The translations under genes and the position numbers were made by a program. Shown piece by piece: positions 1-64,000 of a stretch of DNA of 64,000 nt (position 1 is its first letter; every line of letters starts with the position of its first letter). The stretch is from positions 682,001 to 746,000 of the forward strand of contig NZ_CP032685.1 in the NCBI RefSeq assembly GCF_003627795.1. Reading direction: 5' to 3'. This DNA is from Rhizobium sp. CCGE531 (GTDB lineage Bacteria; Pseudomonadota; Alphaproteobacteria; Rhizobiales; Rhizobiaceae). The notes beneath the pieces are model-generated. The model did no database searches. It saw nothing but the letters and a program-made list of their open reading frames with translations, and was not told where the DNA came from.

Positions 1-1
1 G

Positions 2-724
2 GACAATGATCTTAATGAAAAGATCGACGCCTATATCCAGCGCGCCATGTCGGACGAGCAAGCGATGATCTATGCCTTTGGCGAGATCTGGGGACTGGAA
101 AACAACAAGGCCGATCAGTATTTCGGCTTCAAGCCCGGCCGCGGCATTCATGACATTCATTTCAACCAGGGCAATCCACCCGGCAAATATGCTTCTCAGA
201 ATGGCCCCTGGCAGGACGGCGGGCTGATACTGGAGTTTCCCCGCGAGCAGCAATGGGTCGCGATCTTCATGAAATTCCAGACGCAGGCATGGCATTCGGA
301 CGACAAGGACGGATCGCTCATCGTGCCGCAGGATCAGGATCATCCGAACCTGCCGCACGCGCCGGTCGATCGCGATGCCATACCCACCTTCGATGTTCCG
401 GATGGGCTAGTGCGCATCATTGCGGCCTATGTCAACGACGTGAAGACGCCCGAGCGGGAAACCGTCACCTTGCTGAATACCGCCGACGTGCCGGTCGATC
501 TCAGCGGCTGGCAGATCAAGGACAAGCAGAAGAATGCGATGGCGCTCAGCGGTTCGATCGCCGCCGGCGCGACGCGGGTGGTCGAAATCCAGCCGCCCGT
601 CACCTTATCCAACAAGGGCGGGATCATTACCCTGCTCAACGCGCAGGGTCTCAAGGTCCATGGCGTTTCCTATACCAAGGAGCAGGCAAGGCAGCCTGGG
701 CGAACCATTCCGTTCCAGGGGTGA
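2..724 (+). CDS. DUF2278 (YukJ-like) protein, 5' truncated by window edge
   Basis: The reading frame is open from base 2, so the N-terminus lies upstream of the window. The visible 240 residues carry the end of a DUF2278/YukJ-type domain (motifs FGEIWG, FKPGRGIHDIHFNQGN and WQDGG within residues 20-85). They are followed by a C-terminal beta-rich module (VTLLNTADVPVDLSGWQIKD) that resembles a lamin-tail (LTD) domain. YukJ-like proteins have no established biochemical role. A perfect 8-bp hairpin lies 40 bases after the stop and separates this gene from the convergent peptidase gene. Family assignment rests on recognised motifs; function is unknown. Confidence 0.75.
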   Translation, partial: DNDLNEKIDAYIQRAMSDEQAMIYAFGEIWGLENNKADQYFGFKPGRGIHDIHFNQGNPPGKYASQNGPWQDGGLILEFPREQQWVAIFMKFQTQAWHSDDKDGSLIVPQDQDHPNLPHAPVDRDAIPTFDVPDGLVRIIAAYVNDVKTPERETVTLLNTADVPVDLSGWQIKDKQKNAMALSGSIAAGATRVVEIQPPVTLSNKGGIITLLNAQGLKVHGVSYTKEQARQPGRTIPFQG

Positions 725-763
725 GAGTTTCGGCGGATGCCGAAAGCTGACATCGAGGCATTG

Positions 764-783
764 CCCGGCGCCTAAGCGCCGGG
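764..783. terminator. hairpin between convergent genes
   Basis: A perfect inverted repeat, CCCGGCGC with loop CTAA and GCGCCGGG, lies between the stop of the DUF2278 gene (724) and the stop of the M24 peptidase gene (792). The U-tract is weak on both strands, so it may act as a modest bidirectional terminator. Confidence 0.55.
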
Positions 784-791
784 TTGCTATG

Positions 792-1934
792 TCAAGCGAA
801 AGGTTCGGTCGGCCCCTTGGATGGCTGGGTAAACCAGCGCGGGCCGTCCGCCGCCATATAGATATGATCCTCCAGCCGGATGCCGAATTTCTGCGGGAAG
901 ACGATCATCGGTTCGTTCGAGAAACACATGCCGGGCGCAAGCGCCGTCGCATTGCCGCGCACGATGTAAGGCTCCTCATGGATATCCAGCCCGAGACCAT
1001 GGCCGGCGCGATGCGGCAGGCCCGGCAGTTTGTAATCGGGGCCGAGTGCATGTTTCGCCAGCACGGCACGCGCCGCATCATCGAGGCTGGAACAGGCAGC
1101 ACCCAGCTTTGCCGCATCGAAAACTGCTTGCTGCGCCTCGCGCTCGATCGCCCAGGCGTCTTCAAAGGCACTATCGCCGGCCGTCAGCTTGTATGTCCGT
1201 GTCAGGTCAGAATGATAGCCGTCGATGCGTGCACCGGTGTCGACGAGGATGACATCATCTTCGCCGAGCGTCTGATCGCCGTCTGCGCCATGCGGAAGCG
1301 AGGTCGCCTCGCCGAAGGACACAATGCAGAAGGTCGAACCGCCATGAGCGCCCGCTTCGCGATGCCGCCGGTCGATGAATTCCATCACTTCTGAAGCGCG
1401 GATGCCGGGCTTGAGTAAGGCATGAGCCTGCCTGTGCACGTCGAGCGTCAAGTTCATCGCATATTGGATGAGTGCGATTTCCGCGGGAGATTTGATCCGG
1501 CGCAGGCCGTTGACAAGCGGTCCGCCATTGGCCAGTCTCTCGGCTCCAAGCTCGATCGCCAATGCGTTGTAGAAATAGAGCGGCATATTGACGTCGAGCG
1601 CCAAAACGCCCGAATATCCGAGCGCGCGAGCGATCAATGCCGCACTGCTCTCCTCTTCCTGCCATTCGAGGATTTCGGCCGGCAGATGCGGCAGCGTCTC
1701 CACGCGACTGCGCTCGAAGCCTGGGACGATGTAATAGAACGCGGTCGGCGTGACGAGTGCCCCCAGGAATCTCTCGCTCGCATGCCAGACGAGCCCGGTG
1801 AAATATCTGAGGCTTTCTGTCGGTCCGAGCAACATGCCGGCCAGCCCGTGCTGGTCGAGCAGTTGGCGAAGTCGCGAAAGGCGTTGCTGCCGTTCCTCTT
1901 CGGTGATCCGGGGTACGGGATGTTGCCACGACAT
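792..1934 (-). CDS. M24-family metallopeptidase (Xaa-Pro dipeptidase/aminopeptidase P type)
   Basis: A 380-residue protein with a creatinase-like N-terminal domain (about 1-130) and a C-terminal pita-bread peptidase domain. The five metal ligands expected of M24 enzymes are visible: Asp in LVDTGARIDG (about 231), Asp in YHSDLTRTY (about 242), His in AGHGLGLDIHEEP (about 310), then Glu in SNEPMIVFP and Glu in IRLEDHIYM. It probably hydrolyses Xaa-Pro dipeptides or a related amide in the cytoplasm, but M24 also includes creatinase and ectoine hydrolases, and the substrate cannot be read from the sequence. The ATG at 1934 is preferred over in-frame upstream starts because GAGGAGAG lies just before it (CTGAGGAGAGTGAAAATG) and the conserved fold begins there. 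Confidence 0.85.
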   Translation of the reverse strand: MSWQHPVPRITEEERQQRLSRLRQLLDQHGLAGMLLGPTESLRYFTGLVWHASERFLGALVTPTAFYYIVPGFERSRVETLPHLPAEILEWQEEESSAALIARALGYSGVLALDVNMPLYFYNALAIELGAERLANGGPLVNGLRRIKSPAEIALIQYAMNLTLDVHRQAHALLKPGIRASEVMEFIDRRHREAGAHGGSTFCIVSFGEATSLPHGADGDQTLGEDDVILVDTGARIDGYHSDLTRTYKLTAGDSAFEDAWAIEREAQQAVFDAAKLGAACSSLDDAARAVLAKHALGPDYKLPGLPHRAGHGLGLDIHEEPYIVRGNATALAPGMCFSNEPMIVFPQKFGIRLEDHIYMAADGPRWFTQPSKGPTEPFA

Positions 1935-2174
1935 TTTCACTCTCCTCAGTAACCTTGGCCTTATGCTAGTTGGCCTCGACCCTATCGTCGCTGTGGGCAA
2001 TATGTCGACAATAAAAATACTGGTAGTGCTACCGCTATCCACGATTGTTTGTCGTCGCCGCCTATATAGCGTTCCTCTCGCTTGGTCGTCTCGTCGATCG
2101 CTAAATTATCTGACAGCGCGGATGTCGCTCCAGTGGTTCACTGTCTCCATCGAAACAAGCGGTGGAGTATCGCC

Positions 2175-2402
2175 ATGCAAGTCACAAGCATCACAATTCC
2201 TTCCGGACGGATCCGTATCGTCCGCAAAGCCCAGCGCACGCCTCTGTCGATCTTCATCGATCTGGTACGCGCCCTCGCCCGTAAAATGGCCGAGAGAAGA
2301 AACCGCAATGCGCTGCTCGAGCTTTCGGACGATCAGCTGAAGGACATAGGGCTTTCTCGCGGGCAGGCCGGAAGCGATGTCCATGTTTACAGCCGCTACT
2401 AA
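2175..2402 (+). CDS. DUF1127 domain protein
   Basis: A 75-residue protein ending in the DUF1127 signature RNALLELSDDQLKDIGLSR. DUF1127 proteins are small, basic, alphaproteobacterial proteins; some are stress-induced and have been linked to RNA turnover and phosphate or carbon metabolism. The ATG at 2175 follows GGTGGAG with good spacing; the longer in-frame extension upstream (from 2082) has no such site. The gene stands alone before an AraC regulator. It is longer than the second DUF1127 protein in this window (46707-46853), and no CTCCTCCC hairpins follow it. Confidence 0.8.
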   Translation: MQVTSITIPSGRIRIVRKAQRTPLSIFIDLVRALARKMAERRNRNALLELSDDQLKDIGLSRGQAGSDVHVYSRY

Positions 2403-2471
2403 TAATATGAAGCGGAACGTGCTAGGTTCACGCTATGCAACCGGCTGAAGCGGTGGGATGAGGATTTCGGC

Positions 2472-3323
2472 ATGCTACAATTTTCGACAACCGTGCTGCT
2501 GAAGACGAAAACCGTCCTCATCCGCGATGTCGTCTGCAATGGCGACTGTCGGCACAAGAGCGATGAGGAATGCGCCCACAAGACAAGTCTCGTCTATACC
2601 TATCGTGGTGTCTTCAAGCGCCATGTCGGTCAAAGCGAGGCCGTTTCGGAAGCCAATCAGGTTGTCTTCTTCAATCGTGGACAGGACTACAGGATCAGCC
2701 ACCCCGTCGAGGGTGGCGATTCCTGTCTCGATCTCATGATCGACGATGCCCTGCTTCATGAGCTTTCGCCAAAGGAACAGATACAATCCGGCGAAGGCGT
2801 CGTTTTCCGCCGCCAGCGCCGTCGCATCGACCCGCGAGCGCAAGCGCTTGTGGCGATGCTTCGTCACGGGCTCAGCCGCAACATAGCCGAAAGCCTCGAG
2901 GGCGAAACGCTGGCGCTGACGCTGGTGCGCCGCTCGCTCGGCGAGCGTACCTCGCATGAGGCAGGCGCAAGCTTCGGCCGGCAGAAGCTTGTCGACCGGG
3001 CGAAACTCGTCCTGACCTCCGATCTCGCCCGGCGGTGGACGCTTGCCGAGATTGCCAAGGAGGTCGGCGTCTCGCCGGTATACCTGACGCAGGTCTTCCA
3101 GCAGGTCGAAGCCATGCCGCTCTATCGTTATCAGTTGCGACTGCGGCTGGCGCGAGCGCTCGATCTTCTCGGCACTTACGACGACCTGACCATGCTCGGG
3201 CTCGATCTCGGCTTTTCCAGCCACAGCCACTTCAGCGCCGCCTTCAAGCAGACCTACGGGCTGACGCCGGCGGAGTTTCAGCGCTCGGCGCAATTGAAGC
3301 CGAAGCGCTACGCGGTTCGCTAA
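2472..3323 (+). CDS. AraC-family transcriptional regulator
   Basis: A 283-residue protein. The C-terminal ~100 residues form the double helix-turn-helix of AraC/XylS regulators, with LAEIAKEVGVSPVYLTQVF in the first HTH and LGFSSHSHFSAAFKQTYGLTPAEF in the second. The N-terminal half (cupin-like in this class) presumably senses a ligand; Cys residues occur at RDVVCNGDCRH and DEECAHK, which is unusual and could bind metal or sense redox state. ATG is preceded by GAGGATTTCGGC. The neighbouring Cys-rich small protein could be a target, but no operator is apparent. Confidence 0.85.
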   Translation: MLQFSTTVLLKTKTVLIRDVVCNGDCRHKSDEECAHKTSLVYTYRGVFKRHVGQSEAVSEANQVVFFNRGQDYRISHPVEGGDSCLDLMIDDALLHELSPKEQIQSGEGVVFRRQRRRIDPRAQALVAMLRHGLSRNIAESLEGETLALTLVRRSLGERTSHEAGASFGRQKLVDRAKLVLTSDLARRWTLAEIAKEVGVSPVYLTQVFQQVEAMPLYRYQLRLRLARALDLLGTYDDLTMLGLDLGFSSHSHFSAAFKQTYGLTPAEFQRSAQLKPKRYAVR

Positions 3324-3405
3324 AGATTCTGACAGCACCTATCCGGCGATCGATGCTTTCATGATCCTGCCCCGACAAGGGGACCAATCGAGAAAGGATC
3401 ACGAC

Positions 3406-3567
3406 ATGAAGAAAACAACATGCGCTGCCTGTGACTGCGAACTCGGCGCAGACACGATCAAGGTCAACCTCGGCGGCAAATCGGTCGAGGTATGCTGCGA
3501 GGAATGTGCGGCTGCCTTGAAGGAAGCCGGGCAATCGACCTCGGTTGCTGCAAGCGGCAAGGAATAG
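3406..3567 (+). CDS. small Cys-rich (TRASH/YHS-like) protein
   Basis: A 53-residue protein with two cysteine clusters, CAACDC (residues 6-11) and VCCEEC (30-34), separated by a short hydrophilic beta-like stretch. This spacing resembles TRASH or YHS metal-binding modules found in metal-responsive loci. A metal-binding role is inferred from the cysteines only. The ATG at 3406 follows GAAAGGATCACGAC and is a better start than the in-frame one at 3361. A terminator follows 50 bases after the stop. Confidence 0.65.
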   Translation: MKKTTCAACDCELGADTIKVNLGGKSVEVCCEECAAALKEAGQSTSVAASGKE

Positions 3568-3616
3568 GAAAGCTGCCGGACCGCCTCGGAGCAGCGTATC
3601 GACCAAGTCTCGGAAG

Positions 3617-3644
3617 GAGCCGTACCCAAGGGTGCGGCTCTTTT
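3617..3644 (+). terminator. rho-independent terminator after the Cys-rich gene
   Basis: GAGCCGTACC and GGTGCGGCTC pair (one G-U) around a short CAAG loop and are followed by TTTT. The remaining ~270 bases up to the next gene hold no reading frame or repeat that can be supported. Confidence 0.75.
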
Positions 3645-3913
3645 GATAGGCGGCGGCGCCTCGCTTGTGCTGGAATCGCTGTCTCGTGACCAGCAGCGGA
3701 ATCGATTCTGGATCCGGTCTTGACGCGGTTGCAATGTTCGCTCTGCGCGTGTTCCGTCAAGAAAAGTTGTAATGAATTGTTGCCGCCAGGCCCCTGGGCA
3801 AACTTCGTTCGCAACATTCCCCCGAGGAGAAATATTCAGAAATATCGGGACGTATCGGGTTCATATGGCCCCGCTAGCTTCAACATCAGTCAATCGTAAC
3901 GAAGGCACTGATC

Positions 3914-4531
3914 ATGAGGCAACGATATCTAGTCGCAACTTTGTTGATGACGGCCATGGGCGGCATCGCCGCTTCGGCGCTCGCCGGCGAGCCGGCGGTT
4001 GCGCTCGACACGCAGACCCCACCCGTCGCCGAGATGGCGTCCCCACCCCCGGCTCATATGCCGCCGGAAGGTTGGGGCTTCCCCGGCCCACATCCCCAAG
4101 GCCCAATGATGGCCTTTGGCGACGACATGCCCATGCCGCCTCGTGGCTTCCCTCATCCGCCGAACCCGACCCTGGAACTGGCAGGCAGATTGTCGGCGCT
4201 GGAAACCTTGATCGGCATTCGCAGCGCTCAGCTTGATGCCTGGCGGGATTATACCAACGCGCTCACGGATTTTCTGGCCTTTCCAAAGCATCGGCCCCCC
4301 GGCCCGCCGCCCGCAAATGGTGACACTGCGCAGCAGCCCGATCATGATGCTGGCAAGTCGACGGAGCTCTTTGGCGAGCGTATCGCCGATGGCGCTCTCG
4401 ATCGTGCCGCCAAGGCGACTATCCTCAAGGACAAGGCTGTGGCCCTTCGCACTATTCTGACCGCAGATCAGCTTGCAAAGCTTGAGGATGCCGAACGGTC
4501 CCTCGTTCCCGGCCCTCATGCATTCCGCTGA
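3914..4531 (+). CDS. periplasmic Spy/CpxP-like Pro-rich protein
   Basis: A 205-residue protein with a Sec signal peptide (about 1-24, cleavage after ASALA-GE) and a long Pro/Met/His-rich segment (about 35-95). Its helical C-terminal half holds an LTxxQ motif (ILTADQLAKLE). LTxxQ helices are typical of the Spy/CpxP family of periplasmic chaperones and stress sensors. The Met/His/Pro-rich stretch suggests metal contact, as in copper-related proteins, but this is inference. The start follows GAAGG with seven-base spacing. Position next to an outer-membrane factor and a two-component system fits an envelope-stress role. Confidence 0.6.
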   Translation: MRQRYLVATLLMTAMGGIAASALAGEPAVALDTQTPPVAEMASPPPAHMPPEGWGFPGPHPQGPMMAFGDDMPMPPRGFPHPPNPTLELAGRLSALETLIGIRSAQLDAWRDYTNALTDFLAFPKHRPPGPPPANGDTAQQPDHDAGKSTELFGERIADGALDRAAKATILKDKAVALRTILTADQLAKLEDAERSLVPGPHAFR

Positions 4532-4648
4532 TCGCAATAGAGGTTCGATCAGGGAAAGGCCCGCTGCCTAGTCAATCCAGACCATTTCCTCTCCACCTCC
4601 AATCGATCGAGATCCCCCCGGACGCCCTTGTCGGTTGGAAGGAGTGAT

Positions 4649-4686
4649 GGTCCGGGAGCGCCCCGCCCGGCGCTCCCGGACCTTTC
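4649..4686 (+). terminator. strong GC-rich terminator
   Basis: A perfect 14-bp inverted repeat (4649-4662 with 4669-4682, loop CCGCCC) is followed by TTTC. It lies 117 bases after the Spy-like gene and upstream of the TTG start proposed for the outer-membrane factor. This argues against the earlier in-frame ATGs at 4635 and 4647, which would place the hairpin inside the coding region. Confidence 0.7.
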
Positions 4687-4754
4687 GCGTGCGGGCACCC
4701 GCCCTTGCCGGCGACAAAAGCAAGCGCAAAGACCAATCGATCAGGGATAGAAAC

Positions 4755-6245
4755 TTGTCGACATATTCGCGTTCAAGCAAAAGCTTGCCAAATATAGCCA
4801 TCGCCGCCGCCCTTGCCGGGACGCTGACAAGCTGCGTCGTCGGCTCGGATTACCGGACACCCGATCTCGCAATGCCGTCTCATTGGGGCAGCAAAGCGGG
4901 GACGAAGCCCTCGAAAGCGCCGCAGCTGTCGCAATGGTGGAAGCAACTCAAGGATCCGACACTTGATGGGTTGATCGAGGAGGCGATGGCCAGCAACCTC
5001 GATGTGGCGACCGCCAAGGCAAAAATCCGCGAAGCACGCGCCACTTACCGCGAACAGAAAGGCGCGTTGCTGCCGAGCGTCGAGGGAACCGGTTCGGGGA
5101 CGCGAACACGCACGTCGGCCGCATCAAGCGGCACGACCGACGCGACCTTCTCCACGCTCTATGACGGCGGCTTCGACGCCAGCTGGGAACTCGATCTCTT
5201 CGGCGGCAACAAGCGCGCCGCAGAGGCGGCAAAATATGGTGTCGATGCTGCCGACGAGCAGCTGCGCGACACCATGCTCACATTGATTGGCGATGTCGCT
5301 TCCTACTACGTCCAGGCGCGCGAATACCAGGCGCTGCGCGATCTTGCCAAGCGCACCGCCGTATCACAGCGCAAGAGCGCGGCCCTTACGCATATGGAGT
5401 ATCTGGCAGGCAGCGCCACCGGCGTCGACACGGCCAAGGCCGATGCTCTCGCCAGCAGCACCGAGTCGGATATTCCTGCCTACGAAATCTCCTATGCGGA
5501 AGCGGTCCATCGTCTGAGCGTGCTGCTGGGCAAGCCACCCGCCACGCTCGGGGACAGGCTCAAGATCGGCGGCCCGATTCCGAGTCCCAGAATGAATGTC
5601 TCGACCGGCATTCCCGCCGACATCCTGATTTCGCGGCCGGACGTCCGTCTCGCGGAGCGGCAACTTGCACAATACACGGCGAAGATCGGCCAGGCTGAAG
5701 CCAACCGCTATCCGTCCATCTCGCTGACAGGCGACATTTCTTCGTCGGCCGCCAATGTCGGCGATCTGGCGAAGAAGTCCTCCATCGGATGGACGTTCGG
5801 CCCGACGCTGACGGTGCCGATCTTCCAGGGCGGCCAGCTCAAGGCCGCCGTCGATGTTGCCAGGGCGGAGCGGGATCAATATTTCATCGCCTACCAGTCG
5901 GCCGTGCTGTCGGCCATGGAGGATGTCGAAAACGCGGTCGTATCCCTGACCCAGGAGCGGCTGAAATATGCCAAGCTCGTTTCGTCCAGCAACTCCTATC
6001 GCAACGCATCGGATCTCTCGCGAACGCTGAACAAGGCGGGCGTCACGGATTTTCTCGACGTGCTCGATGCCGAGCGTTCGCTCTACAGCGCCGAGGAATC
6101 CGTCATTCAAAGCAAGGCCTCGATCGCCACCGATTATATCTCGCTCAACAAGGCGCTCGGCGGAGGCTGGGACGGGCAGATCGATGTCTCCAAGCCTGAT
6201 GTGGCCGACAGCAATACCGGCCCGCATTTGACGGCGGCCAAGTAA
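4755..6245 (+). CDS. outer-membrane efflux lipoprotein, NodT/OprM (TolC-like) family
   Basis: A protein of about 496 residues with a lipoprotein signal ending LAGTLTSC (Cys about 27), then VVGSDYRTPDLAMPSHWG, typical of NodT/OprM factors. Two OEP repeats follow: one around ELDLFGGNKRAAEAA and a second around GPTLTVPIFQGGQLKAAVDVARA, plus VLDAERSLYSAEES near the end. It should form the trimeric outer-membrane exit duct of an RND or MFS tripartite pump. No pump or adaptor gene lies next to it. The TTG at 4755, six to seven bases after AGGGA, puts the signal peptide at a normal length. The frame stays open upstream to 4635, but that would add a charged non-signal leader containing a terminator hairpin. 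Confidence 0.8.
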   Translation: MSTYSRSSKSLPNIAIAAALAGTLTSCVVGSDYRTPDLAMPSHWGSKAGTKPSKAPQLSQWWKQLKDPTLDGLIEEAMASNLDVATAKAKIREARATYREQKGALLPSVEGTGSGTRTRTSAASSGTTDATFSTLYDGGFDASWELDLFGGNKRAAEAAKYGVDAADEQLRDTMLTLIGDVASYYVQAREYQALRDLAKRTAVSQRKSAALTHMEYLAGSATGVDTAKADALASSTESDIPAYEISYAEAVHRLSVLLGKPPATLGDRLKIGGPIPSPRMNVSTGIPADILISRPDVRLAERQLAQYTAKIGQAEANRYPSISLTGDISSSAANVGDLAKKSSIGWTFGPTLTVPIFQGGQLKAAVDVARAERDQYFIAYQSAVLSAMEDVENAVVSLTQERLKYAKLVSSSNSYRNASDLSRTLNKAGVTDFLDVLDAERSLYSAEESVIQSKASIATDYISLNKALGGGWDGQIDVSKPDVADSNTGPHLTAAK

Positions 6246-6249
6246 TCCC

Positions 6250-6429
6250 ATGTTCAACACCCGGATTGCCAAGCGCCAACGACCATCGATCCGAAGCGCG
6301 CCGAAGTCCAGCATTCCGTAAAGTCCCGCCGTGCTGGTTTGTCTGCTCGGCGGCGCTTTGGGCATTGCGGCGGCACTTGGCCTCGGTGCTTCGTTCAAAT
6401 ATTTCGAATCTAATTTTACTTCGGCCTAA
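6250..6429 (+). pseudogene. possible decayed small membrane-protein frame
   Basis: Five bases after the outer-membrane factor, ATG opens a frame that has one in-frame TAA after 23 codons. It then continues with a clear hydrophobic helix (VLVCLLGGALGIAAALGLG) and FKYFESNFTSA before the next stop at 6427-6429. The helix suggests a former small inner-membrane protein or the start of a pump subunit. The rest of the gap (6430-6944, about 515 bases) shows no supportable gene. Confidence 0.25.
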
Positions 6430-6944
6430 TCGCCGAGTTCGATCGTCCTCGCCTTCAACTGCTCCTGCGCGATCGGCCTTGCCTTCGGCTACCTGCCGGG
6501 GCGCAACGCTTCGCTGTGCGACCCTGTGGTGGCACTCTCAAGAGACTGATTACCCTGGAAAATTGGCTGGCATTGTCGGAAAGCAATCCGGCTTCGCCAT
6601 TCGTGTTGGGGGCGTAATGGCGAAGCCGGGTATGCGGGGCGATCAAGGCCTGCTCGAGCAGGCTGCTGATCGTTCACAATTTTATATTAGTTGGCGCCCG
6701 GAACATTTCCGAATGTTGCTGAAACAGGGCATTTTGACGAATTTTGGTGTCTCGGCTTTTCTATCGGAAAAACATTATTTGGTAAGTTCTATGACCTTAC
6801 TGCAAATACTGTTGTTCATAGAATTTCGAAAATCCTACGCAAGTAAATCCTGTTTTGAGGCAAATTCGCGTGCCTATCGGGCCGCTATCCTGGAGCGTGA
6901 CCGAATTTGCATGCCGCTGACTTGTTCGGTCGTTTCCGCTTGAT

Positions 6945-8210
6945 CTAGCCCGCGGCCTTGGCCTCGGCGCTCTTGAACGATACGACTTGCTCCAGCCCCC
7001 GTGGCTGGCGGTTTCGCACGGTGATTTCGCCCTCGAACCGGGTGACGATTTCACGCGCAATGGCCATGCCGAGGCCGGCGCCGGGGAAGGATCTTTGCCT
7101 TGCGATGTCGATGCGGAAAAAGGGTTCGAATACCTGATCCAATCGATCCTCGGGGATGCCGGGACCGGTATCGATAATTCTGACGACAGCCCGGTTGCCA
7201 AGATGCGTGACCGTCACCGTCGCCGATTGGCCATGCGTTGCGGCATTGATGAGCAGGTTGCGCAAGGCGCGCGTGACGGCCAGCGGCCCCGCGCAGATCG
7301 TTGCCTGCTCCAGATCACCGCTCTTGACGTTCATATCGATCGCCTTCAGTTCCGTGACGATACCGTCGACAATCCTGTCGAGCCGGACCCGTTCCAGGCT
7401 GTCCTTGGAAATCTCTTCGCGAACGAGGCCGATGGCACTATCGGCGATCCTGTCGAGCTCCTCCAGATCGGTAAACCATTTGCGCCGCTCATCGTGGTCC
7501 TGGATGAATTCGGCACGCAGCCGCATCCGGGTCATCGGGGTTCGCAGATCGTGCCCGGCGGCGGCTACGAGCCGCATCCGGCTTTCCGTCGCCGCCTTCA
7601 CCCTGGCCGAAAGGCCGTTGAGCGCTTGTGCGGTGGCGCGGATTTCGCCCGGGCCGCTTTCCGGTATGTGGGGCAGCGTGCCGTCCGGATGGACTGCCGC
7701 CACCGCCTGTTCCAGCAGACGCAGCGGCTTCATGATCTTCGAAGCGGCAAAGACGGAAACGAGCACGCTGCCGATGATGATGAGGCCGAGCCAGCCCGCA
7801 AGGATCTTCCAGCCATCCGGAGGCGGGCCGTGCGGCGCCATCGGCATGACCAGCCACTTGCCGTCGGAGAGCTTCAGCGACGCGATCAACTCGCCCGTCG
7901 ACTGGTGCGATATGATTGCGTCGCGCATGCCGGAAATGCGTAGCAGTGCCTCCATGAGAAAGCGGGAGAGTTCTTCGTCAGGCGGGCCGCTGGCTGGCAT
8001 GGGAGCGATGATCAGTCCCGCCGATTCAGCCATGGCTCGATCCTTCTCCGCGAAGGTCGCGAGAATGGCGAGCTGCCGGGCCGTCCGATCGATCGTCATG
8101 TCCGGTCGTGGCCCTCGCATGACGAGGCTTGCCACGAAAGACGAAGAAATGACGACCAGGACGATGGCTGTCAGCAGGAGTAGCGCCAGGCGCGCACCAA
8201 GTGACCTCAT
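6945..8210 (-). CDS. sensor histidine kinase (EnvZ/HAMP type)
   Basis: A 421-residue membrane kinase. A first transmembrane helix lies at about 8-31, a periplasmic sensor segment at about 32-135 and a second helix at about 138-158. Then come HAMP, a dimerisation/phosphoacceptor helix with AAGHDLRTPMTRMRLRAE (His about 219), and an ATPase domain with N box NLLINAATHG, G1 DTGPGIPED and G2 GAGLGMA. It overlaps the response-regulator gene by four bases in the same operon, so the pair is cotranscribed with the regulator first. The signal is unknown. Context (TolC-like duct, Spy-like protein) suggests envelope stress or an antimicrobial cue. Confidence 0.92.
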   Translation of the reverse strand: MRSLGARLALLLLTAIVLVVISSSFVASLVMRGPRPDMTIDRTARQLAILATFAEKDRAMAESAGLIIAPMPASGPPDEELSRFLMEALLRISGMRDAIISHQSTGELIASLKLSDGKWLVMPMAPHGPPPDGWKILAGWLGLIIIGSVLVSVFAASKIMKPLRLLEQAVAAVHPDGTLPHIPESGPGEIRATAQALNGLSARVKAATESRMRLVAAAGHDLRTPMTRMRLRAEFIQDHDERRKWFTDLEELDRIADSAIGLVREEISKDSLERVRLDRIVDGIVTELKAIDMNVKSGDLEQATICAGPLAVTRALRNLLINAATHGQSATVTVTHLGNRAVVRIIDTGPGIPEDRLDQVFEPFFRIDIARQRSFPGAGLGMAIAREIVTRFEGEITVRNRQPRGLEQVVSFKSAEAKAAG

Positions 8211-8947
8211 GAATCGCCTTTGATAGCCGTTACCGGGACGACGAGCTGATAGCCGCCGTTACGGATCGTTCTGAAAATAGGATCTTCCGTCGTTTCTCCC
8301 AGCTTGCGGCGCAGCCGGCTCATCAGGACGTCGATCGAGCGATCGGCGGGGTCGCGATCACGCCCCTGCGTCAGGTCGAGCAGCTGGTCGCGCGACAGCA
8401 GCCGGCCGGCGCGCTCGAGGAACGCCTTGAGAAGATCGAATTCTGCCCCCGTCAGCGCAATTACCTCGCCATTATCCTTGCTCACCCGACGAAGTTGCGG
8501 ATCAAGCACCATATCCGCGAACTGATAGCGCCTTTGCTCGGGCTCCGCCGAAGAGTCCTCGTTCATACGACGCAGCACAGCGCGAATGCGCGCGGCCAGT
8601 TCGCGCGGATTGAACGGTTTGCCGAGATAGTCATCGGCGCCAATCTCAAGACCGAGGATACGGTCTATATCCTCCTTCAAGGCGGTCAGCAAAATGACGG
8701 GAACCCTTGGACGGCGGTTTCGCAGGTCACGGCAGAGATCGAGGCCGGATCCATCGGGAAGCATGACATCCAGCACCATCAGGTCGGGCTGGCGGCGGTT
8801 GAGCGCGTCATTGCATCCGCGAAGGTCGCTCGCCGTCGATACGCGGAATCCCTGCTCCTCGAGATATCGGCTCAGGAGCGAACGTATCTCGTGGTCATCG
8901 TCGACGATCAGAATATCCGGCGGGACGCTGGCGTTCATAGGCTTCAT
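8207..8947 (-). CDS. OmpR-family response regulator
   Basis: A 246-residue protein with an N-terminal receiver domain: acidic pocket VDDD (about 15-18), phosphoacceptor Asp60 in DLMVLDVMLPDGSG, and the conserved Lys in YLGKPFNPREL. A C-terminal winged helix (about 140-240) includes LTGAEFDLLKAFLERAGRLLSRDQLL and RSIDVLMSRLRRKL. It is the partner of the histidine kinase that follows with a four-base overlap. An alternative start nine bases downstream (MNASV) is equally possible. Confidence 0.93.
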   Translation of the reverse strand: MKPMNASVPPDILIVDDDHEIRSLLSRYLEEQGFRVSTASDLRGCNDALNRRQPDLMVLDVMLPDGSGLDLCRDLRNRRPRVPVILLTALKEDIDRILGLEIGADDYLGKPFNPRELAARIRAVLRRMNEDSSAEPEQRRYQFADMVLDPQLRRVSKDNGEVIALTGAEFDLLKAFLERAGRLLSRDQLLDLTQGRDRDPADRSIDVLMSRLRRKLGETTEDPIFRTIRNGGYQLVVPVTAIKGDS

Positions 8948-9178
8948 TCCGTTTTCTCAATCCTTATACAAACTATCAATCCCCTGAAAAGAAGGGTTTT
9001 GCGGCGCCAATACGGAATTTTCAGCGCGGGAAACGTTGGTTTACAAAATTCTTGGCGCTGGAAATATTGAGCAATAAAATAATGGCCAGCACAGGAGAAT
9101 GTGCCGGCAATCAAGATGCCGGCGCCACCGGAAGCATGACTTGGCTCGATGATGCGCGAAAGCGGCGCAGTGGCCGGA

Positions 9179-10234
9179 TCAGGCGGCTCGCCGCCATTCG
9201 ACGCTCCAGGCGGAAAGCCGCCCCTCGATCGCGCCGCTATCCATCATCACGCGAATTTCGATCGGAGCCCGCGGATCGACGACATCAACGGGCACTGCCG
9301 CTTCGAATGAACCCGTGCCCTGCGGGCAGACCCGCAGCCTCCCAAGCAATTCGGCGGCATGGATTTCTACGGTGAAGATCTGCCCGTAGCAGTCCTCGTC
9401 CACATCGAAATTGAGTTTCGCATTCCAGTGGCCGATCGGCAAGTGGAGGTAGGGGCCGTAGATCAGGCAACGGGCTCCTCCGGTAAGGTCTACGATCTCA
9501 TCCAGCCCCTGCTCCAACCTGTCACCCGAAAAGAATGTCTCCTGCGGCCAGAAGATGGTGGTGCCGGAAGCCTCCACCTGACCGAATTCCAATGGGCGAA
9601 GGACCTTCCTCGCGGTCTCGCGCAGGGGCTCGCTGAGCTCGGGCACTTCCTCCCGTGGCGTCAGATATCCCGCGATGACGGCCGCCGCGGCCTCCTCCAG
9701 TTTCGGTGCTTCGGAGAGCGACAACTGGCCGGACGGCGTCATGCCGACATGAAGCAGCGCGTTTGCAATCTGCTCCAGCGTCAGATCGGTGCTGAAATGG
9801 CTGTCGATCTTCCTGAGCAGCAGATCGATGCTGCCCCTTTGGCTGACGTCGTTGCGACGCAGGACCAGTGCCGCGGAAGCGTTCGCAAGCGGCTCCAGGC
9901 AAGCGAGGCTCGCGGACACGGCCCTGACCAGGCCGATATCCCGCTGCTCGGTGGCGCGTGCGAGATAGGAGACAGCATCGATGGGATCTTCGAGAAACAG
10001 CAGAAAAGGCACGTTGACCCTGCGGATCAGTTCCGACAGCCTGGTTTCCGGAAATTGCGAGACGAGCACGGCATGCATCCCGGATCGGCTCTGGACGTGC
10101 TGTTTGAGGTCCTCGATCGTGTCCGTAGCGATGATCGCATAGTCGCCAAACGCCTCGCGCGCGAGCGCATGGACGGCGGCGACGCCCCAGGAAGACATGA
10201 CGCCCGGCATGCCGAATGCAAAGAGGATGGTCAT
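9179..10234 (-). CDS. uncharacterised protein of the polysaccharide locus
   Basis: A 351-residue protein that I do not recognise. The N-terminus (ILFAFGMPGVMSSWG) is a beta strand plus glycine loop reminiscent of, but not matching, a P-loop sulfotransferase. The middle is helical (LEQIANALLHVG, PREEVPELSEPLRETARKVL). The C-terminal ~130 residues look like a beta-sandwich with GPYLHLPIGHWNAKLNFDVD and end in RLSAWSVEWRR, which could bind sugar. It lies 18 bases after the GT4 gene start side of the same operon, so a role in surface-polysaccharide synthesis or its control is likely but unproven. Confidence 0.6.
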   Translation of the reverse strand: MTILFAFGMPGVMSSWGVAAVHALAREAFGDYAIIATDTIEDLKQHVQSRSGMHAVLVSQFPETRLSELIRRVNVPFLLFLEDPIDAVSYLARATEQRDIGLVRAVSASLACLEPLANASAALVLRRNDVSQRGSIDLLLRKIDSHFSTDLTLEQIANALLHVGMTPSGQLSLSEAPKLEEAAAAVIAGYLTPREEVPELSEPLRETARKVLRPLEFGQVEASGTTIFWPQETFFSGDRLEQGLDEIVDLTGGARCLIYGPYLHLPIGHWNAKLNFDVDEDCYGQIFTVEIHAAELLGRLRVCPQGTGSFEAAVPVDVVDPRAPIEIRVMMDSGAIEGRLSAWSVEWRRAA

Positions 10235-10252
10235 GTCCGAGCTCCCCCGCGA

Positions 10253-11578
10253 TTATCCGTTGAAGAGGGTATCATAAAGCGCGCTCACTTTCTGCTGATA
10301 CCGATCCGGCGAGAAGCGTGCCGCCTGCCTCGGGCCGGCCTTGGCAAACGAGGCGCATAGCGCATCGTCCTGATCCAGGCTGACGATCGCCTTGCGCATC
10401 TCCTCGGTGTTATACGGATCGACCAGCAATGCCGCATTTCCGGCGATTTCCGGGATCGATCCCTCCGTGGAACTGAGGACCGGCGTTCCGAGCTGCATCG
10501 ATTCGAGCACCGGCAGGCCAAAGCCTTCGTAAAGCGAAGGGAACAGCACGGCGCGCGCGCCTCTGATCAGGCTTATCAGCAAAGGATAGGAGACAAAGTC
10601 GAAACGTTGGATCTGCCGTTGCGGCAGGATGCGGTCTTCTGCGCGAAGATAGAAGCGGAACCGATCATCGTCGATGAGCTGCTGCGTTTCCGCGCCCTTC
10701 CATCCCGGAGCGCCGACGATGATGAGTGGCTTGCTCGTCTTTGCCGCAAGATAGGCTTCGACCAGCCGCGAGATGTTCTTTTTCGGCTCGAAGGCACCGA
10801 AAAAGAGGAAATACTCCTTCCAGTCCAGATGGAAGATGCCGGCGATCTCGTTGGCGATCACATCGGCCGGCTTCTCGCGAAGCTGTTCCGGCACGTGAAC
10901 CGCCTGATAGGTATTGCTGACCCGCGCCTCGTCGGCGCCGAGAACCTTGATGATATCGGCGCGCGAGGTCTCTGACACGGTCACGATATGGTCGGCCTGC
11001 CGCACGAGGGAGCGCAGCATCTTGTAGTGATAGCGCTTGTCGTCCTCGGTCAGATAAGGCAGCCGCAACGGAACCAGATCGTGGATCGTATAGACGTTCA
11101 ACGCCTTCTTCGCCGCAATCGGCATGGGATAGGTGCAATGCAGGAGATCCGGCTGTGCCTCGAACTTCATGGTAAGATTGTTGCCGTAGCGCTTGAAATG
11201 GTATCTCGCGAGCTGGAACAGGTCGTTGGAGGCGTAAACCATGCCGGAATCGCCGAGCTGCGCCTGCAGCGACTTCAGAATGACCGTTCCGCTCAGCGGG
11301 ATCGGAACCGGCTTGATGCCGAACGGCGCGGCAACGCGCCGGCGCAGCCATCGCTTTGTCGCGGAAAGCGCGCCTGGCACACCGGCGCTGGTATCGTCAA
11401 ACAGCAGCACTTCCCGCAATATGGGATCCTTCGGAACGTTTCCAGGCATTCCGTGGACGACCCCGGTCTGATAGCCGAGCGCACGCGCCGTCGACATCAG
11501 GCTCCTCGTGTAGGTCGCGACACCGGTGCCCTTCTTCAGCGAAAGATTGAGGCCATCGTAAAGGATCGTCTGGCTCAT
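10253..11578 (-). CDS. GT4-type glycosyltransferase
   Basis: A 441-residue GT-B glycosyltransferase. The N-terminal Rossmann half has YDGLNLSLKKGTGVATYTRSL and the acceptor-side segment VYTIHDLVPLRLPYL. The C-terminal donor-binding half has FFGAFEPKKNISRLVEAY and the family-4 signature SLYEGFGLPVLESMQLGTPVLSS. It should transfer a sugar from a nucleotide donor to the growing surface polysaccharide in the cytoplasm. ATG at 11578 follows GGAGAGACGGGA. The gene is in a minus-strand operon with a Wza-like exporter, an FkbM methyltransferase and the uncharacterised 351-residue protein. Confidence 0.9.
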   Translation of the reverse strand: MSQTILYDGLNLSLKKGTGVATYTRSLMSTARALGYQTGVVHGMPGNVPKDPILREVLLFDDTSAGVPGALSATKRWLRRRVAAPFGIKPVPIPLSGTVILKSLQAQLGDSGMVYASNDLFQLARYHFKRYGNNLTMKFEAQPDLLHCTYPMPIAAKKALNVYTIHDLVPLRLPYLTEDDKRYHYKMLRSLVRQADHIVTVSETSRADIIKVLGADEARVSNTYQAVHVPEQLREKPADVIANEIAGIFHLDWKEYFLFFGAFEPKKNISRLVEAYLAAKTSKPLIIVGAPGWKGAETQQLIDDDRFRFYLRAEDRILPQRQIQRFDFVSYPLLISLIRGARAVLFPSLYEGFGLPVLESMQLGTPVLSSTEGSIPEIAGNAALLVDPYNTEEMRKAIVSLDQDDALCASFAKAGPRQAARFSPDRYQQKVSALYDTLFNG

Positions 11579-11614
11579 TCCCGTCTCTCCTTCGGCATCT
11601 TGCATCCCCCGTCC

Positions 11615-12535
11615 TCAGGCCGGCTTGTCGCGGGAAAGGACGAGGAGCGAGTCATCGATTCCGTATTTCGACAGCAGGTCCGCGCAGGTGATGGGGACGG
11701 CTTCGCCACTGAAGTCGAGACGCCGCAGCGATCCGTAGATGCCGGCAAGCCGCTCGAGGAAACCGCGCGCGTCGGCATAGCGGGCGGGATTGAATTCGAC
11801 AACAAGCATCGGCTTGTGGCGGGCTATGGTCTCGCCCATTCCCTCGAGGATAACCTCTTCGGCGCCTTCGGCATCGATCTTTATGAAATCGACGCGGGTG
11901 CAGGATGCGCTCAACCGGTCGAGCGTCGTCACCGGAACCTTGATGAGGGCGCCATCCTGGGGGTGGGGCAGGAACGTCTCCGCGACGATCAGCGCGTTCT
12001 TCGGCTCGCTATGGGGAACATAGAGGGATGCCTCGCCTGATGCCTCGCTGCCGAGCGCCATCCTCTCAATCCGCGTCCGTCCGAGCAGTCCGTTCAATTC
12101 GACGCTGCGGCGCAGGAAATCCGCGGCATGCGGGTTGGGTTCCACGGCGATCAACTCGCCCTTGGCTCCGACGAGCTCAGCCAGGAGAAGTGAATAATAG
12201 CCGAAGTTTGCGCCGACATCGATCGCGGTCATGCCGCGCCTGACGTTGCGCGCGCAGAACAAGGTCAGCCAGATTTCCCAGAAACCGTCCAGAAGGACGT
12301 GGGAGCCAAAGCCCCTGTCGCGGGTATCGATATAGAGCTTGTAGCGGCCGAGCACGCGGACCAGAGCCGTATGGTTCCCGAGGTAGGCGCTGCTTACTCG
12401 CTGTAAGATGGCAGCCTCGGCCTGATGCCGATCGAAGGCCATCAACTCGTGAAGGTGCAGCAGCGGCGAAGAACTCATCTTATCCCTCTCGATCAGGCAT
12501 GCCCGCAATGCGATCCGCAGGCCAGGCGACATCAT
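11615..12535 (-). CDS. FkbM-family methyltransferase
   Basis: A 306-residue SAM-dependent methyltransferase with the SAM-binding loop DVGANFGYYSLLLAE, an acidic ribose-binding EPNP, and VDFIKIDAEGAEEVILEGM, diagnostic of the FkbM family. It probably O-methylates a sugar or acyl group of the polysaccharide. Two starts are possible: ATG at 12535 (preceded by GAGGAAG) and ATG at 12478 (preceded by GAGAGGGATAAG). It lies between the exporter and GT4 genes on the same strand. Confidence 0.87.
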   Translation of the reverse strand: MMSPGLRIALRACLIERDKMSSSPLLHLHELMAFDRHQAEAAILQRVSSAYLGNHTALVRVLGRYKLYIDTRDRGFGSHVLLDGFWEIWLTLFCARNVRRGMTAIDVGANFGYYSLLLAELVGAKGELIAVEPNPHAADFLRRSVELNGLLGRTRIERMALGSEASGEASLYVPHSEPKNALIVAETFLPHPQDGALIKVPVTTLDRLSASCTRVDFIKIDAEGAEEVILEGMGETIARHKPMLVVEFNPARYADARGFLERLAGIYGSLRRLDFSGEAVPITCADLLSKYGIDDSLLVLSRDKPA

Positions 12536-12593
12536 GAAACTTCCTCGATTCCCGCAGCCTGCCCGCTGCCGCCGTGGCTTTCGAGCGATACCC

Positions 12594-13766
12594 TCAGTTT
12601 GCCGTCGATGCGGCTATGCCGACCGATGCGGCGGACAATGCGGTTCCAGTGACGCCCTGGAAGAGACCCATGAATTTCTGAATATCGATCGAGGCGGCGT
12701 TGGAAACATAGATGATGTCGCGCGGCTGGATCTCGAAGCTCTGCATGGCGAGCAGTGTCGAGCCGTTTTTCAGGTTGAACCTGTAGACGATCGGAACCGG
12801 TCCACCGCGTCTCAACCACGGATTGTACGGTGCGACGATGCGGCGGGCAATGTCGGGCGGTTCATAACGGAAGAGGAAGATGCCCGAGGCATCGGCGCGA
12901 GAGTCCTGAAGTCCTCCCGCGCGCGCCACCGCGTTTGCCATGGTCAGATGCTGCGCGCTGAAGGGCACCTCGCCACTCTGCCCCGATGCGCCAAGGATCG
13001 TGTAGGTGGTCGGCTCGCGGACGACGGTAACCACGTCCTCGGGCCGCAATCTTATATTCTCGCGCGGGTTCTGGACAATTGCGGTAAAAGGCAGGTGCAT
13101 CGTCCTGCGTCCCCGCGTCAGATAGACGACGCTGTCGTTGACGCTGGCACGCAATCCTCCCGCCGCGGCAATCGCATCGAGCACCCGATCACCGGCCGGC
13201 GACAGCGCGACGCGGGCGCCTCCGGCAACCTCGCCGGTGACGGTGACCGTGTTCGACGCGCTCTGCTGCACCGTCACCAGCGCTTGCGGCTGCACCGCCT
13301 TGCCGGCAAGGCCGGAGACCACGGCTCGTTCAACGATGGCAGGCGTCCGGCCGACCGCATTGATGCGTCCGACATAGGGAATGCTGATCGTGCCGTCGCT
13401 ATTGATGGTTTGCGGCGGGATCGTAACGGAACTGCCCGACGCCTGCTGCTGCCCCGAGGCGATGGATGCCGTTCCGAACAAACTTCCAGGCGGCGCCTCC
13501 CAGAGGCTGACCGAAACGACGTCGCCGACCGCGATCCTCAGGCCGGGATCACGCGCGCCTTCGCCGAAATAAGCTGCCAGACTGGCCTCTGGCCGCGCAG
13601 CGCTCCTGACCATTGCCGCCGATACCACGTCGACCAGCGCAAATGGTGGCACGGTACGCGCCGCCGCCTCCTCCAATATGCGGGAGGTCTTGGGTCCGGC
13701 CTCCGGTAATGCACAGCCCGTAAGAACGCAGGCGAGAACACACAATAATCCGAACTTCAACGGCAT
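12594..13766 (-). CDS. Wza-like polysaccharide export lipoprotein
   Basis: A 390-residue protein with a lipoprotein signal ending VLTGC (Cys18). A poly-export domain (about 80-160; GDVVSVSLWEAPPG and DGTISIPYVGRINAVG) is followed by SLBB-like beta-grasp repeats (AGDRVLDAIAAAGGL; TMANAVARAGGL). This is the outer-membrane channel of Wza/KpsD/BexD type that carries polymer across the outer membrane. ATG 13766, six bases after AGGA, is preferred to TTG 13772. It heads the minus-strand operon reaching to 9179. Confidence 0.9.
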   Translation of the reverse strand: MPLKFGLLCVLACVLTGCALPEAGPKTSRILEEAAARTVPPFALVDVVSAAMVRSAARPEASLAAYFGEGARDPGLRIAVGDVVSVSLWEAPPGSLFGTASIASGQQQASGSSVTIPPQTINSDGTISIPYVGRINAVGRTPAIVERAVVSGLAGKAVQPQALVTVQQSASNTVTVTGEVAGGARVALSPAGDRVLDAIAAAGGLRASVNDSVVYLTRGRRTMHLPFTAIVQNPRENIRLRPEDVVTVVREPTTYTILGASGQSGEVPFSAQHLTMANAVARAGGLQDSRADASGIFLFRYEPPDIARRIVAPYNPWLRRGGPVPIVYRFNLKNGSTLLAMQSFEIQPRDIIYVSNAASIDIQKFMGLFQGVTGTALSAASVGIAASTAN

Positions 13767-13823
13767 CGACAATCCTGAGCGGCATGGAGGCAGTTTTGAT
13801 GGGGCATCGCTACTCCGAACACA

Positions 13824-14837
13824 CTAAGCCGTTCCGGCATTGTCACTGCGCTCCCGGGTAAAACGAAGGATCGATGATGGGCTGGAGCCGTAGGCATGCT
13901 TGTAGAGAACGGAGAACCGCCCGGGATTGGAAAATTGCAGGCTCATGGCGAGATCGGTGATGCTCTCGGCTTGGCCGCCCTTGATGACACCGTGGGCGGC
14001 GGCCAGCCGGTAGTTGCACAAAATTCCCATCGGCGTGTCGCCCCGATAGGTCTTGAACATGCGTTGCAGCGCGCGCGGGCTGCAGCTTGCGGCATGGGCA
14101 AGATCTTCCAGCATGATCGCATTGTGCAGATTGTCGCGCATGAAAGCCTCTGCCCTCAGAAGCTGGCGTGGCGCATTTTCCAATGTGCCGCGATGGAAGG
14201 CGTCGGAAAGATTGTGCGGAAGCTTTGCAAACAGCTTGACCAGAAGAAGCTCGCTGTAGGCCTTTGCGAGCATCACCCTTTCGGCCGGACGCGCGGTCAT
14301 GAGATCTTTTTCGGCCTGGCGGAGGGTCTGGTAGAGCCCCTGCGCACCGCCCTGACGAAAGCTTACCGGCGCCAAGGCGAATTCCTGCACATAGGGCTTG
14401 CCCGTCAATTCCTCGAAGTGCTGCCTGATAACCGATTCCGGGATCTGAAACAGCAGCCAGGAACTCCGCGGCTTTATCTCCAGCCGCTTGCCGGCGCGGT
14501 CGCTGATGCTGGCGACATTGTTGGCGGGGATACGCAATGACTTATGCATCCGCCTGTGATTGATCTCCAACTCTCCCGCCAGAACGAATACGATGCTGAC
14601 ACGCGGCGCATCCTGCTTCGCAACAGCCTCCAGGCCGGCAGAGTGCTCCGCACTTATGATGGATGTCGATTGAACGGGCTGCTTGCTGAATTTAAAGGAA
14701 TAATCGCCACTGGATTCCGACGGAACGCCCCATTTCCAGTTTGGTTCGAGCACGTCGAGATTGCGAGTAATTGCATCACGAGAATATACCTCAAAAGTGC
14801 CGACGCATTGCTCGACAACTCTTTCCAACATCGCCAT
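13824..14837 (-). CDS. AraC-family transcriptional regulator (capsule locus)
   Basis: A 337-residue regulator. The N-terminal ~200 residues resemble the AraC-binding-like domain of long AraC regulators (AGELEINHRRMHKSLRIPANNVASISD). The C-terminal double HTH has LEDLAHAASCSPRALQRMFKTYRG and ITDLAMSLQFSNPGRFSVLYKHAYGSSPSS. It lies just upstream of the wza operon and beside a 640-base AT-rich intergenic region, so it may control the polysaccharide genes. No operator can be assigned. ATGs at 14837 and 14831 are both possible; AGGATAGCGG precedes the first. Confidence 0.85.
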   Translation of the reverse strand: MAMLERVVEQCVGTFEVYSRDAITRNLDVLEPNWKWGVPSESSGDYSFKFSKQPVQSTSIISAEHSAGLEAVAKQDAPRVSIVFVLAGELEINHRRMHKSLRIPANNVASISDRAGKRLEIKPRSSWLLFQIPESVIRQHFEELTGKPYVQEFALAPVSFRQGGAQGLYQTLRQAEKDLMTARPAERVMLAKAYSELLLVKLFAKLPHNLSDAFHRGTLENAPRQLLRAEAFMRDNLHNAIMLEDLAHAASCSPRALQRMFKTYRGDTPMGILCNYRLAAAHGVIKGGQAESITDLAMSLQFSNPGRFSVLYKHAYGSSPSSILRFTRERSDNAGTA

Positions 14838-15479
14838 CCGCTATCCTACTCAAAATCTCAGATTGCATAATCGCAATCGCCACCACATGATTTTATCGAG
14901 GCCAGATTTTTTCCGGCGTTATGAGGACTCCATGGTCTTGCCCCTTTGACCATTCCCAATCGTAGGATCATTCATCTTAAGTTGCATTATCAAATATTAA
15001 ATTAGCACGAGGAATTTTAGCGCGACAGTACAGATAATGACGGCGTTATACAGATTCCTACAACTCCATGCGCTTGCTCACAGCTGCCCCTCAGGCACGA
15101 CGCCATCGGACAAAAATGCATCTACCCGTATAACCATTATCCCTGGGATATACCGGCACTGGTTGCAAAAGTAGTTACTAATTTATGCGCTGCGATTAGC
15201 GCGTGACGGTTGTGATGGGGACATTCGTCATACGGCTGCGGGCGAATCGCTCCAACTTTGAAAGCAATTTAAAGGCGATTTAATTTCAGTTACTCTAATA
15301 TATCCTGCGCTTTGACCGGGCGGCCAGATAGAGCTGAGATGTGACGGCAGTGTTTCGGTGGCCGGCGCGAAGACGAGACAATGCGTCAAGCGCCGGCTAC
15401 CGATACTGTTTCATTTTGCAAAGCCGGCAGGCGGCGTTTGTCACCCGCACGCGAGAGAGACAACCAAAAGCAGATCGAC
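14838..15479. other. AT-rich intergenic region, no gene supported
   Basis: 642 bases between the AraC gene and the end of kpsT, markedly richer in A/T than its neighbours (for example 14980-15030 and 15260-15305). No reading frame here has a ribosome-binding site and recognisable sequence. A GCGACAGTACAGATAATG segment near 15020 resembles the GCGACA/TATAAT core of the repeated element at 25068 and 32744. It probably carries the promoter of the AraC gene and the kpsT transcript end. Confidence 0.5.
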
Positions 15480-16214
15480 CTACAATGTGGAGTAGATTCG
15501 AAATGCCGTTTCTATGTCATCGAAAACGCGGCCTCGGCCATTTTTCAGGACCAGCGCCGATTTGCACAAATCGCCGATCACATTGAGGTTATGTCCCACG
15601 ATGATCATCGAACGATCCTTGCGCTTGACGAAAAGTTCTTCGAAGGAGCGCAGCTGGAAGCGTTTGTCGCCGACGGCAAGCACCTCGTCGATGAGATAAC
15701 AGTCGAAATCGATGGCAAGCGACATGCCGAAAGCCAGCCGCGCCCGCATGCCGGACGAGTATGTCCTGATGGGCATGCGCAGATAGCGTCCAAGCTCGCT
15801 GAAATCCTCTACCAGATCGCGAATTTCGTCGAATGGCTTGTCGTAGATCCGCGACAGGAAGCGCATGCAGTCAAAGCCGGTCATCGAGCCGCCGAAGCCG
15901 CCGCTCAACGCGATCGGCCATGACATCGACATGTTGCGCACGACCTTGCCTGATGTCGGCTCCTCTATCCCGGCGATCATCCGGACGAGAGTCGATTTTC
16001 CCGCTCCGTTATGACCGAGAACGGCTATCTTTTCACCGCGGCCGATCTTGAAGGTCACGCCGTCAAGTACGCGGCGCATGCGCCCGTTCACTTCATATTC
16101 CTTGACGAGATCAAATACGCCGACAATGCCATCCTCGTGCCAGGGCGCCTCGTTTCTCCGGGCCGGAACTTCAGAAGGCGCGATCCGCGCGAGACTGGAA
16201 GGGAGATCGTTCAT
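15480..16214 (-). CDS. kpsT: KpsT-like ABC transporter ATP-binding protein
   Basis: A 244-residue ATPase with Walker A GHNGAGKST (67-75), signature YSSGMRARLAFGMSLA, Walker B CYLIDEVLAVGD and switch His in IIVGHN. The phylogenetic type (short protein, MSWPIALSGGFGGSMTG Q-loop region) is that of capsule exporters KpsT/CtrD/BexA. It energises export of lipid-linked polysaccharide across the inner membrane with a KpsM permease, encoded separately at 22771-23580. It overlaps the upstream kpsE by four bases (ATGA). Confidence 0.93.
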   Translation of the reverse strand: MNDLPSSLARIAPSEVPARRNEAPWHEDGIVGVFDLVKEYEVNGRMRRVLDGVTFKIGRGEKIAVLGHNGAGKSTLVRMIAGIEEPTSGKVVRNMSMSWPIALSGGFGGSMTGFDCMRFLSRIYDKPFDEIRDLVEDFSELGRYLRMPIRTYSSGMRARLAFGMSLAIDFDCYLIDEVLAVGDKRFQLRSFEELFVKRKDRSMIIVGHNLNVIGDLCKSALVLKNGRGRVFDDIETAFRIYSTL

Positions 16215-17416
16215 TGCTGTGCCGCATGCTCATAGACCTGGATGACGAAGAAGCGCACGATCCGGAAAATGGCGAAGCAAACCGCAAGCAGCAGGAGGAA
16301 TGACTGAAGGCGTTTCGGATAGAGCGCATGGTCCGGCAAGTTCGGATCGGCGATGCGTTCGAGATAGAGTTGCTGCCGTTGCGCGTCGATTTTCGCGTTC
16401 TCCAGAGAAGCGGTAGCGGAGGTCAGCATTTTCGCGGCCATTTCCCGCTCCAGCAGCAACTGTTCGTATTGGGCGATGCGCGGCGCCATCGAGCCGTCGC
16501 TGCCGACGATACGCGCCCGTTCGTCGCTGATTTGGCGCTCCATCGCCGCCACTCGCGCTCTGAGCGCCTCATTCTGCGGGCTCCGAGGGGCCTGCTGGTC
16601 GAGCGCAGCAAGACGCGTCTTGCTGTTGGCCAGATCGTCCGAGAGCCGGGCAATCATGTCGAGGGCCGCGGATGATTGCTTGTTCGGATCGACAAGGGCC
16701 TCGCGATTGCGGAAATCCGTCAGAGTCTTCTGCATGTCGGACAGCCTCACCTGGCTGTCATTCACCTCGACCTGCGCATAACGGATAGCATCCTGTCGGG
16801 CACGATCATTCAAGCGATTGATGAGCTCTTCGGCATGCTGAACCAGGGCGCTCGCCAGACGATAGGCGTCATCGGCCCGAAATGCCTTTACATTCAGCGT
16901 CGTCACGCCGCTGCCGCTATCGGTATGAACGTTGATGAAGCGGAGATAATGCTGAAACAGTTCCTCGCTGTTGGCCTCGCGCCAGGGTGGAGGGTAGCGG
17001 TTGAGAACGTCCGCCTCGGGCCGGGAGAAGATGCCCTTCAGGTCATCTTTTTCGACGAGCGCATCAACGGCCGCCCGGGACTTGATGAATTCGGTGACGA
17101 TATAGCTGTCGTCCTGCGCACGAACGAAGCCGGTGCTCTGGAGAAAGCCGCTGAGCAGCCCCGCCGCATTCCTGTTAGGGCTGCGAACGACGAACTGCGT
17201 CTCCGAAACATACTGATCGGCAGATATGAAGGCATAATAGCCACCGCCGAGCAGGCCGGGAATGACGACGATCAGCAGTAGCATCAGCTGCGATCTCACC
17301 CATCTCGCAATTGAAAGCGACCGGGAAACCGGCGGGCCCGTGACGATGCCGGACGAGCGCGCAGTTACCAATGTGACGAAATCGACAAAATCCTTGTTAT
17401 TCTCGATGCGGCTCAT
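16211..17416 (-). CDS. kpsE: KpsE-like capsule export inner-membrane/periplasmic protein (copy 1)
   Basis: A 401-residue polysaccharide co-polymerase-type protein. A first transmembrane helix (MLLLIVVIPGLLGGGYYAFI, about 45-66) is followed by a large periplasmic coiled region (about 70-360; RLNDRARQDAIRYAQVEV, RVAAMERQISDERARIVG) and a C-terminal helix (about 367-390). KpsE links the inner-membrane ABC transporter to the outer-membrane KpsD/Wza channel. It is translationally coupled to kpsT and paralogous to the protein at 23745-24956: both carry YVSE(T/A)xFVVR, LLDRLNDRAR/LINRLNDRAR and RQQLYLE. It starts a minus-strand operon facing a 700-base divergent intergenic region. Confidence 0.9.
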   Translation of the reverse strand: MSRIENNKDFVDFVTLVTARSSGIVTGPPVSRSLSIARWVRSQLMLLLIVVIPGLLGGGYYAFISADQYVSETQFVVRSPNRNAAGLLSGFLQSTGFVRAQDDSYIVTEFIKSRAAVDALVEKDDLKGIFSRPEADVLNRYPPPWREANSEELFQHYLRFINVHTDSGSGVTTLNVKAFRADDAYRLASALVQHAEELINRLNDRARQDAIRYAQVEVNDSQVRLSDMQKTLTDFRNREALVDPNKQSSAALDMIARLSDDLANSKTRLAALDQQAPRSPQNEALRARVAAMERQISDERARIVGSDGSMAPRIAQYEQLLLEREMAAKMLTSATASLENAKIDAQRQQLYLERIADPNLPDHALYPKRLQSFLLLLAVCFAIFRIVRFFVIQVYEHAAQQ

Positions 17417-18114
17417 ATGCGACCATCAATCTCTCGGAGAATGGCCGGAACCATTCAATAGCCATCCTGCCGAAACTTCGAATGCGTCGCGGCAGGCTTC
17501 GATTTTCGCCGCTCCCAATCGTCGCTTCACCAGCGCCAAGGCGCTCGGCGCGGTATTTTGTTTCGCAAGAGATTCACATATATCCTTTGAAAGTCAAATA
17601 TAATTCCCGTCTCTCCAAATTTTTACATAAAGAATCAAGAATAATTTGCCTTCTGTCGCAATTAATACTTTAGCGACGCGATCCGTATGGCGGGGCGAAA
17701 TTGCGGCGGTGATAACTGCCATTCAATTCACCATTTCTCCCTCATTGCTGGTTCAAGGAATTCGGAATGGGAAAGCGCGGAGGCATCTCGAACCGTGTCA
17801 GCAATCGTGCCCGGCCCAATAGTCGCGGAGGCTCGGGGCTGATCTTTTGGGTTCGCCCGCAGGCGGGCGTCTCCTCCGTTCAAAGCTTACCTCGGTACCG
17901 CCGGCAATTCTTTGTCGTCAGGCTGCGTACCAATTTCGCCAATCTGCGTTCGCGGCTGCAAAGCGCAGCCGTGAGATATGCACATACCATCCTGCAATCG
18001 CTGCTTCCCATGCCCCCCGAACCGATCCTGCTCAGGCAATCGGTCGCAATCCGGCTTTGCAGGTCGTTTCATTCAAGCGGCCATGGCCGCTTTTAGTCTG
18101 CATTTGGGGGATCT
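17417..18114. other. divergent intergenic region between kpsE and kpsC
   Basis: About 700 bases with AT-rich stretches (17570-17690). A frame at 17767-18096 is open but has no recognisable sequence and I do not call it. The region must hold the divergent promoters for kpsET and for the kpsC operon. On the minus strand ATTGCGACAGAAGG (near 17650) again resembles the GCGACA core of the repeated element in this locus. Confidence 0.5.
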
Positions 18115-20238
18115 ATGCATTCGGATTCGACGATTTTCTCCCAGGACATGCGGCCTTCGGCAGCAGACGCAGGCGAACGGCCGTCCTGGCTGCCCGCGGC
18201 GAATGCTCAGCTGCTCGCCTTCCTGGCGACCCGACGGCGTTTCCCCCTGATCGGCCCGGCGATCTCCGCCTCCCTCAGGCCGATCGAGCTGATGGCGGGC
18301 GCAGCCGCGGATGGTGTCGTGGGTTGGGGGGATGGGCCGCTTGCCCGGCTGGCGCGCCTCTATGCGCGCGTTCACCGCCTGCCATTCTGGACCGTCGCCG
18401 ACGGCTTCCTGCAATCGCCAGGCGCCAGCGCGGCGCCGCCGGTTTCCATCGTCACCGACGATCTCGGCATTCATTTCTCCGCCCATCAGCCGTCACGGCT
18501 GGAAATTCTGCTCCAGGGCGGGCCATGCCATAAAGATATTCGTCGTGCGAGCGATCTGCGGCAGCGGATCGTCCGCGAACGGCTTTGCCAGGACAATCAT
18601 CTGCCGGAGGGCGTCGTTCTCCTTCGTCGAAACCGCCGCAGGCGTCTCCTGCTCATTGACCAGACCGTTGGAGATCGATCCATCGAAAGCGCGGGCGCCG
18701 ATGCCGGGACATTCGCGAGGATGTGGGCCGCAGCCCAGGCTGACAGAAGTGCCGATATCATTATCAAGTGCCACCCCGATGTCGTTGCAGGCCGTGCCAA
18801 GGGTTTCCTCCAGCCCTATATTCACACAGGCGGAGTGCAGTTCGTCGACAAGGCCGTCTCCCTGCATTCGATACTGGATCTGGTGGACGAGGTCTGGACG
18901 GTATCGAGCCCTCTTGGCCTCGAGGCACTGTTGCGCGAAATACCCGTCGTGACCTTCGGCATGCCTTCCTATGCCGGCTGGGGACTGACCGACGATCGCG
19001 CCGAAGGCGCCGCGGCGATAGCGGCACGCGCCCGGCGGAAACGACGCGTCAGCATAGACGAATTCGCCGACGCGGCATTCCTTCAATATTCGCGTTATGT
19101 CGATCCGGTCTCGCGCGATCCGATCACGGCCGAGCAGGCCGTCGAGCGGCTGCTCGAATGGCGCCACCACGCCCGCTCTCTTTCGGGGCGCTATCTTTGC
19201 ATCAACTTCTCGCTCCACAAGCGCTCGGTGATGCGCCGTTACCTGAACAGCCCCAACTCCGTGGTCCGGTTCGCAACCAATCCGACGGCCATGCAGGTCC
19301 AGAATGCCGACACGATCGTCCTGTGGGGAAATGCCGATCAGCCGGACGAAAGCCTTCTGTGGAAAGGAGGCAAGAGATTGCCGATCATTCGGGTTGAGGA
19401 CGGCTTCATCCGCTCTTCCGGCCTTGGCAGTTCGCTCATCCCCCCGTCCTCGCTCTGCTTCGACAGGCAAGGCATCTACTTCAATGCCTCCGCCCCGAGC
19501 CAGCTCGAGACGATTCTGAACGGAACGAATTTCGACGAGGCCCTCCTTGAGCGGGCAAAGCGCCTTCGGCAGGCGATCGTCTCGATGGGCATTACCAAAT
19601 ACAACCTGCCGCCACAGGCCGCGCCGGACTATCGCGCGGAGGCGAAAGGCCGCGCGATCGTTCTGGTGGCCGGGCAGGTTCCGAACGACGCCTCCCTGCG
19701 CTTCGGCATGGCGAGCCATGCGTCCGACATCGAGTTGCTGAAGGCCGTCCGGCGCGCCAGGCCAAAGGCGTTCATCATCTACAAGCAGCATCCGGACCTC
19801 CTGGCCAGGGCTGCGGGCCGTCACCCACCTTTATCCCCACCGCGGAATGCCGCCGATCTTGTCATCGGCAATGTCGATCTCGATGATCTGCTGCGGGCGG
19901 TTGACGAGGTTCACGTCGCGACGTCGCTGATCGGGTTCGAGGCGTTGCTGCGCGAAAAGCCGGTATGGTGCCATGGCCTGCCCTTTTACGCCGGCTGGGG
20001 CCTTACGCATGACACGGTCGTGTCGCTTCGGCGCAAGCAGCTGTTGAGCCTCGATGCCCTCGTTGCGGGCGTACTGATCCTCTACCCGCGATACTGGTCG
20101 AATATCGCCGATCTTCCCTGCGAAGCGGAAGATGTGGTCGCCGAGCTCTATCGCGCCCGGCTGGGGGCGGCTCCCAACCCATCGAGACGGCGCTGGCTTG
20201 CGCAAGTCATCCACATGCTTGAGGCGAGAAAATCGTGA
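18115..20238 (+). CDS. kpsC: KpsC/LpsZ-type capsule Kdo-transferase
   Basis: A 707-residue protein made of two related halves. The hallmark PSYAGWGLTDD occurs near residue 283 and PFYAGWGLTHD near 623, each preceded by a VHVATSLIGFEALLREKP-like segment (VWTVSSPLGLEALLREIP in the first half). In E. coli, KpsC is a dual beta-Kdo transferase that builds the Kdo linker on lyso-phosphatidylglycerol for ABC-exported capsules; rhizobial LpsZ/RkpJ are homologues. ATG follows GGGGGATCT. It is first in a plus-strand operon with a GT4 enzyme and an FkbM methyltransferase, overlapping the next gene by one base. No kpsS partner is seen in the window. Confidence 0.92.
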   Translation: MHSDSTIFSQDMRPSAADAGERPSWLPAANAQLLAFLATRRRFPLIGPAISASLRPIELMAGAAADGVVGWGDGPLARLARLYARVHRLPFWTVADGFLQSPGASAAPPVSIVTDDLGIHFSAHQPSRLEILLQGGPCHKDIRRASDLRQRIVRERLCQDNHLPEGVVLLRRNRRRRLLLIDQTVGDRSIESAGADAGTFARMWAAAQADRSADIIIKCHPDVVAGRAKGFLQPYIHTGGVQFVDKAVSLHSILDLVDEVWTVSSPLGLEALLREIPVVTFGMPSYAGWGLTDDRAEGAAAIAARARRKRRVSIDEFADAAFLQYSRYVDPVSRDPITAEQAVERLLEWRHHARSLSGRYLCINFSLHKRSVMRRYLNSPNSVVRFATNPTAMQVQNADTIVLWGNADQPDESLLWKGGKRLPIIRVEDGFIRSSGLGSSLIPPSSLCFDRQGIYFNASAPSQLETILNGTNFDEALLERAKRLRQAIVSMGITKYNLPPQAAPDYRAEAKGRAIVLVAGQVPNDASLRFGMASHASDIELLKAVRRARPKAFIIYKQHPDLLARAAGRHPPLSPPRNAADLVIGNVDLDDLLRAVDEVHVATSLIGFEALLREKPVWCHGLPFYAGWGLTHDTVVSLRRKQLLSLDALVAGVLILYPRYWSNIADLPCEAEDVVAELYRARLGAAPNPSRRRWLAQVIHMLEARKS

Positions 20239-21599
20239 TGAAGCCGATCGTGATGGATATTTCGCGTCTGATGGAGCGGGCGCATTGCCCGACACCCACA
20301 GGCATAGATCGCTACGAGCTTCATTATGCGCATTGGCTGAACGAGCGACGTAAGCGTGCTGCTCTGACGAATGCCTTGGGATCCTCGCAAGCGTCCTGGT
20401 TTGTCGAAACGGGCCATCGCGGCGCCGTATCCATAGCGACCGAGCGAGCGGACAAGCTGGTTTCGATGCTGGGCAGCCGCTGGGCGGCGAGCCAAGTATC
20501 AAGCTCCCAGGCCGCCCTTCTCGAGCGCATTTTCGCCGCCATCGACGGCAATATCCGATGGCAGACGGCGGAAGCGAAGGCGAACGGAGCTCCCACCCGA
20601 AAACTGCGCAAGATCGCTCATACCGTCGCCAATCACTTTGCCAATGGGCCGACGCTGCCCGGCAATGCGTCCTTCGTACACGTATCCCACAGCCGGCTTG
20701 AACGGACATCCGCTTTTTCCTGGCTACAGGAAATCGGGCGGAACGGCGTTTTTTACGTCCACGACCTCATTCCACTCTCGCATCCCGAGTTCGTCCGGCC
20801 GGAAGAGCCGGAACGTCACCGTCGAAGAATGGCGACTGTGCTGAAGCACGCTTCCCTCGTCCTGTGCAACTCGCAGGTGACGGCACGCGCCCTGCGCACC
20901 TTCGCCCAGGAGTGCAACAGCGAGTTGCCCTCCATCGCCGTGCTGCCCCCGGGCGTGGAGCAATGCTTTTTGTCGCCCCCCAATGACATGCCTCGCCCGC
21001 AAATCCCCTATTTCGTGACGATCGGCACCATCGAACCGCGCAAGAACCACATTCTGTTGCTGCGTCTATGGCAATATCTGGCCGAACGCGACGGCCCGAA
21101 CGCACCGCGTCTGGTGATTGTCGGCAAGAGGGGATGGGAAAACAGCCACATCCTGGCAATGCTCGAACGGTGCCCTGCCTTGCCCGGGCTCGTCATCGAA
21201 GTACCGGGGCTGGAGGATGCCGCCTTGGCGCGGCTGGTCGCCGGCGCCGCCGCCCTCCTTGCCCCTTCCTTTACCGAGGGTTACGGCATGCCGATCGCCG
21301 AGGCCATTGCGCTCGGCACGCCGGTCGTCGCCTCCAACATCAGCGCGCATCGCGAGGCTGCAGGCGGGCATCCGGCAATTTTCCTCGATCCGCTTGACGG
21401 ACTGAGCTGGAAAGCCGCGCTCGACATGATTGCCGCCTCGCCTCAGCACCGAACCAGACCGAGCCAGCCTGGAGGGTGGGATACTCATTTCGATGATCTG
21501 GAGATGCTGATCGAGGCAGATCTTTCCGCTCGGCGCTATGCGGCCCAACGAGCGCCGCGACGCATGGAGACGACATCACCATCGGCAATTCTACAGTGA
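20238..21599 (+). CDS. GT4-type glycosyltransferase
   Basis: A 453-residue GT-B glycosyltransferase. The N-terminal half has VMDISRLMERAHCPTPTGIDRYE and FYVHDLIPLSHPEFVRPEE. The C-terminal half has FVTIGTIEPRKNHILLLRLW and SFTEGYGMPIAEAIALGTPVVAS, the family-4 donor-site signature. The ATG at 20238 shares its A with the kpsC stop; an in-frame GTG three bases earlier is also possible. It acts in the cytoplasm on the polymer exported by the Kps system. Confidence 0.9.
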   Translation: MKPIVMDISRLMERAHCPTPTGIDRYELHYAHWLNERRKRAALTNALGSSQASWFVETGHRGAVSIATERADKLVSMLGSRWAASQVSSSQAALLERIFAAIDGNIRWQTAEAKANGAPTRKLRKIAHTVANHFANGPTLPGNASFVHVSHSRLERTSAFSWLQEIGRNGVFYVHDLIPLSHPEFVRPEEPERHRRRMATVLKHASLVLCNSQVTARALRTFAQECNSELPSIAVLPPGVEQCFLSPPNDMPRPQIPYFVTIGTIEPRKNHILLLRLWQYLAERDGPNAPRLVIVGKRGWENSHILAMLERCPALPGLVIEVPGLEDAALARLVAGAAALLAPSFTEGYGMPIAEAIALGTPVVASNISAHREAAGGHPAIFLDPLDGLSWKAALDMIAASPQHRTRPSQPGGWDTHFDDLEMLIEADLSARRYAAQRAPRRMETTSPSAILQ

Positions 21600-21685
21600 C
21601 CGGACTGGGAATGGTGCACGGCAATGCAGGTGAAAAGCGGCGGCAGGATAGATTCAAATCGTCAGAAAGACGGGGGAGCAGCGAC

Positions 21686-22738
21686 GTGACAAGTTTTTAC
21701 GACATCGAGAACTGCTACAAATTCATTCTCGGCCGCGCGATAAACGACGACGAGCGCAATGCCATAGCGCAGAATCTGCTACAGGTGACGGACATTCCGC
21801 TGGATGAGCATCGCCGACGTTTTCTCAGTTCCTACGAGTTCCACGTACGTCACAGCGAATTGCTGTTCAACAATTTCGTGCCGAAGTCGATCTTCGTTCT
21901 GTTCGAAACGAAGTACAATTTCAAACTGCATCTCGATTTGCGCCAATACCACATTTCCTTTGGCATCATGAGTGGCGAATACGAGAAATTCGACGTCGAT
22001 CTCGTCAAAGCCATTCTGCCTGAAACCGGACAATTCATCGATGTCGGCGGCAATGTCGGATATTACTCGCTGTCCGTCGCGGCCCATCCCCCATTCAGGG
22101 GAACGGTCCTTGCCTTCGAACCCTTGCCCAAGCTTTGGGATCTCTTCAATCGATCGATCCTGGAGAATGGTTTTGAAGATCGTATCAGCGTCCGCCCGCT
22201 GGCCCTTGCCGACAGCCCGGGAGAATTGCCACTCAATAACGCCGAGGAAACGATCAATGCCGGCGCAACGCGGCTGGTCACGAATGCAGCCGATACCAAA
22301 GTTGGCCGCATGACGAAAGTCGAGACGCTGGACCATGTTATCGGAAATCTGCGGCCTGATGTCGTAAAGGTCGATATCCAGGGTGCGGAGGGTCTGTTCC
22401 TGAAGGGCGCGAGAAGGACCATCTCGGCGCACAGGCCTTCTCTATTGATGGAGATCAATCGTGAGATGCTCGCCGTTGTCTCGAAAGTGACGCCGGGCGC
22501 GATTCACCATCAGCTTGCCGAACTCGGTTACGGCATCTGGACCAGTTCGCAAGATCAGCTGGCGCGGATCGAGACTCCAGACGAGCTCGATCTGAATTTT
22601 CAGATCGGCACGGTGGCGAACATTCTGGCGGTTCATGAAGATCGCGCCGAAAGCGTCAGCGCGCGCCTTCAGCGCCTCGGGCTGACGCTGGCCTCATCCA
22701 AAAGCAAAAAGCAACACCAGCGGGAGGTCGCGCTCTGA
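21686..22738 (+). CDS. FkbM-family methyltransferase with DUF4214-like N-terminus
   Basis: A protein of about 350 residues. The first ~55 residues (IENCYKFILGRAINDDE) resemble DUF4214, a helical module common at the start of rhizobial surface-polysaccharide enzymes. The rest is a SAM methyltransferase with IDVGGNVGYYSLSVA, FEPLP and VVKVDIQGAEGLFLKGA. The GTG at 21686 is chosen because GGGGGAG lies seven bases upstream. The frame is open back to a GTG at 21596 that overlaps the preceding stop, which would add 30 residues of low-complexity sequence. The last gene of the kpsC operon, it converges on kpsM. Confidence 0.82.
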   Translation: MTSFYDIENCYKFILGRAINDDERNAIAQNLLQVTDIPLDEHRRRFLSSYEFHVRHSELLFNNFVPKSIFVLFETKYNFKLHLDLRQYHISFGIMSGEYEKFDVDLVKAILPETGQFIDVGGNVGYYSLSVAAHPPFRGTVLAFEPLPKLWDLFNRSILENGFEDRISVRPLALADSPGELPLNNAEETINAGATRLVTNAADTKVGRMTKVETLDHVIGNLRPDVVKVDIQGAEGLFLKGARRTISAHRPSLLMEINREMLAVVSKVTPGAIHHQLAELGYGIWTSSQDQLARIETPDELDLNFQIGTVANILAVHEDRAESVSARLQRLGLTLASSKSKKQHQREVAL

Positions 22739-22770
22739 CCACAGCGGCAATCGATCTTGCGGCAGCCGCG

Positions 22771-23580
22771 TCATTCGAACTTGATGTGATTGCGCGCCAT
22801 GTTCATCAGAAAGAGCCCAACAGCCGTGGTGAACAGGCAGCATTTCGTGATGTAGCCGATATCGTAGAAGGTCTGCACCGTATCGCCGAAGAAGCCGGCA
22901 CGAAAGAGCTCGAAGCAATGGACGGTAGGAACGTAGAGAGCCAATTTCTGCGGGCCGCTCGGCAGCCAGGCCACCATGAAGAACATGCCGCCGATCGGCA
23001 GTGTGAGATACTGGAACGGCGGAACAAATTTCTCCACGATTTCGAAGCGTTCGGAGCTGGCGGCAAAAATCAGCCCCACGGCGAAAGAGAACCAGGCCAT
23101 GAACAGCCAGCCCGCCAGAAGCAGGCCGAGATTCTGATAAGGCGGTATGATACCCGCGAGACGAGCGACCGTGTAGACGATGACAAGCGCTGCCGTCGTC
23201 CCGCCTGTTTCCAGAAGCCCGCGCGCGATCAGGGCGTCGGCCAGGCGGATCTGGCGATGATACATCAAGGGCAGATTCTGGCGCAAACACGAGACGGCAT
23301 GGCCGCTTATGTGGCGCCAGAGCGTCAAGGGCATGTAGCCGCTCAGAACGAAGGCGGCGACCGTCAGTCCGTGCGCTTCGTGACGCATCACGGTCCACAT
23401 GACCATAACACCGGCGGTCAGAATCATCGGCTCCAGCGCGAGCCAGAGAAAACCAATATTCTCGCGCCCGTAGCGAATGAGCATTTCACGCATGATGAGT
23501 GCGCCGAGCACGCGCGCCTGGATCTTCAATCCGATTATGAACTGCGAACGATCGCGGGTGTTCGTCGATACGTGATGCAT
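22771..23580 (-). CDS. kpsM: KpsM-like ABC transporter permease
   Basis: A 269-residue ABC-2 type permease with six predicted membrane helices: for example FLWLALEPMILTAGVMVMW, LLLAGWLFMAWFSFAVGLIF and YLTLPIGGMFFMVAWLP. RYGRENIGFLWLALEP in the N-terminal cytoplasmic segment is typical of KpsM/CtrC polysaccharide exporters. It pairs with the KpsT ATPase encoded 6.5 kb away. ATG 23580 follows a strong AGGAGG. Unlike the usual kpsMT pair, it stands alone, convergent with the FkbM gene and divergent from the second kpsE. Confidence 0.92.
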   Translation of the reverse strand: MHHVSTNTRDRSQFIIGLKIQARVLGALIMREMLIRYGRENIGFLWLALEPMILTAGVMVMWTVMRHEAHGLTVAAFVLSGYMPLTLWRHISGHAVSCLRQNLPLMYHRQIRLADALIARGLLETGGTTAALVIVYTVARLAGIIPPYQNLGLLLAGWLFMAWFSFAVGLIFAASSERFEIVEKFVPPFQYLTLPIGGMFFMVAWLPSGPQKLALYVPTVHCFELFRAGFFGDTVQTFYDIGYITKCCLFTTAVGLFLMNMARNHIKFE

Positions 23581-23744
23581 GCGGGAGCCTCCTGTTCGCC
23601 ATCCCATCTCCGTCGGATGGTAGAACAACGATACCGGCGAGGGCCGCTCGCTCAATCTTCATTGCGTCGGGCCTGGACAATTACCGCCTCCGACGCACGG
23701 GTGCCGACAGACAACGGCAGCCAATCATCAACAGGAACGCAGCC

Positions 23745-24956
23745 ATGGCTCTGATAAATTCCGAGACGCAAAGCAAGAAGCTCGATGCAAGGCAGCCTCG
23801 GCAGCCTTTCCGCCAGATGATCGCGAGATCGATCGTCGCGCCGGCGAAGACGGGAAAACGCGCCAAGGGCTCCAAGCGTCTGGGCGTCTACATGCTCGCG
23901 GTTGTCGGCCCCACCCTTGTCGTCAGCGCCTACTACGCCTTCATCGCCGCGCCGATCTACGTGTCCGAGGCCTCCTTCGTCGTTCGCATGGCGGCTCCGC
24001 CGTCATCGAACGTCTTCGGTTCGCTACTGCAGAATAGCGGCATCACCCGCTCGCAGGACGACACCTTCTCCGTCCAGGAATATATCCGCTCGCGCCAGGC
24101 ATTGAAGGAGCTCACCGATCGACTTCCCGTGCGGGCCATTTTCGGCAGCCGGCAGGCGGACCGGCTGACGCGCTTTCCGCGGCCTTGGGAGAACAGCAGC
24201 GAGGAGGAACTCTACAATTATTACTCGGATCGAGTCTCGGTCATTCACAACGATACGACTGGTATTACCATGTTGCGCACGACAGCCTTTCACGCGCAGG
24301 ATGCCGCCGATCTGAATACCGCGCTGCTTTCCCTCGGCGGCAAACTGCTCGACCGCTTGAACGACAGGGCCCGCAGCGACGCAGTTCGCTTCGCCGATAA
24401 TGAGGTGCAGGAAGCGCAGCAACGGGCCATAGATGCGCAGAAGAACATTACGAATTTCAGAAACAAGGAACTGATGATCGACCCCAATGCCAGCTCCATG
24501 TCGATGGTCGACCTCATCACCAATCTGACCGCCGAGCTGGCCAATACGCGCGCGCGGCTGGCCGAAACGCGCAAGACCGCGCCCGACAGCAACGCCATCC
24601 CCTTCCTGACCAGCCAGATCGCGGCGCTGGAGCAGCAGATCGAAAACGAGCGGGCCAAGATGGTCGGATCGGACAAATCCGTAGCACCTAGGATCGCCGA
24701 TTACGAAAGTCTTGTCCTGATGCGTGAATTTGCCAACAAGGCGCTCGTCGCCGCCCTTGATTCGCTGGAAGCAGCCAGGGCCGACGCCCGCCGGCAGCAG
24801 CTTTATCTCGAGGTGGTCGTTCCGCCGCACCTGCCGGACGAAGCGGAGATGCCCTATGCGCTCAAGAACATTCTTGTGGTCTTCCTGTCTTTGAGCCTTG
24901 CCTATCTTCTGGGCTGGCTCATGCTGACCGCCCTCAGGGATCACGAAAGCGGCTGA
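23745..24956 (+). CDS. kpsE: KpsE-like capsule export protein (copy 2)
   Basis: A 403-residue protein with the same plan as the first KpsE: a transmembrane helix at about 48-70 (LAVVGPTLVVSAYYAFIAA), YVSEASFVVRMA, a long periplasmic coiled region (RARSDAVRFADNEVQEAQQ, ALEQQIENERAKMVGSDKSV) and a C-terminal helix (NILVVFLSLSLAYLLGWLMLT). It has AGGAACGCAGCC before ATG and is divergent from kpsM, so the two may be co-regulated as the inner-membrane part of the exporter. Two KpsE proteins with one KpsM and one KpsT in a locus are unusual. Confidence 0.9.
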   Translation: MALINSETQSKKLDARQPRQPFRQMIARSIVAPAKTGKRAKGSKRLGVYMLAVVGPTLVVSAYYAFIAAPIYVSEASFVVRMAAPPSSNVFGSLLQNSGITRSQDDTFSVQEYIRSRQALKELTDRLPVRAIFGSRQADRLTRFPRPWENSSEEELYNYYSDRVSVIHNDTTGITMLRTTAFHAQDAADLNTALLSLGGKLLDRLNDRARSDAVRFADNEVQEAQQRAIDAQKNITNFRNKELMIDPNASSMSMVDLITNLTAELANTRARLAETRKTAPDSNAIPFLTSQIAALEQQIENERAKMVGSDKSVAPRIADYESLVLMREFANKALVAALDSLEAARADARRQQLYLEVVVPPHLPDEAEMPYALKNILVVFLSLSLAYLLGWLMLTALRDHESG

Positions 24957-25067
24957 CCTCGCGCTCCAAAGCTCCTCAGATATCTCCTCCCAAATGCCAT
25001 AGACGCAGATACAGCCAGTGGTTTTGCCCGGGCAATCTCCTTGGCGCCATACCGATTGCGTCTCCAT

Positions 25068-25152
25068 AGTATAAAATGCGACAATATTTTTATAATGAAA
25101 TAATATTAAGGATATACTTCAGATTTTTAACGAAATGACATTGACTTTTCAG
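25068..25152 (+). repeat. repeated intergenic element, copy A
   Basis: AGTATAAAATGCGACAA, then a TATAAT about 17 bases on, and TTGACTTTTCAG starting at 25141. The same three blocks occur in the same order and spacing (73 versus 72 bases) at 32744-32827. It lies in the 391-base AT-rich gap (24957-25347) before the next methyltransferase gene, in which nothing else is seen. It could be a promoter or a regulator-binding region. Confidence 0.5.
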
Positions 25153-25347
25153 TTGAAAATAGCGTTTTATTGCCAATAAATTCTGGAAAAACGCGGAAAA
25201 ATCGGCGCCAAGCTTATCCGGCCAACGGGATACAGATCAAACACAGACGTGATAGTGCATCATATTGATGTGAACATCGCATCGATGTCTGCAATCCATA
25301 CGTTTATTTAAATGCACTATCACATGAAAACGGAAATGGAGTGCATT

Positions 25348-26436
25348 GTGATCAAAGAGCAATCAAAAACAAGCGATGCAAAGGACGTCATCATCGCAGC
25401 ATACAAAGGCCTTTTAGGAAGAAATCCTGACAAAAACGGCATGAGTTCTTATCTCGATTTGCTGGAGAACAACTCAATTTCATATGAAGATCTTATACGG
25501 CAAATCAGCGCTTCTGATGAATTTAAGACCATACATGGATACATTCAAACACATGGTTCCTCCGGAAGAGAGGCGATGGATGTATATCGACAGTTCAGGA
25601 AATATGAGGGGCCGGGACGAGCAGGCTTTGTGACCAACTTCCTCGGTTGCGTTTCCAACGTGAACCATGTCGGTCTTGCAAGCCATTCGGGACTGGTTGA
25701 ATCATTTCCGTTTCCCGGTAATTTTCACGGGGCCGCCTTGGAATGGATCGCGGTATTGCGTTCAGTTCTTGACGCTCGGGAACGATTTAGCATGATTGAG
25801 CTCGGCGCCGGATGGGCGCCTTGGTCGACGATCGGCTACACGGCCGCCAAACAGAAAGGTTTAAGCGCTCACGTAACCCCGATCGAAGGGGATCGTGGTC
25901 ATATCGATTACATTCACCATTCATTTCGTGAAAACTCTATCCCCGATAGCGACGCCAACGTTATTCATGGGGTTATCGGCGTTGAGGACGGAATAGCCAG
26001 GTTCCCTCGGGCGGCGCAGGCCGGGCATGTCTATGGCGCCGCCGCTGCGTTTTCTGGCGAGGGCGATGATGCGGATGCATTCGGGACATTCCTGAAGCAT
26101 CATAGTGGCCTTATCGCAGAGATCGAAGAAGTCGCATGTTATAGCCTCGCAACGGTCCTGAACGGCCAAGGGACCATCGATCTCATCCATTGCGATATTC
26201 AAGGTGCCGAAGGTGACCTCTTCGAACGCCATATCGATGTGGTGACGAAGCAGGTGAAGCGCGTATTCATCGGCACGCATTCCGCTGACTTGGACCGGCG
26301 CCTCATCAGCTTGTTTCCTAAACATGGCTGGGTTTGCGAAGGCATCGTCGCCGCAAAGACCAGGGACGACCCACATGGAGATCCGATGCTTGTTGCGGAT
26401 GGTGACCAGGTATGGCGCAATCCGGCGTTCTTCTGA
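25348..26436 (+). CDS. FkbM-like methyltransferase with DUF4214 N-terminus
   Basis: About 362 residues. A DUF4214-like module (about 10-60; IAAYKGLLGRNPDKNGMSSYLDLL and IRQISASDEF) precedes a SAM-binding fold with MIELGAGWAPWST and IDLIHCDIQGAEGDLFE, the latter matching the FkbM core. GTG 25348 is chosen because GGAG lies six bases upstream; ATGs at 25312, 25324 and 25333 are alternatives. Codon use is less GC-rich than the neighbouring kps genes, as is the next methyltransferase, suggesting a different origin. A terminator follows directly. Confidence 0.75.
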   Translation: MIKEQSKTSDAKDVIIAAYKGLLGRNPDKNGMSSYLDLLENNSISYEDLIRQISASDEFKTIHGYIQTHGSSGREAMDVYRQFRKYEGPGRAGFVTNFLGCVSNVNHVGLASHSGLVESFPFPGNFHGAALEWIAVLRSVLDARERFSMIELGAGWAPWSTIGYTAAKQKGLSAHVTPIEGDRGHIDYIHHSFRENSIPDSDANVIHGVIGVEDGIARFPRAAQAGHVYGAAAAFSGEGDDADAFGTFLKHHSGLIAEIEEVACYSLATVLNGQGTIDLIHCDIQGAEGDLFERHIDVVTKQVKRVFIGTHSADLDRRLISLFPKHGWVCEGIVAAKTRDDPHGDPMLVADGDQVWRNPAFF

Positions 26437-26461
26437 TCCAGGTCTTGGTACGGCGTTTCGA

Positions 26462-26484
26462 GGCCCGCTTCGAGCGGGCCTTTT
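26462..26484 (+). terminator. rho-independent terminator
   Basis: GGCCCGCT, loop TCG, AGCGGGCC, then TTTT, 25 bases after the stop of the methyltransferase gene. Confidence 0.85.
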
Positions 26485-26561
26485 CATGAGAGCCGCGATG
26501 ATGCTTCAACCACTCGGCAGGGCAAGCCGACGATCAGCGACCTACTACGGCGAATTGACCG

Positions 26562-27247
26562 TCATGCGTCATGGCGATCGTATTTGGTCCACCCCCTATA
26601 GCCAACTGACCCGGCGTTCGGGGTTGCCGGCGCGCCAACGAGCGTAATGGCTTCGATGATGCCCGGGCTATGCAGACTGTCGGTAGCCGTGGATGTGATG
26701 CAAGCGGTAGACACTGCGCCCGCACATTTTATCCACGAAGTCCCCGCAAAGCCGGCACTAAAGTTGCCGGGCGAAATTTTGGAGCCCTTCAGACATCCAT
26801 CCTGCGGGATCTCAAGGTATCTACGAAAAAGCCGCTTGTCGATGGCGGTACGAGGACACAGATATTCCCGACAGCAAACGCGGCGTTGAATACGGATGTC
26901 GCGAGGGTAGATCCGTCAGCTTTTGCCCCCCATTCACGAACATCAGCGCCTTCTGCCGGAAATATGGCGATCCAGCATTTCCCATCGGCACTCGGTACTT
27001 GCGCACCGCCATCGCCGGAACCAGAATTCATCGAGCAGGGCGAAGACGACGCCACGTAAACAAGGGGCGGCGCATCACCAGCCGCCGCATAACCGAGGCG
27101 CATGACAGCAGGAGGCCCGCCCGTCACAGTCATCGCCGACAGAGCAGCGGTATTCGTTGCCGTCTGCACGTTGTCGGCGCACGCTGCGGTGTCGATCAGC
27201 AGGAATGCAATCGCCTGCAAAATACACTTATAGATTCGGTTTGGCAT
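26562..27247 (-). pseudogene. frameshifted N-terminal part of a beta-helix (pectate-lyase/tail-spike-like) protein
   Basis: ATG 27247 follows GTGAGGACCGCAAGA and opens a signal peptide (about 1-22, ending TAACA-D). Then come IAIFPAEGADVREWGAKADGS and SVFNAAFA, the typical entry of right-handed beta-helix proteins (DVREWGAKADG-T). The frame runs to an early stop near 26789. If one base is restored near 26811, the reading continues as DTL-EIPQDGCLKGSK, FSAGFAGTSWIKC, SPGIIEAITLVGAPATPNAG and SVGYRGWTKYDRHDA to a stop at 26562. The intact family members are several hundred residues longer, so the gene is both frameshifted and 3' truncated. A polysaccharide-lyase role is inferred from the fold only. 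Confidence 0.6.
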
Positions 27248-27357
27248 TCTTGCGGTCCTCACCGACCTATGGAGATGACGCCGCTTCGCTTCACCAGCCC
27301 CCACTTGCCAAAGGCACGCTAGAACTCCCAACGGAGGAAGTTCTCAATAGTTATATT

Positions 27358-28320
27358 TCAGTTTGAAAGCCGCTCACGGGGGATCAGCGCCAGATCTTCA
27401 AGGCGAGTGTTCGCCCCGTAGTTCTGTAAAAATATGCCAGGGTCTCCTATGTCCTTCGGTGCGCCCGTCGGGTCCGCTCGATCAAGAAGACCAATGTGAT
27501 AATCAATATCGACAAACCTCTTTAAATAGCTCAGTGGGTCCACTCCAGATATGCGCTGAAGCATTTCTGGCGAGAATTCCGTCGATATGATGGGCCTATC
27601 GTGCTCTATAAGGGGCCAAGCGCCGTCAAAAACCTTGGACTCTGCGCCCTCTACATCCACTTTAATGAAATCGATGCGCTTCTGGACAAGCTGATCCAGG
27701 CGAAAAACCGGCACCACCGTACAATAGGGACTGCTTAAAACAGCGGAGGTTTCCGGGAGCAAGCCGCCATTAGAACCTACATGCGTAGAGAAATAGGCAG
27801 CCCCTTCAGCGCTGGATAGCGCGACAGGCAGAAGCTTTACGTTGTCAATTCCATTTCGCTCGATGCTTAACAGTATTAAGCGACTATTTTCGGAATTCGG
27901 CTCTATCGCTGTTACGGAACCCGATGGTCCAACGAGCCTTGAGGACAACATCGTAAAAAATCCGATGTTTGCACCGATATCAACGACATGCATTCCTTCT
28001 TTGATTATTGACTTACAAAAGGCGGTAACATGCGGCTCATATATGCCGGAATGCAATATTGAAAGACCGACGGCCCTATCCGCATTATCTATCGCCAAGC
28101 TAAATGATCCGAGATCAGCGTAGAAAATATCCTCTGGTCCAAATCTGACAATGATAGGTGTGTTCAAGCTCTGGCGATCAAAAACACCTATAACAGAACG
28201 AATTTTTGAATAAGATAATTCTCCATCCGAAATGCCGTGTCTGCTGATATGATCTTTATGAGATGGAGGAATATCGTTCCCATACAGGAACTGACATATC
28301 GTTTCTAAATTTCCATCCAT
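27358..28320 (-). CDS. FkbM-family methyltransferase
   Basis: A 320-residue methyltransferase with HVVDIGANIGFFTMLSSR, AIEPNSENSRL and IDFIKVDVEGAESKVFDGA. ATG 28320 follows GGAGGATTGTTT. It is visibly richer in A/T than the kps genes. An N-terminal ~90 residues precede the catalytic fold; ICQFLYGNDI may be a remnant of a DUF4214-like module, but this is weak. It probably modifies a polysaccharide sugar. It lies downstream of the TPR-glycosyltransferase gene on the same strand (85 bases). Confidence 0.85.
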   Translation of the reverse strand: MDGNLETICQFLYGNDIPPSHKDHISRHGISDGELSYSKIRSVIGVFDRQSLNTPIIVRFGPEDIFYADLGSFSLAIDNADRAVGLSILHSGIYEPHVTAFCKSIIKEGMHVVDIGANIGFFTMLSSRLVGPSGSVTAIEPNSENSRLILLSIERNGIDNVKLLPVALSSAEGAAYFSTHVGSNGGLLPETSAVLSSPYCTVVPVFRLDQLVQKRIDFIKVDVEGAESKVFDGAWPLIEHDRPIISTEFSPEMLQRISGVDPLSYLKRFVDIDYHIGLLDRADPTGAPKDIGDPGIFLQNYGANTRLEDLALIPRERLSN

Positions 28321-28405
28321 AAACAATCCTCCATTCACTGCATTGATCTCGGGAATCGAGATGAAAAATATAGGCGGACCAGGCCGCCTGACGCGACGGC
28401 ATCGG

Positions 28406-30556
28406 TCAGTTTCGGCCTAGCTGCGATTGGAGCATGACTTTCTCCAGCAAACCCACCCGTTCCAGCGGATCCGCCCCGTTGCAATACGCAACGGCTGAGA
28501 GCCCGAGATGGCATGACCGATCGCCCGTATCGCCAAATCTGCCCCGCGTCAGCAGATTGACCGTAACTTTCCCGTGCGACCCGACGACGCCCTCAAACGA
28601 AATGTAAGCCCCCCGTTCGACGAGTTGGAAAGAGCACGTTTCTCCTCCGGCATCGGTGATAACGGCGATATTCTCGCTTTGAGCCGGACATCTCACCTCG
28701 AGGTAGATGCGCACGCTTTCGCCCTCGGCGAGCTCGCTATCGAACACAAGCCGGGAGCGGCGCTGGCTTGCCCAAACGCCCCAATCTTCCATAGCGAACC
28801 AGCCTGAGTCCCGCGCGGCGCGGAAGGTGAGGATCCGTCGGCCTTCGGCAGCGATGCGCAACAGTGCCGTGTCGCCACCTTCGATGATTGCGTTGCGAGG
28901 CAGGTGGCAATTCAAAAGCCCAGGCTGGTCTCCTAGGCCAACGCTCATGTCGATCGCCGTCGAGAACAGCTCGGAGCAGAACGCATCCCACGATTTGGGC
29001 ACGAAATTCTCTTTGATATCGCGCTGCCAATCAGCCAGATCGTTACGATCGGCAATGACCTGCTTGAAGACGTTGTAGCCATCCTCGACGTTGTAAGGAT
29101 TGATGTAACGCACGAAATGCCCTCCAACCTCGGGCATCGAGGTCGCGTTGGAGGCGATGCAGGGCTTGCCGTAGTTCAGGCTCTCGCCGATGGGCAGGCC
29201 AAAGCCTTCGGCAAAACTCGTGTAGGTCGTAAACAGAGAATGCCGGTATAGATATTCCAGTTCGTCGTCCGAGATGTCGTTGAAGATGTAGAGCCAGTCC
29301 CCGACATAGCCGTGGGCAGCCAGATGGTGGCGCAGTTCGTCGATCTGCCAACCCCATTTGCCCACCCATACGAGTTTCGGTGCTTTGTCGCCCAGTTCGC
29401 GGACCAGACGCTCCCATATGCGGATCTGGTACATATGGTTCTTGCGAACTTCGATCGTTGCAACGCAGAGGACATATTCCTCCTCTGCCATGCCGAGAAT
29501 GTTGGTATTGAGGATCCTGTTCTTCTTCTGTGTCTTGCGCAGCTCCGTGGCGAGCGGAATAGCCTTGACGGGCAGCTCGAAGTTGAGACGCTCCTTGAAA
29601 TAGGCCCTGATTTCGGATGCGACGAACTCTGAATTCGCCAGAACGAAATCGCAAACCGAGAATACGTCGATCAGCTGTTTTTGGAACTTGTCGACGGCAG
29701 CCTGCTGGACATATTCGGGATTCCGGATCTGGATGAGATCGTGAATGAATACGCAGAAACGCATGCCCTTTTCACGAAGCTTCCGCATGACGTCGTAATG
29801 CGGATAGATCCAGAACGCGCCCGCAACGACGAATATATCATCCTGCGTGGGCCAAACTTCGAAGCGCGCGTCGAACACGGCGGCAATTGCCTTATCGACC
29901 ATGCTGCGATCGACAATCGGGACGTCAAACTGGCGAACAAGCGTTGCAAGTGCCACCGGGCTCGCGGCGAGAATCCGATGGCGATCATACTCCGGTAGCA
30001 CCGGGATAACGCGGTAATCCTTGAAAAGACCGGACTCGATATGAAGGACCAGATTGGCAACGACGCGTTGAATTCCGCTCAGGCTCTTATTGTGCTGGGC
30101 ATATTCCATGAGGTCGGTGACGTCGAGCCAGATGGTCTTCACCGCCTTTTCGCCCTCGGCGCTGAAATCGGAGAAGACATCGCCAACGGCGCCTGCTGCC
30201 ACGAGTTCGATGACGGCATCGTGGTTGCCGGGGTTGCATTCCACCGAGCGTTTGTAGCTTTCGATTGCTTCGCCGGTGCGCCCCATGACCTTGAGCAGAT
30301 GCCCGCGCTGCAGGTGAATGTCGGAATCATCTGGGCTGAGCCCGAGGGCCCTCTGGTAGCGCTTGGCTGCCTCGCGATAGTCACCCGCTTCCTTGAGGCA
30401 GTTTCCCGCCTGAACCCAGATCCCTGTGTCCTCGGGATTGGCCTGCAGATGCTCATCATAGAAGTCGGCCGCTTTCTGCCACAGCCTCGAATCCCGCGCG
30501 ACGTCGGCCTCGCGGACGACGTTTCTCATTTCTTCCTTGCTACGAAACATGTTCAT
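28406..30556 (-). CDS. TPR-containing GT4-type glycosyltransferase with C-terminal beta domain
   Basis: About 716 residues in three parts. First, three TPR repeats at about 15-115 (WQKAADFYDEHLQANPED, YREAAKRYQRALGLSPDD, GEAIESYKRSVECNPGN). Second, a GT-B glycosyltransferase at about 140-540, with FCVFIHDLIQIRNPEYV and SFAEGFGLPIGESLNYGKP, the GT4 donor motif. Third, a beta-rich C-terminal region of about 150 residues (AARDSGWFAMEDWGVWAS, VRIYLEVRCPA) that may bind carbohydrate. ATG 30556 follows GGCGAGATTTC; the frame extends to 30649 without a better site. The TPRs suggest it docks in a synthesis complex. Confidence 0.85.
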   Translation of the reverse strand: MNMFRSKEEMRNVVREADVARDSRLWQKAADFYDEHLQANPEDTGIWVQAGNCLKEAGDYREAAKRYQRALGLSPDDSDIHLQRGHLLKVMGRTGEAIESYKRSVECNPGNHDAVIELVAAGAVGDVFSDFSAEGEKAVKTIWLDVTDLMEYAQHNKSLSGIQRVVANLVLHIESGLFKDYRVIPVLPEYDRHRILAASPVALATLVRQFDVPIVDRSMVDKAIAAVFDARFEVWPTQDDIFVVAGAFWIYPHYDVMRKLREKGMRFCVFIHDLIQIRNPEYVQQAAVDKFQKQLIDVFSVCDFVLANSEFVASEIRAYFKERLNFELPVKAIPLATELRKTQKKNRILNTNILGMAEEEYVLCVATIEVRKNHMYQIRIWERLVRELGDKAPKLVWVGKWGWQIDELRHHLAAHGYVGDWLYIFNDISDDELEYLYRHSLFTTYTSFAEGFGLPIGESLNYGKPCIASNATSMPEVGGHFVRYINPYNVEDGYNVFKQVIADRNDLADWQRDIKENFVPKSWDAFCSELFSTAIDMSVGLGDQPGLLNCHLPRNAIIEGGDTALLRIAAEGRRILTFRAARDSGWFAMEDWGVWASQRRSRLVFDSELAEGESVRIYLEVRCPAQSENIAVITDAGGETCSFQLVERGAYISFEGVVGSHGKVTVNLLTRGRFGDTGDRSCHLGLSAVAYCNGADPLERVGLLEKVMLQSQLGRN

Positions 30557-30711
30557 GAAATCTCGCCCGGTTTGTTTGGTGAGGTTGATCGTGGCGGATA
30601 AGGGGATTTCGGCGATGGTTCCTCGGCGCTCGCGACTCCACCGGTTCATGCCGGAGACGGATAGGTCGATCCCATTCGTCTCCGGCTGCTGAACCGCTCC
30701 TCACTCCATGA

Positions 30712-30731
30712 GCGGTCCAAAGGCGGACCGC
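30712..30731 (-). repeat. inverted repeat after the Hint gene
   Basis: GCGGTCC and GGACCGC flank a six-base loop 17 bases beyond the Hint-domain gene stop. There is no U-tract, so termination is uncertain. Confidence 0.3.
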
Positions 30732-30747
30732 CGCAAGGGGGTCTTCT

Positions 30748-32547
30748 TCAAGCGGCGCGGCGCCCCGCCACGTCCTTTTCCTCCGGCGCCACCCAGGGTT
30801 GGCCGGCTTCGACGTAGCCGGTCAGGCGCAGGATCACGTGACCCTTGCAATCGGCCCACAGCGTGGCCGGCAGCACGAGATGACCATCGGTCCAGGACCA
30901 GTTGCAACCTGCGGCGACCTCTTCGGGATGGACGCCGACGAGGTCGTTCAAGGCAACGTCACGATCGGTCTTGAGGCCATCGAAGATGCGCAGGCTCTCG
31001 AACCGCACGCCAAGCGCACGGACCTCCCGTCCGGGAGAGAAGGTCCGCGACACCAGGCTCGCCGTCTTGGCGGAGGCCGGGAAGATGAACCGGGCGAGGT
31101 CGCCGTCGATCTGCCCCTCCACACGTTTGCCGTCGACCAGCATATGCAGGTCCATATCCACAGCCCGGCTCCAGCCGAGTGCCTCGGCCCGCGCGATCAA
31201 CCGCTCGCGTATCGCCTCGACGAGGACCCCTCGATCGACGAAGGGGCGGGCATAACGGGTCAGGCTCTCGGTCACGCGCTGAGCGGCGTCGACCTCAACG
31301 AGGCGACCGTAAGCCTTGCCGAAGAAGGCACGGTTGCCCACTTCCATATAGCTCTCGCAGCCCAGGCCCTCGGCCATGAGCACATCATGGCTTTCCAGCT
31401 CCACGTGCCAATAAGTGACCTCGGCCCACTCCTCGCGGACGATCGTCGCGCCGTTGGCCAGTTCGCCGACCGGCACGAACACTTCGCCCATCAGGTCCAC
31501 GCACACCGCATGGCCGCCGGACAGCAGCAGATCGCGAGCAGGCAAGTTGTCGCCGAAGGCGCCGGCACGAACCCGGATCGGCCACTCGTTGCGCACCGGC
31601 TGCTCAAGCCGCTTGTTGCCGATCCAGATGATCGGACGGGTTTCGCCGGTCGCCGTGATCGCCAAGTCGCCGACCTTCAGATCTTCCACGGCGACTTCAC
31701 CGCGTACGGTAAGAATGTGCGTCCCAGAGACGAAGCAGGGTGTCGCCACGGGAGTAATGTCTACCGCCGCACCATTTGCGCTGATTGTCAGCGGACCTGC
31801 CTGGCCTACTACAAAGGAGCCGGTCGGGAAACTGGTGCCGGCGACGCTGACATTTCCGAGCGGGTTGTTGTTGCTGTCGAAAAGATTGATTGTCTGGGTG
31901 CCGCCGCTCGAGGTGATGGTGTAGTGATCGACCGACCCGGCCAACCCCTGGAATTCAATCTTGTCCGTCGCGGCATCGAAGCTATTGATGGTCGTGGACG
32001 AAAGGTCGAGAACCGCACCGCCGGCGTTCGCGATAAAGGTGCCACCGCCATCTCCGAAGTTGATGGTCGTGCCGTTCAGCGCGCTCAACACGGCCGTCCC
32101 ATTGGCGAACGTGCCACCATTCTCGAGATCGACATTCAAGCCGCTCAGCGCTCCGCCGAGCGACCCGCCGGCAGCGGTGGCGGTGCCACCGTCAACGACC
32201 AGGTTCATGTTGCTCAGCAAGCTAATGCCCGAATTGATGGTAGCGTTGCCGCCCACATAGACGGTGGACGTGCCTAATAGCGCGGCGGCAATGTTGACGG
32301 TTGCCGTCGCGCCGGGGGCCACCACGTAATCGGTGTTCCCGAGAAGCGAGGCGATAGACAGCGAGCTGGTGCCGTTAACCGGTGTCGCAACATTGCCTGG
32401 CGTGATATTGCTTACAACTGTTGTCGTAAGGTCCGGGTTGGTGATGGTGAGGTCATAATTTGCACCCACCCCAAGCACGCCCGGGTCGTAGACCAGATTA
32501 TAATCTACACCACTCGTAGTGATGGCATGATAATTGCCTTCCGCCAT
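30748..32547 (-). CDS. Hint (hedgehog/intein-type) domain protein with repetitive N-terminal region
   Basis: A 599-residue protein. The N-terminal ~265 residues are low-complexity, rich in G, T, N, S, A and V, with repeating beta-type units (STVYVGGNATINSG, LNVDLENGGTFANG, TTINFGDGGGTFIANAG), as in secreted adhesin or RTX-like passengers. No signal peptide is seen. Cys271 begins a Hint_2 domain: CFVSGTHILTVRGEVAVEDL, KVGDLAITATGETRPIIWIG, LLLSGGHAVCVD. The rest to 599 is a Hint-associated region. Hint domains perform self-cleavage or splicing; whether this one does is unknown. GGAGCAAGAAAC precedes ATG. Confidence 0.82.
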   Translation of the reverse strand: MAEGNYHAITTSGVDYNLVYDPGVLGVGANYDLTITNPDLTTTVVSNITPGNVATPVNGTSSLSIASLLGNTDYVVAPGATATVNIAAALLGTSTVYVGGNATINSGISLLSNMNLVVDGGTATAAGGSLGGALSGLNVDLENGGTFANGTAVLSALNGTTINFGDGGGTFIANAGGAVLDLSSTTINSFDAATDKIEFQGLAGSVDHYTITSSGGTQTINLFDSNNNPLGNVSVAGTSFPTGSFVVGQAGPLTISANGAAVDITPVATPCFVSGTHILTVRGEVAVEDLKVGDLAITATGETRPIIWIGNKRLEQPVRNEWPIRVRAGAFGDNLPARDLLLSGGHAVCVDLMGEVFVPVGELANGATIVREEWAEVTYWHVELESHDVLMAEGLGCESYMEVGNRAFFGKAYGRLVEVDAAQRVTESLTRYARPFVDRGVLVEAIRERLIARAEALGWSRAVDMDLHMLVDGKRVEGQIDGDLARFIFPASAKTASLVSRTFSPGREVRALGVRFESLRIFDGLKTDRDVALNDLVGVHPEEVAAGCNWSWTDGHLVLPATLWADCKGHVILRLTGYVEAGQPWVAPEEKDVAGRRAA

Positions 32548-32743
32548 GTTTCTTGCTCCGTTAAAATAAACGAGTTTAGAACTAGTCTATGCTCACCCTC
32601 ATCGCGTGGGACGATGGAGCTTCGGTTCGCCCTCCGCACATCTCGTTCCCAACGCCGTAACGCGAGCAACTTCAGAGCATGCAAAGACCACCGGCAGTGT
32701 TGTCCAGGCAATCCCGCACCTGCCACACCGATCCCGTCACAAC

Positions 32744-32827
32744 AGTATAAAACGCGACAAAAACTCTATAATCATAGTCTAATAGAGATATTTTTTTATT
32801 TTCTGCGGAGCGTAGTTGACTTTTCAG
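32744..32827 (+). repeat. repeated intergenic element, copy B
   Basis: AGTATAAAACGCGACAA, TATAAT and TTGACTTTTCAG (from 32816) in the same order and spacing as at 25068-25152. It lies between the first Hint gene and the transposase remnant. The rest of the 32548-32945 gap shows nothing supportable. Confidence 0.5.
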
Positions 32828-32945
32828 AGCGGAATCCGATCACGCTGCGTCACAGTATGGGGCTGCGAAATAGTTACGGCATTCGTCTGGGATGGAGAGT
32901 TGGAGTATTCGCCCGATTGTTGTCCAGAGGCTCGCGATGAATCGT

Positions 32946-33471
32946 TCGGTTTGAAATCGGGTTATACAGCGCGAGGTACTCTAGCTTCGCACCAATGCTC
33001 TCGATCATTTCGCGAACACTGAGGCCTTTGTCGCTGGAGAGATTGTCCATAACGACCACGTCACCGGTGCGCAGCTCGGGCAGCGGCACCTTAGACGTAA
33101 GTCTCGAACGAAAGGAAGTTGATGGGCCTGTCGATGACGAAGGGGGCGATGAAGCCGCGCACCGTCAGAGCGCCCACGAAGTTTGTCGTTTTCCAGTGAT
33201 GGGATGGACGCCCCCTGACGCATCGATGTGCCAAAGTGGTGGCGTTGAGAACTCCTGAAGGAAGGCGTCCATGACAAAAGTTAGCACGATTGGCTTGGAT
33301 TCGGCCAAAAACATCTTCCAGGCCCACGGTGCAAATGCAGCCGGTGCAATCATCTTTCGCAGGAAACTGCGGCGACCAAATCCGGCACTCTTCGCTACCC
33401 AGCTTCCACGCGTAGCGGCGATGGAGGGAGAAATCCGCGTATTTTGATGCCAACTGACGGCTCTCAACCAA
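32946..33471 (-). pseudogene. IS630-like transposase remnant
   Basis: The minus strand carries typical IS630 DDE-transposase blocks split over different frames: HHWKTTNFVGALTVRGFIAP, FVIDRPINFLSFETYV, then, after a frame change, LPELRTGDVVVMDNLSSDKG and VREMIESIGAKLEYLALYNPISN. The DN of VVMDNLSSDKG is the second catalytic Asp block. Reading is broken by at least two frameshifts and the C-terminal NPIE block is lost. No terminal inverted repeats are recognisable, so it cannot move by itself. It sits between the two Hint genes. Confidence 0.8.
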
Positions 33472-33543
33472 AGCTCGCTCGTTGATCCGACCCGCATCGA
33501 GTAAATGGGCGAAACAGCATCGTCTTGTCGCGCTATTCTTCTG

Positions 33544-34734
33544 TCAGGATGCTTCGGCCTCCCGAACGCGATAGCCCATGTCCTCCGCCCGCCTTTCAAT
33601 AGACATGCGGGCTTGCTGGAGCACCTTGCCGGCATAGACCGGCGGATAGCACCAGTCATTCCAGGTGCGCGTCGCCGTGCTTGCAAAGGAACCGAACCGC
33701 AATACGCCGGGCTCGAGAAAGGACATACGACCACCGAGAGCAAGATAGGTCTCTGTCTGTGCGCCTTCGGCAAGAATGATCGAATGCTGTTCGAGCTCGA
33801 TATGGTAATACTCGAACGGCACCAGCGTCGCCTCCTGGGTGATCGTCGTACCGTTGAGGAGGAACTTTGCTGGAATCAGCGATTCCTCCAGAAACATGCA
33901 ACGGTCCGGCGAAACGTAAAGATCCCGGGAGGGGACGTTTTCGGCAAGGGCGCCTGCCTGTATGCGAACCGGAAGGGTATCGCGTGGTTTGTCGATCGCC
34001 TTCGGATCGATCCGACGCCGTCCGACCCATCTAATTTCCGCAACGCCCTTGTGGGTGACCACAAGATCGCCGACCCGCAAATCCTCGACCGGCACATCTC
34101 CCTCCGGTGTGCGGATGAGCGTGCCGCGCAGGAAGCAGCTCGTAAACGTCAGTGTGTCGGTGTTCGGATCGTAGGTGTAGGTGACACCGGCCGGTATGGT
34201 ATAGGAGCCGAATGGTATCGCGTTCAACAGACCGCCGAAGAAGGTGACGGTATTGCCGGATTGAGAGACAACGTTCGAGCCTACCACCTCGATCCTGTCT
34301 CCCGATTGAACGTTCATGACGTTCGGCGGGGTCGAGAGGTTCAAGCTGACGCTGCCGGGGTTGTACGCGAACAGCCCGCTACCGTTTGCATTGGCAAAAT
34401 CTACGGTAACACCGTTCAAAAGATCGACAGTAAGCAGGCCTGAATCCACCGTAATACTCGAATTGGCGCCTATTGCATAAGTATAGGTCGAAGCGGCCCC
34501 GACGTTTGCGAGGCCGGCATCGATGGTCACATTCGCACCGTTGATCGCCCCGATCGTCGTATTTGAAGCCGCGCCGATACCGACGACACTGCTTATATCG
34601 ACGTTCACGCCATCAACGATCACCGTACCGTTGGCAACCAGATTGAGCTGTATGGTGTCCGAGGGAGTGCCGGCGTTGCTACTATCAATCGTGGTCGTGC
34701 CGTTGTTGATTAGGTTGATGCCAATCAAAGCCAT
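33544..34734 (-). CDS. Hint domain protein (second copy, shorter passenger)
   Basis: A 396-residue protein with a ~195-residue N-terminal passenger of short beta repeats (NNGTTTIDSSNAG, NTTIGAINGANVTID, SSITVDSGLLTVDLLNG). Cys200 then starts a Hint_2 domain: CFLRGTLIRTPEGDVPVEDL, RVGDLVVTHKGVAEIRWVGR, LYVSPDRCMFLEESLIPAKF. It has the same layout as the 599-residue protein but a shorter passenger and C-terminus, so they are paralogues separated by an insertion-sequence remnant. ATG follows GGAGAGGATAATAAC, a strong site. No signal peptide is evident. Function is unknown. Confidence 0.85.
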   Translation of the reverse strand: MALIGINLINNGTTTIDSSNAGTPSDTIQLNLVANGTVIVDGVNVDISSVVGIGAASNTTIGAINGANVTIDAGLANVGAASTYTYAIGANSSITVDSGLLTVDLLNGVTVDFANANGSGLFAYNPGSVSLNLSTPPNVMNVQSGDRIEVVGSNVVSQSGNTVTFFGGLLNAIPFGSYTIPAGVTYTYDPNTDTLTFTSCFLRGTLIRTPEGDVPVEDLRVGDLVVTHKGVAEIRWVGRRRIDPKAIDKPRDTLPVRIQAGALAENVPSRDLYVSPDRCMFLEESLIPAKFLLNGTTITQEATLVPFEYYHIELEQHSIILAEGAQTETYLALGGRMSFLEPGVLRFGSFASTATRTWNDWCYPPVYAGKVLQQARMSIERRAEDMGYRVREAEAS

Positions 34735-34788
34735 GTTATTATCCTCTCCAATAGATTAACATGTTGTCTTTCAAGGCAAAATTTACAG

Positions 34789-35484
34789 TCAGAACTTATA
34801 GTTCAGACCGACCCGAACGGCATGGAAATCAAGGCTGGCTTTGGAGTTGAGGGCATCCCCGCCCACGTTGCTGCTGCCGAAATCGACATACTGATATTCG
34901 AGTTTAGCAGTCACATGATCGGTGAAGGCATGTTCGACACCGGCACCCACCGTCCAACCGGCCTTGGTCTTGTCGTCGTCGAAACTGCCGACGCCGGCGA
35001 CGGAGCCCTTGTAGTTGACATGACCATAGGCAAGGCCGCCGGTGCCATAAAACAAGGTGTTATCGTAAGAATAACCAATGCGTGGACGGAGCGTGCCGTA
35101 CCAATCGATCTTCGAAGAGGCGCTCGCCACATCGCTTCTGAAAGAGTCGCTGATATCAGCACCCTGAAAATCGGCTTCGAGGCCGATCACCCAATTGGGG
35201 TCGAACTGATAATTGTAGCCGATCTGGCCGCCCCCAAGGAAGCCGGAGCTTTCAAGCTTCCCAAATTTACCTAGATAGCTCCCGAAGGAATGAAATCCGA
35301 CCGTGTCGTTGCCGCCGAAGGCGCCGCCTGCGTTCACACCGACATAAAAGCCGGTCCACGAAAACACCGGTGCTGTTTCCACCGGAGCCTGCGGCGGAGT
35401 TGAGACTGAGAGGTCGGCCGCATAACCCACACTTGCCGCAACCGCCGCCAGCAGGAAAGCGGTAGATCCCAAAAACTTGCGCAT
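34789..35484 (-). CDS. Omp25/RopB-like outer-membrane beta-barrel protein
   Basis: A 231-residue protein with a signal peptide (about 1-22, ending SVGYA-ADL), then WTGFYVGVNAGGAFGGND, the classic start of Omp25/31-type barrels, and alternating strands to the C-terminal VGLNYKF with terminal Phe for BAM recognition. It is a surface porin-like or structural protein of the outer membrane. ATG 35484 follows GAGGAGAATTTTCGA. Its position next to Hint and polysaccharide genes may reflect a shared surface role, but such proteins are common in rhizobia. Confidence 0.88.
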   Translation of the reverse strand: MRKFLGSTAFLLAAVAASVGYAADLSVSTPPQAPVETAPVFSWTGFYVGVNAGGAFGGNDTVGFHSFGSYLGKFGKLESSGFLGGGQIGYNYQFDPNWVIGLEADFQGADISDSFRSDVASASSKIDWYGTLRPRIGYSYDNTLFYGTGGLAYGHVNYKGSVAGVGSFDDDKTKAGWTVGAGVEHAFTDHVTAKLEYQYVDFGSSNVGGDALNSKASLDFHAVRVGLNYKF

Positions 35485-36352
35485 TCGAAAATTCTCCTCG
35501 AAGGGATTCACGAGATTTAACAACATGTAACTTGTGAAAGTTCACGTCGACGCCATAATATAGACGTGTTTATAGCTGTAAATACGCCATCACTAATATA
35601 TATTTCTGCAATACATGCATTATTTGTACCGGATTGTCGCAATATGTATTGAATTGTGACTTCATTTTTACTTGGAAGCCGCAGCTAATCCGTTTTGAAC
35701 CCTGTTGACCTCAACGATGAGGAATCGATTTCACATCGCGTCGTTCCAGCATCCCGGAATAAGTATGCGATAGTTCGCGACATCCTTCTCGATCAGAGAA
35801 AGCCGATAGTTTGCGAGGACTTAGGGATGGCGCAATCCGATGCTCGCGGTCGCTTTCGATATAGACGGGCGCTGGACTAATCTGCAGGTTTTTGCCGCTA
35901 CTGCAGATACCGATCCGCTGCAGTGGGAGGCTCGACGGGGCGGACCCTTGAAGGTACGTCGAGCCTCCCCAACTTCCCTCCGCGCCGTTCGTCATCTTCA
36001 CAGAGGATTCAGCAAAGATCACCGCCGAGCAATCCTGGCGCGCATCAAGCTGCATCATGCGACATCGGCCGGGCGCTGTGACATTGCGAAACAAACAAGC
36101 ATCCAGGTGTTAGGCTGTTGCTTACTCTAATGTCGGCTTTCCAAAGTCAGGCGCAATTGGACCTCTCGCGTCGCTTCCGGTATGGACGATACGGCAATGG
36201 CGGGCGACATCTTTGCAACTGTCGCAACCGCCAAATTGCGATGGTCGGGAGGTTCGGTCGCCTGCGTCAAGCGTCTGCCGGACCTCCTCGTATTCTCGAT
36301 GCTGATAAATGGGCACGTAATTTGGCTGAAAGACAGCGGCCCGCCCTTCGTT
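35485..36352. other. 868-base AT-rich intergenic region
   Basis: It contains the promoter side of the barrel gene (AT-rich 35530-35680) and a perfect hairpin at 35925-35969. Open frames on both strands (for example 35711-36094 and 35840-36130) show no recognisable motif, start site or codon pattern. I see no gene here. Confidence 0.5.
35925..35969. repeat. perfect 13-bp inverted repeat
   Basis: GGGAGGCTCGACG pairs with CGTCGAGCCTCCC across a 19-base loop containing GGACCCTTGAAGGT. There is no U-tract on either strand. It may be part of a small RNA or an old mobile-element end. Confidence 0.5.
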
Positions 36353-36907
36353 TCAGAGCGTCACGAGGATGCCAGCCGCTTTGGCGGCCGTGATGAATGC
36401 CGATCGAACCTGCGGCGGCGACGCCCTGCCCGTGACGCCGTCAATGCAGGTCTGGAGCGCTTGTTCGAACGCCTCTCCGTAGTGCACCGGCCATTGTGTC
36501 GTCAGGCACTCCACGGCGCGCATGACGGAATCGACAACCTGAACTTCGCCATCATCGTCGAGGCTGATTTTGACCGGCTCGAACACAAGGTTTCGGAGAT
36601 TGTCGGAATTCTCGCCGGAGAAGTCCTGCCGATCCTGAACGGCAGGTCGTTCGGCCCCTGCGCATCTTCGCTTCAGGACCAGCTTGGTCAGCAACTTCAT
36701 GTCGCGAGCGATCTCACCTGACTTGGGCGCATCACCTTTGGCGGCTGTGCGTTCGAGATCGCTTGCGCTCGTGACTGGCCGACCCCGCGACATCGTCAAA
36801 TTATCTTCCGGGCGTACCGGAGGACCAGGGGTTTTAGAGGGATTCGAACGAACAAACCGTTCGCCGATATCGGGATCGGTGCCAAAATCCTTAGTATTCC
36901 GCCCCAT
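36353..36907 (-). CDS. DUF982 domain protein with long N-terminal extension
   Basis: A 184-residue protein whose last ~80 residues match DUF982, a small rhizobial family: [63 protein letters not shown]982 proteins are usually about 80-110 residues. The ~100-residue polar extension (SNPSKTPGPPVRPEDN) is unusual and has no recognised domain. ATG 36907 follows GGGGCATGTTGGC; an upstream in-frame TTG is less likely. Function of the family is unknown. Confidence 0.7.
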   Translation of the reverse strand: MGRNTKDFGTDPDIGERFVRSNPSKTPGPPVRPEDNLTMSRGRPVTSASDLERTAAKGDAPKSGEIARDMKLLTKLVLKRRCAGAERPAVQDRQDFSGENSDNLRNLVFEPVKISLDDDGEVQVVDSVMRAVECLTTQWPVHYGEAFEQALQTCIDGVTGRASPPQVRSAFITAAKAAGILVTL

Positions 36908-37245
36908 GCCAACATGCCCCAATTAGCGTCCTCAACCCCAGCCCACTACGGGCCTACGCAGCCGCAATACGTTGCATCGACAAAAGTATTACTATTTGTA
37001 ATCAGCAGTTTAACATGACCAAACTAGGGCTATGAAGCGAGTTTGACCAGTATCGCTACAACAAAAACCGCGAATACCAGCGACGGAACCGTTTTTGGCT
37101 TACTTTCTCATGTATAGCTATGGAAATTTTCGCCTAAAAGTTCCGCGGAAAGGAACACGAAAAACGAGCGGCGCACCGCGCGACATCATGCGCAGTCATA
37201 TTGCAAACGAACAGGATGCCGATTTTCCACAAGAGAAATTGAAGG
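36908..37245. other. intergenic region, nothing supported
   Basis: About 340 bases between the DUF982 gene and the terminator of the XRE gene. No gene, RNA motif or repeat can be supported here. Confidence 0.5.
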
Positions 37246-37263
37246 GGCGCACCGAAGTGCGCC
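37246..37263 (-). terminator. terminator of the XRE-type gene
   Basis: On the minus strand GGCGCAC, loop TTCG, GTGCGCC, then CCTTCAATTTC, beginning seven bases after the stop of the HTH gene. Confidence 0.65.
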
Positions 37264-37269
37264 GCTTGT

Positions 37270-37515
37270 TCAGACGATGAAAAAAGTCGAGGGTGGTATC
37301 TGCAATGCGGTGGCAATGCGGCGCAGTTTCGCCGGATCGGCCTCTGCACCGGCCTCGATTTCAATGATTTCCTCACTGGTGAGACCACAGGTTTCAGACA
37401 GATCGTCAATCGTATAACCGATGGCTTCACGCGCCTGCCGTACGGCAGCTGCGATTTCGCCATGGGGAACGGTAGAAGCCTTTGAACTATCGATATTATT
37501 CGGAGTAATGGACAT
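37270..37515 (-). CDS. small XRE-family HTH protein
   Basis: An 81-residue protein with a single Cro/CI-type helix-turn-helix: AVRQAREAIGYTIDDLSETC, GLTSEEIIEIEAGAEADPAKLRRIATAL. ATG 37515 follows GGAAGGAGAAATTTC; the frame upstream to 37587 lacks a ribosome site. It is probably a small DNA-binding regulator. No toxin partner is adjacent, so it is not an obvious antitoxin. Confidence 0.8.
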   Translation of the reverse strand: MSITPNNIDSSKASTVPHGEIAAAVRQAREAIGYTIDDLSETCGLTSEEIIEIEAGAEADPAKLRRIATALQIPPSTFFIV

Positions 37516-37828
37516 GAAATTTCTCCTTCCAAAGTCCGCCGGCCGATTCGTTGCCGGGTGAAGGCGGCTATTGCAGCCATGAGGCATATCGACCTAAACA
37601 GACGCGGCCGAACGCTGGGTCAATATAGGCATCAATGCGGCAAGGGCAAGCATGGAAGCGCATAGCTGCCCATCGCCTGGCTCTCGGCTCGTGTCGTATT
37701 TTAATATTGAGTGATATCGCCGCACGTCACGGTTACAAAATTGCCGCGCGCTGCTGCGGCCTATTTTCGCGATCGTTCCCTCCCACGAGATCCGATAGAC
37801 GGCGCAACGCCATCCACGCCGGCGAAGG

Positions 37829-38362
37829 TTACTTCTTGCTTCTTGCCTTGCATATCTTTCGCTCGGCCGCGAGCAAGAGGCCCTTGAGCTCCGGTTCGCG
37901 CACACGATTGGCGGCCTCGATGAAGGAGACCCATTCGACGCGACGCTGGCCTCGCTCCGGGAAATCCTGAAGCATCTGGTCTACTTCCAGCAGATGCAGT
38001 TCGACGATACAGGGAACGCGATTGCCGTCGGCAAGCTGCTTCAGATAGGTGAAGTAGCCGAAAGGCTTCTTCTTCACCTTTCCGCGCACGCCGGCCTCCT
38101 CATAGGCTTCTATGGCTGCGACCTCATGCGGCTTCTTGCCCCTGATCGGCCAGCCCTTGGGAACGACCCAGCGCCCGCTTTCCCGGCTGGTGACGACGAG
38201 CATCTCGGCATCGTCGCGTTCGGCTTCTTTCCTGTAGCAGATCGCGGCATATTGTTCGTAGACGCGGCCGTGAAGCATCGCGTCCGCATGGGAAGCAAGT
38301 TCGGACAGGAAACTCTCCGAACGCCTCAAGGCCTTATGCTGCGCTGATATTGAAGACGCCAT
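37829..38362 (-). CDS. NUDIX hydrolase
   Basis: A 177-residue protein with a Nudix box spanning GKKPHEVAAIEAYEEAGV (Gx5Ex7(R/A)xxEExG, with the usual Arg replaced by Ala), preceded by RWVVPKGWPIRG. It resembles the diphosphoinositol-polyphosphate/diadenosine-polyphosphate type common in rhizobia. It should cleave a nucleoside- or inositol-diphosphate-linked substrate in the cytoplasm; substrate unknown. No strong ribosome-binding site is visible before the ATG. The 313 bases between this gene and the XRE gene hold nothing I can support. Confidence 0.85.
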   Translation of the reverse strand: MASSISAQHKALRRSESFLSELASHADAMLHGRVYEQYAAICYRKEAERDDAEMLVVTSRESGRWVVPKGWPIRGKKPHEVAAIEAYEEAGVRGKVKKKPFGYFTYLKQLADGNRVPCIVELHLLEVDQMLQDFPERGQRRVEWVSFIEAANRVREPELKGLLLAAERKICKARSKK

Positions 38363-38610
38363 GCACGGTTACCCGCGACAAGGTCGATGGAGGCAAATCC
38401 ACCCAAAAACCGGCTGGCGTGCGCTCACAAAATTCGTCTGCGACACGCTGCCCTCCAATCCTGCGGCTCTGCCGAAATTCACAACTGTCAGTACGATGCT
38501 GTGAGCCGTTGCAGTGACAGTTTTATGAAGCCTGCTGTTGATGAGGACAGTTGCATGGGTTGTCGCGGTCGATACACGAAACTGTGACCGCCCCGGCTGC
38601 CGAAACTGAA

Positions 38611-38633
38611 AACGGCCCCGCGGAGGGGCCGTT
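38611..38633 (-). terminator. dctA terminator
   Basis: AACGGCCCC and GGGGCCGTT pair around a five-base loop, and the minus strand continues TTTTC. It lies 26 bases after the dctA stop. Confidence 0.85.
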
Positions 38634-38659
38634 TCGCACTTGGGAGGATGAAGCGAAGC

Positions 38660-39988
38660 CTACTCGGCCGCCTGCAACGCGGGCACTTCGATCTCCTCGC
38701 TCAACTGTCCCGCCATGGCCGCGGCAAACTTCGTCTGATCGAGCTCGTTCTCCCAGCGGGCAACGACGACCGTGGCAACCGCGTTGCCGACGAAATTGGT
38801 CAGGGCGCGGCATTCCGACATGAAGCGGTCGATACCAAGGATCAGCGCCATGCCGGCGATCGGAACCGAAGGTACGACGGCAAGTGTGGCGGCGAGCGTG
38901 ATGAAGCCTGCGCCGGTAATGCCGGCCGCGCCCTTGGAGCTCAGCATCGCCACCAGTAGAAGCAGAATCTGGTCACCAAGCGCCAGCGGCGTGTCGGTCG
39001 CCTGTGCAATGAAGAGCGCCGCCAGCGTCATGTAGATGTTGGTGCCGTCGAGGTTGAAGGAATAACCCGTCGGAATGACGAGGCCGACGACGGAGCGCTT
39101 GCAGCCCGCGCGCTCCATCTTGTTCATCAGGCCCGGCAATGCCGCTTCCGAGGAAGACGTACCAAGCACCAGCAGCAGCTCTTCCTTGATATAGCGGATC
39201 AGCGCCAGGATCGAGAACCCGTTGTAGCGGGCAACCGCGCCGAGCACCACGAGCACGAAAAAGATCGACGTCAGATAGAAGGTACCGATCAGGAATGCCA
39301 GGTTGGCGATCGTGCCGATGCCGTATTTGCCGATGGTGAAGGCCATGGCGCCGAAGGCACCGATGGGAGCGAACTTCATCAGCAGGGCAACCATGCGGAA
39401 GATCGGCGTGGTCAGCGCCTGCAGGAAGTCGGTAACCGGGCGGCCGCGTTCGCCGGCGGCACCGAGCGCGATACCGAAGACCACCGAGAAGAACAGTACC
39501 TGGAGAATATCGCCCTTGGCGAAGGCACCGACGATCGTGTCCGGAATGATGTTCATGAGGAAGCCGACGACGGTCGCATCATGCGCCTGCGCCGCATAAT
39601 TGGTGACGGCCTTCGTATCCAGCGTTGCCGGATTGATATGCATACCGGCACCCGGCTGCACGACATTAGCGACGATGAGACCGACAATGAGCGCTAGGGT
39701 CGAGAAGGTCAGGAAGTAGATGAACGACTTGCCGACGACGCGACCGAACTTCTTGAGATCCGACATGCCGGCGATGCCTGTCGTGACGGTCAGGAAGATG
39801 ACCGGCGCAATGACCATGCGCACCAGCTTGATGAAGGCATCGCCGAGCGGTTGGAGCGACGCACCGAACTGAGGGTAGTAGTGGCCGAGCAGGATGCCGG
39901 CGGCAATGGCGGTCAGAACCTGCACATAGAGATGCCGGTAAAAGGGAAGTTTGCCGCGCGTTTCGGCGGCAGCGATGGGAGCAATCAT
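38660..39988 (-). CDS. dctA: C4-dicarboxylate:cation symporter DctA
   Basis: A 442-residue transporter of the DAACS family with the expected helices and signatures: [21 protein letters not shown], the Ser-rich re-entrant loop [35 protein letters not shown] and [16 protein letters not shown]. It imports succinate, fumarate and malate; in nodulating rhizobia it feeds bacteroids. ATG 39988 follows GGAGGACATC. The divergent dctBD genes, a -24/-12 promoter and an upstream DctD palindrome show sigma-54 control. Confidence 0.96.
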
Positions 39989-40073
39989 GATGTCCTCCGT
40001 TAAGCCCAACCGATCTCTCGGCCCTCCGGGCGACGACTAGAATTCAACAGCCTCCGACTGTTCCGCTTAGCTT

Positions 40074-40089
40074 TGCAACGAGCGTGCCA
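40074..40089 (-). promoter_or_regulatory. sigma-54 promoter of dctA
   Basis: The minus strand reads TGGCACGCTCGTTGCA, an exact -24 (TGGCAC) / -12 (TTGCA) pair with five bases between. It would start transcription near 40063 and give a leader of about 75 nt before dctA. Confidence 0.93.
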
Positions 40090-40162
40090 ATTGAGGGACA
40101 AGGCTTTAACCATTTGATTTTATGATGTTTTGAAATTCGGCGAGAGACCGCGCCTCGCAGCA

Positions 40163-40180
40163 TGTGCGGCAATCCGCACA
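40163..40180 (-). promoter_or_regulatory. DctD upstream activator site
   Basis: TGTGCGGCAATCCGCACA is a palindrome (seven-base arms) about 100-117 bases upstream of the predicted dctA start, the usual distance of the enhancer for DctD. Only one clear copy is visible; rhizobial dctA promoters often have two. It overlaps the earliest ATG (40162) of the dctB frame and so argues for a later dctB start. Confidence 0.75.
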
Positions 40181-40206
40181 GATTGAATTGCGATCAGCGC
40201 GAAAAC

Positions 40207-42084
40207 ATGCACAATATGGCGATGCTACAGCGCGCCGCCATGGAACGACTTTTGACGCCGGAGCAACTAAGCCGGCGCTCCCGCCGGGTTTGGTTTGCTT
40301 TCGCGTTCCTATGCGCCGCCATCATTGGTGCCGCCCTTTATGGCGCAAGCTTCTACGGCCGCGTCTCCGCGATCGAGACACTGCAGAGGCAGGCGCACAC
40401 GGACGCCAATCTCAAAGTCGCACTTTTGCGGGCGGTCCTCGAGCGGCCGCGCGCCTTGCCGCTCTTGCTGGCGGACGATCAGCAGGTGCGTGAGGCTCTC
40501 ACGGGACGGCGGATCGACGACATCGTTGCCTTGGACCGCAAACTCGAGAACCTCGTTTCCGGCACCAGCGCTTCGGTCCTCTATGTCATTGGCAAGGACG
40601 GGGTCACGATGGCCTCCAGCAATTGGCGGGAGCCGCTGAGCTTTGTTGGCAACGACTATTCTTTCCGCGACTACTTCAGCAAGGCCATGGAGGCGGGAAC
40701 CGCCGAGCATTTTGCGCTTGGTACGATCAGCAATCGCCCCGGCCTCTATATTTCCCGCCGCGTCGGCGATGCCGGTTCGGCATTGGGCGTCGTCGTGGTG
40801 AAAATGGAGTTCGATCAGCTGGAAGCCGACTGGAGCGAGACCGGTCGTCCCGCTTATGTGACCGACGAACGCGGCGTCATCCTCATCACCAGCCTGCCTT
40901 CGTGGCGCTTCATGACGACGACACCGCTGGACCGAGAAGACGCGGCGGCCATCCGCAAGAGCCTGCAATTCGGCGCCGCTCCGCTCTCGCCGCTGCCGGT
41001 CAGCCGTCCGGAGACCGTAGGCCCGGATGCGACCATCGTTCGCGCCGTCCTGCCCGGCAGCAGCGCCGCCGAATATTTGCGGCTGACGACGGCAATCCCG
41101 TCGACGCCCTGGCAACTCGGCTATCTCATCCCGACAGATCAGGCCATTGCCTCCTCGATGCGCGAGACGCGTTTCTTAACCTTGACCGTGCTGCTGCCGA
41201 TCCTTGCCTTCGCCGCATTCCTGCTGCGCCGCCGCGATGTCTCCGTCATGCAGATCGCCGTCAGCAGGATCGCCCGCGAAGAACTGGAGCGCCGCGTTCT
41301 GGAACGAACCGAGGATCTCAGCCGCGCCCGCGATCGGCTGGAGGCGGAGATCGCCGACCACCGGGCGACGGAGGCCAAGCTGCAGGGCGTGCAGCAAGAT
41401 CTCGTGCAGGCCAACCGCCTCGCCATTTTGGGTCAGGTCGCAGCCGGCGTCGCCCACGAGATCAACCAGCCCGTCGCGACGATCCGCGCCTATGCCGAGA
41501 ATGCGCATATCTTCCTCGACAGGCAGCAGACGGAACCGGTCAAGGACAATCTGTCTGCGATTACGGCGCTGACGGAGCGCATCGGCACGATCACCGAAGA
41601 ACTCAAGGCTTTTGGCCGCAAGGGACGGACCGCGCCCGAGCCGGTGGACATCAGAAGCGCGATCGAAGGCGCCGTCGTCCTGCTCAGGAGCCGGTTTGCC
41701 GGCCGTCTCGACGCGCTGAAAATCGATCTGCCGCCGACAGGCCTCCTCGTCGTCGGCACGCGCATCCGGCTGGAACAGGTGCTGATCAATCTTTTCCAGA
41801 ATGCTCTGGAAGCTCTGGAAGGCCGCGAGCAGGCCAAGGTCGAGGTTTCGGTGCTTGAGACGTCCGACGATGTCGAAGTCGTCGTCTCGGATAACGGGCC
41901 GGGCATCCCCGCCGCAATCCTCGACCAGCTGTTTACGCCCTTCAATACATCCAAGGAAAAGGGTCTCGGCCTCGGCCTCGTCATTTCCAAGGACATCGTC
42001 GTTGACTATGGCGGCCGGATCGATGTCGAGAGCAACGGCAGCGGCACCTGCTTCACCATCCATTTGCGCAAGGCCACAGCATGA
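40207..42084 (+). CDS. dctB: C4-dicarboxylate sensor kinase DctB
   Basis: About 625 residues with a transmembrane helix near 30-50 ([20 protein letters not shown]), a periplasmic double-PAS sensor (about 55-315; [33 protein letters not shown]) and a second helix ([19 protein letters not shown]). A coiled linker, phosphoacceptor [19 protein letters not shown], and ATPase boxes [18 protein letters not shown] and GLGLGLVIS follow. It senses dicarboxylates and phosphorylates DctD. The start is uncertain: ATGs at 40207, 40216, 40222 and 40240 are in frame with weak ribosome sites. It overlaps dctD by four bases. Confidence 0.93.
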
Positions 42085-43433
42085 ACGACCATTCCCCCGT
42101 CTTCCTCATCGATGACGACAAGGATCTGTTGAGGGCGACGAAGCAGACCCTTGAACTTGCTGGCTTTATCGTCTCCGCCTTCCCCGCCGCGATCGAAGCG
42201 CTCAATGCCCTGGATGCCGGTTTTGCCGGTGTCGTCGTCTCCGATATCCGCATGCCTCAGATGGATGGCCAGCAGCTCTTTGCCCGCATCAAAGGGCTCG
42301 ACGCCGATCTGCCTGTTATCCTGATGACGGGTCATGGCGATATACCGATGGCGGTGCAGGCAATCCAGGATGGCGCCTATGATTTCATCGCCAAGCCTTT
42401 CGCGACGGATCGATTGGTGCAGAGCGTGCGGCGCGCTGCCGAGAAACGACGGCTCGTTCTGGAGAACCGCACGCTGCGGCAGGCGGCGGAGCAGGCCCAG
42501 GGCGATCTGCCGCTGATCGGCCAGACCCCGGCGATCGAGCGCCTGCGCCACACGCTGCGGCAGATCGCCGATACGGATGTCGACGTGCTGGTGACGGGTG
42601 AGACCGGTAGCGGCAAGGAAGTGGTCGCAAGCCTGCTGCATCGCTGGAGCCGCCGCGCCAAGGGTAATTTCGTTGCGCTGAATTGCGGCGCCCTGCCCGA
42701 AACCGTGATCGAAAGCGAACTCTTCGGCCACGAGCCGGGCGCCTTCACCGGCGCGCAGAAAAAGCGCATCGGCCGCATCGAGCATTCGAGCGGGGGTACG
42801 CTTTTCCTCGACGAGATCGAAAGCATGCCGCCGGCCATCCAGGTGCAGATGTTGCGCGTGCTGGAAATGCGAGAGGTGTCGCCGCTCGGAACCAACGAAG
42901 TCCGCCCGGTCGATCTGCGTGTCGTGGCGGCGGCAAAGGTCGATCTCAGCGACCCGGGTCAGCGCGGCGATTTTCGCGAAGACCTCTATTATCGTCTCAA
43001 TGTCGTCACGCTTTCCATTCCGCCGCTGCGGGAACGGCGCGACGACATACCCCTGCTCTTCGGTTATTTCGCCGAACGCGCCGCCAGCCGCTTCAAGCGC
43101 GAGATGCCGGCCATTACGACCACCGTGCGCCGCCATCTACAGCAGCACGACTGGCCGGGCAATGTTCGCGAACTCTCGCATTTTGCCGAACGCTTCGTGC
43201 TTGGGCTTGAGGCGACCGTCCTGCCGAAATCCGTCGACGCGCCGATGGTCGAGGCAGGGCTTTCATTGCCTGCCCGCGTCGAGCGCTACGAGGCAGAACT
43301 CATCCGCGAGACCCTGCAGCAAAACAACGGTGACGTGCGCAAGACGATAGAGGCGCTGGGTATTCCGAGGAAGACTTTCTACGACAAGCTTCAGCGCCAC
43401 GGCATCGTCAGGGGCGATTTCGCCGACCTCTAG
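42081..43433 (+). CDS. dctD: sigma-54-dependent response regulator DctD
   Basis: A 450-residue NtrC-type activator with a receiver domain (IDDD at about 10-13, phosphoacceptor Asp55 in [13 protein letters not shown]) and an AAA+ domain with Walker [22 protein letters not shown] (the sigma-54-contacting loop) and [12 protein letters not shown] Fis-type C-terminal HTH has [30 protein letters not shown]. Phosphorylated by DctB, it binds the palindrome upstream of dctA and opens the sigma-54 promoter. Its stop overlaps the stop of the convergent gene by four bases. Confidence 0.96.
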
Positions 43434-45037
43434 GCGCTTGCAAGTCTTACGGCAGGCATGGAAGCATGTCGTGCCGCAATCTCCGCCGTCCGATCGAGCA
43501 CCAGCATGGCCTGATCGATAACGCTTGCAAGCGCCTCCGCGCTCTCACAAGCCCGCACGACCAAGGGCGCGCTCAGGCAAATGCGAAGGGCGCTGGCCGG
43601 CATCTCGCCGAAATCGGCGCAGCGAACGGGCTGGCCAATGCGCACGGCGGCGAACCCATCTTCCTCGATGGCTAGCTCCTTGTAGACCGCCGCGGTCTCG
43701 GCCGCGTTTAAGACATCTGCATTGCCCGCGTCGCGCAGATAGAACGAAAAGATCGAAGGGATTTCATCCCAGTGGCGGACCGATGGCACGCCCCATAGGC
43801 AGCGCCGATCAAGGGGACGGCTTTCTAGCAGCGCAAAGGCAGGGTCGTTGGCAAGCCTGGCGGTCATTGCTTCGGCGAAGGTAGAGAGAACGGCAATGAC
43901 CTGCTCTTCCGGAAGAGCGACGAAGGATTGGAGCTCGAACAAAGCCGCCTTCCAGCGCAGCAGCAGGCCGAAATTGGCGCGCTCGGATAGCGTTTCACGC
44001 GCAGCCCAACCCTTTGGCCATTCGGCCTTGCCGCAATAGTCGGCCAGAGCCGCCGGCAGGTGGCGATGCTTGAACCGCTCCGACATTTGTGGCGGGCATA
44101 GGAGCGCGCCGCTGAAAATCGGTCCGGCAAGGAATTTCGAACCCGTGAGTGCCACCATGAAGCCATGCGCGAGGTAGGCGCGGATCGTCGCCGCCGCCAG
44201 GCGGAACTGGCACGCATCGATCATGATGTCGAGCGCGTCGCCGAAACGCGCCTTGAGGCGCAACACCGTTTCCAGGCTCGGCGCGAGAAGGCTGGTCTTC
44301 GACACGTCGGTCACGACCAGCAGGCATCTCAGGCCCGCAACCCTGCCGAGCTCGATCAGGCCCCGCAACTCTTCCTCGACCTCGCTGTCGGCACGAAGGG
44401 AACCGTCCTTGTTGCGGACGGCGATGGTCGCGTTGCGTGTCGCGTCGCCGGGCCGCAGCTCCTCGCCCTTGGCAACCGCGCGGTCGCTGCTGACGCGGCC
44501 CATGAAATGCCGGCCGGCCGAGGCGGTCATGACGCCGCTGCCCGTCTCGTTGCCCATCAGAGTGACAGTCATCAAGGCGCGGTCATCCTCGCGCGCCAGA
44601 AGCGAGGCAGCAAAGAGATGGATGTCCGTGCCCGAAGTTGCCAGGATCGCGTCGACATGCGGTTGTCCGGCGACCCGGTTGAGACCAAGCAGACGCAGCA
44701 GATCCAGGCGCACTCGTCCAATTTCACGCTCATAGATGGCTGCAGCCGAGCCGGTTTCCATTTCGCGGACCAGACCGGCGTAGTACGTGTCGACTTCGGC
44801 AAAGGCACTGGCGGAAATCGTCGACGCCGTGGAGGAACCGAAAGCAAGGTCGCCCGGACGAGGCGCCGGACCATAACCATACATATTGAGGCCGCTGGCC
44901 GCATCGCAATCCAGCCGCTCGTCACCGCCCGAAACCAGGCACTTTAAAAGCGCCTCTCTCCCCCCACTCGATTGCTGCGACGACACGCCCGCGATGACAT
45001 TGTTATCCAGGGCATTATCATCAGCAACTTGCTGCAT
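43430..45037 (-). CDS. PLP-dependent (fold type I) aminotransferase-like protein, function unknown
   Basis: About 535 residues. The pattern is that of fold-type I PLP enzymes: [17 protein letters not shown] (cofactor phosphate loop), [38 protein letters not shown] (Asp for the pyridine N) and [17 protein letters not shown], whose Lys is the likely Schiff-base residue. I cannot name the reaction; a class V-like transferase or lyase is possible. ATG 45037 follows GAGGA at ten bases. ATG 45061 and earlier starts are in frame without ribosome sites. No operon partner is visible. Confidence 0.7.
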
Positions 45038-45196
45038 GGAGAAGCATTCCTCTTGCGTCATACGTAAAACGCATTGCAGGAGCGCCTTGCGTTCTATGCC
45101 GGGCGACACGCCTTCGGCAGCAGGACATTAGACCTGACAAGATGGAGCGAGGCTGACTTGGCCGCCTCGCTGTCGTCGCTGGTGAACCCAATAAAA

Positions 45197-45222
45197 AACC
45201 CGCGATCCGGAGACCGCGGGTT
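45197..45222 (-). terminator. yghU terminator
   Basis: The minus strand reads AACCCGCG, ten-base loop, CGCGGGTT, then TTTTATT, 27 bases after the yghU stop. Confidence 0.88.
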
Positions 45223-45249
45223 CGAAGAAATGAATAGCAAAACTGCCTG

Positions 45250-46125
45250 TCAGCTTGCAGGTTCGATCTTGTCCTGCGTCTTGGTCTCGAAGTCGCTGGC
45301 GTCGTGGCGCTCACGCAGCTGCTCGGACGGATCGCCCGACATGCGGTTGACCATGCGGCCGCGCTTGACGGCGGGACGCGCATAGACCTGCTCGGCCCAG
45401 CGCTGAACATTCTTGTAGTCCTGCACCTGCAGGAACTCGGCCGCGCCGTACTGCCAGCCCTTGGCGAGGCCGCCATACCACGGCCAGATGGCAATATCCG
45501 CGATCGTGTAGTCGCTGCCGGCGATATATTCGCTTTCAGCCAGGCGACGGTCGAGCACGTCGAGCTGGCGCTTTACTTCCATGGCGAAACGATCAATCGC
45601 ATATTCGATTTTCGTCGGCGCATAGGCAAAGAAATGGCCGAAACCGCCGCCGAGATAGGGGGCGCTGCCCATCTGCCAGAACAGCCAGGACAGGCATTCG
45701 GCGCGAGCCGGCTGCTCGGTCGGCAGGAAGGCACCGAACTTTTCGGCGAGATACATCAGGATCGATGACGATTCGAAGACGCGGACCGGTTTCGGGCCGC
45801 TGCGATCCAGCAAGGCCGGGATCTTCGAATTCGGATTGACGTCGACGAAACCGCTGCCGAACTGGTCGCCGTCGCCGATCTTGATCAACCACGCATCATA
45901 TTCCGCGCCGCTTTGGCCGAGCGCCAGCAGCTCTTCGAGCATGATGGTGACCTTCACGCCGTTCGGCGTTCCGAGCGAATAGAGCTGCAGGGGATGGCGC
46001 CCCACAGGCAGTTCCTTTTCGTGGGTCGACCCGGCGATCGGACGGTTGATATTGGCGAACTGGCCGCCATTGGCCTTATTCCAGGTCCAGACTTTCGGCG
46101 GCGTGTATTCGGCAGAACCGGTCAT
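45250..46125 (-). CDS. yghU: glutathione transferase / disulfide-bond oxidoreductase YghU type
   Basis: A 291-residue protein matching the YghU group of nu-class glutathione transferases. A long N-terminal arm (YTPPKVWTWNKANGGQFANINRP) comes first, then the thioredoxin fold (LQLYSLGTPNGVKVTIMLEE, NPNSKIPALLDR, VFESSSILMYLAEKFG) and the helical C-domain (SDYTIADIAIWPWYGGL). Family members bind two glutathiones and reduce disulfides or organic peroxides. ATG 46125 follows AGGAGGATGCCC. Cytoplasmic; monocistronic with its own terminator. Confidence 0.92.
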   Translation of the reverse strand: MTGSAEYTPPKVWTWNKANGGQFANINRPIAGSTHEKELPVGRHPLQLYSLGTPNGVKVTIMLEELLALGQSGAEYDAWLIKIGDGDQFGSGFVDVNPNSKIPALLDRSGPKPVRVFESSSILMYLAEKFGAFLPTEQPARAECLSWLFWQMGSAPYLGGGFGHFFAYAPTKIEYAIDRFAMEVKRQLDVLDRRLAESEYIAGSDYTIADIAIWPWYGGLAKGWQYGAAEFLQVQDYKNVQRWAEQVYARPAVKRGRMVNRMSGDPSEQLRERHDASDFETKTQDKIEPAS

Positions 46126-46344
46126 GGGCATCCTCCTGTTTCGGGGAATCACGTTGGGGGTTGGTCTTCGATGTAGCGCGCTACAGGCGTCGCACATAGT
46201 GACGGCCGTTCATTTTTGCGAGAGAAGGTCTTCGGTTTTCGAACAGGCCGGGACCGGAGATGGCGCAAACGGCAGTGACCGCATCCGACGGGCGCTGCAG
46301 GCCGGCGAAATGAGGCGGAAATCGGTTGAATAGTGCCTGAAACG

Positions 46345-46500
46345 AAAAAGCCTGCCGCGGGAGGAGGTGCGGCAGGCTTTTTACAAGAACCGAACAGCGG
46401 ACGGGAGGAGGAATGCCGCTGTTCCCGCAGTCGTCCCTGGGAGGAGGAGAAGGACGTCTGCAAAAACGAAGGGATGCGGGAGGAGATGCATCGCTTCGAT
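46345..46500 (-). ncRNA. array of four CTCCTCCC-loop hairpins (CcsR/cuckoo-type sRNAs)
   Basis: Read on the minus strand, four successive hairpins each expose the same anti-Shine-Dalgarno motif in the loop. H1 46498-46467: 11-bp stem with one mismatch, loop ATCTCCTCCC. H2 46461-46427: 10-bp stem with one mismatch, loop TTCTCCTCCTCCCAG. H3 46424-46392: perfect 9-bp stem GAACAGCGG, loop CATTCCTCCTCCCGT. H4 46382-46345: perfect 14-bp stem ending in TTTTT, loop ACCTCCTCCC, which is also the terminator. Stem sequences differ while the loop is conserved, which indicates selection on the loop. In Rhodobacter, CcsR1-4 (conserved CCUCCUCCC motif stress-induced RNAs) have this form and follow a DUF1127 gene, exactly as here. 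Confidence 0.82.
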
Positions 46501-46507
46501 AAGAAGG

Positions 46508-46513
46508 ATAATA
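46508..46513 (-). promoter_or_regulatory. candidate -10 box for the hairpin array
   Basis: The minus strand reads TATTAT here, placing a start near 46500, at the foot of the first hairpin. No convincing -35 is seen, so an alternative sigma factor or processing from the DUF1127 transcript is equally possible. Confidence 0.3.
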
Positions 46514-46642
46514 GCCAATTTTTGCTCACCTGATAGGCATTTCTTTGCAGGGCAGTTATGCGCTATGCGAAAAGCGGCGGGCTGAGTTGGTCCGCTCACG
46601 GCTGAGATCAAAGTGTGGAACGATACTTCCAGACAAAACGAA

Positions 46643-46669
46643 AGCGCCTGCTCGGGAAGAACAGGCGCT
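46643..46669 (-). terminator. terminator-like hairpin after the DUF1127 gene
   Basis: The minus strand reads AGCGCCTG, loop TTCTTCCCGAGC, CAGGCGCT, then TTCGTTTTG, 38 bases after the DUF1127 stop. It would allow partial read-through into the hairpin array. Confidence 0.65.
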
Positions 46670-46706
46670 GGCATAATTCAGCTTTATAAGGAGCCGTTAC
46701 GGACCG

Positions 46707-46853
46707 CTAGCGAGCGATGGCTGCGCGGGCAACGTTGCGGATTTCGCCGCGATCGATACCCAGATCATGCAGTTCGCGCGTGGACATACGGCCCAGTTCG
46801 GCGACCGTCTGACGATACTTGCGCCAGTTATTGAAAGAGCGTGCTACGTTCAT
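46707..46853 (-). CDS. DUF1127 protein (48 aa), CcaF1-like
   Basis: A 48-residue gene: MNVARSFNNWRKYRQTV, then ELGRMSTRELHDLGIDRG and EIRNVARAAIAR, a complete DUF1127 domain with a basic N-terminal helix. ATG 46853 follows AAGGAAAGGGGATCATC. In Rhodobacter the corresponding small protein (RSP_6037/CcaF1) is stress-induced, binds RNA and affects processing of the sRNAs cotranscribed behind it. By position this gene would do the same for the four hairpins at 46345-46500. Upstream (46920-46935) is AT-rich and probably the promoter. Confidence 0.88.
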   Translation of the reverse strand: MNVARSFNNWRKYRQTVAELGRMSTRELHDLGIDRGEIRNVARAAIAR

Positions 46854-47093
46854 GATGATCCCCTTTCCTTGGGCTTTCGAAGCTGAGCTGCCGTGTTTGG
46901 CGCTCCCTTCGCTTCGATGAGAAATATATAATCGAAACCCCCAGCCTTTTGCAGAGCTAAGAGATCACTGCACCCATGCATTTACTGCATTGGTCGCCCG
47001 GAAATCAGGCGGTTCCAATTCCCATTCGCCGCTGAGGCCTTTGTGATTTGCTGATGACACCGGCGTCTTTGTCTGCGAAAAGAAGGGAGATGA

Positions 47094-47172
47094 GAGACAG
47101 GGGCGTCCGCTTTCCGGCGGGCTGAGAAGGACCCTTCGAACCTGAACCAGATCATGCTGGCGGAGGGAGTCG
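47094..47172 (+). promoter_or_regulatory. TPP riboswitch (THI element)
   Basis: The conserved core is visible: GGGGCGTCCGC, GGCGGGCTGAGAAGGACCC, CGAACCTGAACCAGATCATG and CTGGCGGAGGGAG. It lies about 65 bases upstream of thiM. Binding of thiamine pyrophosphate should switch off thiMED expression, probably by masking the ribosome site. Confidence 0.95.
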
Positions 47173-47235
47173 CTCGGGACCTCGCTAAGCTCAGCACGTC
47201 GTCCCTTTGCGTCTCGCCCGCCCGAAAGGGGCGAT

Positions 47236-48039
47236 ATGCAAGACCAACTTACCGCAGGCAGTCTGCTCGGCACCATACGGGCGAACCCGCCTCTGGTGCA
47301 ATGCATCACCAATTTCGTCGCCATGAACATCGCGGCCAATGTGATGCTCGCCGCCGGGGCATCGCCGGCGATGGTGCATGCCGAAGAGGAAGCGGGCGAG
47401 TTTGCCGCCATCTCCGGTGCGCTGACGATCACTATCGGCACGCTCTCGGCCGGATGGCTTGCGGGCATGCTGAAGGCGGCGCAGTCGGCAAACGGAGCGG
47501 CCAAGCCCTGGGTGCTCGATCCCGTCGCCCATTATGCAACTGGATTTCGTCGCAAGGCGGTCGCGCAATTGCTGGAGCTGCGACCGACGATCATTCGCGG
47601 CAATGCATCCGAGATCATCGCGCTTGCCGGCGTTATGAGCCGTGGCCAGGGCGTCGATAGCCGCGACGCCGTCGAGCAGGCGGAAGAGTCCGCCCGGCAA
47701 CTGGCTGAAAAGCACGGCTGTGTCGTCGCCGTCACCGGTGTCGCGGATTTCGTGACGGACGGGCAGAAGGCGAAGCGCATCGCCGGCGGTTCGCCATTCA
47801 TGCCGCAAGTAACCGCACTCGGCTGCCCGCTGACCTGCCTTGTCGGCGCCTTTGCGGCGGCAAGGCCGGATGAACCATTCGACGCGACCGTGGCGGCGCT
47901 CGCCGTCTTCGCCGTCGCCGGTGCACAGGCTGGAGCGGCGGCAGATGGTCCAGGCTCCTTCTCCTGGCGTTTCCTCGATGCACTCGCTGCACTTACCCCG
48001 GAAGTGCTGGATCGCGACGCAAGGATATCGGTAGCATGA
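47236..48039 (+). CDS. thiM: hydroxyethylthiazole kinase
   Basis: A 267-residue thiazole-salvage kinase with NPPLVQCITNFVAMNIAANV, the ATP/phosphate loop VAVTGVADFVTDG and the catalytic region VTALGCPLTCLVGAF. The catalytic Cys of typical ThiM is present in LGCPLT. It phosphorylates 4-methyl-5-(2-hydroxyethyl)thiazole. It is first in thiMED and overlaps thiE by four bases; it is controlled by the upstream TPP riboswitch. Confidence 0.95.
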   Translation: MQDQLTAGSLLGTIRANPPLVQCITNFVAMNIAANVMLAAGASPAMVHAEEEAGEFAAISGALTITIGTLSAGWLAGMLKAAQSANGAAKPWVLDPVAHYATGFRRKAVAQLLELRPTIIRGNASEIIALAGVMSRGQGVDSRDAVEQAEESARQLAEKHGCVVAVTGVADFVTDGQKAKRIAGGSPFMPQVTALGCPLTCLVGAFAAARPDEPFDATVAALAVFAVAGAQAGAAADGPGSFSWRFLDALAALTPEVLDRDARISVA

Positions 48040-48671
48040 AGGACTTCGATCTCTCGCTCTACCTTGTCCTCGATCTCGTGCTGTGTGCCGACCTCGGCAT
48101 GATCGAAACGACCCGTGCCGCCATTGCCGGCGGCGCCACGATCGTACAGCTGCGCGACAAGCATGCTCCGACCGCAGTCATGATCGAGACAGGCCGCGCC
48201 CTCAAACAGATCCTGCAGGGAACCAATGCCCGGCTGATCGTCAACGACAATATCGAAGCGGCCATTACCATCGGCGCGGATGGTCTGCACATCGGGCAGG
48301 AGGATATGAACGCCGCCGAAGCGCGCCGCCTCATCGGGCCGGACATGATCCTCGGCCTCTCGGTGGAAACGGAAACCCTTGCTTCCGCCATGGATGCCGG
48401 CATCGTCGACTATGCCGGCGTCGGCCCGGTCTTTGCCACGCCCACCAAGCCCGACCACAAGCAACCGATCGGCTTCGATGGTCTCACGCGTATCGTCAGG
48501 CTCTGCCCGGTTCCATCAGTCGCAATCGGCGGCCTCAAGGCGGAGCACGCCGCGGACGTTTTCTCGGCCGGCGCGGACGGCCTTGCGGTCGTCTCCGCCA
48601 TCTGCGGCCAATCGGACCCGCAAGCCGCGACAGCCCTCATCGCGAACGCCATCAAGGAGGCCCGCCAATGA
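48036..48671 (+). CDS. thiE: thiamine phosphate synthase
   Basis: A 211-residue TIM-barrel enzyme with [15 protein letters not shown] (pyrimidine-diphosphate site), [42 protein letters not shown] and [30 protein letters not shown]. It joins HMP-PP and thiazole phosphate to thiamine phosphate. ATGA overlaps link it to thiM and thiD. Confidence 0.95.
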
Positions 48672-49492
48672 TCCGCCCCATGATCCGCAATGTCCTATCC
48701 ATCGCCGGCTCGGACCCGTCCGGCGGCGCCGGTATCCAGGCTGACCTGAAGACCTTCTCTGCCCGCGGCGTTTATGGAATGGCCGCCCTGACGGCATTGA
48801 CGGCTCAAAACACGCAGGGCGTCTCCGGCGTCCATCCGGTGCCACCCTCTTTTGTGGCAGACCAGATCCGGGCGATTTTCGCCGATATCCGCGTCGATGC
48901 CGTCAAGATCGGCATGGTCGCCAACGCCGCGATCGCCGATGCCGTCGCGGATATTCTGGCGCGACATCGCGATGTGCCCGTCGTGCTCGATCCCGTCATG
49001 ATCGCCAAGGGAGGTGCTGCCTTGCTTGCAGCCGATGCCGTCGACGTGCTCACCACGCGGCTCTTGCCGCTGGCGACAGTCATCACGCCGAACCTGCCCG
49101 AGGCTGCGGCGCTGTTGCATGACGCGGAGGCAGGAAGTCGCGAGGACATGGCCCGCCAGGCGCTTGCGCTGGCAGCGCTGGGGCCTTCGGCAGTTCTCGT
49201 CAAGGGCGGTCATCTCGAGGGTGAGGAAAGTCCGGATGTGCTGGCAAGCGCCGGCGGCCTGACCTGGTTCGAAGCCGAACGGCTGCCGACGAAGAATACG
49301 CATGGAACGGGTTGCACGCTCTCCAGCGCTGTCGCCGCTGAGATCGCCAAGGGCTCGCCACTCCCCGAAGCCGTCGCCGCCGCCAAAGCCTATCTCGCCG
49401 CCGCGGTTGCAGCCGCGGGCGAGCTTTCGGTCGGAAGCGGCCACGGGCCCGTGCAGCATTTCCATGCCCTGTGGCAGACGGAAAAGAAGTGA
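48668..49492 (+). CDS. thiD: HMP/HMP-phosphate kinase
   Basis: A 274-residue ribokinase-fold enzyme: [20 protein letters not shown] at the N-terminus, [15 protein letters not shown], then the anion hole and catalytic Asp region [21 protein letters not shown]. It phosphorylates hydroxymethylpyrimidine twice to HMP-PP for ThiE. Last gene of thiMED. Confidence 0.95.
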
Positions 49493-49549
49493 GAAAATAA
49501 ACCTGTCTCTACCGATGCGGCCTCGTCTTCGGATAATGGCTTCAGAACG

Positions 49550-49578
49550 AAAAAGGCGCTGCCCTGGAGGGCAACGCC
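49550..49578 (-). terminator. uppP terminator
   Basis: The minus strand pairs GGCG..GCCC with GGGC..CGCC around TCCA and continues TTTTTCG. It lies about 40 bases after the uppP stop and between convergent operons. Confidence 0.8.
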
Positions 49579-49616
49579 AGCATTGAAGTCTTGGCAGCCG
49601 GATTGATTCAGGCCGC

Positions 49617-50489
49617 TCAAGCCCATCCCATGGTTAGCACGCCGAAGAGAATGACGACGCCGAGCACGACACGGTAGATGACGAAAGGCCAGGTCGAGAA
49701 ACGCTCCAGAAAGCGCATCAGTCCCCATATGGTGATGAAGGAGGATATGCTGCCGACGATGAGGCCGACGATCAGAACGGACCAGGCTTCCATCGGAATA
49801 TGCGCCTTGTAGAGCTCGAAGAGCTCCTTCATGCCGGCAAGCGCAATGGCCGGCAAGCCGAGCAGGAACGAGAACCGCGCGGCTTCGTCGCGCTTCAGGC
49901 CAAGGAACAACGCGCCAGTCAGCGTCGAGCCCGAGCGCGAAACGCCGGGAATAAGCGCGCCGACCTGGGTGATGCCGACGAACAGGGCATCCATCAGCGT
50001 CATCTGCTCGATACCCTTCCGGTGGCGGCTATAGAGTTCCGCCACCGCCAGAAGCAGGCCCATGACAACACAGGCGATGCCGATCACCCAGAGGCTGCGC
50101 AACGAGGTGCCGCAGGCATTCAACGACTTAGAAAGCAAGAGGCCTGCGATGACGATCGGCACGGTCGCAACGACAATGGCGATCGCGAGCCGCATCGCGG
50201 GCGAGCGCCAATCCTTCTGCCTGATGGCATCGAGCGATCCGAAGGTGACGTAACGAACGTCGCTCCAGAAATAGGAGACGATGGCGGCAAGGGCTGCAAG
50301 CTGCATAGCAGCCGAAAAGGCCGAACCTGGATCTTGCCAGCCGAGCAGGGCCGGCACCAGGCGCATATGGGCAGTAGAGGAGACCGGCAAAAGCTCGGTC
50401 AATCCCTGCACGACACCCAGGATCGCGATCTTGGCATAGCCCAGGGCAACAAAGCCCGTGTCCACGCCTTGCGTACAAACATCAGCCAC
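49617..50489 (-). CDS. uppP: undecaprenyl-diphosphatase
   Basis: A 290-residue multi-spanning membrane enzyme with both conserved motifs: GVVQGLTELLPVSSTAHM (E/Q-rich motif) and LIPGVSRSGSTLTGALFLGLKRDEAARFSFLLGLP (PGxSRSG), read here in two parts. It recycles undecaprenyl pyrophosphate at the periplasmic face for peptidoglycan and lipid-linked polysaccharides. The start is GTG at 50489, about ten bases after GAGGATA. Monocistronic. Confidence 0.95.
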   Translation of the reverse strand: MADVCTQGVDTGFVALGYAKIAILGVVQGLTELLPVSSTAHMRLVPALLGWQDPGSAFSAAMQLAALAAIVSYFWSDVRYVTFGSLDAIRQKDWRSPAMRLAIAIVVATVPIVIAGLLLSKSLNACGTSLRSLWVIGIACVVMGLLLAVAELYSRHRKGIEQMTLMDALFVGITQVGALIPGVSRSGSTLTGALFLGLKRDEAARFSFLLGLPAIALAGMKELFELYKAHIPMEAWSVLIVGLIVGSISSFITIWGLMRFLERFSTWPFVIYRVVLGVVILFGVLTMGWA

Positions 50490-50691
50490 GTTTTGATATC
50501 CTCAGTTCTTCATGGGGGGCTCGGCACCCGAAGGGTGCGATGAACTTGCTGTGGAACCGTTTTCCGACACGAAACCGGCGACCGTCTTGTAGGACGTCGC
50601 CAACTCCGCGTTATGACAGGGCGAGGATATAGCCGCGCAGGCTGAACGCTATCTGAAATTGCCGGCTTTGATTTCCGAGTTTATCGGATTT

Positions 50692-50904
50692 CTAGCTCTC
50701 GTCATCCGGCAGCGACTGCATGTAGCGGATGATGGCATAAAATGCGGCGAGAAGGACCAGGGCGCCGGCCGCGCGGTGAACGTTATGCAACATCGCATGA
50801 TGGTGCCTCACCATGAGGCAAGCCAGATTATAAAATGTTATGGCGGCCGCTGTCAGAACTGGAGCCAGAAAAAGCGCCATGTTCCGGTGAATGAAATTGC
50901 CCAT
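50692..50904 (-). CDS. small membrane protein, unknown
   Basis: A 70-residue protein with two hydrophobic helices (MALFLAPVLTAAAITFYNLACLM and AAGALVLLAAFYAIIRYM) separated by a His-rich turn (VRHHHAMLHNVHRA). ATG 50904 follows GAGGTGTGCGTA. No family is recognised; the His cluster between the helices could bind metal. Confidence 0.55.
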   Translation of the reverse strand: MGNFIHRNMALFLAPVLTAAAITFYNLACLMVRHHHAMLHNVHRAAGALVLLAAFYAIIRYMQSLPDDES

Positions 50905-51020
50905 TACGCACACCTCGTTTGCATATAGCCAGATTCCACAAGGAATGGGGAGGAATTAGGACAAAGCCACCTCGCCCGTCAACCGTTGCGGCATGCAGGC
51001 CAAGGTCACTTCGACCAAGA

Positions 51021-51725
51021 TCACTTCGTATAGAGCGCGCGCGATCTTTCCAGATGCTTGAGCATCGCCTGCTCGGCTCCATCGGCATCGTTTTCCGCCA
51101 GACGCGCGAGGATTTCCTCGTGTTCGACCAGCGTGAACTTTTCCTTGCCGGTCCAGATCAGCATGTCCGTATGATAGGTTTTCAGCCATGCCAGCATGGC
51201 CTCGCTGACGGCGGCGAAAATCGGATTGCCTGATATCTGGGCGATGCGCGTGTGGAACTGCATGTCGGCCGAAATGAACTCTTCGGCATCCCCCAAGGAT
51301 ACGCGCTGATGCTCGATGATGTCGTTGAGATCTGCGATATCCTTTTCGGTAGCGCGCTGTGCCGCTTCGCGCGCCATGCCGCGCTCGAAGAAGATGCGCG
51401 CGCTCTTCAGATGCTCGAGTGAGTCGGATGATTGGGAGAGCATGATCTTGGCGGTCAGGTCGACTTGCCGGAAGATCGATTTCGCCGTGAGCTGGAGCAC
51501 CTTGGCGCGCTCGCCATGCGAAATGTTCACCAGCCCCATATTGGCGAGCGCCTGCATGGCTTCGCGGATCGCCGGCCGACCGACGCCGAAACGCTCCATG
51601 AGGACGCGTTCGGACGGCATCTCGTCGCCGGGCTTGAGTTCTCCCGATGTGATCAACCGCTCCAGCCGGTCGAATACCTCATCGGACAGCTTTCGACGTA
51701 CAATTTGTTCGACAGGCTGGCCCAT
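51021..51725 (-). CDS. GntR/FadR-family regulator of the apiose cluster
   Basis: A 234-residue regulator with an N-terminal winged helix (KLSDEVFDRLERLITSGELKPGDEMPSERVLMERFGVGRPAIREAM) and an FCD ligand-binding domain (ISADMQFHTRIAQISGNPIF, metal-binding His/Asp pattern). It resembles NanR-type regulators. Divergent from oiaX, it probably represses the catabolic genes and releases DNA when a pathway intermediate binds. ATG 51725 is preferred to a TTG 18 bases upstream. Candidate half-sites for it lie at 51785-51854 and 54524-54570. Confidence 0.88.
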   Translation of the reverse strand: MGQPVEQIVRRKLSDEVFDRLERLITSGELKPGDEMPSERVLMERFGVGRPAIREAMQALANMGLVNISHGERAKVLQLTAKSIFRQVDLTAKIMLSQSSDSLEHLKSARIFFERGMAREAAQRATEKDIADLNDIIEHQRVSLGDAEEFISADMQFHTRIAQISGNPIFAAVSEAMLAWLKTYHTDMLIWTGKEKFTLVEHEEILARLAENDADGAEQAMLKHLERSRALYTK

Positions 51726-51784
51726 GGAACCCCGCTTTCCCAATGCTTTTCTCCCTTATGCATTTTTGGCTGCCGCGACGGAAG

Positions 51785-51854
51785 CCCATACGAAACGTGG
51801 TATCGATTGCCGGGCAAAAAAATCATTGCAGAAGTTGGAATACTCATTATACCA
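51785..51854. promoter_or_regulatory. candidate GntR operator region upstream of oiaX
   Basis: Half-sites related to ATACCA/TGGTAT occur at 51787 (CATACG), 51798-51803 (TGGTAT), 51839-51844 (ATACTC context GGAATACTC) and 51849-51854 (ATACCA). NanR-type regulators bind repeated GGTATA. The region sits between the regulator and oiaX starts. Confidence 0.45.
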
Positions 51855-51909
51855 GATCACCAGTTTGCGCCACGCGAAAATCGTCGGCGAGAGGAGCATT
51901 CAGTCGCTT

Positions 51910-53169
51910 ATGACCATCACCGTCACCTACCGTATCGAAACGTCAGGCAGCATCGAGGCGATGGCCCGCAAGATCGCCAGCGATCAGTCGACCGGCACCT
52001 TCGTCGCCGTGCCGGGCGAAACGGAAGAGCTCAAGGCGCGCGTTGCCGCGCGGGTTACTGCGATCCGCCCCCTTCCAGATACCGACCGTCCGACCTGGCC
52101 GGAAGTCGCCGATAGGCATGGCCCGATCCACCGCGCCGACATCGACATCGCCTTTCCGCTGGATGCGATCGGCACCGATCTCTCGGCACTTTTGACGATC
52201 GCGATCGGCGGCGTCTTCTCGATCAAGGGCATGACCGGTATCCGCATTGTCGATATGAAGCTGCCAAACGCCTTTCGCGATGCGCATCCTGGCCCGCAGT
52301 TCGGCGTTGTCGGCAGCATGCGCCTGACCGGCGTCAGTGGTCGCCCGATCATCGGCACGATCGTCAAGCCGGCGCTTGGTCTACGGCCGCTGGAAACCGC
52401 CGCTCTCGTCGGCGAACTGATCGGCTCCGGCGTCGATTTCATCAAGGACGACGAGAAGCTGATGAGCCCGGCCTATTCGCCGCTGAAGGAGCGCGTCGAG
52501 GCCATCATGCCGCTGGTCCTCGATCACGAGCAGAAAACCGGCAAGAAGGTCATGTATGCCTTCGGCATTTCGCATGCCGACCCAGATGAAATGATGCGCA
52601 ACCACGATCTGGTGCTGAAGGCTGGAGGCAATTGCGCCGTCGTCAACATCAACTCCATCGGCTTCGGTGGCATGAGCTTCCTGCGCAAGCGCTCCGGGCT
52701 GGTGCTGCATGCGCATCGCAACGGCTGGGACATCCTGACCCGCCATCCCGGCGCCGGCATGGATTTCAAGGTTTACCAGCAGTTCTGGCGCTTGCTCGGC
52801 GTCGATCAGTTCCAGATCAACGGCATCAGGGTCAAATATTGGGAGCCGGACGACAGCTTCGTCGAATCCTTCAAGGCCGTAAGCACGCCGCTCTTCGATC
52901 CCACAGACTGTCCTCTTCCCGTCGCCGGCTCCGGCCAATGGGGAGGCCAGGCGCCGGAAACCTACCAGCGCACCGGCCGGACCACGGATCTTCTCTATCT
53001 CTGCGGCGGCGGCATCGTCAGCCATCCCTTTGGACCGGCGGCCGGCGTTCGCGCCATCCAGCAGGCCTGGCAGGCGGCGGTTTCGGACATACCGCTTGCC
53101 GACTATGCCAAAGATCATCCGGAGCTTGCCGCCTCGATCGAAAAATTCAGTGACGGCAAGGACGCCTGA
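51910..53169 (+). CDS. oiaX: 3-oxo-isoapionate-4-phosphate decarboxylase (RuBisCO-like protein) OiaX
   Basis: A 419-residue RuBisCO-like protein. The metal/carbamate motif is intact: GVDFIKDDEKL with Lys179, Asp181, Glu182; also Lys153 in GTIVKPALGL and HAHRNGWD. The loop-6 Lys region of true RuBisCO is replaced (VAGSGQWGGQAPETY), so it does not fix CO2. In D-apiose catabolism OiaX decarboxylates 3-oxo-isoapionate 4-phosphate to L-erythrulose 1-phosphate, and the flanking genes fit that role exactly. The ATG at 51910 has a distant GAGGAG (14-16 bases). The stop overlaps the next start. Confidence 0.9.
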   Translation: MTITVTYRIETSGSIEAMARKIASDQSTGTFVAVPGETEELKARVAARVTAIRPLPDTDRPTWPEVADRHGPIHRADIDIAFPLDAIGTDLSALLTIAIGGVFSIKGMTGIRIVDMKLPNAFRDAHPGPQFGVVGSMRLTGVSGRPIIGTIVKPALGLRPLETAALVGELIGSGVDFIKDDEKLMSPAYSPLKERVEAIMPLVLDHEQKTGKKVMYAFGISHADPDEMMRNHDLVLKAGGNCAVVNINSIGFGGMSFLRKRSGLVLHAHRNGWDILTRHPGAGMDFKVYQQFWRLLGVDQFQINGIRVKYWEPDDSFVESFKAVSTPLFDPTDCPLPVAGSGQWGGQAPETYQRTGRTTDLLYLCGGGIVSHPFGPAAGVRAIQQAWQAAVSDIPLADYAKDHPELAASIEKFSDGKDA

Positions 53170-54509
53170 TGGCGATGTCCAATCTTCTTCTCAGCTATTA
53201 CGGCGACGACTTTACCGGCTCCACCGACGTGATGGAGGCCCTCGCCTCGAACGGCGTGGAGACAGTGCTTTTCCTCGGCATCCCGAGCGAAGTCATGCTG
53301 GAACGGTTCAAGGATTGCCGTGCCATCGGCATCGCCGGTACCAGCCGCAGCGAAACGCCGCAATGGATGGACGAGCATCTGACGCCTGCCTTCACGTGGC
53401 TAAGGGGTCTCGATGCCGCCATATGCCATTACAAGGTCTGCTCGACATTCGATTCCAGCCCCAGGGTCGGCAACATCGGCAAGGCGATCGAAGTCGGCAA
53501 GGCGGTCTTTGCGCAATCCGTCGTGCCGGTGGTGGTCGGAGCGCCGCAGCTGAAACGCTACACCGCCTTCGGCCATCTTTTCGCGGCCTATCAGGGCCAG
53601 GTTTTCCGGATCGACCGACACCCGGTCATGAGCCGGCATCCCGTCACGCCGATGGACGAGGCCGATCTGACTTTGCATATGAGCAAGCAGACGTCCCTTC
53701 TCGTCAGCCTCGTCGATCTTATCGCGATCCGAGCAGCCGATGCCGACCGGCGGATCGATGCGCTGGCAGCCGAAAAGGCGGGCATCCTGCTTCTCGACGT
53801 CGATAGTTCGGAAACACAGGCTGCCGCGGGACGCCAGCTATGGCGTCTTGCGAACAAGGGCAACGCCTTTATGGCGGGCTCATCCGGTGTCGAATATGCC
53901 CTTCTCAATGCCTGGCGCAACGAAGGCCTGATCGGCGGGAAGCCGGAGTTTGCCCCTCCAGGCAAGGTCGATCGCCTGGCGGTCGTTTCCGGCAGCGTAT
54001 CGCCGACGACGGAACGGCAAATCCGCCGGGCCACAGCCGAAGGTTTTGACGGCATCGATCTCGATCCCTTGCAGCTTGTCGGCGAGAACGCCGAGCGCGC
54101 CCTGGAGAAAGCCGTCCATGCCGGAATTGCCAGCCTGAAGGCCGGCCGCAGCGTCATTCTTCATACGGCGCTTGGCCCCTCCGCCGACCGCGGTGGCGAC
54201 ATCGATCGCATTCCCGACGCACGCCATCGCCTCGGACAGGCCCTCGGCACGATCCTGCGGCGGCTGATCGAACAGGAAAATCTCGGCCGCGCCGTCATTG
54301 CCGGCGGCGACACGTCGAGCCACGCCCTGAAGGAACTGCGCGTCGAGGCACTGACGACTCTCCTGCCATTGCCGCAGACGCCGGGCTCGCCGCTTTGCAC
54401 GGCCCATGGCAGCTACACCCCCACCAACGGCCTGCAGATCGCGCTGAAGGGCGGTCAGGTCGGCACCGACGACTACTTCGCGCAGATCCGCGACGGCAGG
54501 GGATCCTAG
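53169..54509 (+). CDS. oiaK: 3-oxo-isoapionate kinase OiaK (DUF1537 family)
   Basis: A 446-residue four-carbon-acid-sugar-kinase-type protein: N-terminal LLSYYGDDFTGSTDVMEALA (substrate Asp pair) and C-terminal VIAGGDTSSHALKELRVEAL (nucleotide-binding). In apiose pathways OiaK makes 3-oxo-isoapionate 4-phosphate for OiaX. Start and preceding stop share a base, so translation is coupled to oiaX. An alternative ATG lies six bases downstream. Confidence 0.88.
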   Translation: MAMSNLLLSYYGDDFTGSTDVMEALASNGVETVLFLGIPSEVMLERFKDCRAIGIAGTSRSETPQWMDEHLTPAFTWLRGLDAAICHYKVCSTFDSSPRVGNIGKAIEVGKAVFAQSVVPVVVGAPQLKRYTAFGHLFAAYQGQVFRIDRHPVMSRHPVTPMDEADLTLHMSKQTSLLVSLVDLIAIRAADADRRIDALAAEKAGILLLDVDSSETQAAAGRQLWRLANKGNAFMAGSSGVEYALLNAWRNEGLIGGKPEFAPPGKVDRLAVVSGSVSPTTERQIRRATAEGFDGIDLDPLQLVGENAERALEKAVHAGIASLKAGRSVILHTALGPSADRGGDIDRIPDARHRLGQALGTILRRLIEQENLGRAVIAGGDTSSHALKELRVEALTTLLPLPQTPGSPLCTAHGSYTPTNGLQIALKGGQVGTDDYFAQIRDGRGS

Positions 54510-54523
54510 CCACATATTTCTGA

Positions 54524-54570
54524 GTATACATTGGCATACTCATTGACTCATCATACCACTTACGATACCA
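54524..54570 (+). promoter_or_regulatory. candidate GntR operator/promoter upstream of apnO
   Basis: Four half-sites lie in the 88-base gap: GTATAC (54524-54529), GCATAC (54534-54539), ATACCA (54553-54558) and ATACCA (54565-54570). They match the set upstream of oiaX, suggesting one regulator controls both transcripts and that apnO starts a second unit. Confidence 0.5.
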
Positions 54571-54597
54571 CAATCCGAAAGTGAACGAGGTACTAAC

Positions 54598-55425
54598 ATG
54601 ACTGCAATTGCTCTTTTCGGCGCCGGCGGCAAAATGGGCTATCGGCTCGCCAAGAACCTGAAAGGCTCGCGCTTCGATGTGCGCCATGTCGAGGTCAGCG
54701 ACGCCGGCAAGGCGCGCCTGAAGAATGACCTTTCCGTCGATTGCGTCCCTGCCGACGCCGCGCTCGATGGCGCGGACGTCGTTATCCTTGCCGTGCCTGA
54801 TACGGCGATCGGCAAGGTCGCCGCCAGCATCGTCGACAAGCTCAAGCCCGGCACGATGGTCGTCGCGCTCGACGCCGCCGCCCCCTTCGCCGGCCATCTG
54901 CCGCACCGTGAAGATTTTACCTACTTCGTTACCCATCCTTGCCACCCGCCGATCTTCAACGACGAGACCGACATGCAGGCGAAGAAGGACCATTTTGGCG
55001 GTCTCTTTGCCAAGCAGCACATCGTTTCGGCGCTGATGCAGGGTCCGGAAAGCGCCTATGCTCTCGGCGAGGAAATCGCCAAGGTCATCTGGGCGCCCGT
55101 CATGCGCTCGCACCGCGTCACCGTCGAGCAGATGGCGATGCTGGAGCCAGGTCTTTCCGAAACCGTTTGCGCCTCCTTGCTCGTCGTCATGCGCCAGGCC
55201 ATGGATGAATGCGTCGCCCGCGGCGTTCCGGCGGAAGCCGCCCGCGACTTCCTACTGGGCCACATGAACGTGCTCGGCGCCGTGATCTTCAAGGAAGTCG
55301 ACGGCGTGTTCTCCGATGCCTGCAACAAGGCGATCGAATTCGGCATCCCTGCCCTGATGCGCGACGACTGGAAGAAGGTGTTCGAGCCGCAGGAGATTGC
55401 GGAAAGCATCCGTCGCATCACCTGA
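54598..55425 (+). CDS. apnO: D-apionate oxidoisomerase ApnO
   Basis: A 275-residue dehydrogenase of the 6-phosphogluconate-dehydrogenase-like fold. A Rossmann domain (IALFGAGGKMGYRLAKNL, VVILAVPDTAIGKVAASI) is followed by a helical C-domain (VTVEQMAMLEPGLSETVCASL, LLGHMNVLGAVIFKEVDG). ApnO oxidises and isomerises D-apionate to 3-oxo-isoapionate with NAD, linking ApnL to OiaK. GAACGAGGTACTAAC precedes ATG. Confidence 0.87.
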   Translation: MTAIALFGAGGKMGYRLAKNLKGSRFDVRHVEVSDAGKARLKNDLSVDCVPADAALDGADVVILAVPDTAIGKVAASIVDKLKPGTMVVALDAAAPFAGHLPHREDFTYFVTHPCHPPIFNDETDMQAKKDHFGGLFAKQHIVSALMQGPESAYALGEEIAKVIWAPVMRSHRVTVEQMAMLEPGLSETVCASLLVVMRQAMDECVARGVPAEAARDFLLGHMNVLGAVIFKEVDGVFSDACNKAIEFGIPALMRDDWKKVFEPQEIAESIRRIT

Positions 55426-56445
<1,020 letters not shown>

Positions 56446-56456
56446 TGGCGGACCAC

Positions 56457-56572
56457 TAGAGCCGGATGATTTTAGGTCTGTTCGACCTAAAATCTGAATC
56501 CGCTCTAGAATCAGAGAAGTAGAGCGTGATGTCGTCCGAAAACCGCCTACACTTTTCGGCATCACGCTCTAG
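56457..56572. repeat. RIME-like intergenic palindromic repeat
   Basis: Two adjacent long palindromes. The first (56457-56508) has AGAGCCGGAT..ATTTTAGGTC pairing with GACCTAAAAT..AATCCGCTCT. The second (56520-56572) has TAGAGCGTGATG..CCGAAAA pairing with TTTTCGG..CATCACGCTCTA. This mosaic layout matches the Rhizobium-specific intergenic mosaic elements. It sits inside the importer operon between the binding-protein gene and the lipoprotein gene, where it can reduce downstream expression. Confidence 0.75.
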
Positions 56573-56635
56573 GTTGGAGGGCGCGGGAAGACCGCGCTCT
56601 CCGGATGCTTTTTCTGCGAGATCGAGGTGCATTGC

Positions 56636-57280
56636 ATGTTGAGGATCAGAGGCGCGCTGGTGGCCTTTGTAGTGGCCGCGGCATTGCCCGGCTGCAAGAT
56701 TATCAAGACACCGACGCCTGAGGAAAAGGCGGCGGAAGCGGCAAAGGGTGCCTTCGATCCGGCGGCGAAGGTCGAGGCGATCTGGCAAAGTAAGGTACTG
56801 CCCGGCATTGAGAAACGCGCGGGCGACTTCAAGACGGTGCTACAGGCTATCGCATCGAACCCGGACGATGCCGGCGCGAAATACGGAAATCCGCGAAAGC
56901 AGAGTTCATCGCCCTGGACCTATGCCGTCAAGCTGAGCGGCAAGATCGTCGCTGCCGATACCGCCTCTCGCACTGCAACCCTCGACGTCGATGTGGATGG
57001 TGACGGCAAGGCGGACGCGAAGGTGCAGATCGGCCCGGCGATCCGTGGCACGGCGCTGCGCGACGCGCTGGATTTCCTGGACTTCAACGAATTCAGGAAC
57101 CAGATCGAATGGGCTCAGTTCGGCAAGGCCTTCAATGAGAAGGCAAACTCATCCTTTCTGGCGGCCCTGCCCCGGAACGGGCTGACCGGGAAGACGATCA
57201 CGGTGACCGGCGCGTTTCCGCTGCCCGCATCCGGCCAGCTTCCGCTGATCACCCCTTCGGCCCTGACTTTGGGGCAATGA
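56636..57280 (+). CDS. DUF2291 periplasmic lipoprotein
   Basis: A 214-residue protein with a lipoprotein signal (AALPGC, Cys about 20), then KIIKTPTPEEKAAEAA, WTYAVKLSGKIVAADTASRTATLDVDVDGDGKAD and FNEFRNQIEWAQFGKAFNEKA, which is the DUF2291 pattern. DUF2291 genes commonly lie in sugar ABC operons, where the protein presumably assists uptake; its role is not established. ATG 56636 follows GAGGTG; GTG 56627 is an alternative. It overlaps the next frame. Confidence 0.82.
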   Translation: MLRIRGALVAFVVAAALPGCKIIKTPTPEEKAAEAAKGAFDPAAKVEAIWQSKVLPGIEKRAGDFKTVLQAIASNPDDAGAKYGNPRKQSSSPWTYAVKLSGKIVAADTASRTATLDVDVDGDGKADAKVQIGPAIRGTALRDALDFLDFNEFRNQIEWAQFGKAFNEKANSSFLAALPRNGLTGKTITVTGAFPLPASGQLPLITPSALTLGQ

Positions 57281-57282
57281 CC

Positions 57283-58830
57283 ATGAGCGAAACGGCAAGC
57301 AACGATATCATCCTGCGCCTGGAGGACGTTTCCAAGGTCTATTCCGGCATCGTCGCCGTCAAGCATGCCAATCTCGAGCTGCATCGCGGCGCCGTCAATG
57401 TGCTCGTCGGCGAAAACGGCGCCGGCAAGTCTACCCTGATGAAAATCATAGCCGGCGTGGAACGGCCGACCGCCGGCCGCATCCTGCTTGAAGGCGAGGA
57501 GGTTTCGTTCGATAACCCCGCCGCCGCACAGGCTCGCGGGATCGGCATGATCTTCCAGGAGCTCAATCTCTTCGCCAACATGACGGTGGCCGAGAACATC
57601 TTTGCCACGCGCGAAATCACCCGTGGCGTCTTCGGTATCGATCACAAGGCGCAGGTCGTAAAGGCCAACGAGTTTCTGGATCGGCTCGACGCCGGCATAG
57701 ACGCCGAAACCATGGTCGAGGATCTGCCGATCGGGCAGCAGCAGCTCGTCGAGATCGCCAAGGCCATCTCGCTCAATGCCCGCATCCTGATCATGGACGA
57801 GCCGACATCGGCGCTATCCGCGGCGGAAGTCGACATTCTGTTCAAGGTCATCGCCGAACTGAAGGCTCAGGGTGTCGCGATCGTCTATATCTCGCACCGG
57901 CTGGAAGAGCTGATGCGGATCGGCGATTACATCACCGTCCTGCGCGACGGGCAGATCACCGGCCAGGCCATGGTTCGCGATATCGATACGAAATGGATTG
58001 TCCGCTCGATGATCGGATCGGACGCAAAGGATTTCGCCAGGGATGGAGGCCATGCGATCGGCAAGGAAGCCTTCCGCGCCGAGGAGATCAGCCTGCCGAG
58101 ACGCACCGGTGGCCTTGCCGTCGATCATGTCTCGCTGTCGGTGCGCGCCGGCGAAATCCTCGGCATCTACGGCCTGATGGGCGCCGGGCGCAGCGAATTC
58201 TTCGAATGCGTGATGGGTCGGCACACGCATTCGACCGGGCGGATCTACATCGACGGCGTGGAAGTTCGCGCGCGCGACACCACCCGGCGCATCCGGCGCG
58301 GGCTTGCGCTGATCCCCGAGGATCGGCAGCGCGAAGGACTGGTGCAGGTCCTGTCCATCGCCAGCAACCTGACGCTTGCCAGCCTAGGGCGTTTCGCCCG
58401 GCTGCTTTTCCATATCGATCCGGGTGCTGAAAAGAACGCCATTCGCGACATGATTCGCGATCTTTCGATCAAGGCGCCCAATCCCGATTTCGAGGTTACC
58501 TCCATGTCCGGCGGCAACCAGCAGAAGGTCGTCATCGGCAAGGCGCTCATGACCGACCCGAAGGTGCTTTTGATGGACGAACCGAGCCGCGGTATCGATG
58601 TCGGCGCCAAGGCCGATGTCTTCCGCACCATGCGCCGGCTCGCCGGCAAGGGCCTCGCTATCTTGTTTTCAACCTCGGACCTTGAGGAGGTCATGGCTCT
58701 TTCGGACCGCATCGCTGTGCTCAGCAACGGCAAGCTCGTGACCGTTCTCGACAGAAGCGAAGCGACGGAAGAGGCCATTATCGCGGCGTCCGCCAAGGGA
58801 CATGGACATACAGGGAAACTCGCGTCATGA
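57283..58830 (+). CDS. sugar ABC transporter ATP-binding protein
   Basis: About 515 residues with two ATPase halves, as in RbsA/XylG. The first half has Walker A GENGAGKST, signature DLPIGQQQLVEIAKAIS and Walker B ILIMDEPTSAL. The degenerate second half has GIYGLMGAGRSEFFECV, SGGNQQKVVIGKAL and VLLMDEPSRGIDVGAK. It powers uptake through the permease encoded next. ATG 57283 has GGGG eight bases upstream; ATG 57277 overlaps the previous stop. The stop overlaps the permease start by four bases. Confidence 0.93.
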   Translation: MSETASNDIILRLEDVSKVYSGIVAVKHANLELHRGAVNVLVGENGAGKSTLMKIIAGVERPTAGRILLEGEEVSFDNPAAAQARGIGMIFQELNLFANMTVAENIFATREITRGVFGIDHKAQVVKANEFLDRLDAGIDAETMVEDLPIGQQQLVEIAKAISLNARILIMDEPTSALSAAEVDILFKVIAELKAQGVAIVYISHRLEELMRIGDYITVLRDGQITGQAMVRDIDTKWIVRSMIGSDAKDFARDGGHAIGKEAFRAEEISLPRRTGGLAVDHVSLSVRAGEILGIYGLMGAGRSEFFECVMGRHTHSTGRIYIDGVEVRARDTTRRIRRGLALIPEDRQREGLVQVLSIASNLTLASLGRFARLLFHIDPGAEKNAIRDMIRDLSIKAPNPDFEVTSMSGGNQQKVVIGKALMTDPKVLLMDEPSRGIDVGAKADVFRTMRRLAGKGLAILFSTSDLEEVMALSDRIAVLSNGKLVTVLDRSEATEEAIIAASAKGHGHTGKLAS

Positions 58831-59891
58831 CGGCAGATACGTCCTCCGGCCTTGCGGCCAATCGCTCGAACGGTTCCGTTCTCCTGACGCTGATGAAGCT
58901 CAGGACCTTCATTGCTCTCTTTGCTGTCATCATCTTCTTTGCGATCTTCGCACCGAATTTCACCTCGACCGCCAACATCATCCTGATGTCGAAGCATGTC
59001 GCGCTCAATGCCTTCCTGGCCATGGGCATGACCTTCGTCATCGTCACCGGCGGGATCGACCTTTCGGTCGGCTCGATCGTCGGCCTTTGCGGCATGGTGG
59101 CGGGCGCCCTCATCCTGAACGGCGTCGAGTTGCCGATCGGATATACTGTCTATTTCAATATCTACGAGATCATCCTCATCACGCTGGCCGTCGGGCTATC
59201 GATCGGGCTCATCAACGGCCTGCTCATCACCAAGCTCAACGTGGCGCCTTTCATCGCCACGCTCGGAACGCTCTATATCGCCCGCGGCCTTGCGCTGCTG
59301 TCGTCGGACGGACAGACCTTTCCGAACCTCGTCGGACGGCCGGAATTCGACACGACCGGATTCGACGTCTTCGGCGCCGGCCGCCTGCTCGGCCTTCCCG
59401 TTTCCATCTGGATCCTGATCGTGCTGGCGCTCGCCGCCGCCTATGTCGCCCGCTCGACGCCGATCGGCCGGCACATCTTCGCGGTCGGCGGCAACGAGCG
59501 CGCCGCGCGCATGTCCGGCATCCGCGTCGATGTGGTCAAGATCTTCGTCTACATGTTCTCAGGCCTCTGTGCGGCCATCGTCGGCATCGTCATTTCGTCG
59601 GAGCTGATGGCGGCGCATCCGGCAACTGGCGAAAGCTTCGAGCTGAATGCGATCGCGGCAGCCGTACTCGGCGGCACCTCCATGTCGGGTGGCCGCGGCA
59701 CCATCGGCGGCACGATCATCGGCGCCTTCGTCATCGGCATTCTTTCGGACGGCCTTGTGATGATGGGCGTATCATCCTTCTGGCAGATGGTCATCAAGGG
59801 GTTAGTCATCATCATCGCGGTCGTCGTGGATCAGGCGCAACGCCGTCTCCAGCAGCGCGTAACTCTCATGCAGATGGCAAAGGCAGGCTGA
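58827..59891 (+). CDS. sugar ABC transporter permease
   Basis: A 354-residue RbsC-type permease of about ten helices, with FLAMGMTFVIVTGGIDLSVGSIVGL, NGLLITKLNVAPFIATLGTLYIARG, GRHIFAVGGNERAARMSGI and AVLGGTSMSGGRGTIGGTIIGA. It forms the membrane channel of the putative D-apiose importer. Confidence 0.93.
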   Translation: MTADTSSGLAANRSNGSVLLTLMKLRTFIALFAVIIFFAIFAPNFTSTANIILMSKHVALNAFLAMGMTFVIVTGGIDLSVGSIVGLCGMVAGALILNGVELPIGYTVYFNIYEIILITLAVGLSIGLINGLLITKLNVAPFIATLGTLYIARGLALLSSDGQTFPNLVGRPEFDTTGFDVFGAGRLLGLPVSIWILIVLALAAAYVARSTPIGRHIFAVGGNERAARMSGIRVDVVKIFVYMFSGLCAAIVGIVISSELMAAHPATGESFELNAIAAAVLGGTSMSGGRGTIGGTIIGAFVIGILSDGLVMMGVSSFWQMVIKGLVIIIAVVVDQAQRRLQQRVTLMQMAKAG

Positions 59892-59892
59892 A

Positions 59893-60927
59893 ATGACAGA
59901 GCTCAAGGGCGCATTGATCGGTTGCGGCTTCTTCGCGATCAATCAGATGTATGCGTGGCGAGACGTGAAAGGGGCCAGCATCGTCGCGATCTGCGACCGC
60001 GATCCGGAGCGGCTGAGGATCGTCGGCGACCAGTTTGGCATCGAGCGCCGCTATGCGGATGCCGCCGCGATGTTTGCCGATGGCGGCTTTGATTTCGTCG
60101 ATATCGCCACGACGGTGTCAAGCCATCGCGCCTTGGTGGAGATGGCTGCCGCCTATAAGATCCCGGCGATCTGTCAGAAGCCTTTCGCAAAGACGCTGAG
60201 CGACGCCAAGGCAATGGTCGCAGTCTGTGGAGAGGCCGGCGTACCGCTGATGGTGCATGAAAACTTCCGCTGGCAGACGCCCATTCAGGCCGTCAAGACC
60301 GCCCTCCAGTCGGGCGCGATCGGCGAGCCCTTCTGGGGCCGTTTCTCCTTCCGCTCCGGTTACGACGTTTTCTCGGGCCAGCCATACCTTGCCGAGGGGG
60401 AGCGCTTCATCATCGAAGATCTCGGCATCCACACGCTCGATGTCGCCCGCTTCATCCTCGGTGACGCCGCCTCGCTGTCGGCTCGTACAAAACGGGTCAA
60501 TCCGAAGATCAAGGGCGAGGATGTCGCCACCATCCTGCTCGATCACGAGAATGGCGCGACATCGATCGTCGATGTCAGCTATGCCTCCAAGCTTGCGACC
60601 GAGCCCTTCCCGGAAACGCTGATCGAGCTCGACGGTACGCAAGGCACCATTCGCCTCTCGCAAGGCTATCGTCTCGAGGTCAACGGCCCCGATGGCGTCA
60701 CCGTGTCGGATGCCTCGCCGCAGCTTCTGTCCTGGGCCTCGCGGCCCTGGCACAATATCCAGGAGAGCGTCCTGGCAATCCAGCAGCATTGGACGGATCG
60801 CCTTGCCGATGGCGGCGAAACCTCCACCTCAGGCGCAGACAATCTCAAAACTTTCGCGCTTGTCGAGGCCGCCTATGAGAGTGCGGCCAGCAGGCACCCC
60901 GTCGATATCGGAGCGATGCTGCGATGA
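59893..60927 (+). CDS. apsD: D-apiose dehydrogenase ApsD (Gfo/Idh/MocA family)
   Basis: A 344-residue oxidoreductase with NAD(P)-binding GALIGCGFFAINQM, the conserved catalytic Lys in PAICQKPFAKTLSDAKAM (EKP-type motif with Gln), VHENFRWQTP and EDLGIHTLDVARFILG. ApsD oxidises D-apiose to D-apionolactone. It follows the permease by one base and overlaps apnL by four, so it is in the importer operon. Confidence 0.88.
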   Translation: MTELKGALIGCGFFAINQMYAWRDVKGASIVAICDRDPERLRIVGDQFGIERRYADAAAMFADGGFDFVDIATTVSSHRALVEMAAAYKIPAICQKPFAKTLSDAKAMVAVCGEAGVPLMVHENFRWQTPIQAVKTALQSGAIGEPFWGRFSFRSGYDVFSGQPYLAEGERFIIEDLGIHTLDVARFILGDAASLSARTKRVNPKIKGEDVATILLDHENGATSIVDVSYASKLATEPFPETLIELDGTQGTIRLSQGYRLEVNGPDGVTVSDASPQLLSWASRPWHNIQESVLAIQQHWTDRLADGGETSTSGADNLKTFALVEAAYESAASRHPVDIGAMLR

Positions 60928-62807
60928 CGACCGAGATCGATCCGTTCCAGCTCTACGGCACGCGCGAGACCGAAACGCCGCCGGTGCGGCTGACATCGGG
61001 CAGGCTGGACGCCGATTTCAAGGACGGAAATCTCCGGACGATCCGCTATGACGGCGCCGAAGTCTTGCGGGCCGTTTCCTATCTGGTTCGCGATCGCGAT
61101 TGGGGCACCTATGCGCCTGATATCGACGATCTGCGAATCGATCAGCGTCAGGATGGTTTTTCCGTCGGCTATGTCGCACGCTGCGCAGGCCCTGGGAATA
61201 CCGAACTCGCAATCGACGTCCGGATAGCGGCCTCGGCCGATGGAGCCTTGACCTTCGAGGCGACAGCGCTCTCGACGACCGGCTTCGAAACCAACCGATG
61301 CGGCTTCTGCATCCTGCATCCGATCGTCGGTGTCGCCGGCATGCCGGTATCGATCGAGCATGTCGACGGCAGCCGCCAGAGCACGCATTTCCCCGACCTT
61401 ATCGAACCCTGGCAGCCCTTCAAGGAGATGCGGGCGATTACGCATAGCGTGGCGTCGAACGTGACGGCCGAGTGCCGCATGGAAGGCGACGCCTTCGAAA
61501 TGGAAGACCAGCGCAACTGGTCAGATGCCTCTTACAAGACCTATGTTCGCCCGCTTGCCCTGCCCTGGCCCTATCGCATTCCGGCCGGCGAGCCGATGCG
61601 GCAACGGATCGTCCTGACCATAGGAGACATGCGGCGTTCACCACCCCCTTTTTCCCATGCTTTGGAAGAGGCGCCGGCGATCACGCTAAGCCTGGGAACA
61701 AAGTCTGGAACCATGCCGTCCATCGGGCTTGTCGTTACACCGGAGGAAGCGGATACGACGCGGGCTGCACGCGACCGGCTGGCTGAGATTGCACCGCAAG
61801 AGCTGCTGTTTCACTTCGATCCGGATGCCGGCCACGGCGCTGACGCCTTCAAACGCTTCGCTGGCGTTGCAGCACTTCATACCGGCAAGTCGACGCTGGA
61901 AATAGCGTTGCCCTGCCGCCAGGCGCCACTTGTCGAGGCCCGGCAAATAGCAGGCTGGACGCAGGCGGCCGGTTTCAAGCCTGATGCAATCGTGATCTCC
62001 CCTTCGGTCGACCGGCAATCGACGCCGCCGGGCAGCAAATGGCCCGATTGCCCGCCGCTCGAGGAAGTCTATGCCGCCGCGCGTGCCGCCTTCCCCGATG
62101 TGCGCCTTGGCGGCGGCATGCTGAGCTATTTCACCGAACTCAATCGCAAACGAGTTCCCGCCGACACCCTTGATTTCATCAGCCATTGCACCAATCCCAT
62201 CGTGCATGCGGCCGACGACCTCAGCGTCATGCAGACGCTGGAGGCACTGCCGTTCATCACGCGCTCCGTGCGCGCCATCTACGGCGACAAGCCTTACCGC
62301 ATCGGCCCTTCGACCATACCGATGCGGCAGAACCCCTATGGCAGCCGGACGATGGATAATCCCCACGGCGGCCGCATCGCCATGGCCAATGCCGATCCCC
62401 GCCACAATGCCCGTTTCGGCGCGGCCTTTGCGTTTGGTTATGCCGCCCGTGTCCTCGACGCCGGATTGGAATGCCTGACGCTTTCGGCACTGGCCGGTTC
62501 TTTCGGGCTGATTGCCGGAGAGAACGAACCATCGGCCGCGGGCACCGCACGGCCGCTCTTCAAGATGGTCTCGACCTTGTCCCGCCTCGCCGGCCAGCAA
62601 TGGCACGAGTGCCTGTCGTCCGATCCGACCGCTGTACGCGCCTTCGTCACGGCGCAATTCGATGGGCTGCGGCAGCTCCATCTGGTCAACATCACACCCG
62701 TCTCGCAACAGATCGAGTTGGGGAAATTCCGCCTGGCGGAACAGACCGGAAATAACAGGCTCGTGCTTGATGCCTATACCGCTGTTTCGGCGGCTTTGAT
62801 GGATTGA
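60924..62807 (+). CDS. apnL: D-apionate lactonase ApnL
   Basis: A 627-residue protein. The N-terminal half is beta-rich (DFKDGNLRTIRYDGAEVLR, FETNRCGFCILHPIVG, HSVASNVTAECRMEGDAF). The C-terminal half is TIM-barrel-like (DAIVISPSVDRQSTPPGSKW, DVRLGGGMLSYFTELNRKRV, ISHCTNPIVHAADDLSVMQTLEAL, RIGPSTIPMRQNPYG). The large size and position between apsD and a C4-sugar kinase match ApnL, which hydrolyses D-apionolactone to D-apionate. Without this context the family would be hard to name. Confidence 0.85.
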   Translation: MTTEIDPFQLYGTRETETPPVRLTSGRLDADFKDGNLRTIRYDGAEVLRAVSYLVRDRDWGTYAPDIDDLRIDQRQDGFSVGYVARCAGPGNTELAIDVRIAASADGALTFEATALSTTGFETNRCGFCILHPIVGVAGMPVSIEHVDGSRQSTHFPDLIEPWQPFKEMRAITHSVASNVTAECRMEGDAFEMEDQRNWSDASYKTYVRPLALPWPYRIPAGEPMRQRIVLTIGDMRRSPPPFSHALEEAPAITLSLGTKSGTMPSIGLVVTPEEADTTRAARDRLAEIAPQELLFHFDPDAGHGADAFKRFAGVAALHTGKSTLEIALPCRQAPLVEARQIAGWTQAAGFKPDAIVISPSVDRQSTPPGSKWPDCPPLEEVYAAARAAFPDVRLGGGMLSYFTELNRKRVPADTLDFISHCTNPIVHAADDLSVMQTLEALPFITRSVRAIYGDKPYRIGPSTIPMRQNPYGSRTMDNPHGGRIAMANADPRHNARFGAAFAFGYAARVLDAGLECLTLSALAGSFGLIAGENEPSAAGTARPLFKMVSTLSRLAGQQWHECLSSDPTAVRAFVTAQFDGLRQLHLVNITPVSQQIELGKFRLAEQTGNNRLVLDAYTAVSAALMD

Positions 62808-62864
62808 CCTTCAATCGAAGACGCGCATCTTAGTCTCAACAATCGCAATGATTTGGAGGACTGC

Positions 62865-63884
62865 GTGAAAACGAAGAAGCTGATCAACGAAGGCGCGGCC
62901 GCCGTGGATGAAATGCTGGCCGGAATATTGGCAGCTCATCCGCGCCACCTCCGCGCCATTGACGGATCGCTGCGCTCGATCGTGGCGAACCATGGCCCGC
63001 GAACCGGCAAGGTCGGCCTGGTCGTCGGCGGCGGGTCCGGGCACGAGCCGACATTTCTCGGCTTTGTCGGCAAAGGGCTGGCCGATGCCGCCGCCATCGG
63101 CAATGTCTTTGCCTCGCCGCCGCCCGATCCGATCATCGAATGCGCCAAGGCGGTCGACGGCGGAGTCGGCGTGCTGTTCCTGTATGGCAACTATGCGGGC
63201 GACGTCATGAATTTCGACATGGCGGCGGAAATGCTTGCCATGGACGATATCGAGGTGCGCACCGTGCTGACGACGGACGACATCGCCTCCGCGCCTCTCA
63301 CGCAGAAGGAGCGCCGCCGCGGCGTTGCCGGCAACGTCTTCGTCTTCAAGGCAGCCGGCGCCGCCTGCGATCTGATGTACGGTTTCGACGAAGTCGAACG
63401 AGTGGCGCGCTGGGCGAACGAACGCACCTATACGATGGGCGTCGCGCTCTCGCCTTGCTCCCTGCCGCAGACTCGCAAGCCGAATTTCGAGATCGGCGCC
63501 GACGAGATGGAGATCGGCATGGGCATCCATGGCGAGCCGGGCGTGGCCCGCGGGCCGATGCGATCGGCCGATGAGGTGACGAACGAGCTCGTCGGCAAGA
63601 TCCTCGACGAGATGAAGCCGGCGCATGGTGACCGTGTTGCCGTGATCGTCAATTCATTGGGCTCGACGCCGCTCATGGAACTCTACATCATGATGCGGAA
63701 GGTGAAGATGATGCTCGACGATGCGGGCCTCGTCCTCCACCTGTCGCTGGTCGGCAACTATTGCACGTCGCTGGAAATGGCCGGCGCCTCGATCACGCTC
63801 ATGCATCTGGACGACGAATTGCAGCGGCTGATCGACCATCCCTGCGATTGCGCGATGTTCCGCTCCGGCGAGGCTCTGCAATGA
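62865..63884 (+). CDS. DhaK-type kinase subunit (dihydroxyacetone/erythrulose kinase)
   Basis: A 339-residue DhaK domain with VVGGGSGHEPTFLGFVGKGLADAA, the substrate-binding His222 in GMGIHGEPGVARGPM, and VNSLGSTPLMELYIMMRKV. DhaK binds the ketose covalently through His while DhaL supplies phosphate from ATP or DhaM. In this cluster the substrate may be a C4 ketose such as erythrulose rather than dihydroxyacetone. GTG 62865 follows GGAGGA; a TTG at 62853 is less likely. It overlaps dhaL by four bases. Confidence 0.88.
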   Translation: MKTKKLINEGAAAVDEMLAGILAAHPRHLRAIDGSLRSIVANHGPRTGKVGLVVGGGSGHEPTFLGFVGKGLADAAAIGNVFASPPPDPIIECAKAVDGGVGVLFLYGNYAGDVMNFDMAAEMLAMDDIEVRTVLTTDDIASAPLTQKERRRGVAGNVFVFKAAGAACDLMYGFDEVERVARWANERTYTMGVALSPCSLPQTRKPNFEIGADEMEIGMGIHGEPGVARGPMRSADEVTNELVGKILDEMKPAHGDRVAVIVNSLGSTPLMELYIMMRKVKMMLDDAGLVLHLSLVGNYCTSLEMAGASITLMHLDDELQRLIDHPCDCAMFRSGEALQ

Positions 63885-64000
63885 CGTCGGTGACAACGGA
63901 AGATCTGAAGGCGCTTTTCGTGCGGATCGCCGAGGCGATGACACGCGAAAAGGATCGCCTCTGCGAACTGGACGGCGTCATTGGCGATGCCGATCATGGC
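63881..64000 (+). CDS. DhaL-type kinase subunit, 3' cut by window edge
   Basis: The first 40 residues are visible and end in LDGVIGDADHG, the Mg-nucleotide-binding motif of DhaL (DGxxGDGDHG class). It overlaps dhaK with ATGA. The rest, and any following isomerase genes, lie outside the window. Confidence 0.85.
   Translation, partial: MTSVTTEDLKALFVRIAEAMTREKDRLCELDGVIGDADHG

Follow-up and report, generated by a model that had tools for sequence, protein, structure and literature searches.

The locus lies on a replicon of 1.46 Mb (C2 of the genome) and presents, within the 64-kb window (the whole stretch of DNA that was analysed), a short DUF1127 gene followed on the same strand by an array of four hairpins that share a loop motif. 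Gene and array are each preceded by a predicted promoter and by a candidate binding box of the LsrB/VtlR type. The 241 bases tested are 100% identical to plasmid NZ_CP032690.1 of Rhizobium sp. CCGE532. The features, listed in the direction of the minus strand, are the following.

46967-46979, minus: LsrB/VtlR-type box GCATGGGTGCAGT 5' of the DUF1127 gene, matching GCAT-N3-TG-N3-T
46918-46930, minus: predicted DUF1127 promoter, with a -10-like TATATA at 46925-46930 and a presumed +1 at the A of ATCGAAG (46918), from an alignment of 12 loci
46707-46853, minus: DUF1127 gene, 48 aa (open reading frame and PF06568 match)
46643-46669, minus: terminator-like hairpin 3' of the DUF1127 gene, followed by TTCGTTTTGT (window scan)
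46549-46561, minus: LsrB/VtlR-type box GCATAACTGCCCT 5' of the array
46500-46513, minus: putative array promoter, with a -10-like TATTAT at 46508-46513 and a predicted +1 at the A of ATCGAAG (46500)
46340-46500, minus: predicted four-hairpin cuckoo/ar14 RNA of about 161 nt (Rfam, folding, comparison with SmelA099)
46467-46498, minus: hairpin 1, at the 5' end of the RNA and outside the ar14 match, with its loop octamer at 46478-46485 (folding, covariation)
46427-46461, minus: hairpin 2, loop octamer at 46439-46446 (Rfam, folding, covariation)
46392-46424, minus: hairpin 3, loop octamer at 46403-46410 (Rfam, folding, covariation)
46345-46382, minus: hairpin 4, loop octamer at 46359-46366, with a U-rich tail (TTTTTCGTTT), likely the terminator (Rfam, folding, covariation)

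The predicted start of the array RNA is 207 bp past the end of the DUF1127 gene, and 222 nt separate the stop codon from loop 1. On the other side of the gene, and directed away from it, a TPP riboswitch occupies 47089-47185 of the plus strand (RF00059, 63.2 bits, cut-off 54.3); the open reading frames after it resemble thiM, thiE and thiD by eye. A second DUF1127 domain of the window is found at 2262-2369 (plus strand, 45.8 bits), within an open frame of 110 codons.

The 48-codon gene had been called DUF1127 in a preliminary description of this DNA, and its product does match Pfam PF06568 (62.3 bits, cut-off 23.3). Among the nearest named DUF1127 matches listed are those of R. lusitanum, R. 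miluonense and R. freirei. For DUF1127 proteins both RNA binding (CcaF1) and PhoR binding are reported, and the same source records no sign of RNA binding for YjiS (PMC12501420).

The octamer CTCCTCCC occurs six times in the window, both strands counted, compared with a mean of 2.09 in shuffled sequence, where at least six copies were reached in 3 of 100 shuffles. Four of the six copies fall within 127 bases of the minus strand (46359, 46403, 46439 and 46478). Folding of the predicted minus-strand RNA gives four hairpins (-66.7 kcal/mol), and every octamer base is unpaired at a probability of at least 0.99, in agreement with the four hairpins and shared loop that had been described; the reported U-run is likewise in place after the stem of hairpin 4. 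The loop CCUCCUCCC had been ascribed to all four hairpins, and in this respect the description needs correction: hairpin 1 here carries UCUCCUCCC, the full nonamer is present in three of the four loops and the octamer in all four. The consensus for the hairpin 1 loop in our alignment is ACCTCCTCCC.

This alignment comprises the window and those 45 of the 80 database loci that contain exactly four copies of CTCCTCCC. The array structure is beyond chance, and the compensating pairs that had been noted in the stems are borne out: standard pairs fill 91.5% of the cells over the 46 rows, 28 of 41 pairs changed on both sides, and none of 500 shuffles was as high on any of five measures. Sliding the structure along the alignment lowers pairing to 37-52% of cells. 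Hairpin 3 is the strongest witness, with all nine pairs changed on both sides and 98.3% of cells paired. Hairpin 1 is supported also, as the three pairs of its inner helix all changed on both sides; 16 of 46 rows, the window's among them, cannot form its sixth outer pair. Two individually named pairs found no support: the first, in hairpin 2, is broken in 37 of 45 rows, and the second, at the foot of hairpin 4, in 35 of 46. Hairpin 2 also loses its outermost pair in 20 of 39 rows. Mean column identity is 0.979 for the octamers, 0.865 for the stems and 0.655 for the rest, the first value being inflated because the 45 rows were selected for exactly four CTCCTCCC. The locus thereby displays the structural features of a cuckoo RNA, adjacent hairpins with CCUCCUCCC or a near form in the loops and divergent stems, the stems being kept.

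Rfam assigns the array to ar14 (RF02344), whose full model (1-123) matches 46343-46467, hairpins 2-4, at 101.6 bits, well over the cut-off of 58.8. CcsR1 was considered as the nearest kin and ruled out, as its covariance model scores 27.8 bits against a cut-off of 65.3. The preliminary assignment to a CcsR/cuckoo locus stands in part, then: a cuckoo-type anti-Shine-Dalgarno RNA does lie beside a DUF1127 gene, and its kin is ar14 (SmelA099/NfeR1), not CcsR. The accompanying remark that neither part is easily found by standard annotation fails, because Rfam and Pfam find both and the corresponding gene of R. etli p42e is annotated as DUF1127. Four ar14 copies over the cut-off are present in the own genome, this array included, and only this one shows four loops in a pattern search. 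The array had no match in the phage collection searched for a phage origin.

Judged by its sequence, the array belongs to the ar14/cuckoo family as a four-hairpin anti-Shine-Dalgarno RNA and has the form of SmelA099; RNAs of this kind are known from stress and symbiosis, and their loops can mask ribosome-binding sites. Reinkensmeier and colleagues described two families with CCUCCUCCC loops, SmelA075 with three hairpins and SmelA099 with four (PMC3927594). SmelA099 (SmrA6 of S. meliloti, RFMSmelA099) is tabulated at 1328175-1328334, minus strand (PMC7143759), and this pSymA stretch starts with AATCGAAGCGATGCACCTCCTCCC and contains four loops in 160 nt. The array shares with it the AATCGAAGCGATGCACCTCCTCCC start, the four hairpins and the terminator stem; the length predicted here is 161 nt, and position 46500, where the RNA is predicted to begin, is at most 1 nt away from the 5' end tabulated for SmelA099. 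SmelA099 also has a strict box, 59 nt before that 5' end. It differs in its surroundings, where a motif search of 2.3 kb of pSymA found no DUF1127 open reading frame. By analogy with SmelA099, the array would be expressed as a small RNA.

Comparison with the other known systems places the locus further. NfeR1, an ar14 RNA, resembles the array in hairpins 2-4, in its anti-Shine-Dalgarno loops and in the LsrB box upstream; ar14 is described with three hairpins, and the fourth here is added at the 5' end. The AbcR RNAs (ar15) likewise combine anti-Shine-Dalgarno motifs with an LsrB box about 61 nt upstream, but belong to another covariance family, and PMC8844928 gives AbcR as Hfq-binding and NfeR1 as not. 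CIN1 is the published name for a cuckoo-type RNA together with a short DUF1127 gene (Reinkensmeier and Giegerich 2015, cited in PMC10253847); here, too, a short DUF1127 gene adjoins an array of anti-Shine-Dalgarno loops on the same strand, and the locus can be called by that name. In the ccaF1-CcsR1-4 locus of Rhodobacter sphaeroides a DUF1127 gene is also followed by RNAs with the CCUCCUCCC motif, which are cotranscribed with it from one RpoHI/RpoHII promoter and cut into four RNAs (PMC10253847). The present locus differs from it by two apparent units and a single predicted RNA with four loops.

The pairing of gene and array was followed through 81 DUF1127 loci, namely the window and the best 80 of 257 confirmed DUF1127 relatives, some genomes giving two loci. 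An array was called where at least three matches to CTCCTCC[CTA], overlapping ones included, were found more than 140 nt past the stop codon. By this rule 53 of the 81 loci have an array downstream on the same strand; a stricter clustering rule retains 51 (49 with four loops, two with three). We take these 53 loci, and the family coded f1, to be Rhizobiaceae from record titles. All of the 13 array loci checked with Rfam (window included) exceed the ar14 cut-off. A further 11 loci carry ar14 upstream on the same strand, which brings the loci with an array within 700 nt to 64 of 81. Homologous loci with kept stems and lost loops had been named as the case that would speak against the proposal. 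The 28 loci with no downstream array answer this in part: the 11 with an upstream ar14 all have the loop motifs, and in the other 17, one of which (L084) ends at a contig edge, Rfam found no ar14. Within the genus (25 genomes, the own included, rows read by hand), 23 have DUF1127 and then ar14 within 500 nt on the same strand, the ar14 of one of them (G003) being cut and below the cut-off; in the remaining two (G001 and G016) ar14 precedes the gene.

Wider scans were made with the loop pattern. Across the order it matched 32 of 121 genomes (own included) and gave 29 new loci (L171-L199), nine with a DUF1127 match nearby and 20 with none; the pattern is not specific, because it also seems to catch AbcR-like RNAs (L180, by eye). 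Across the class it matched 18 of 142 genomes (own included) and gave 27 new loci (L200-L226), where a DUF1127 match is confined to one cluster (L212, L219 and L223, all in genome G165) and several of the other matched strings resemble simple repeats by eye. In the own genome, two of the four ar14 arrays have a DUF1127 neighbour, and the other two (L001 and L003) have no such match in about 1.4 kb. Since no DUF1127 match stands near L001, L003, SmelA099 and the 20 order-wide loci, gene and array can exist apart. Inspection by eye of 21 loci, mostly arrays of this kind, revealed no other small partner gene in common.

Several individual loci deserve mention in their own right. In the own genome, the order is reversed at L002 (C1, about 1723454-1724589, minus strand), where two DUF1127 genes follow ar14, the nearer one at about 430 nt. 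Also on C1, at 2482822-2483130 of the plus strand (L170), an arginine-rich open reading frame of 46 aa with no Pfam match stands 43 nt before two hairpins with CUCCUCC loops, after which a terminator-like stem follows. Of 26 genomes searched for this frame, the 16 that belong to the same genus all have it and it was found in none of the ten others, and L170 is possibly an unrecognised cousin of the DUF1127-array unit. Elsewhere, L166 (G034) has eight loops of the anti-Shine-Dalgarno type 45 nt past a DUF1127 gene, two to four hairpins being reported for such RNAs. L165 (G031) strings together four DUF1127 genes, and such loops occur about 42 nt past three of them, which makes a tandemly repeated unit of gene and array. 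At L212 a long chain of paired anti-Shine-Dalgarno hairpins begins 19 nt past a DUF1127 gene, much as in ccaF1-CcsR.

How gene and array may be controlled can be approached from the sequence between and before them. The preliminary description had pointed to a hairpin at 46643 and a TATTAT at 46508 as signs of separate control. Both are present (46643-46669 and 46508-46513), and the idea gains support from the related loci: of the 53 array loci (window included; best 80 of 257), 47 have a terminator-like hairpin in the gap that separates gene from array, where 5.25 would be expected from shuffles that preserve base composition only, not dinucleotides, and the block before the array is strongly conserved in 12 aligned loci. 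In the window each unit has a box that starts 61 nt before the common ATCGAAG start motif. With respect to cotranscription, a terminator-like hairpin and what appears to be a second promoter block thus stand between gene and array. A simple sigma-70 scan found no promoter on the minus strand here.

For the boxes we used the consensus GCAT-N3-TG-N3-T as printed for VtlR/LsrB (PMC7486931, PMC8844928). In the 53 array loci (best 80 of 257) the strict box is found in 42 DUF1127 promoters and 44 array promoters, and in both at 33 loci; it is absent from 11 and 9, respectively, and by eye the misses listed look like departures of one letter. Its position hardly varies. Counted from the start codon, the gene box begins at -123 to -128 in 41 of the 53 loci (window included); counted from loop 1, the array box begins at -75 to -77, likewise in 41, and the spacing from array box to start is 60-62 in 41 of 53. 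Two array boxes, at -111 and -113 (L057 and L058), are far off because the search motif probably missed the first loop. A looser start motif, applied to the DUF1127 leaders, gives a spacing of 61 in 22 matches and of 70 in 14. The gene box is independent of the array, since 19 of the 28 loci with no downstream array also have a box before DUF1127. In the own genome, the L001 and L003 arrays have a box at -74 of loop 1, and the L002 array has none in the 150 nt before loop 1. The window holds 16 box matches, where shuffles average 10.03 and 4 in 100 of them reach that number, and the box with TCGAAG occurs 22 times in the own genome. The box alone is weak evidence for a regulator; its fixed position across species carries the argument.

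The own genome encodes LsrB, as a LysR-type open reading frame matches that of A. tumefaciens (9HH1) with an E value of 4.9e-193. As a positive control, both AbcR RNAs examined (of four ar15 matches) have a box 61 nt before the ar15 match, and the LysR-type gene that matches LsrB lies beside them. Published work provides direct precedents: an LsrB box at -61 to -49 for AbcR1 (PMC8844928), and activation of NfeR1 by LsrB bound at -72 to -57 (PMC10746234). On the side of the protein genes, atu1667 is bound and activated by VtlR (PMC7486931) and is the orthologue of small Brucella proteins called DUF1127, three of whose genes are VtlR-dependent (PMC12595884). A box 5' of each promoter is thus combined here with a genome that encodes LsrB, from which we infer that LsrB may drive both units. 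Arrays of anti-Shine-Dalgarno loops are also seen downstream of a LysR gene resembling LsrB by eye at L178 (G079) and L180 (G063), the position that AbcR has in the own genome.

These observations bear on the reading by which the locus would be an operon of the CcsR/ccaF1 type, transcribed from one RpoH promoter 5' of DUF1127 and released by RNase E with the aid of the DUF1127 protein. The gene order is the same, and the Rhodobacter locus is so described (PMC10253847). In ten loci of six other families the nearest array begins 19-106 nt past the DUF1127 stop, a gap that leaves little room for a second promoter. The gap here is 222 nt, however, and 165-323 nt (median 202) in 51 Rhizobiaceae array loci; the terminator-like hairpin and the conserved block before the array also count against one unit, as do the low score of the CcsR1 model and the tabulated 5' end of SmelA099, which falls at the array itself. 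We regard a single operon as unlikely at this locus; some read-through from the DUF1127 gene into the array is possible.

We consider it probable that the locus is a rhizobial CIN1 in which an ar14/cuckoo RNA of the SmelA099 form lies beside DUF1127, LsrB acts on two promoters and the loops silence mRNAs in trans. The DUF1127 mRNA and the array RNA would each be switched on from a promoter of its own, the two promoters being 418 bp apart, with LsrB bound at a single box in each. The array RNA would end at hairpin 4 and expose four CU-rich loops; by pairing with Shine-Dalgarno regions, these would reduce the translation of mRNAs in trans. The model is NfeR1, whose anti-Shine-Dalgarno loops silence transporter mRNAs and ntrB by pairing at start regions (PMC10746234). 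The mRNAs lowered by the array RNA would be those with strong Shine-Dalgarno regions. The DUF1127 protein would act separately, in RNA processing, as CcaF1 does, or through a partner such as PhoR, as in Agrobacterium.

Instead of acting as antisense to particular mRNAs, the loops might chiefly form a sponge that takes up a protein or free 30S subunits. Four loops that are alike and predicted to be fully exposed would suit such a function, as would the several ar14 copies of the genome. We hold it to be quite improbable, as NfeR1, whose loops share the motif, base-pairs with defined mRNAs and so silences them (PMC10746234). That the array regulates its neighbour, its loops pairing with the Shine-Dalgarno region of DUF1127, is very improbable: the DUF1127 leader does contain AAGGAAAGGGGA, but the best duplex (hairpin 2 loop) reaches -10.6 kcal/mol and falls short of the -12.9 that marks the top 5% among 2000 random 47-mers drawn from the window, and autoregulation by the loops was ruled out because this predicted pairing is weak.

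The RNA family, its four-hairpin form and its linkage to the gene are already published, and separate publications place an ar14 RNA and a DUF1127 gene under LsrB/VtlR control. What appears to be new, on sequence grounds, is a matching LsrB-type promoter on both gene and array. Two such promoters at one CIN1 locus were not found among the matches listed in our literature search, subscription literature lying mostly outside its scope. A 2021 paper reportedly on LsrB and many Agrobacterium small RNAs may already include the matched promoters. With respect to origin, we lean slightly towards the view that the Rhizobiaceae split an older gene-array unit into two LsrB-promoter units (61-bp spacing, ATCGAAG start), other families having kept the tight, presumably cotranscribed form.

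Two published lines meet at this locus, that of LsrB on ar14 RNAs and that of VtlR on DUF1127 genes, and the locus offers a precise layout of a common rhizobial arrangement, with predicted starts, a terminator-like hairpin and two candidate regulator boxes. The layout is also relevant to the question whether DUF1127 proteins work jointly with cuckoo RNAs. If the split into two units is true, one redox-sensing regulator would fire both a small protein and an anti-Shine-Dalgarno RNA, as a stress module with two outputs.
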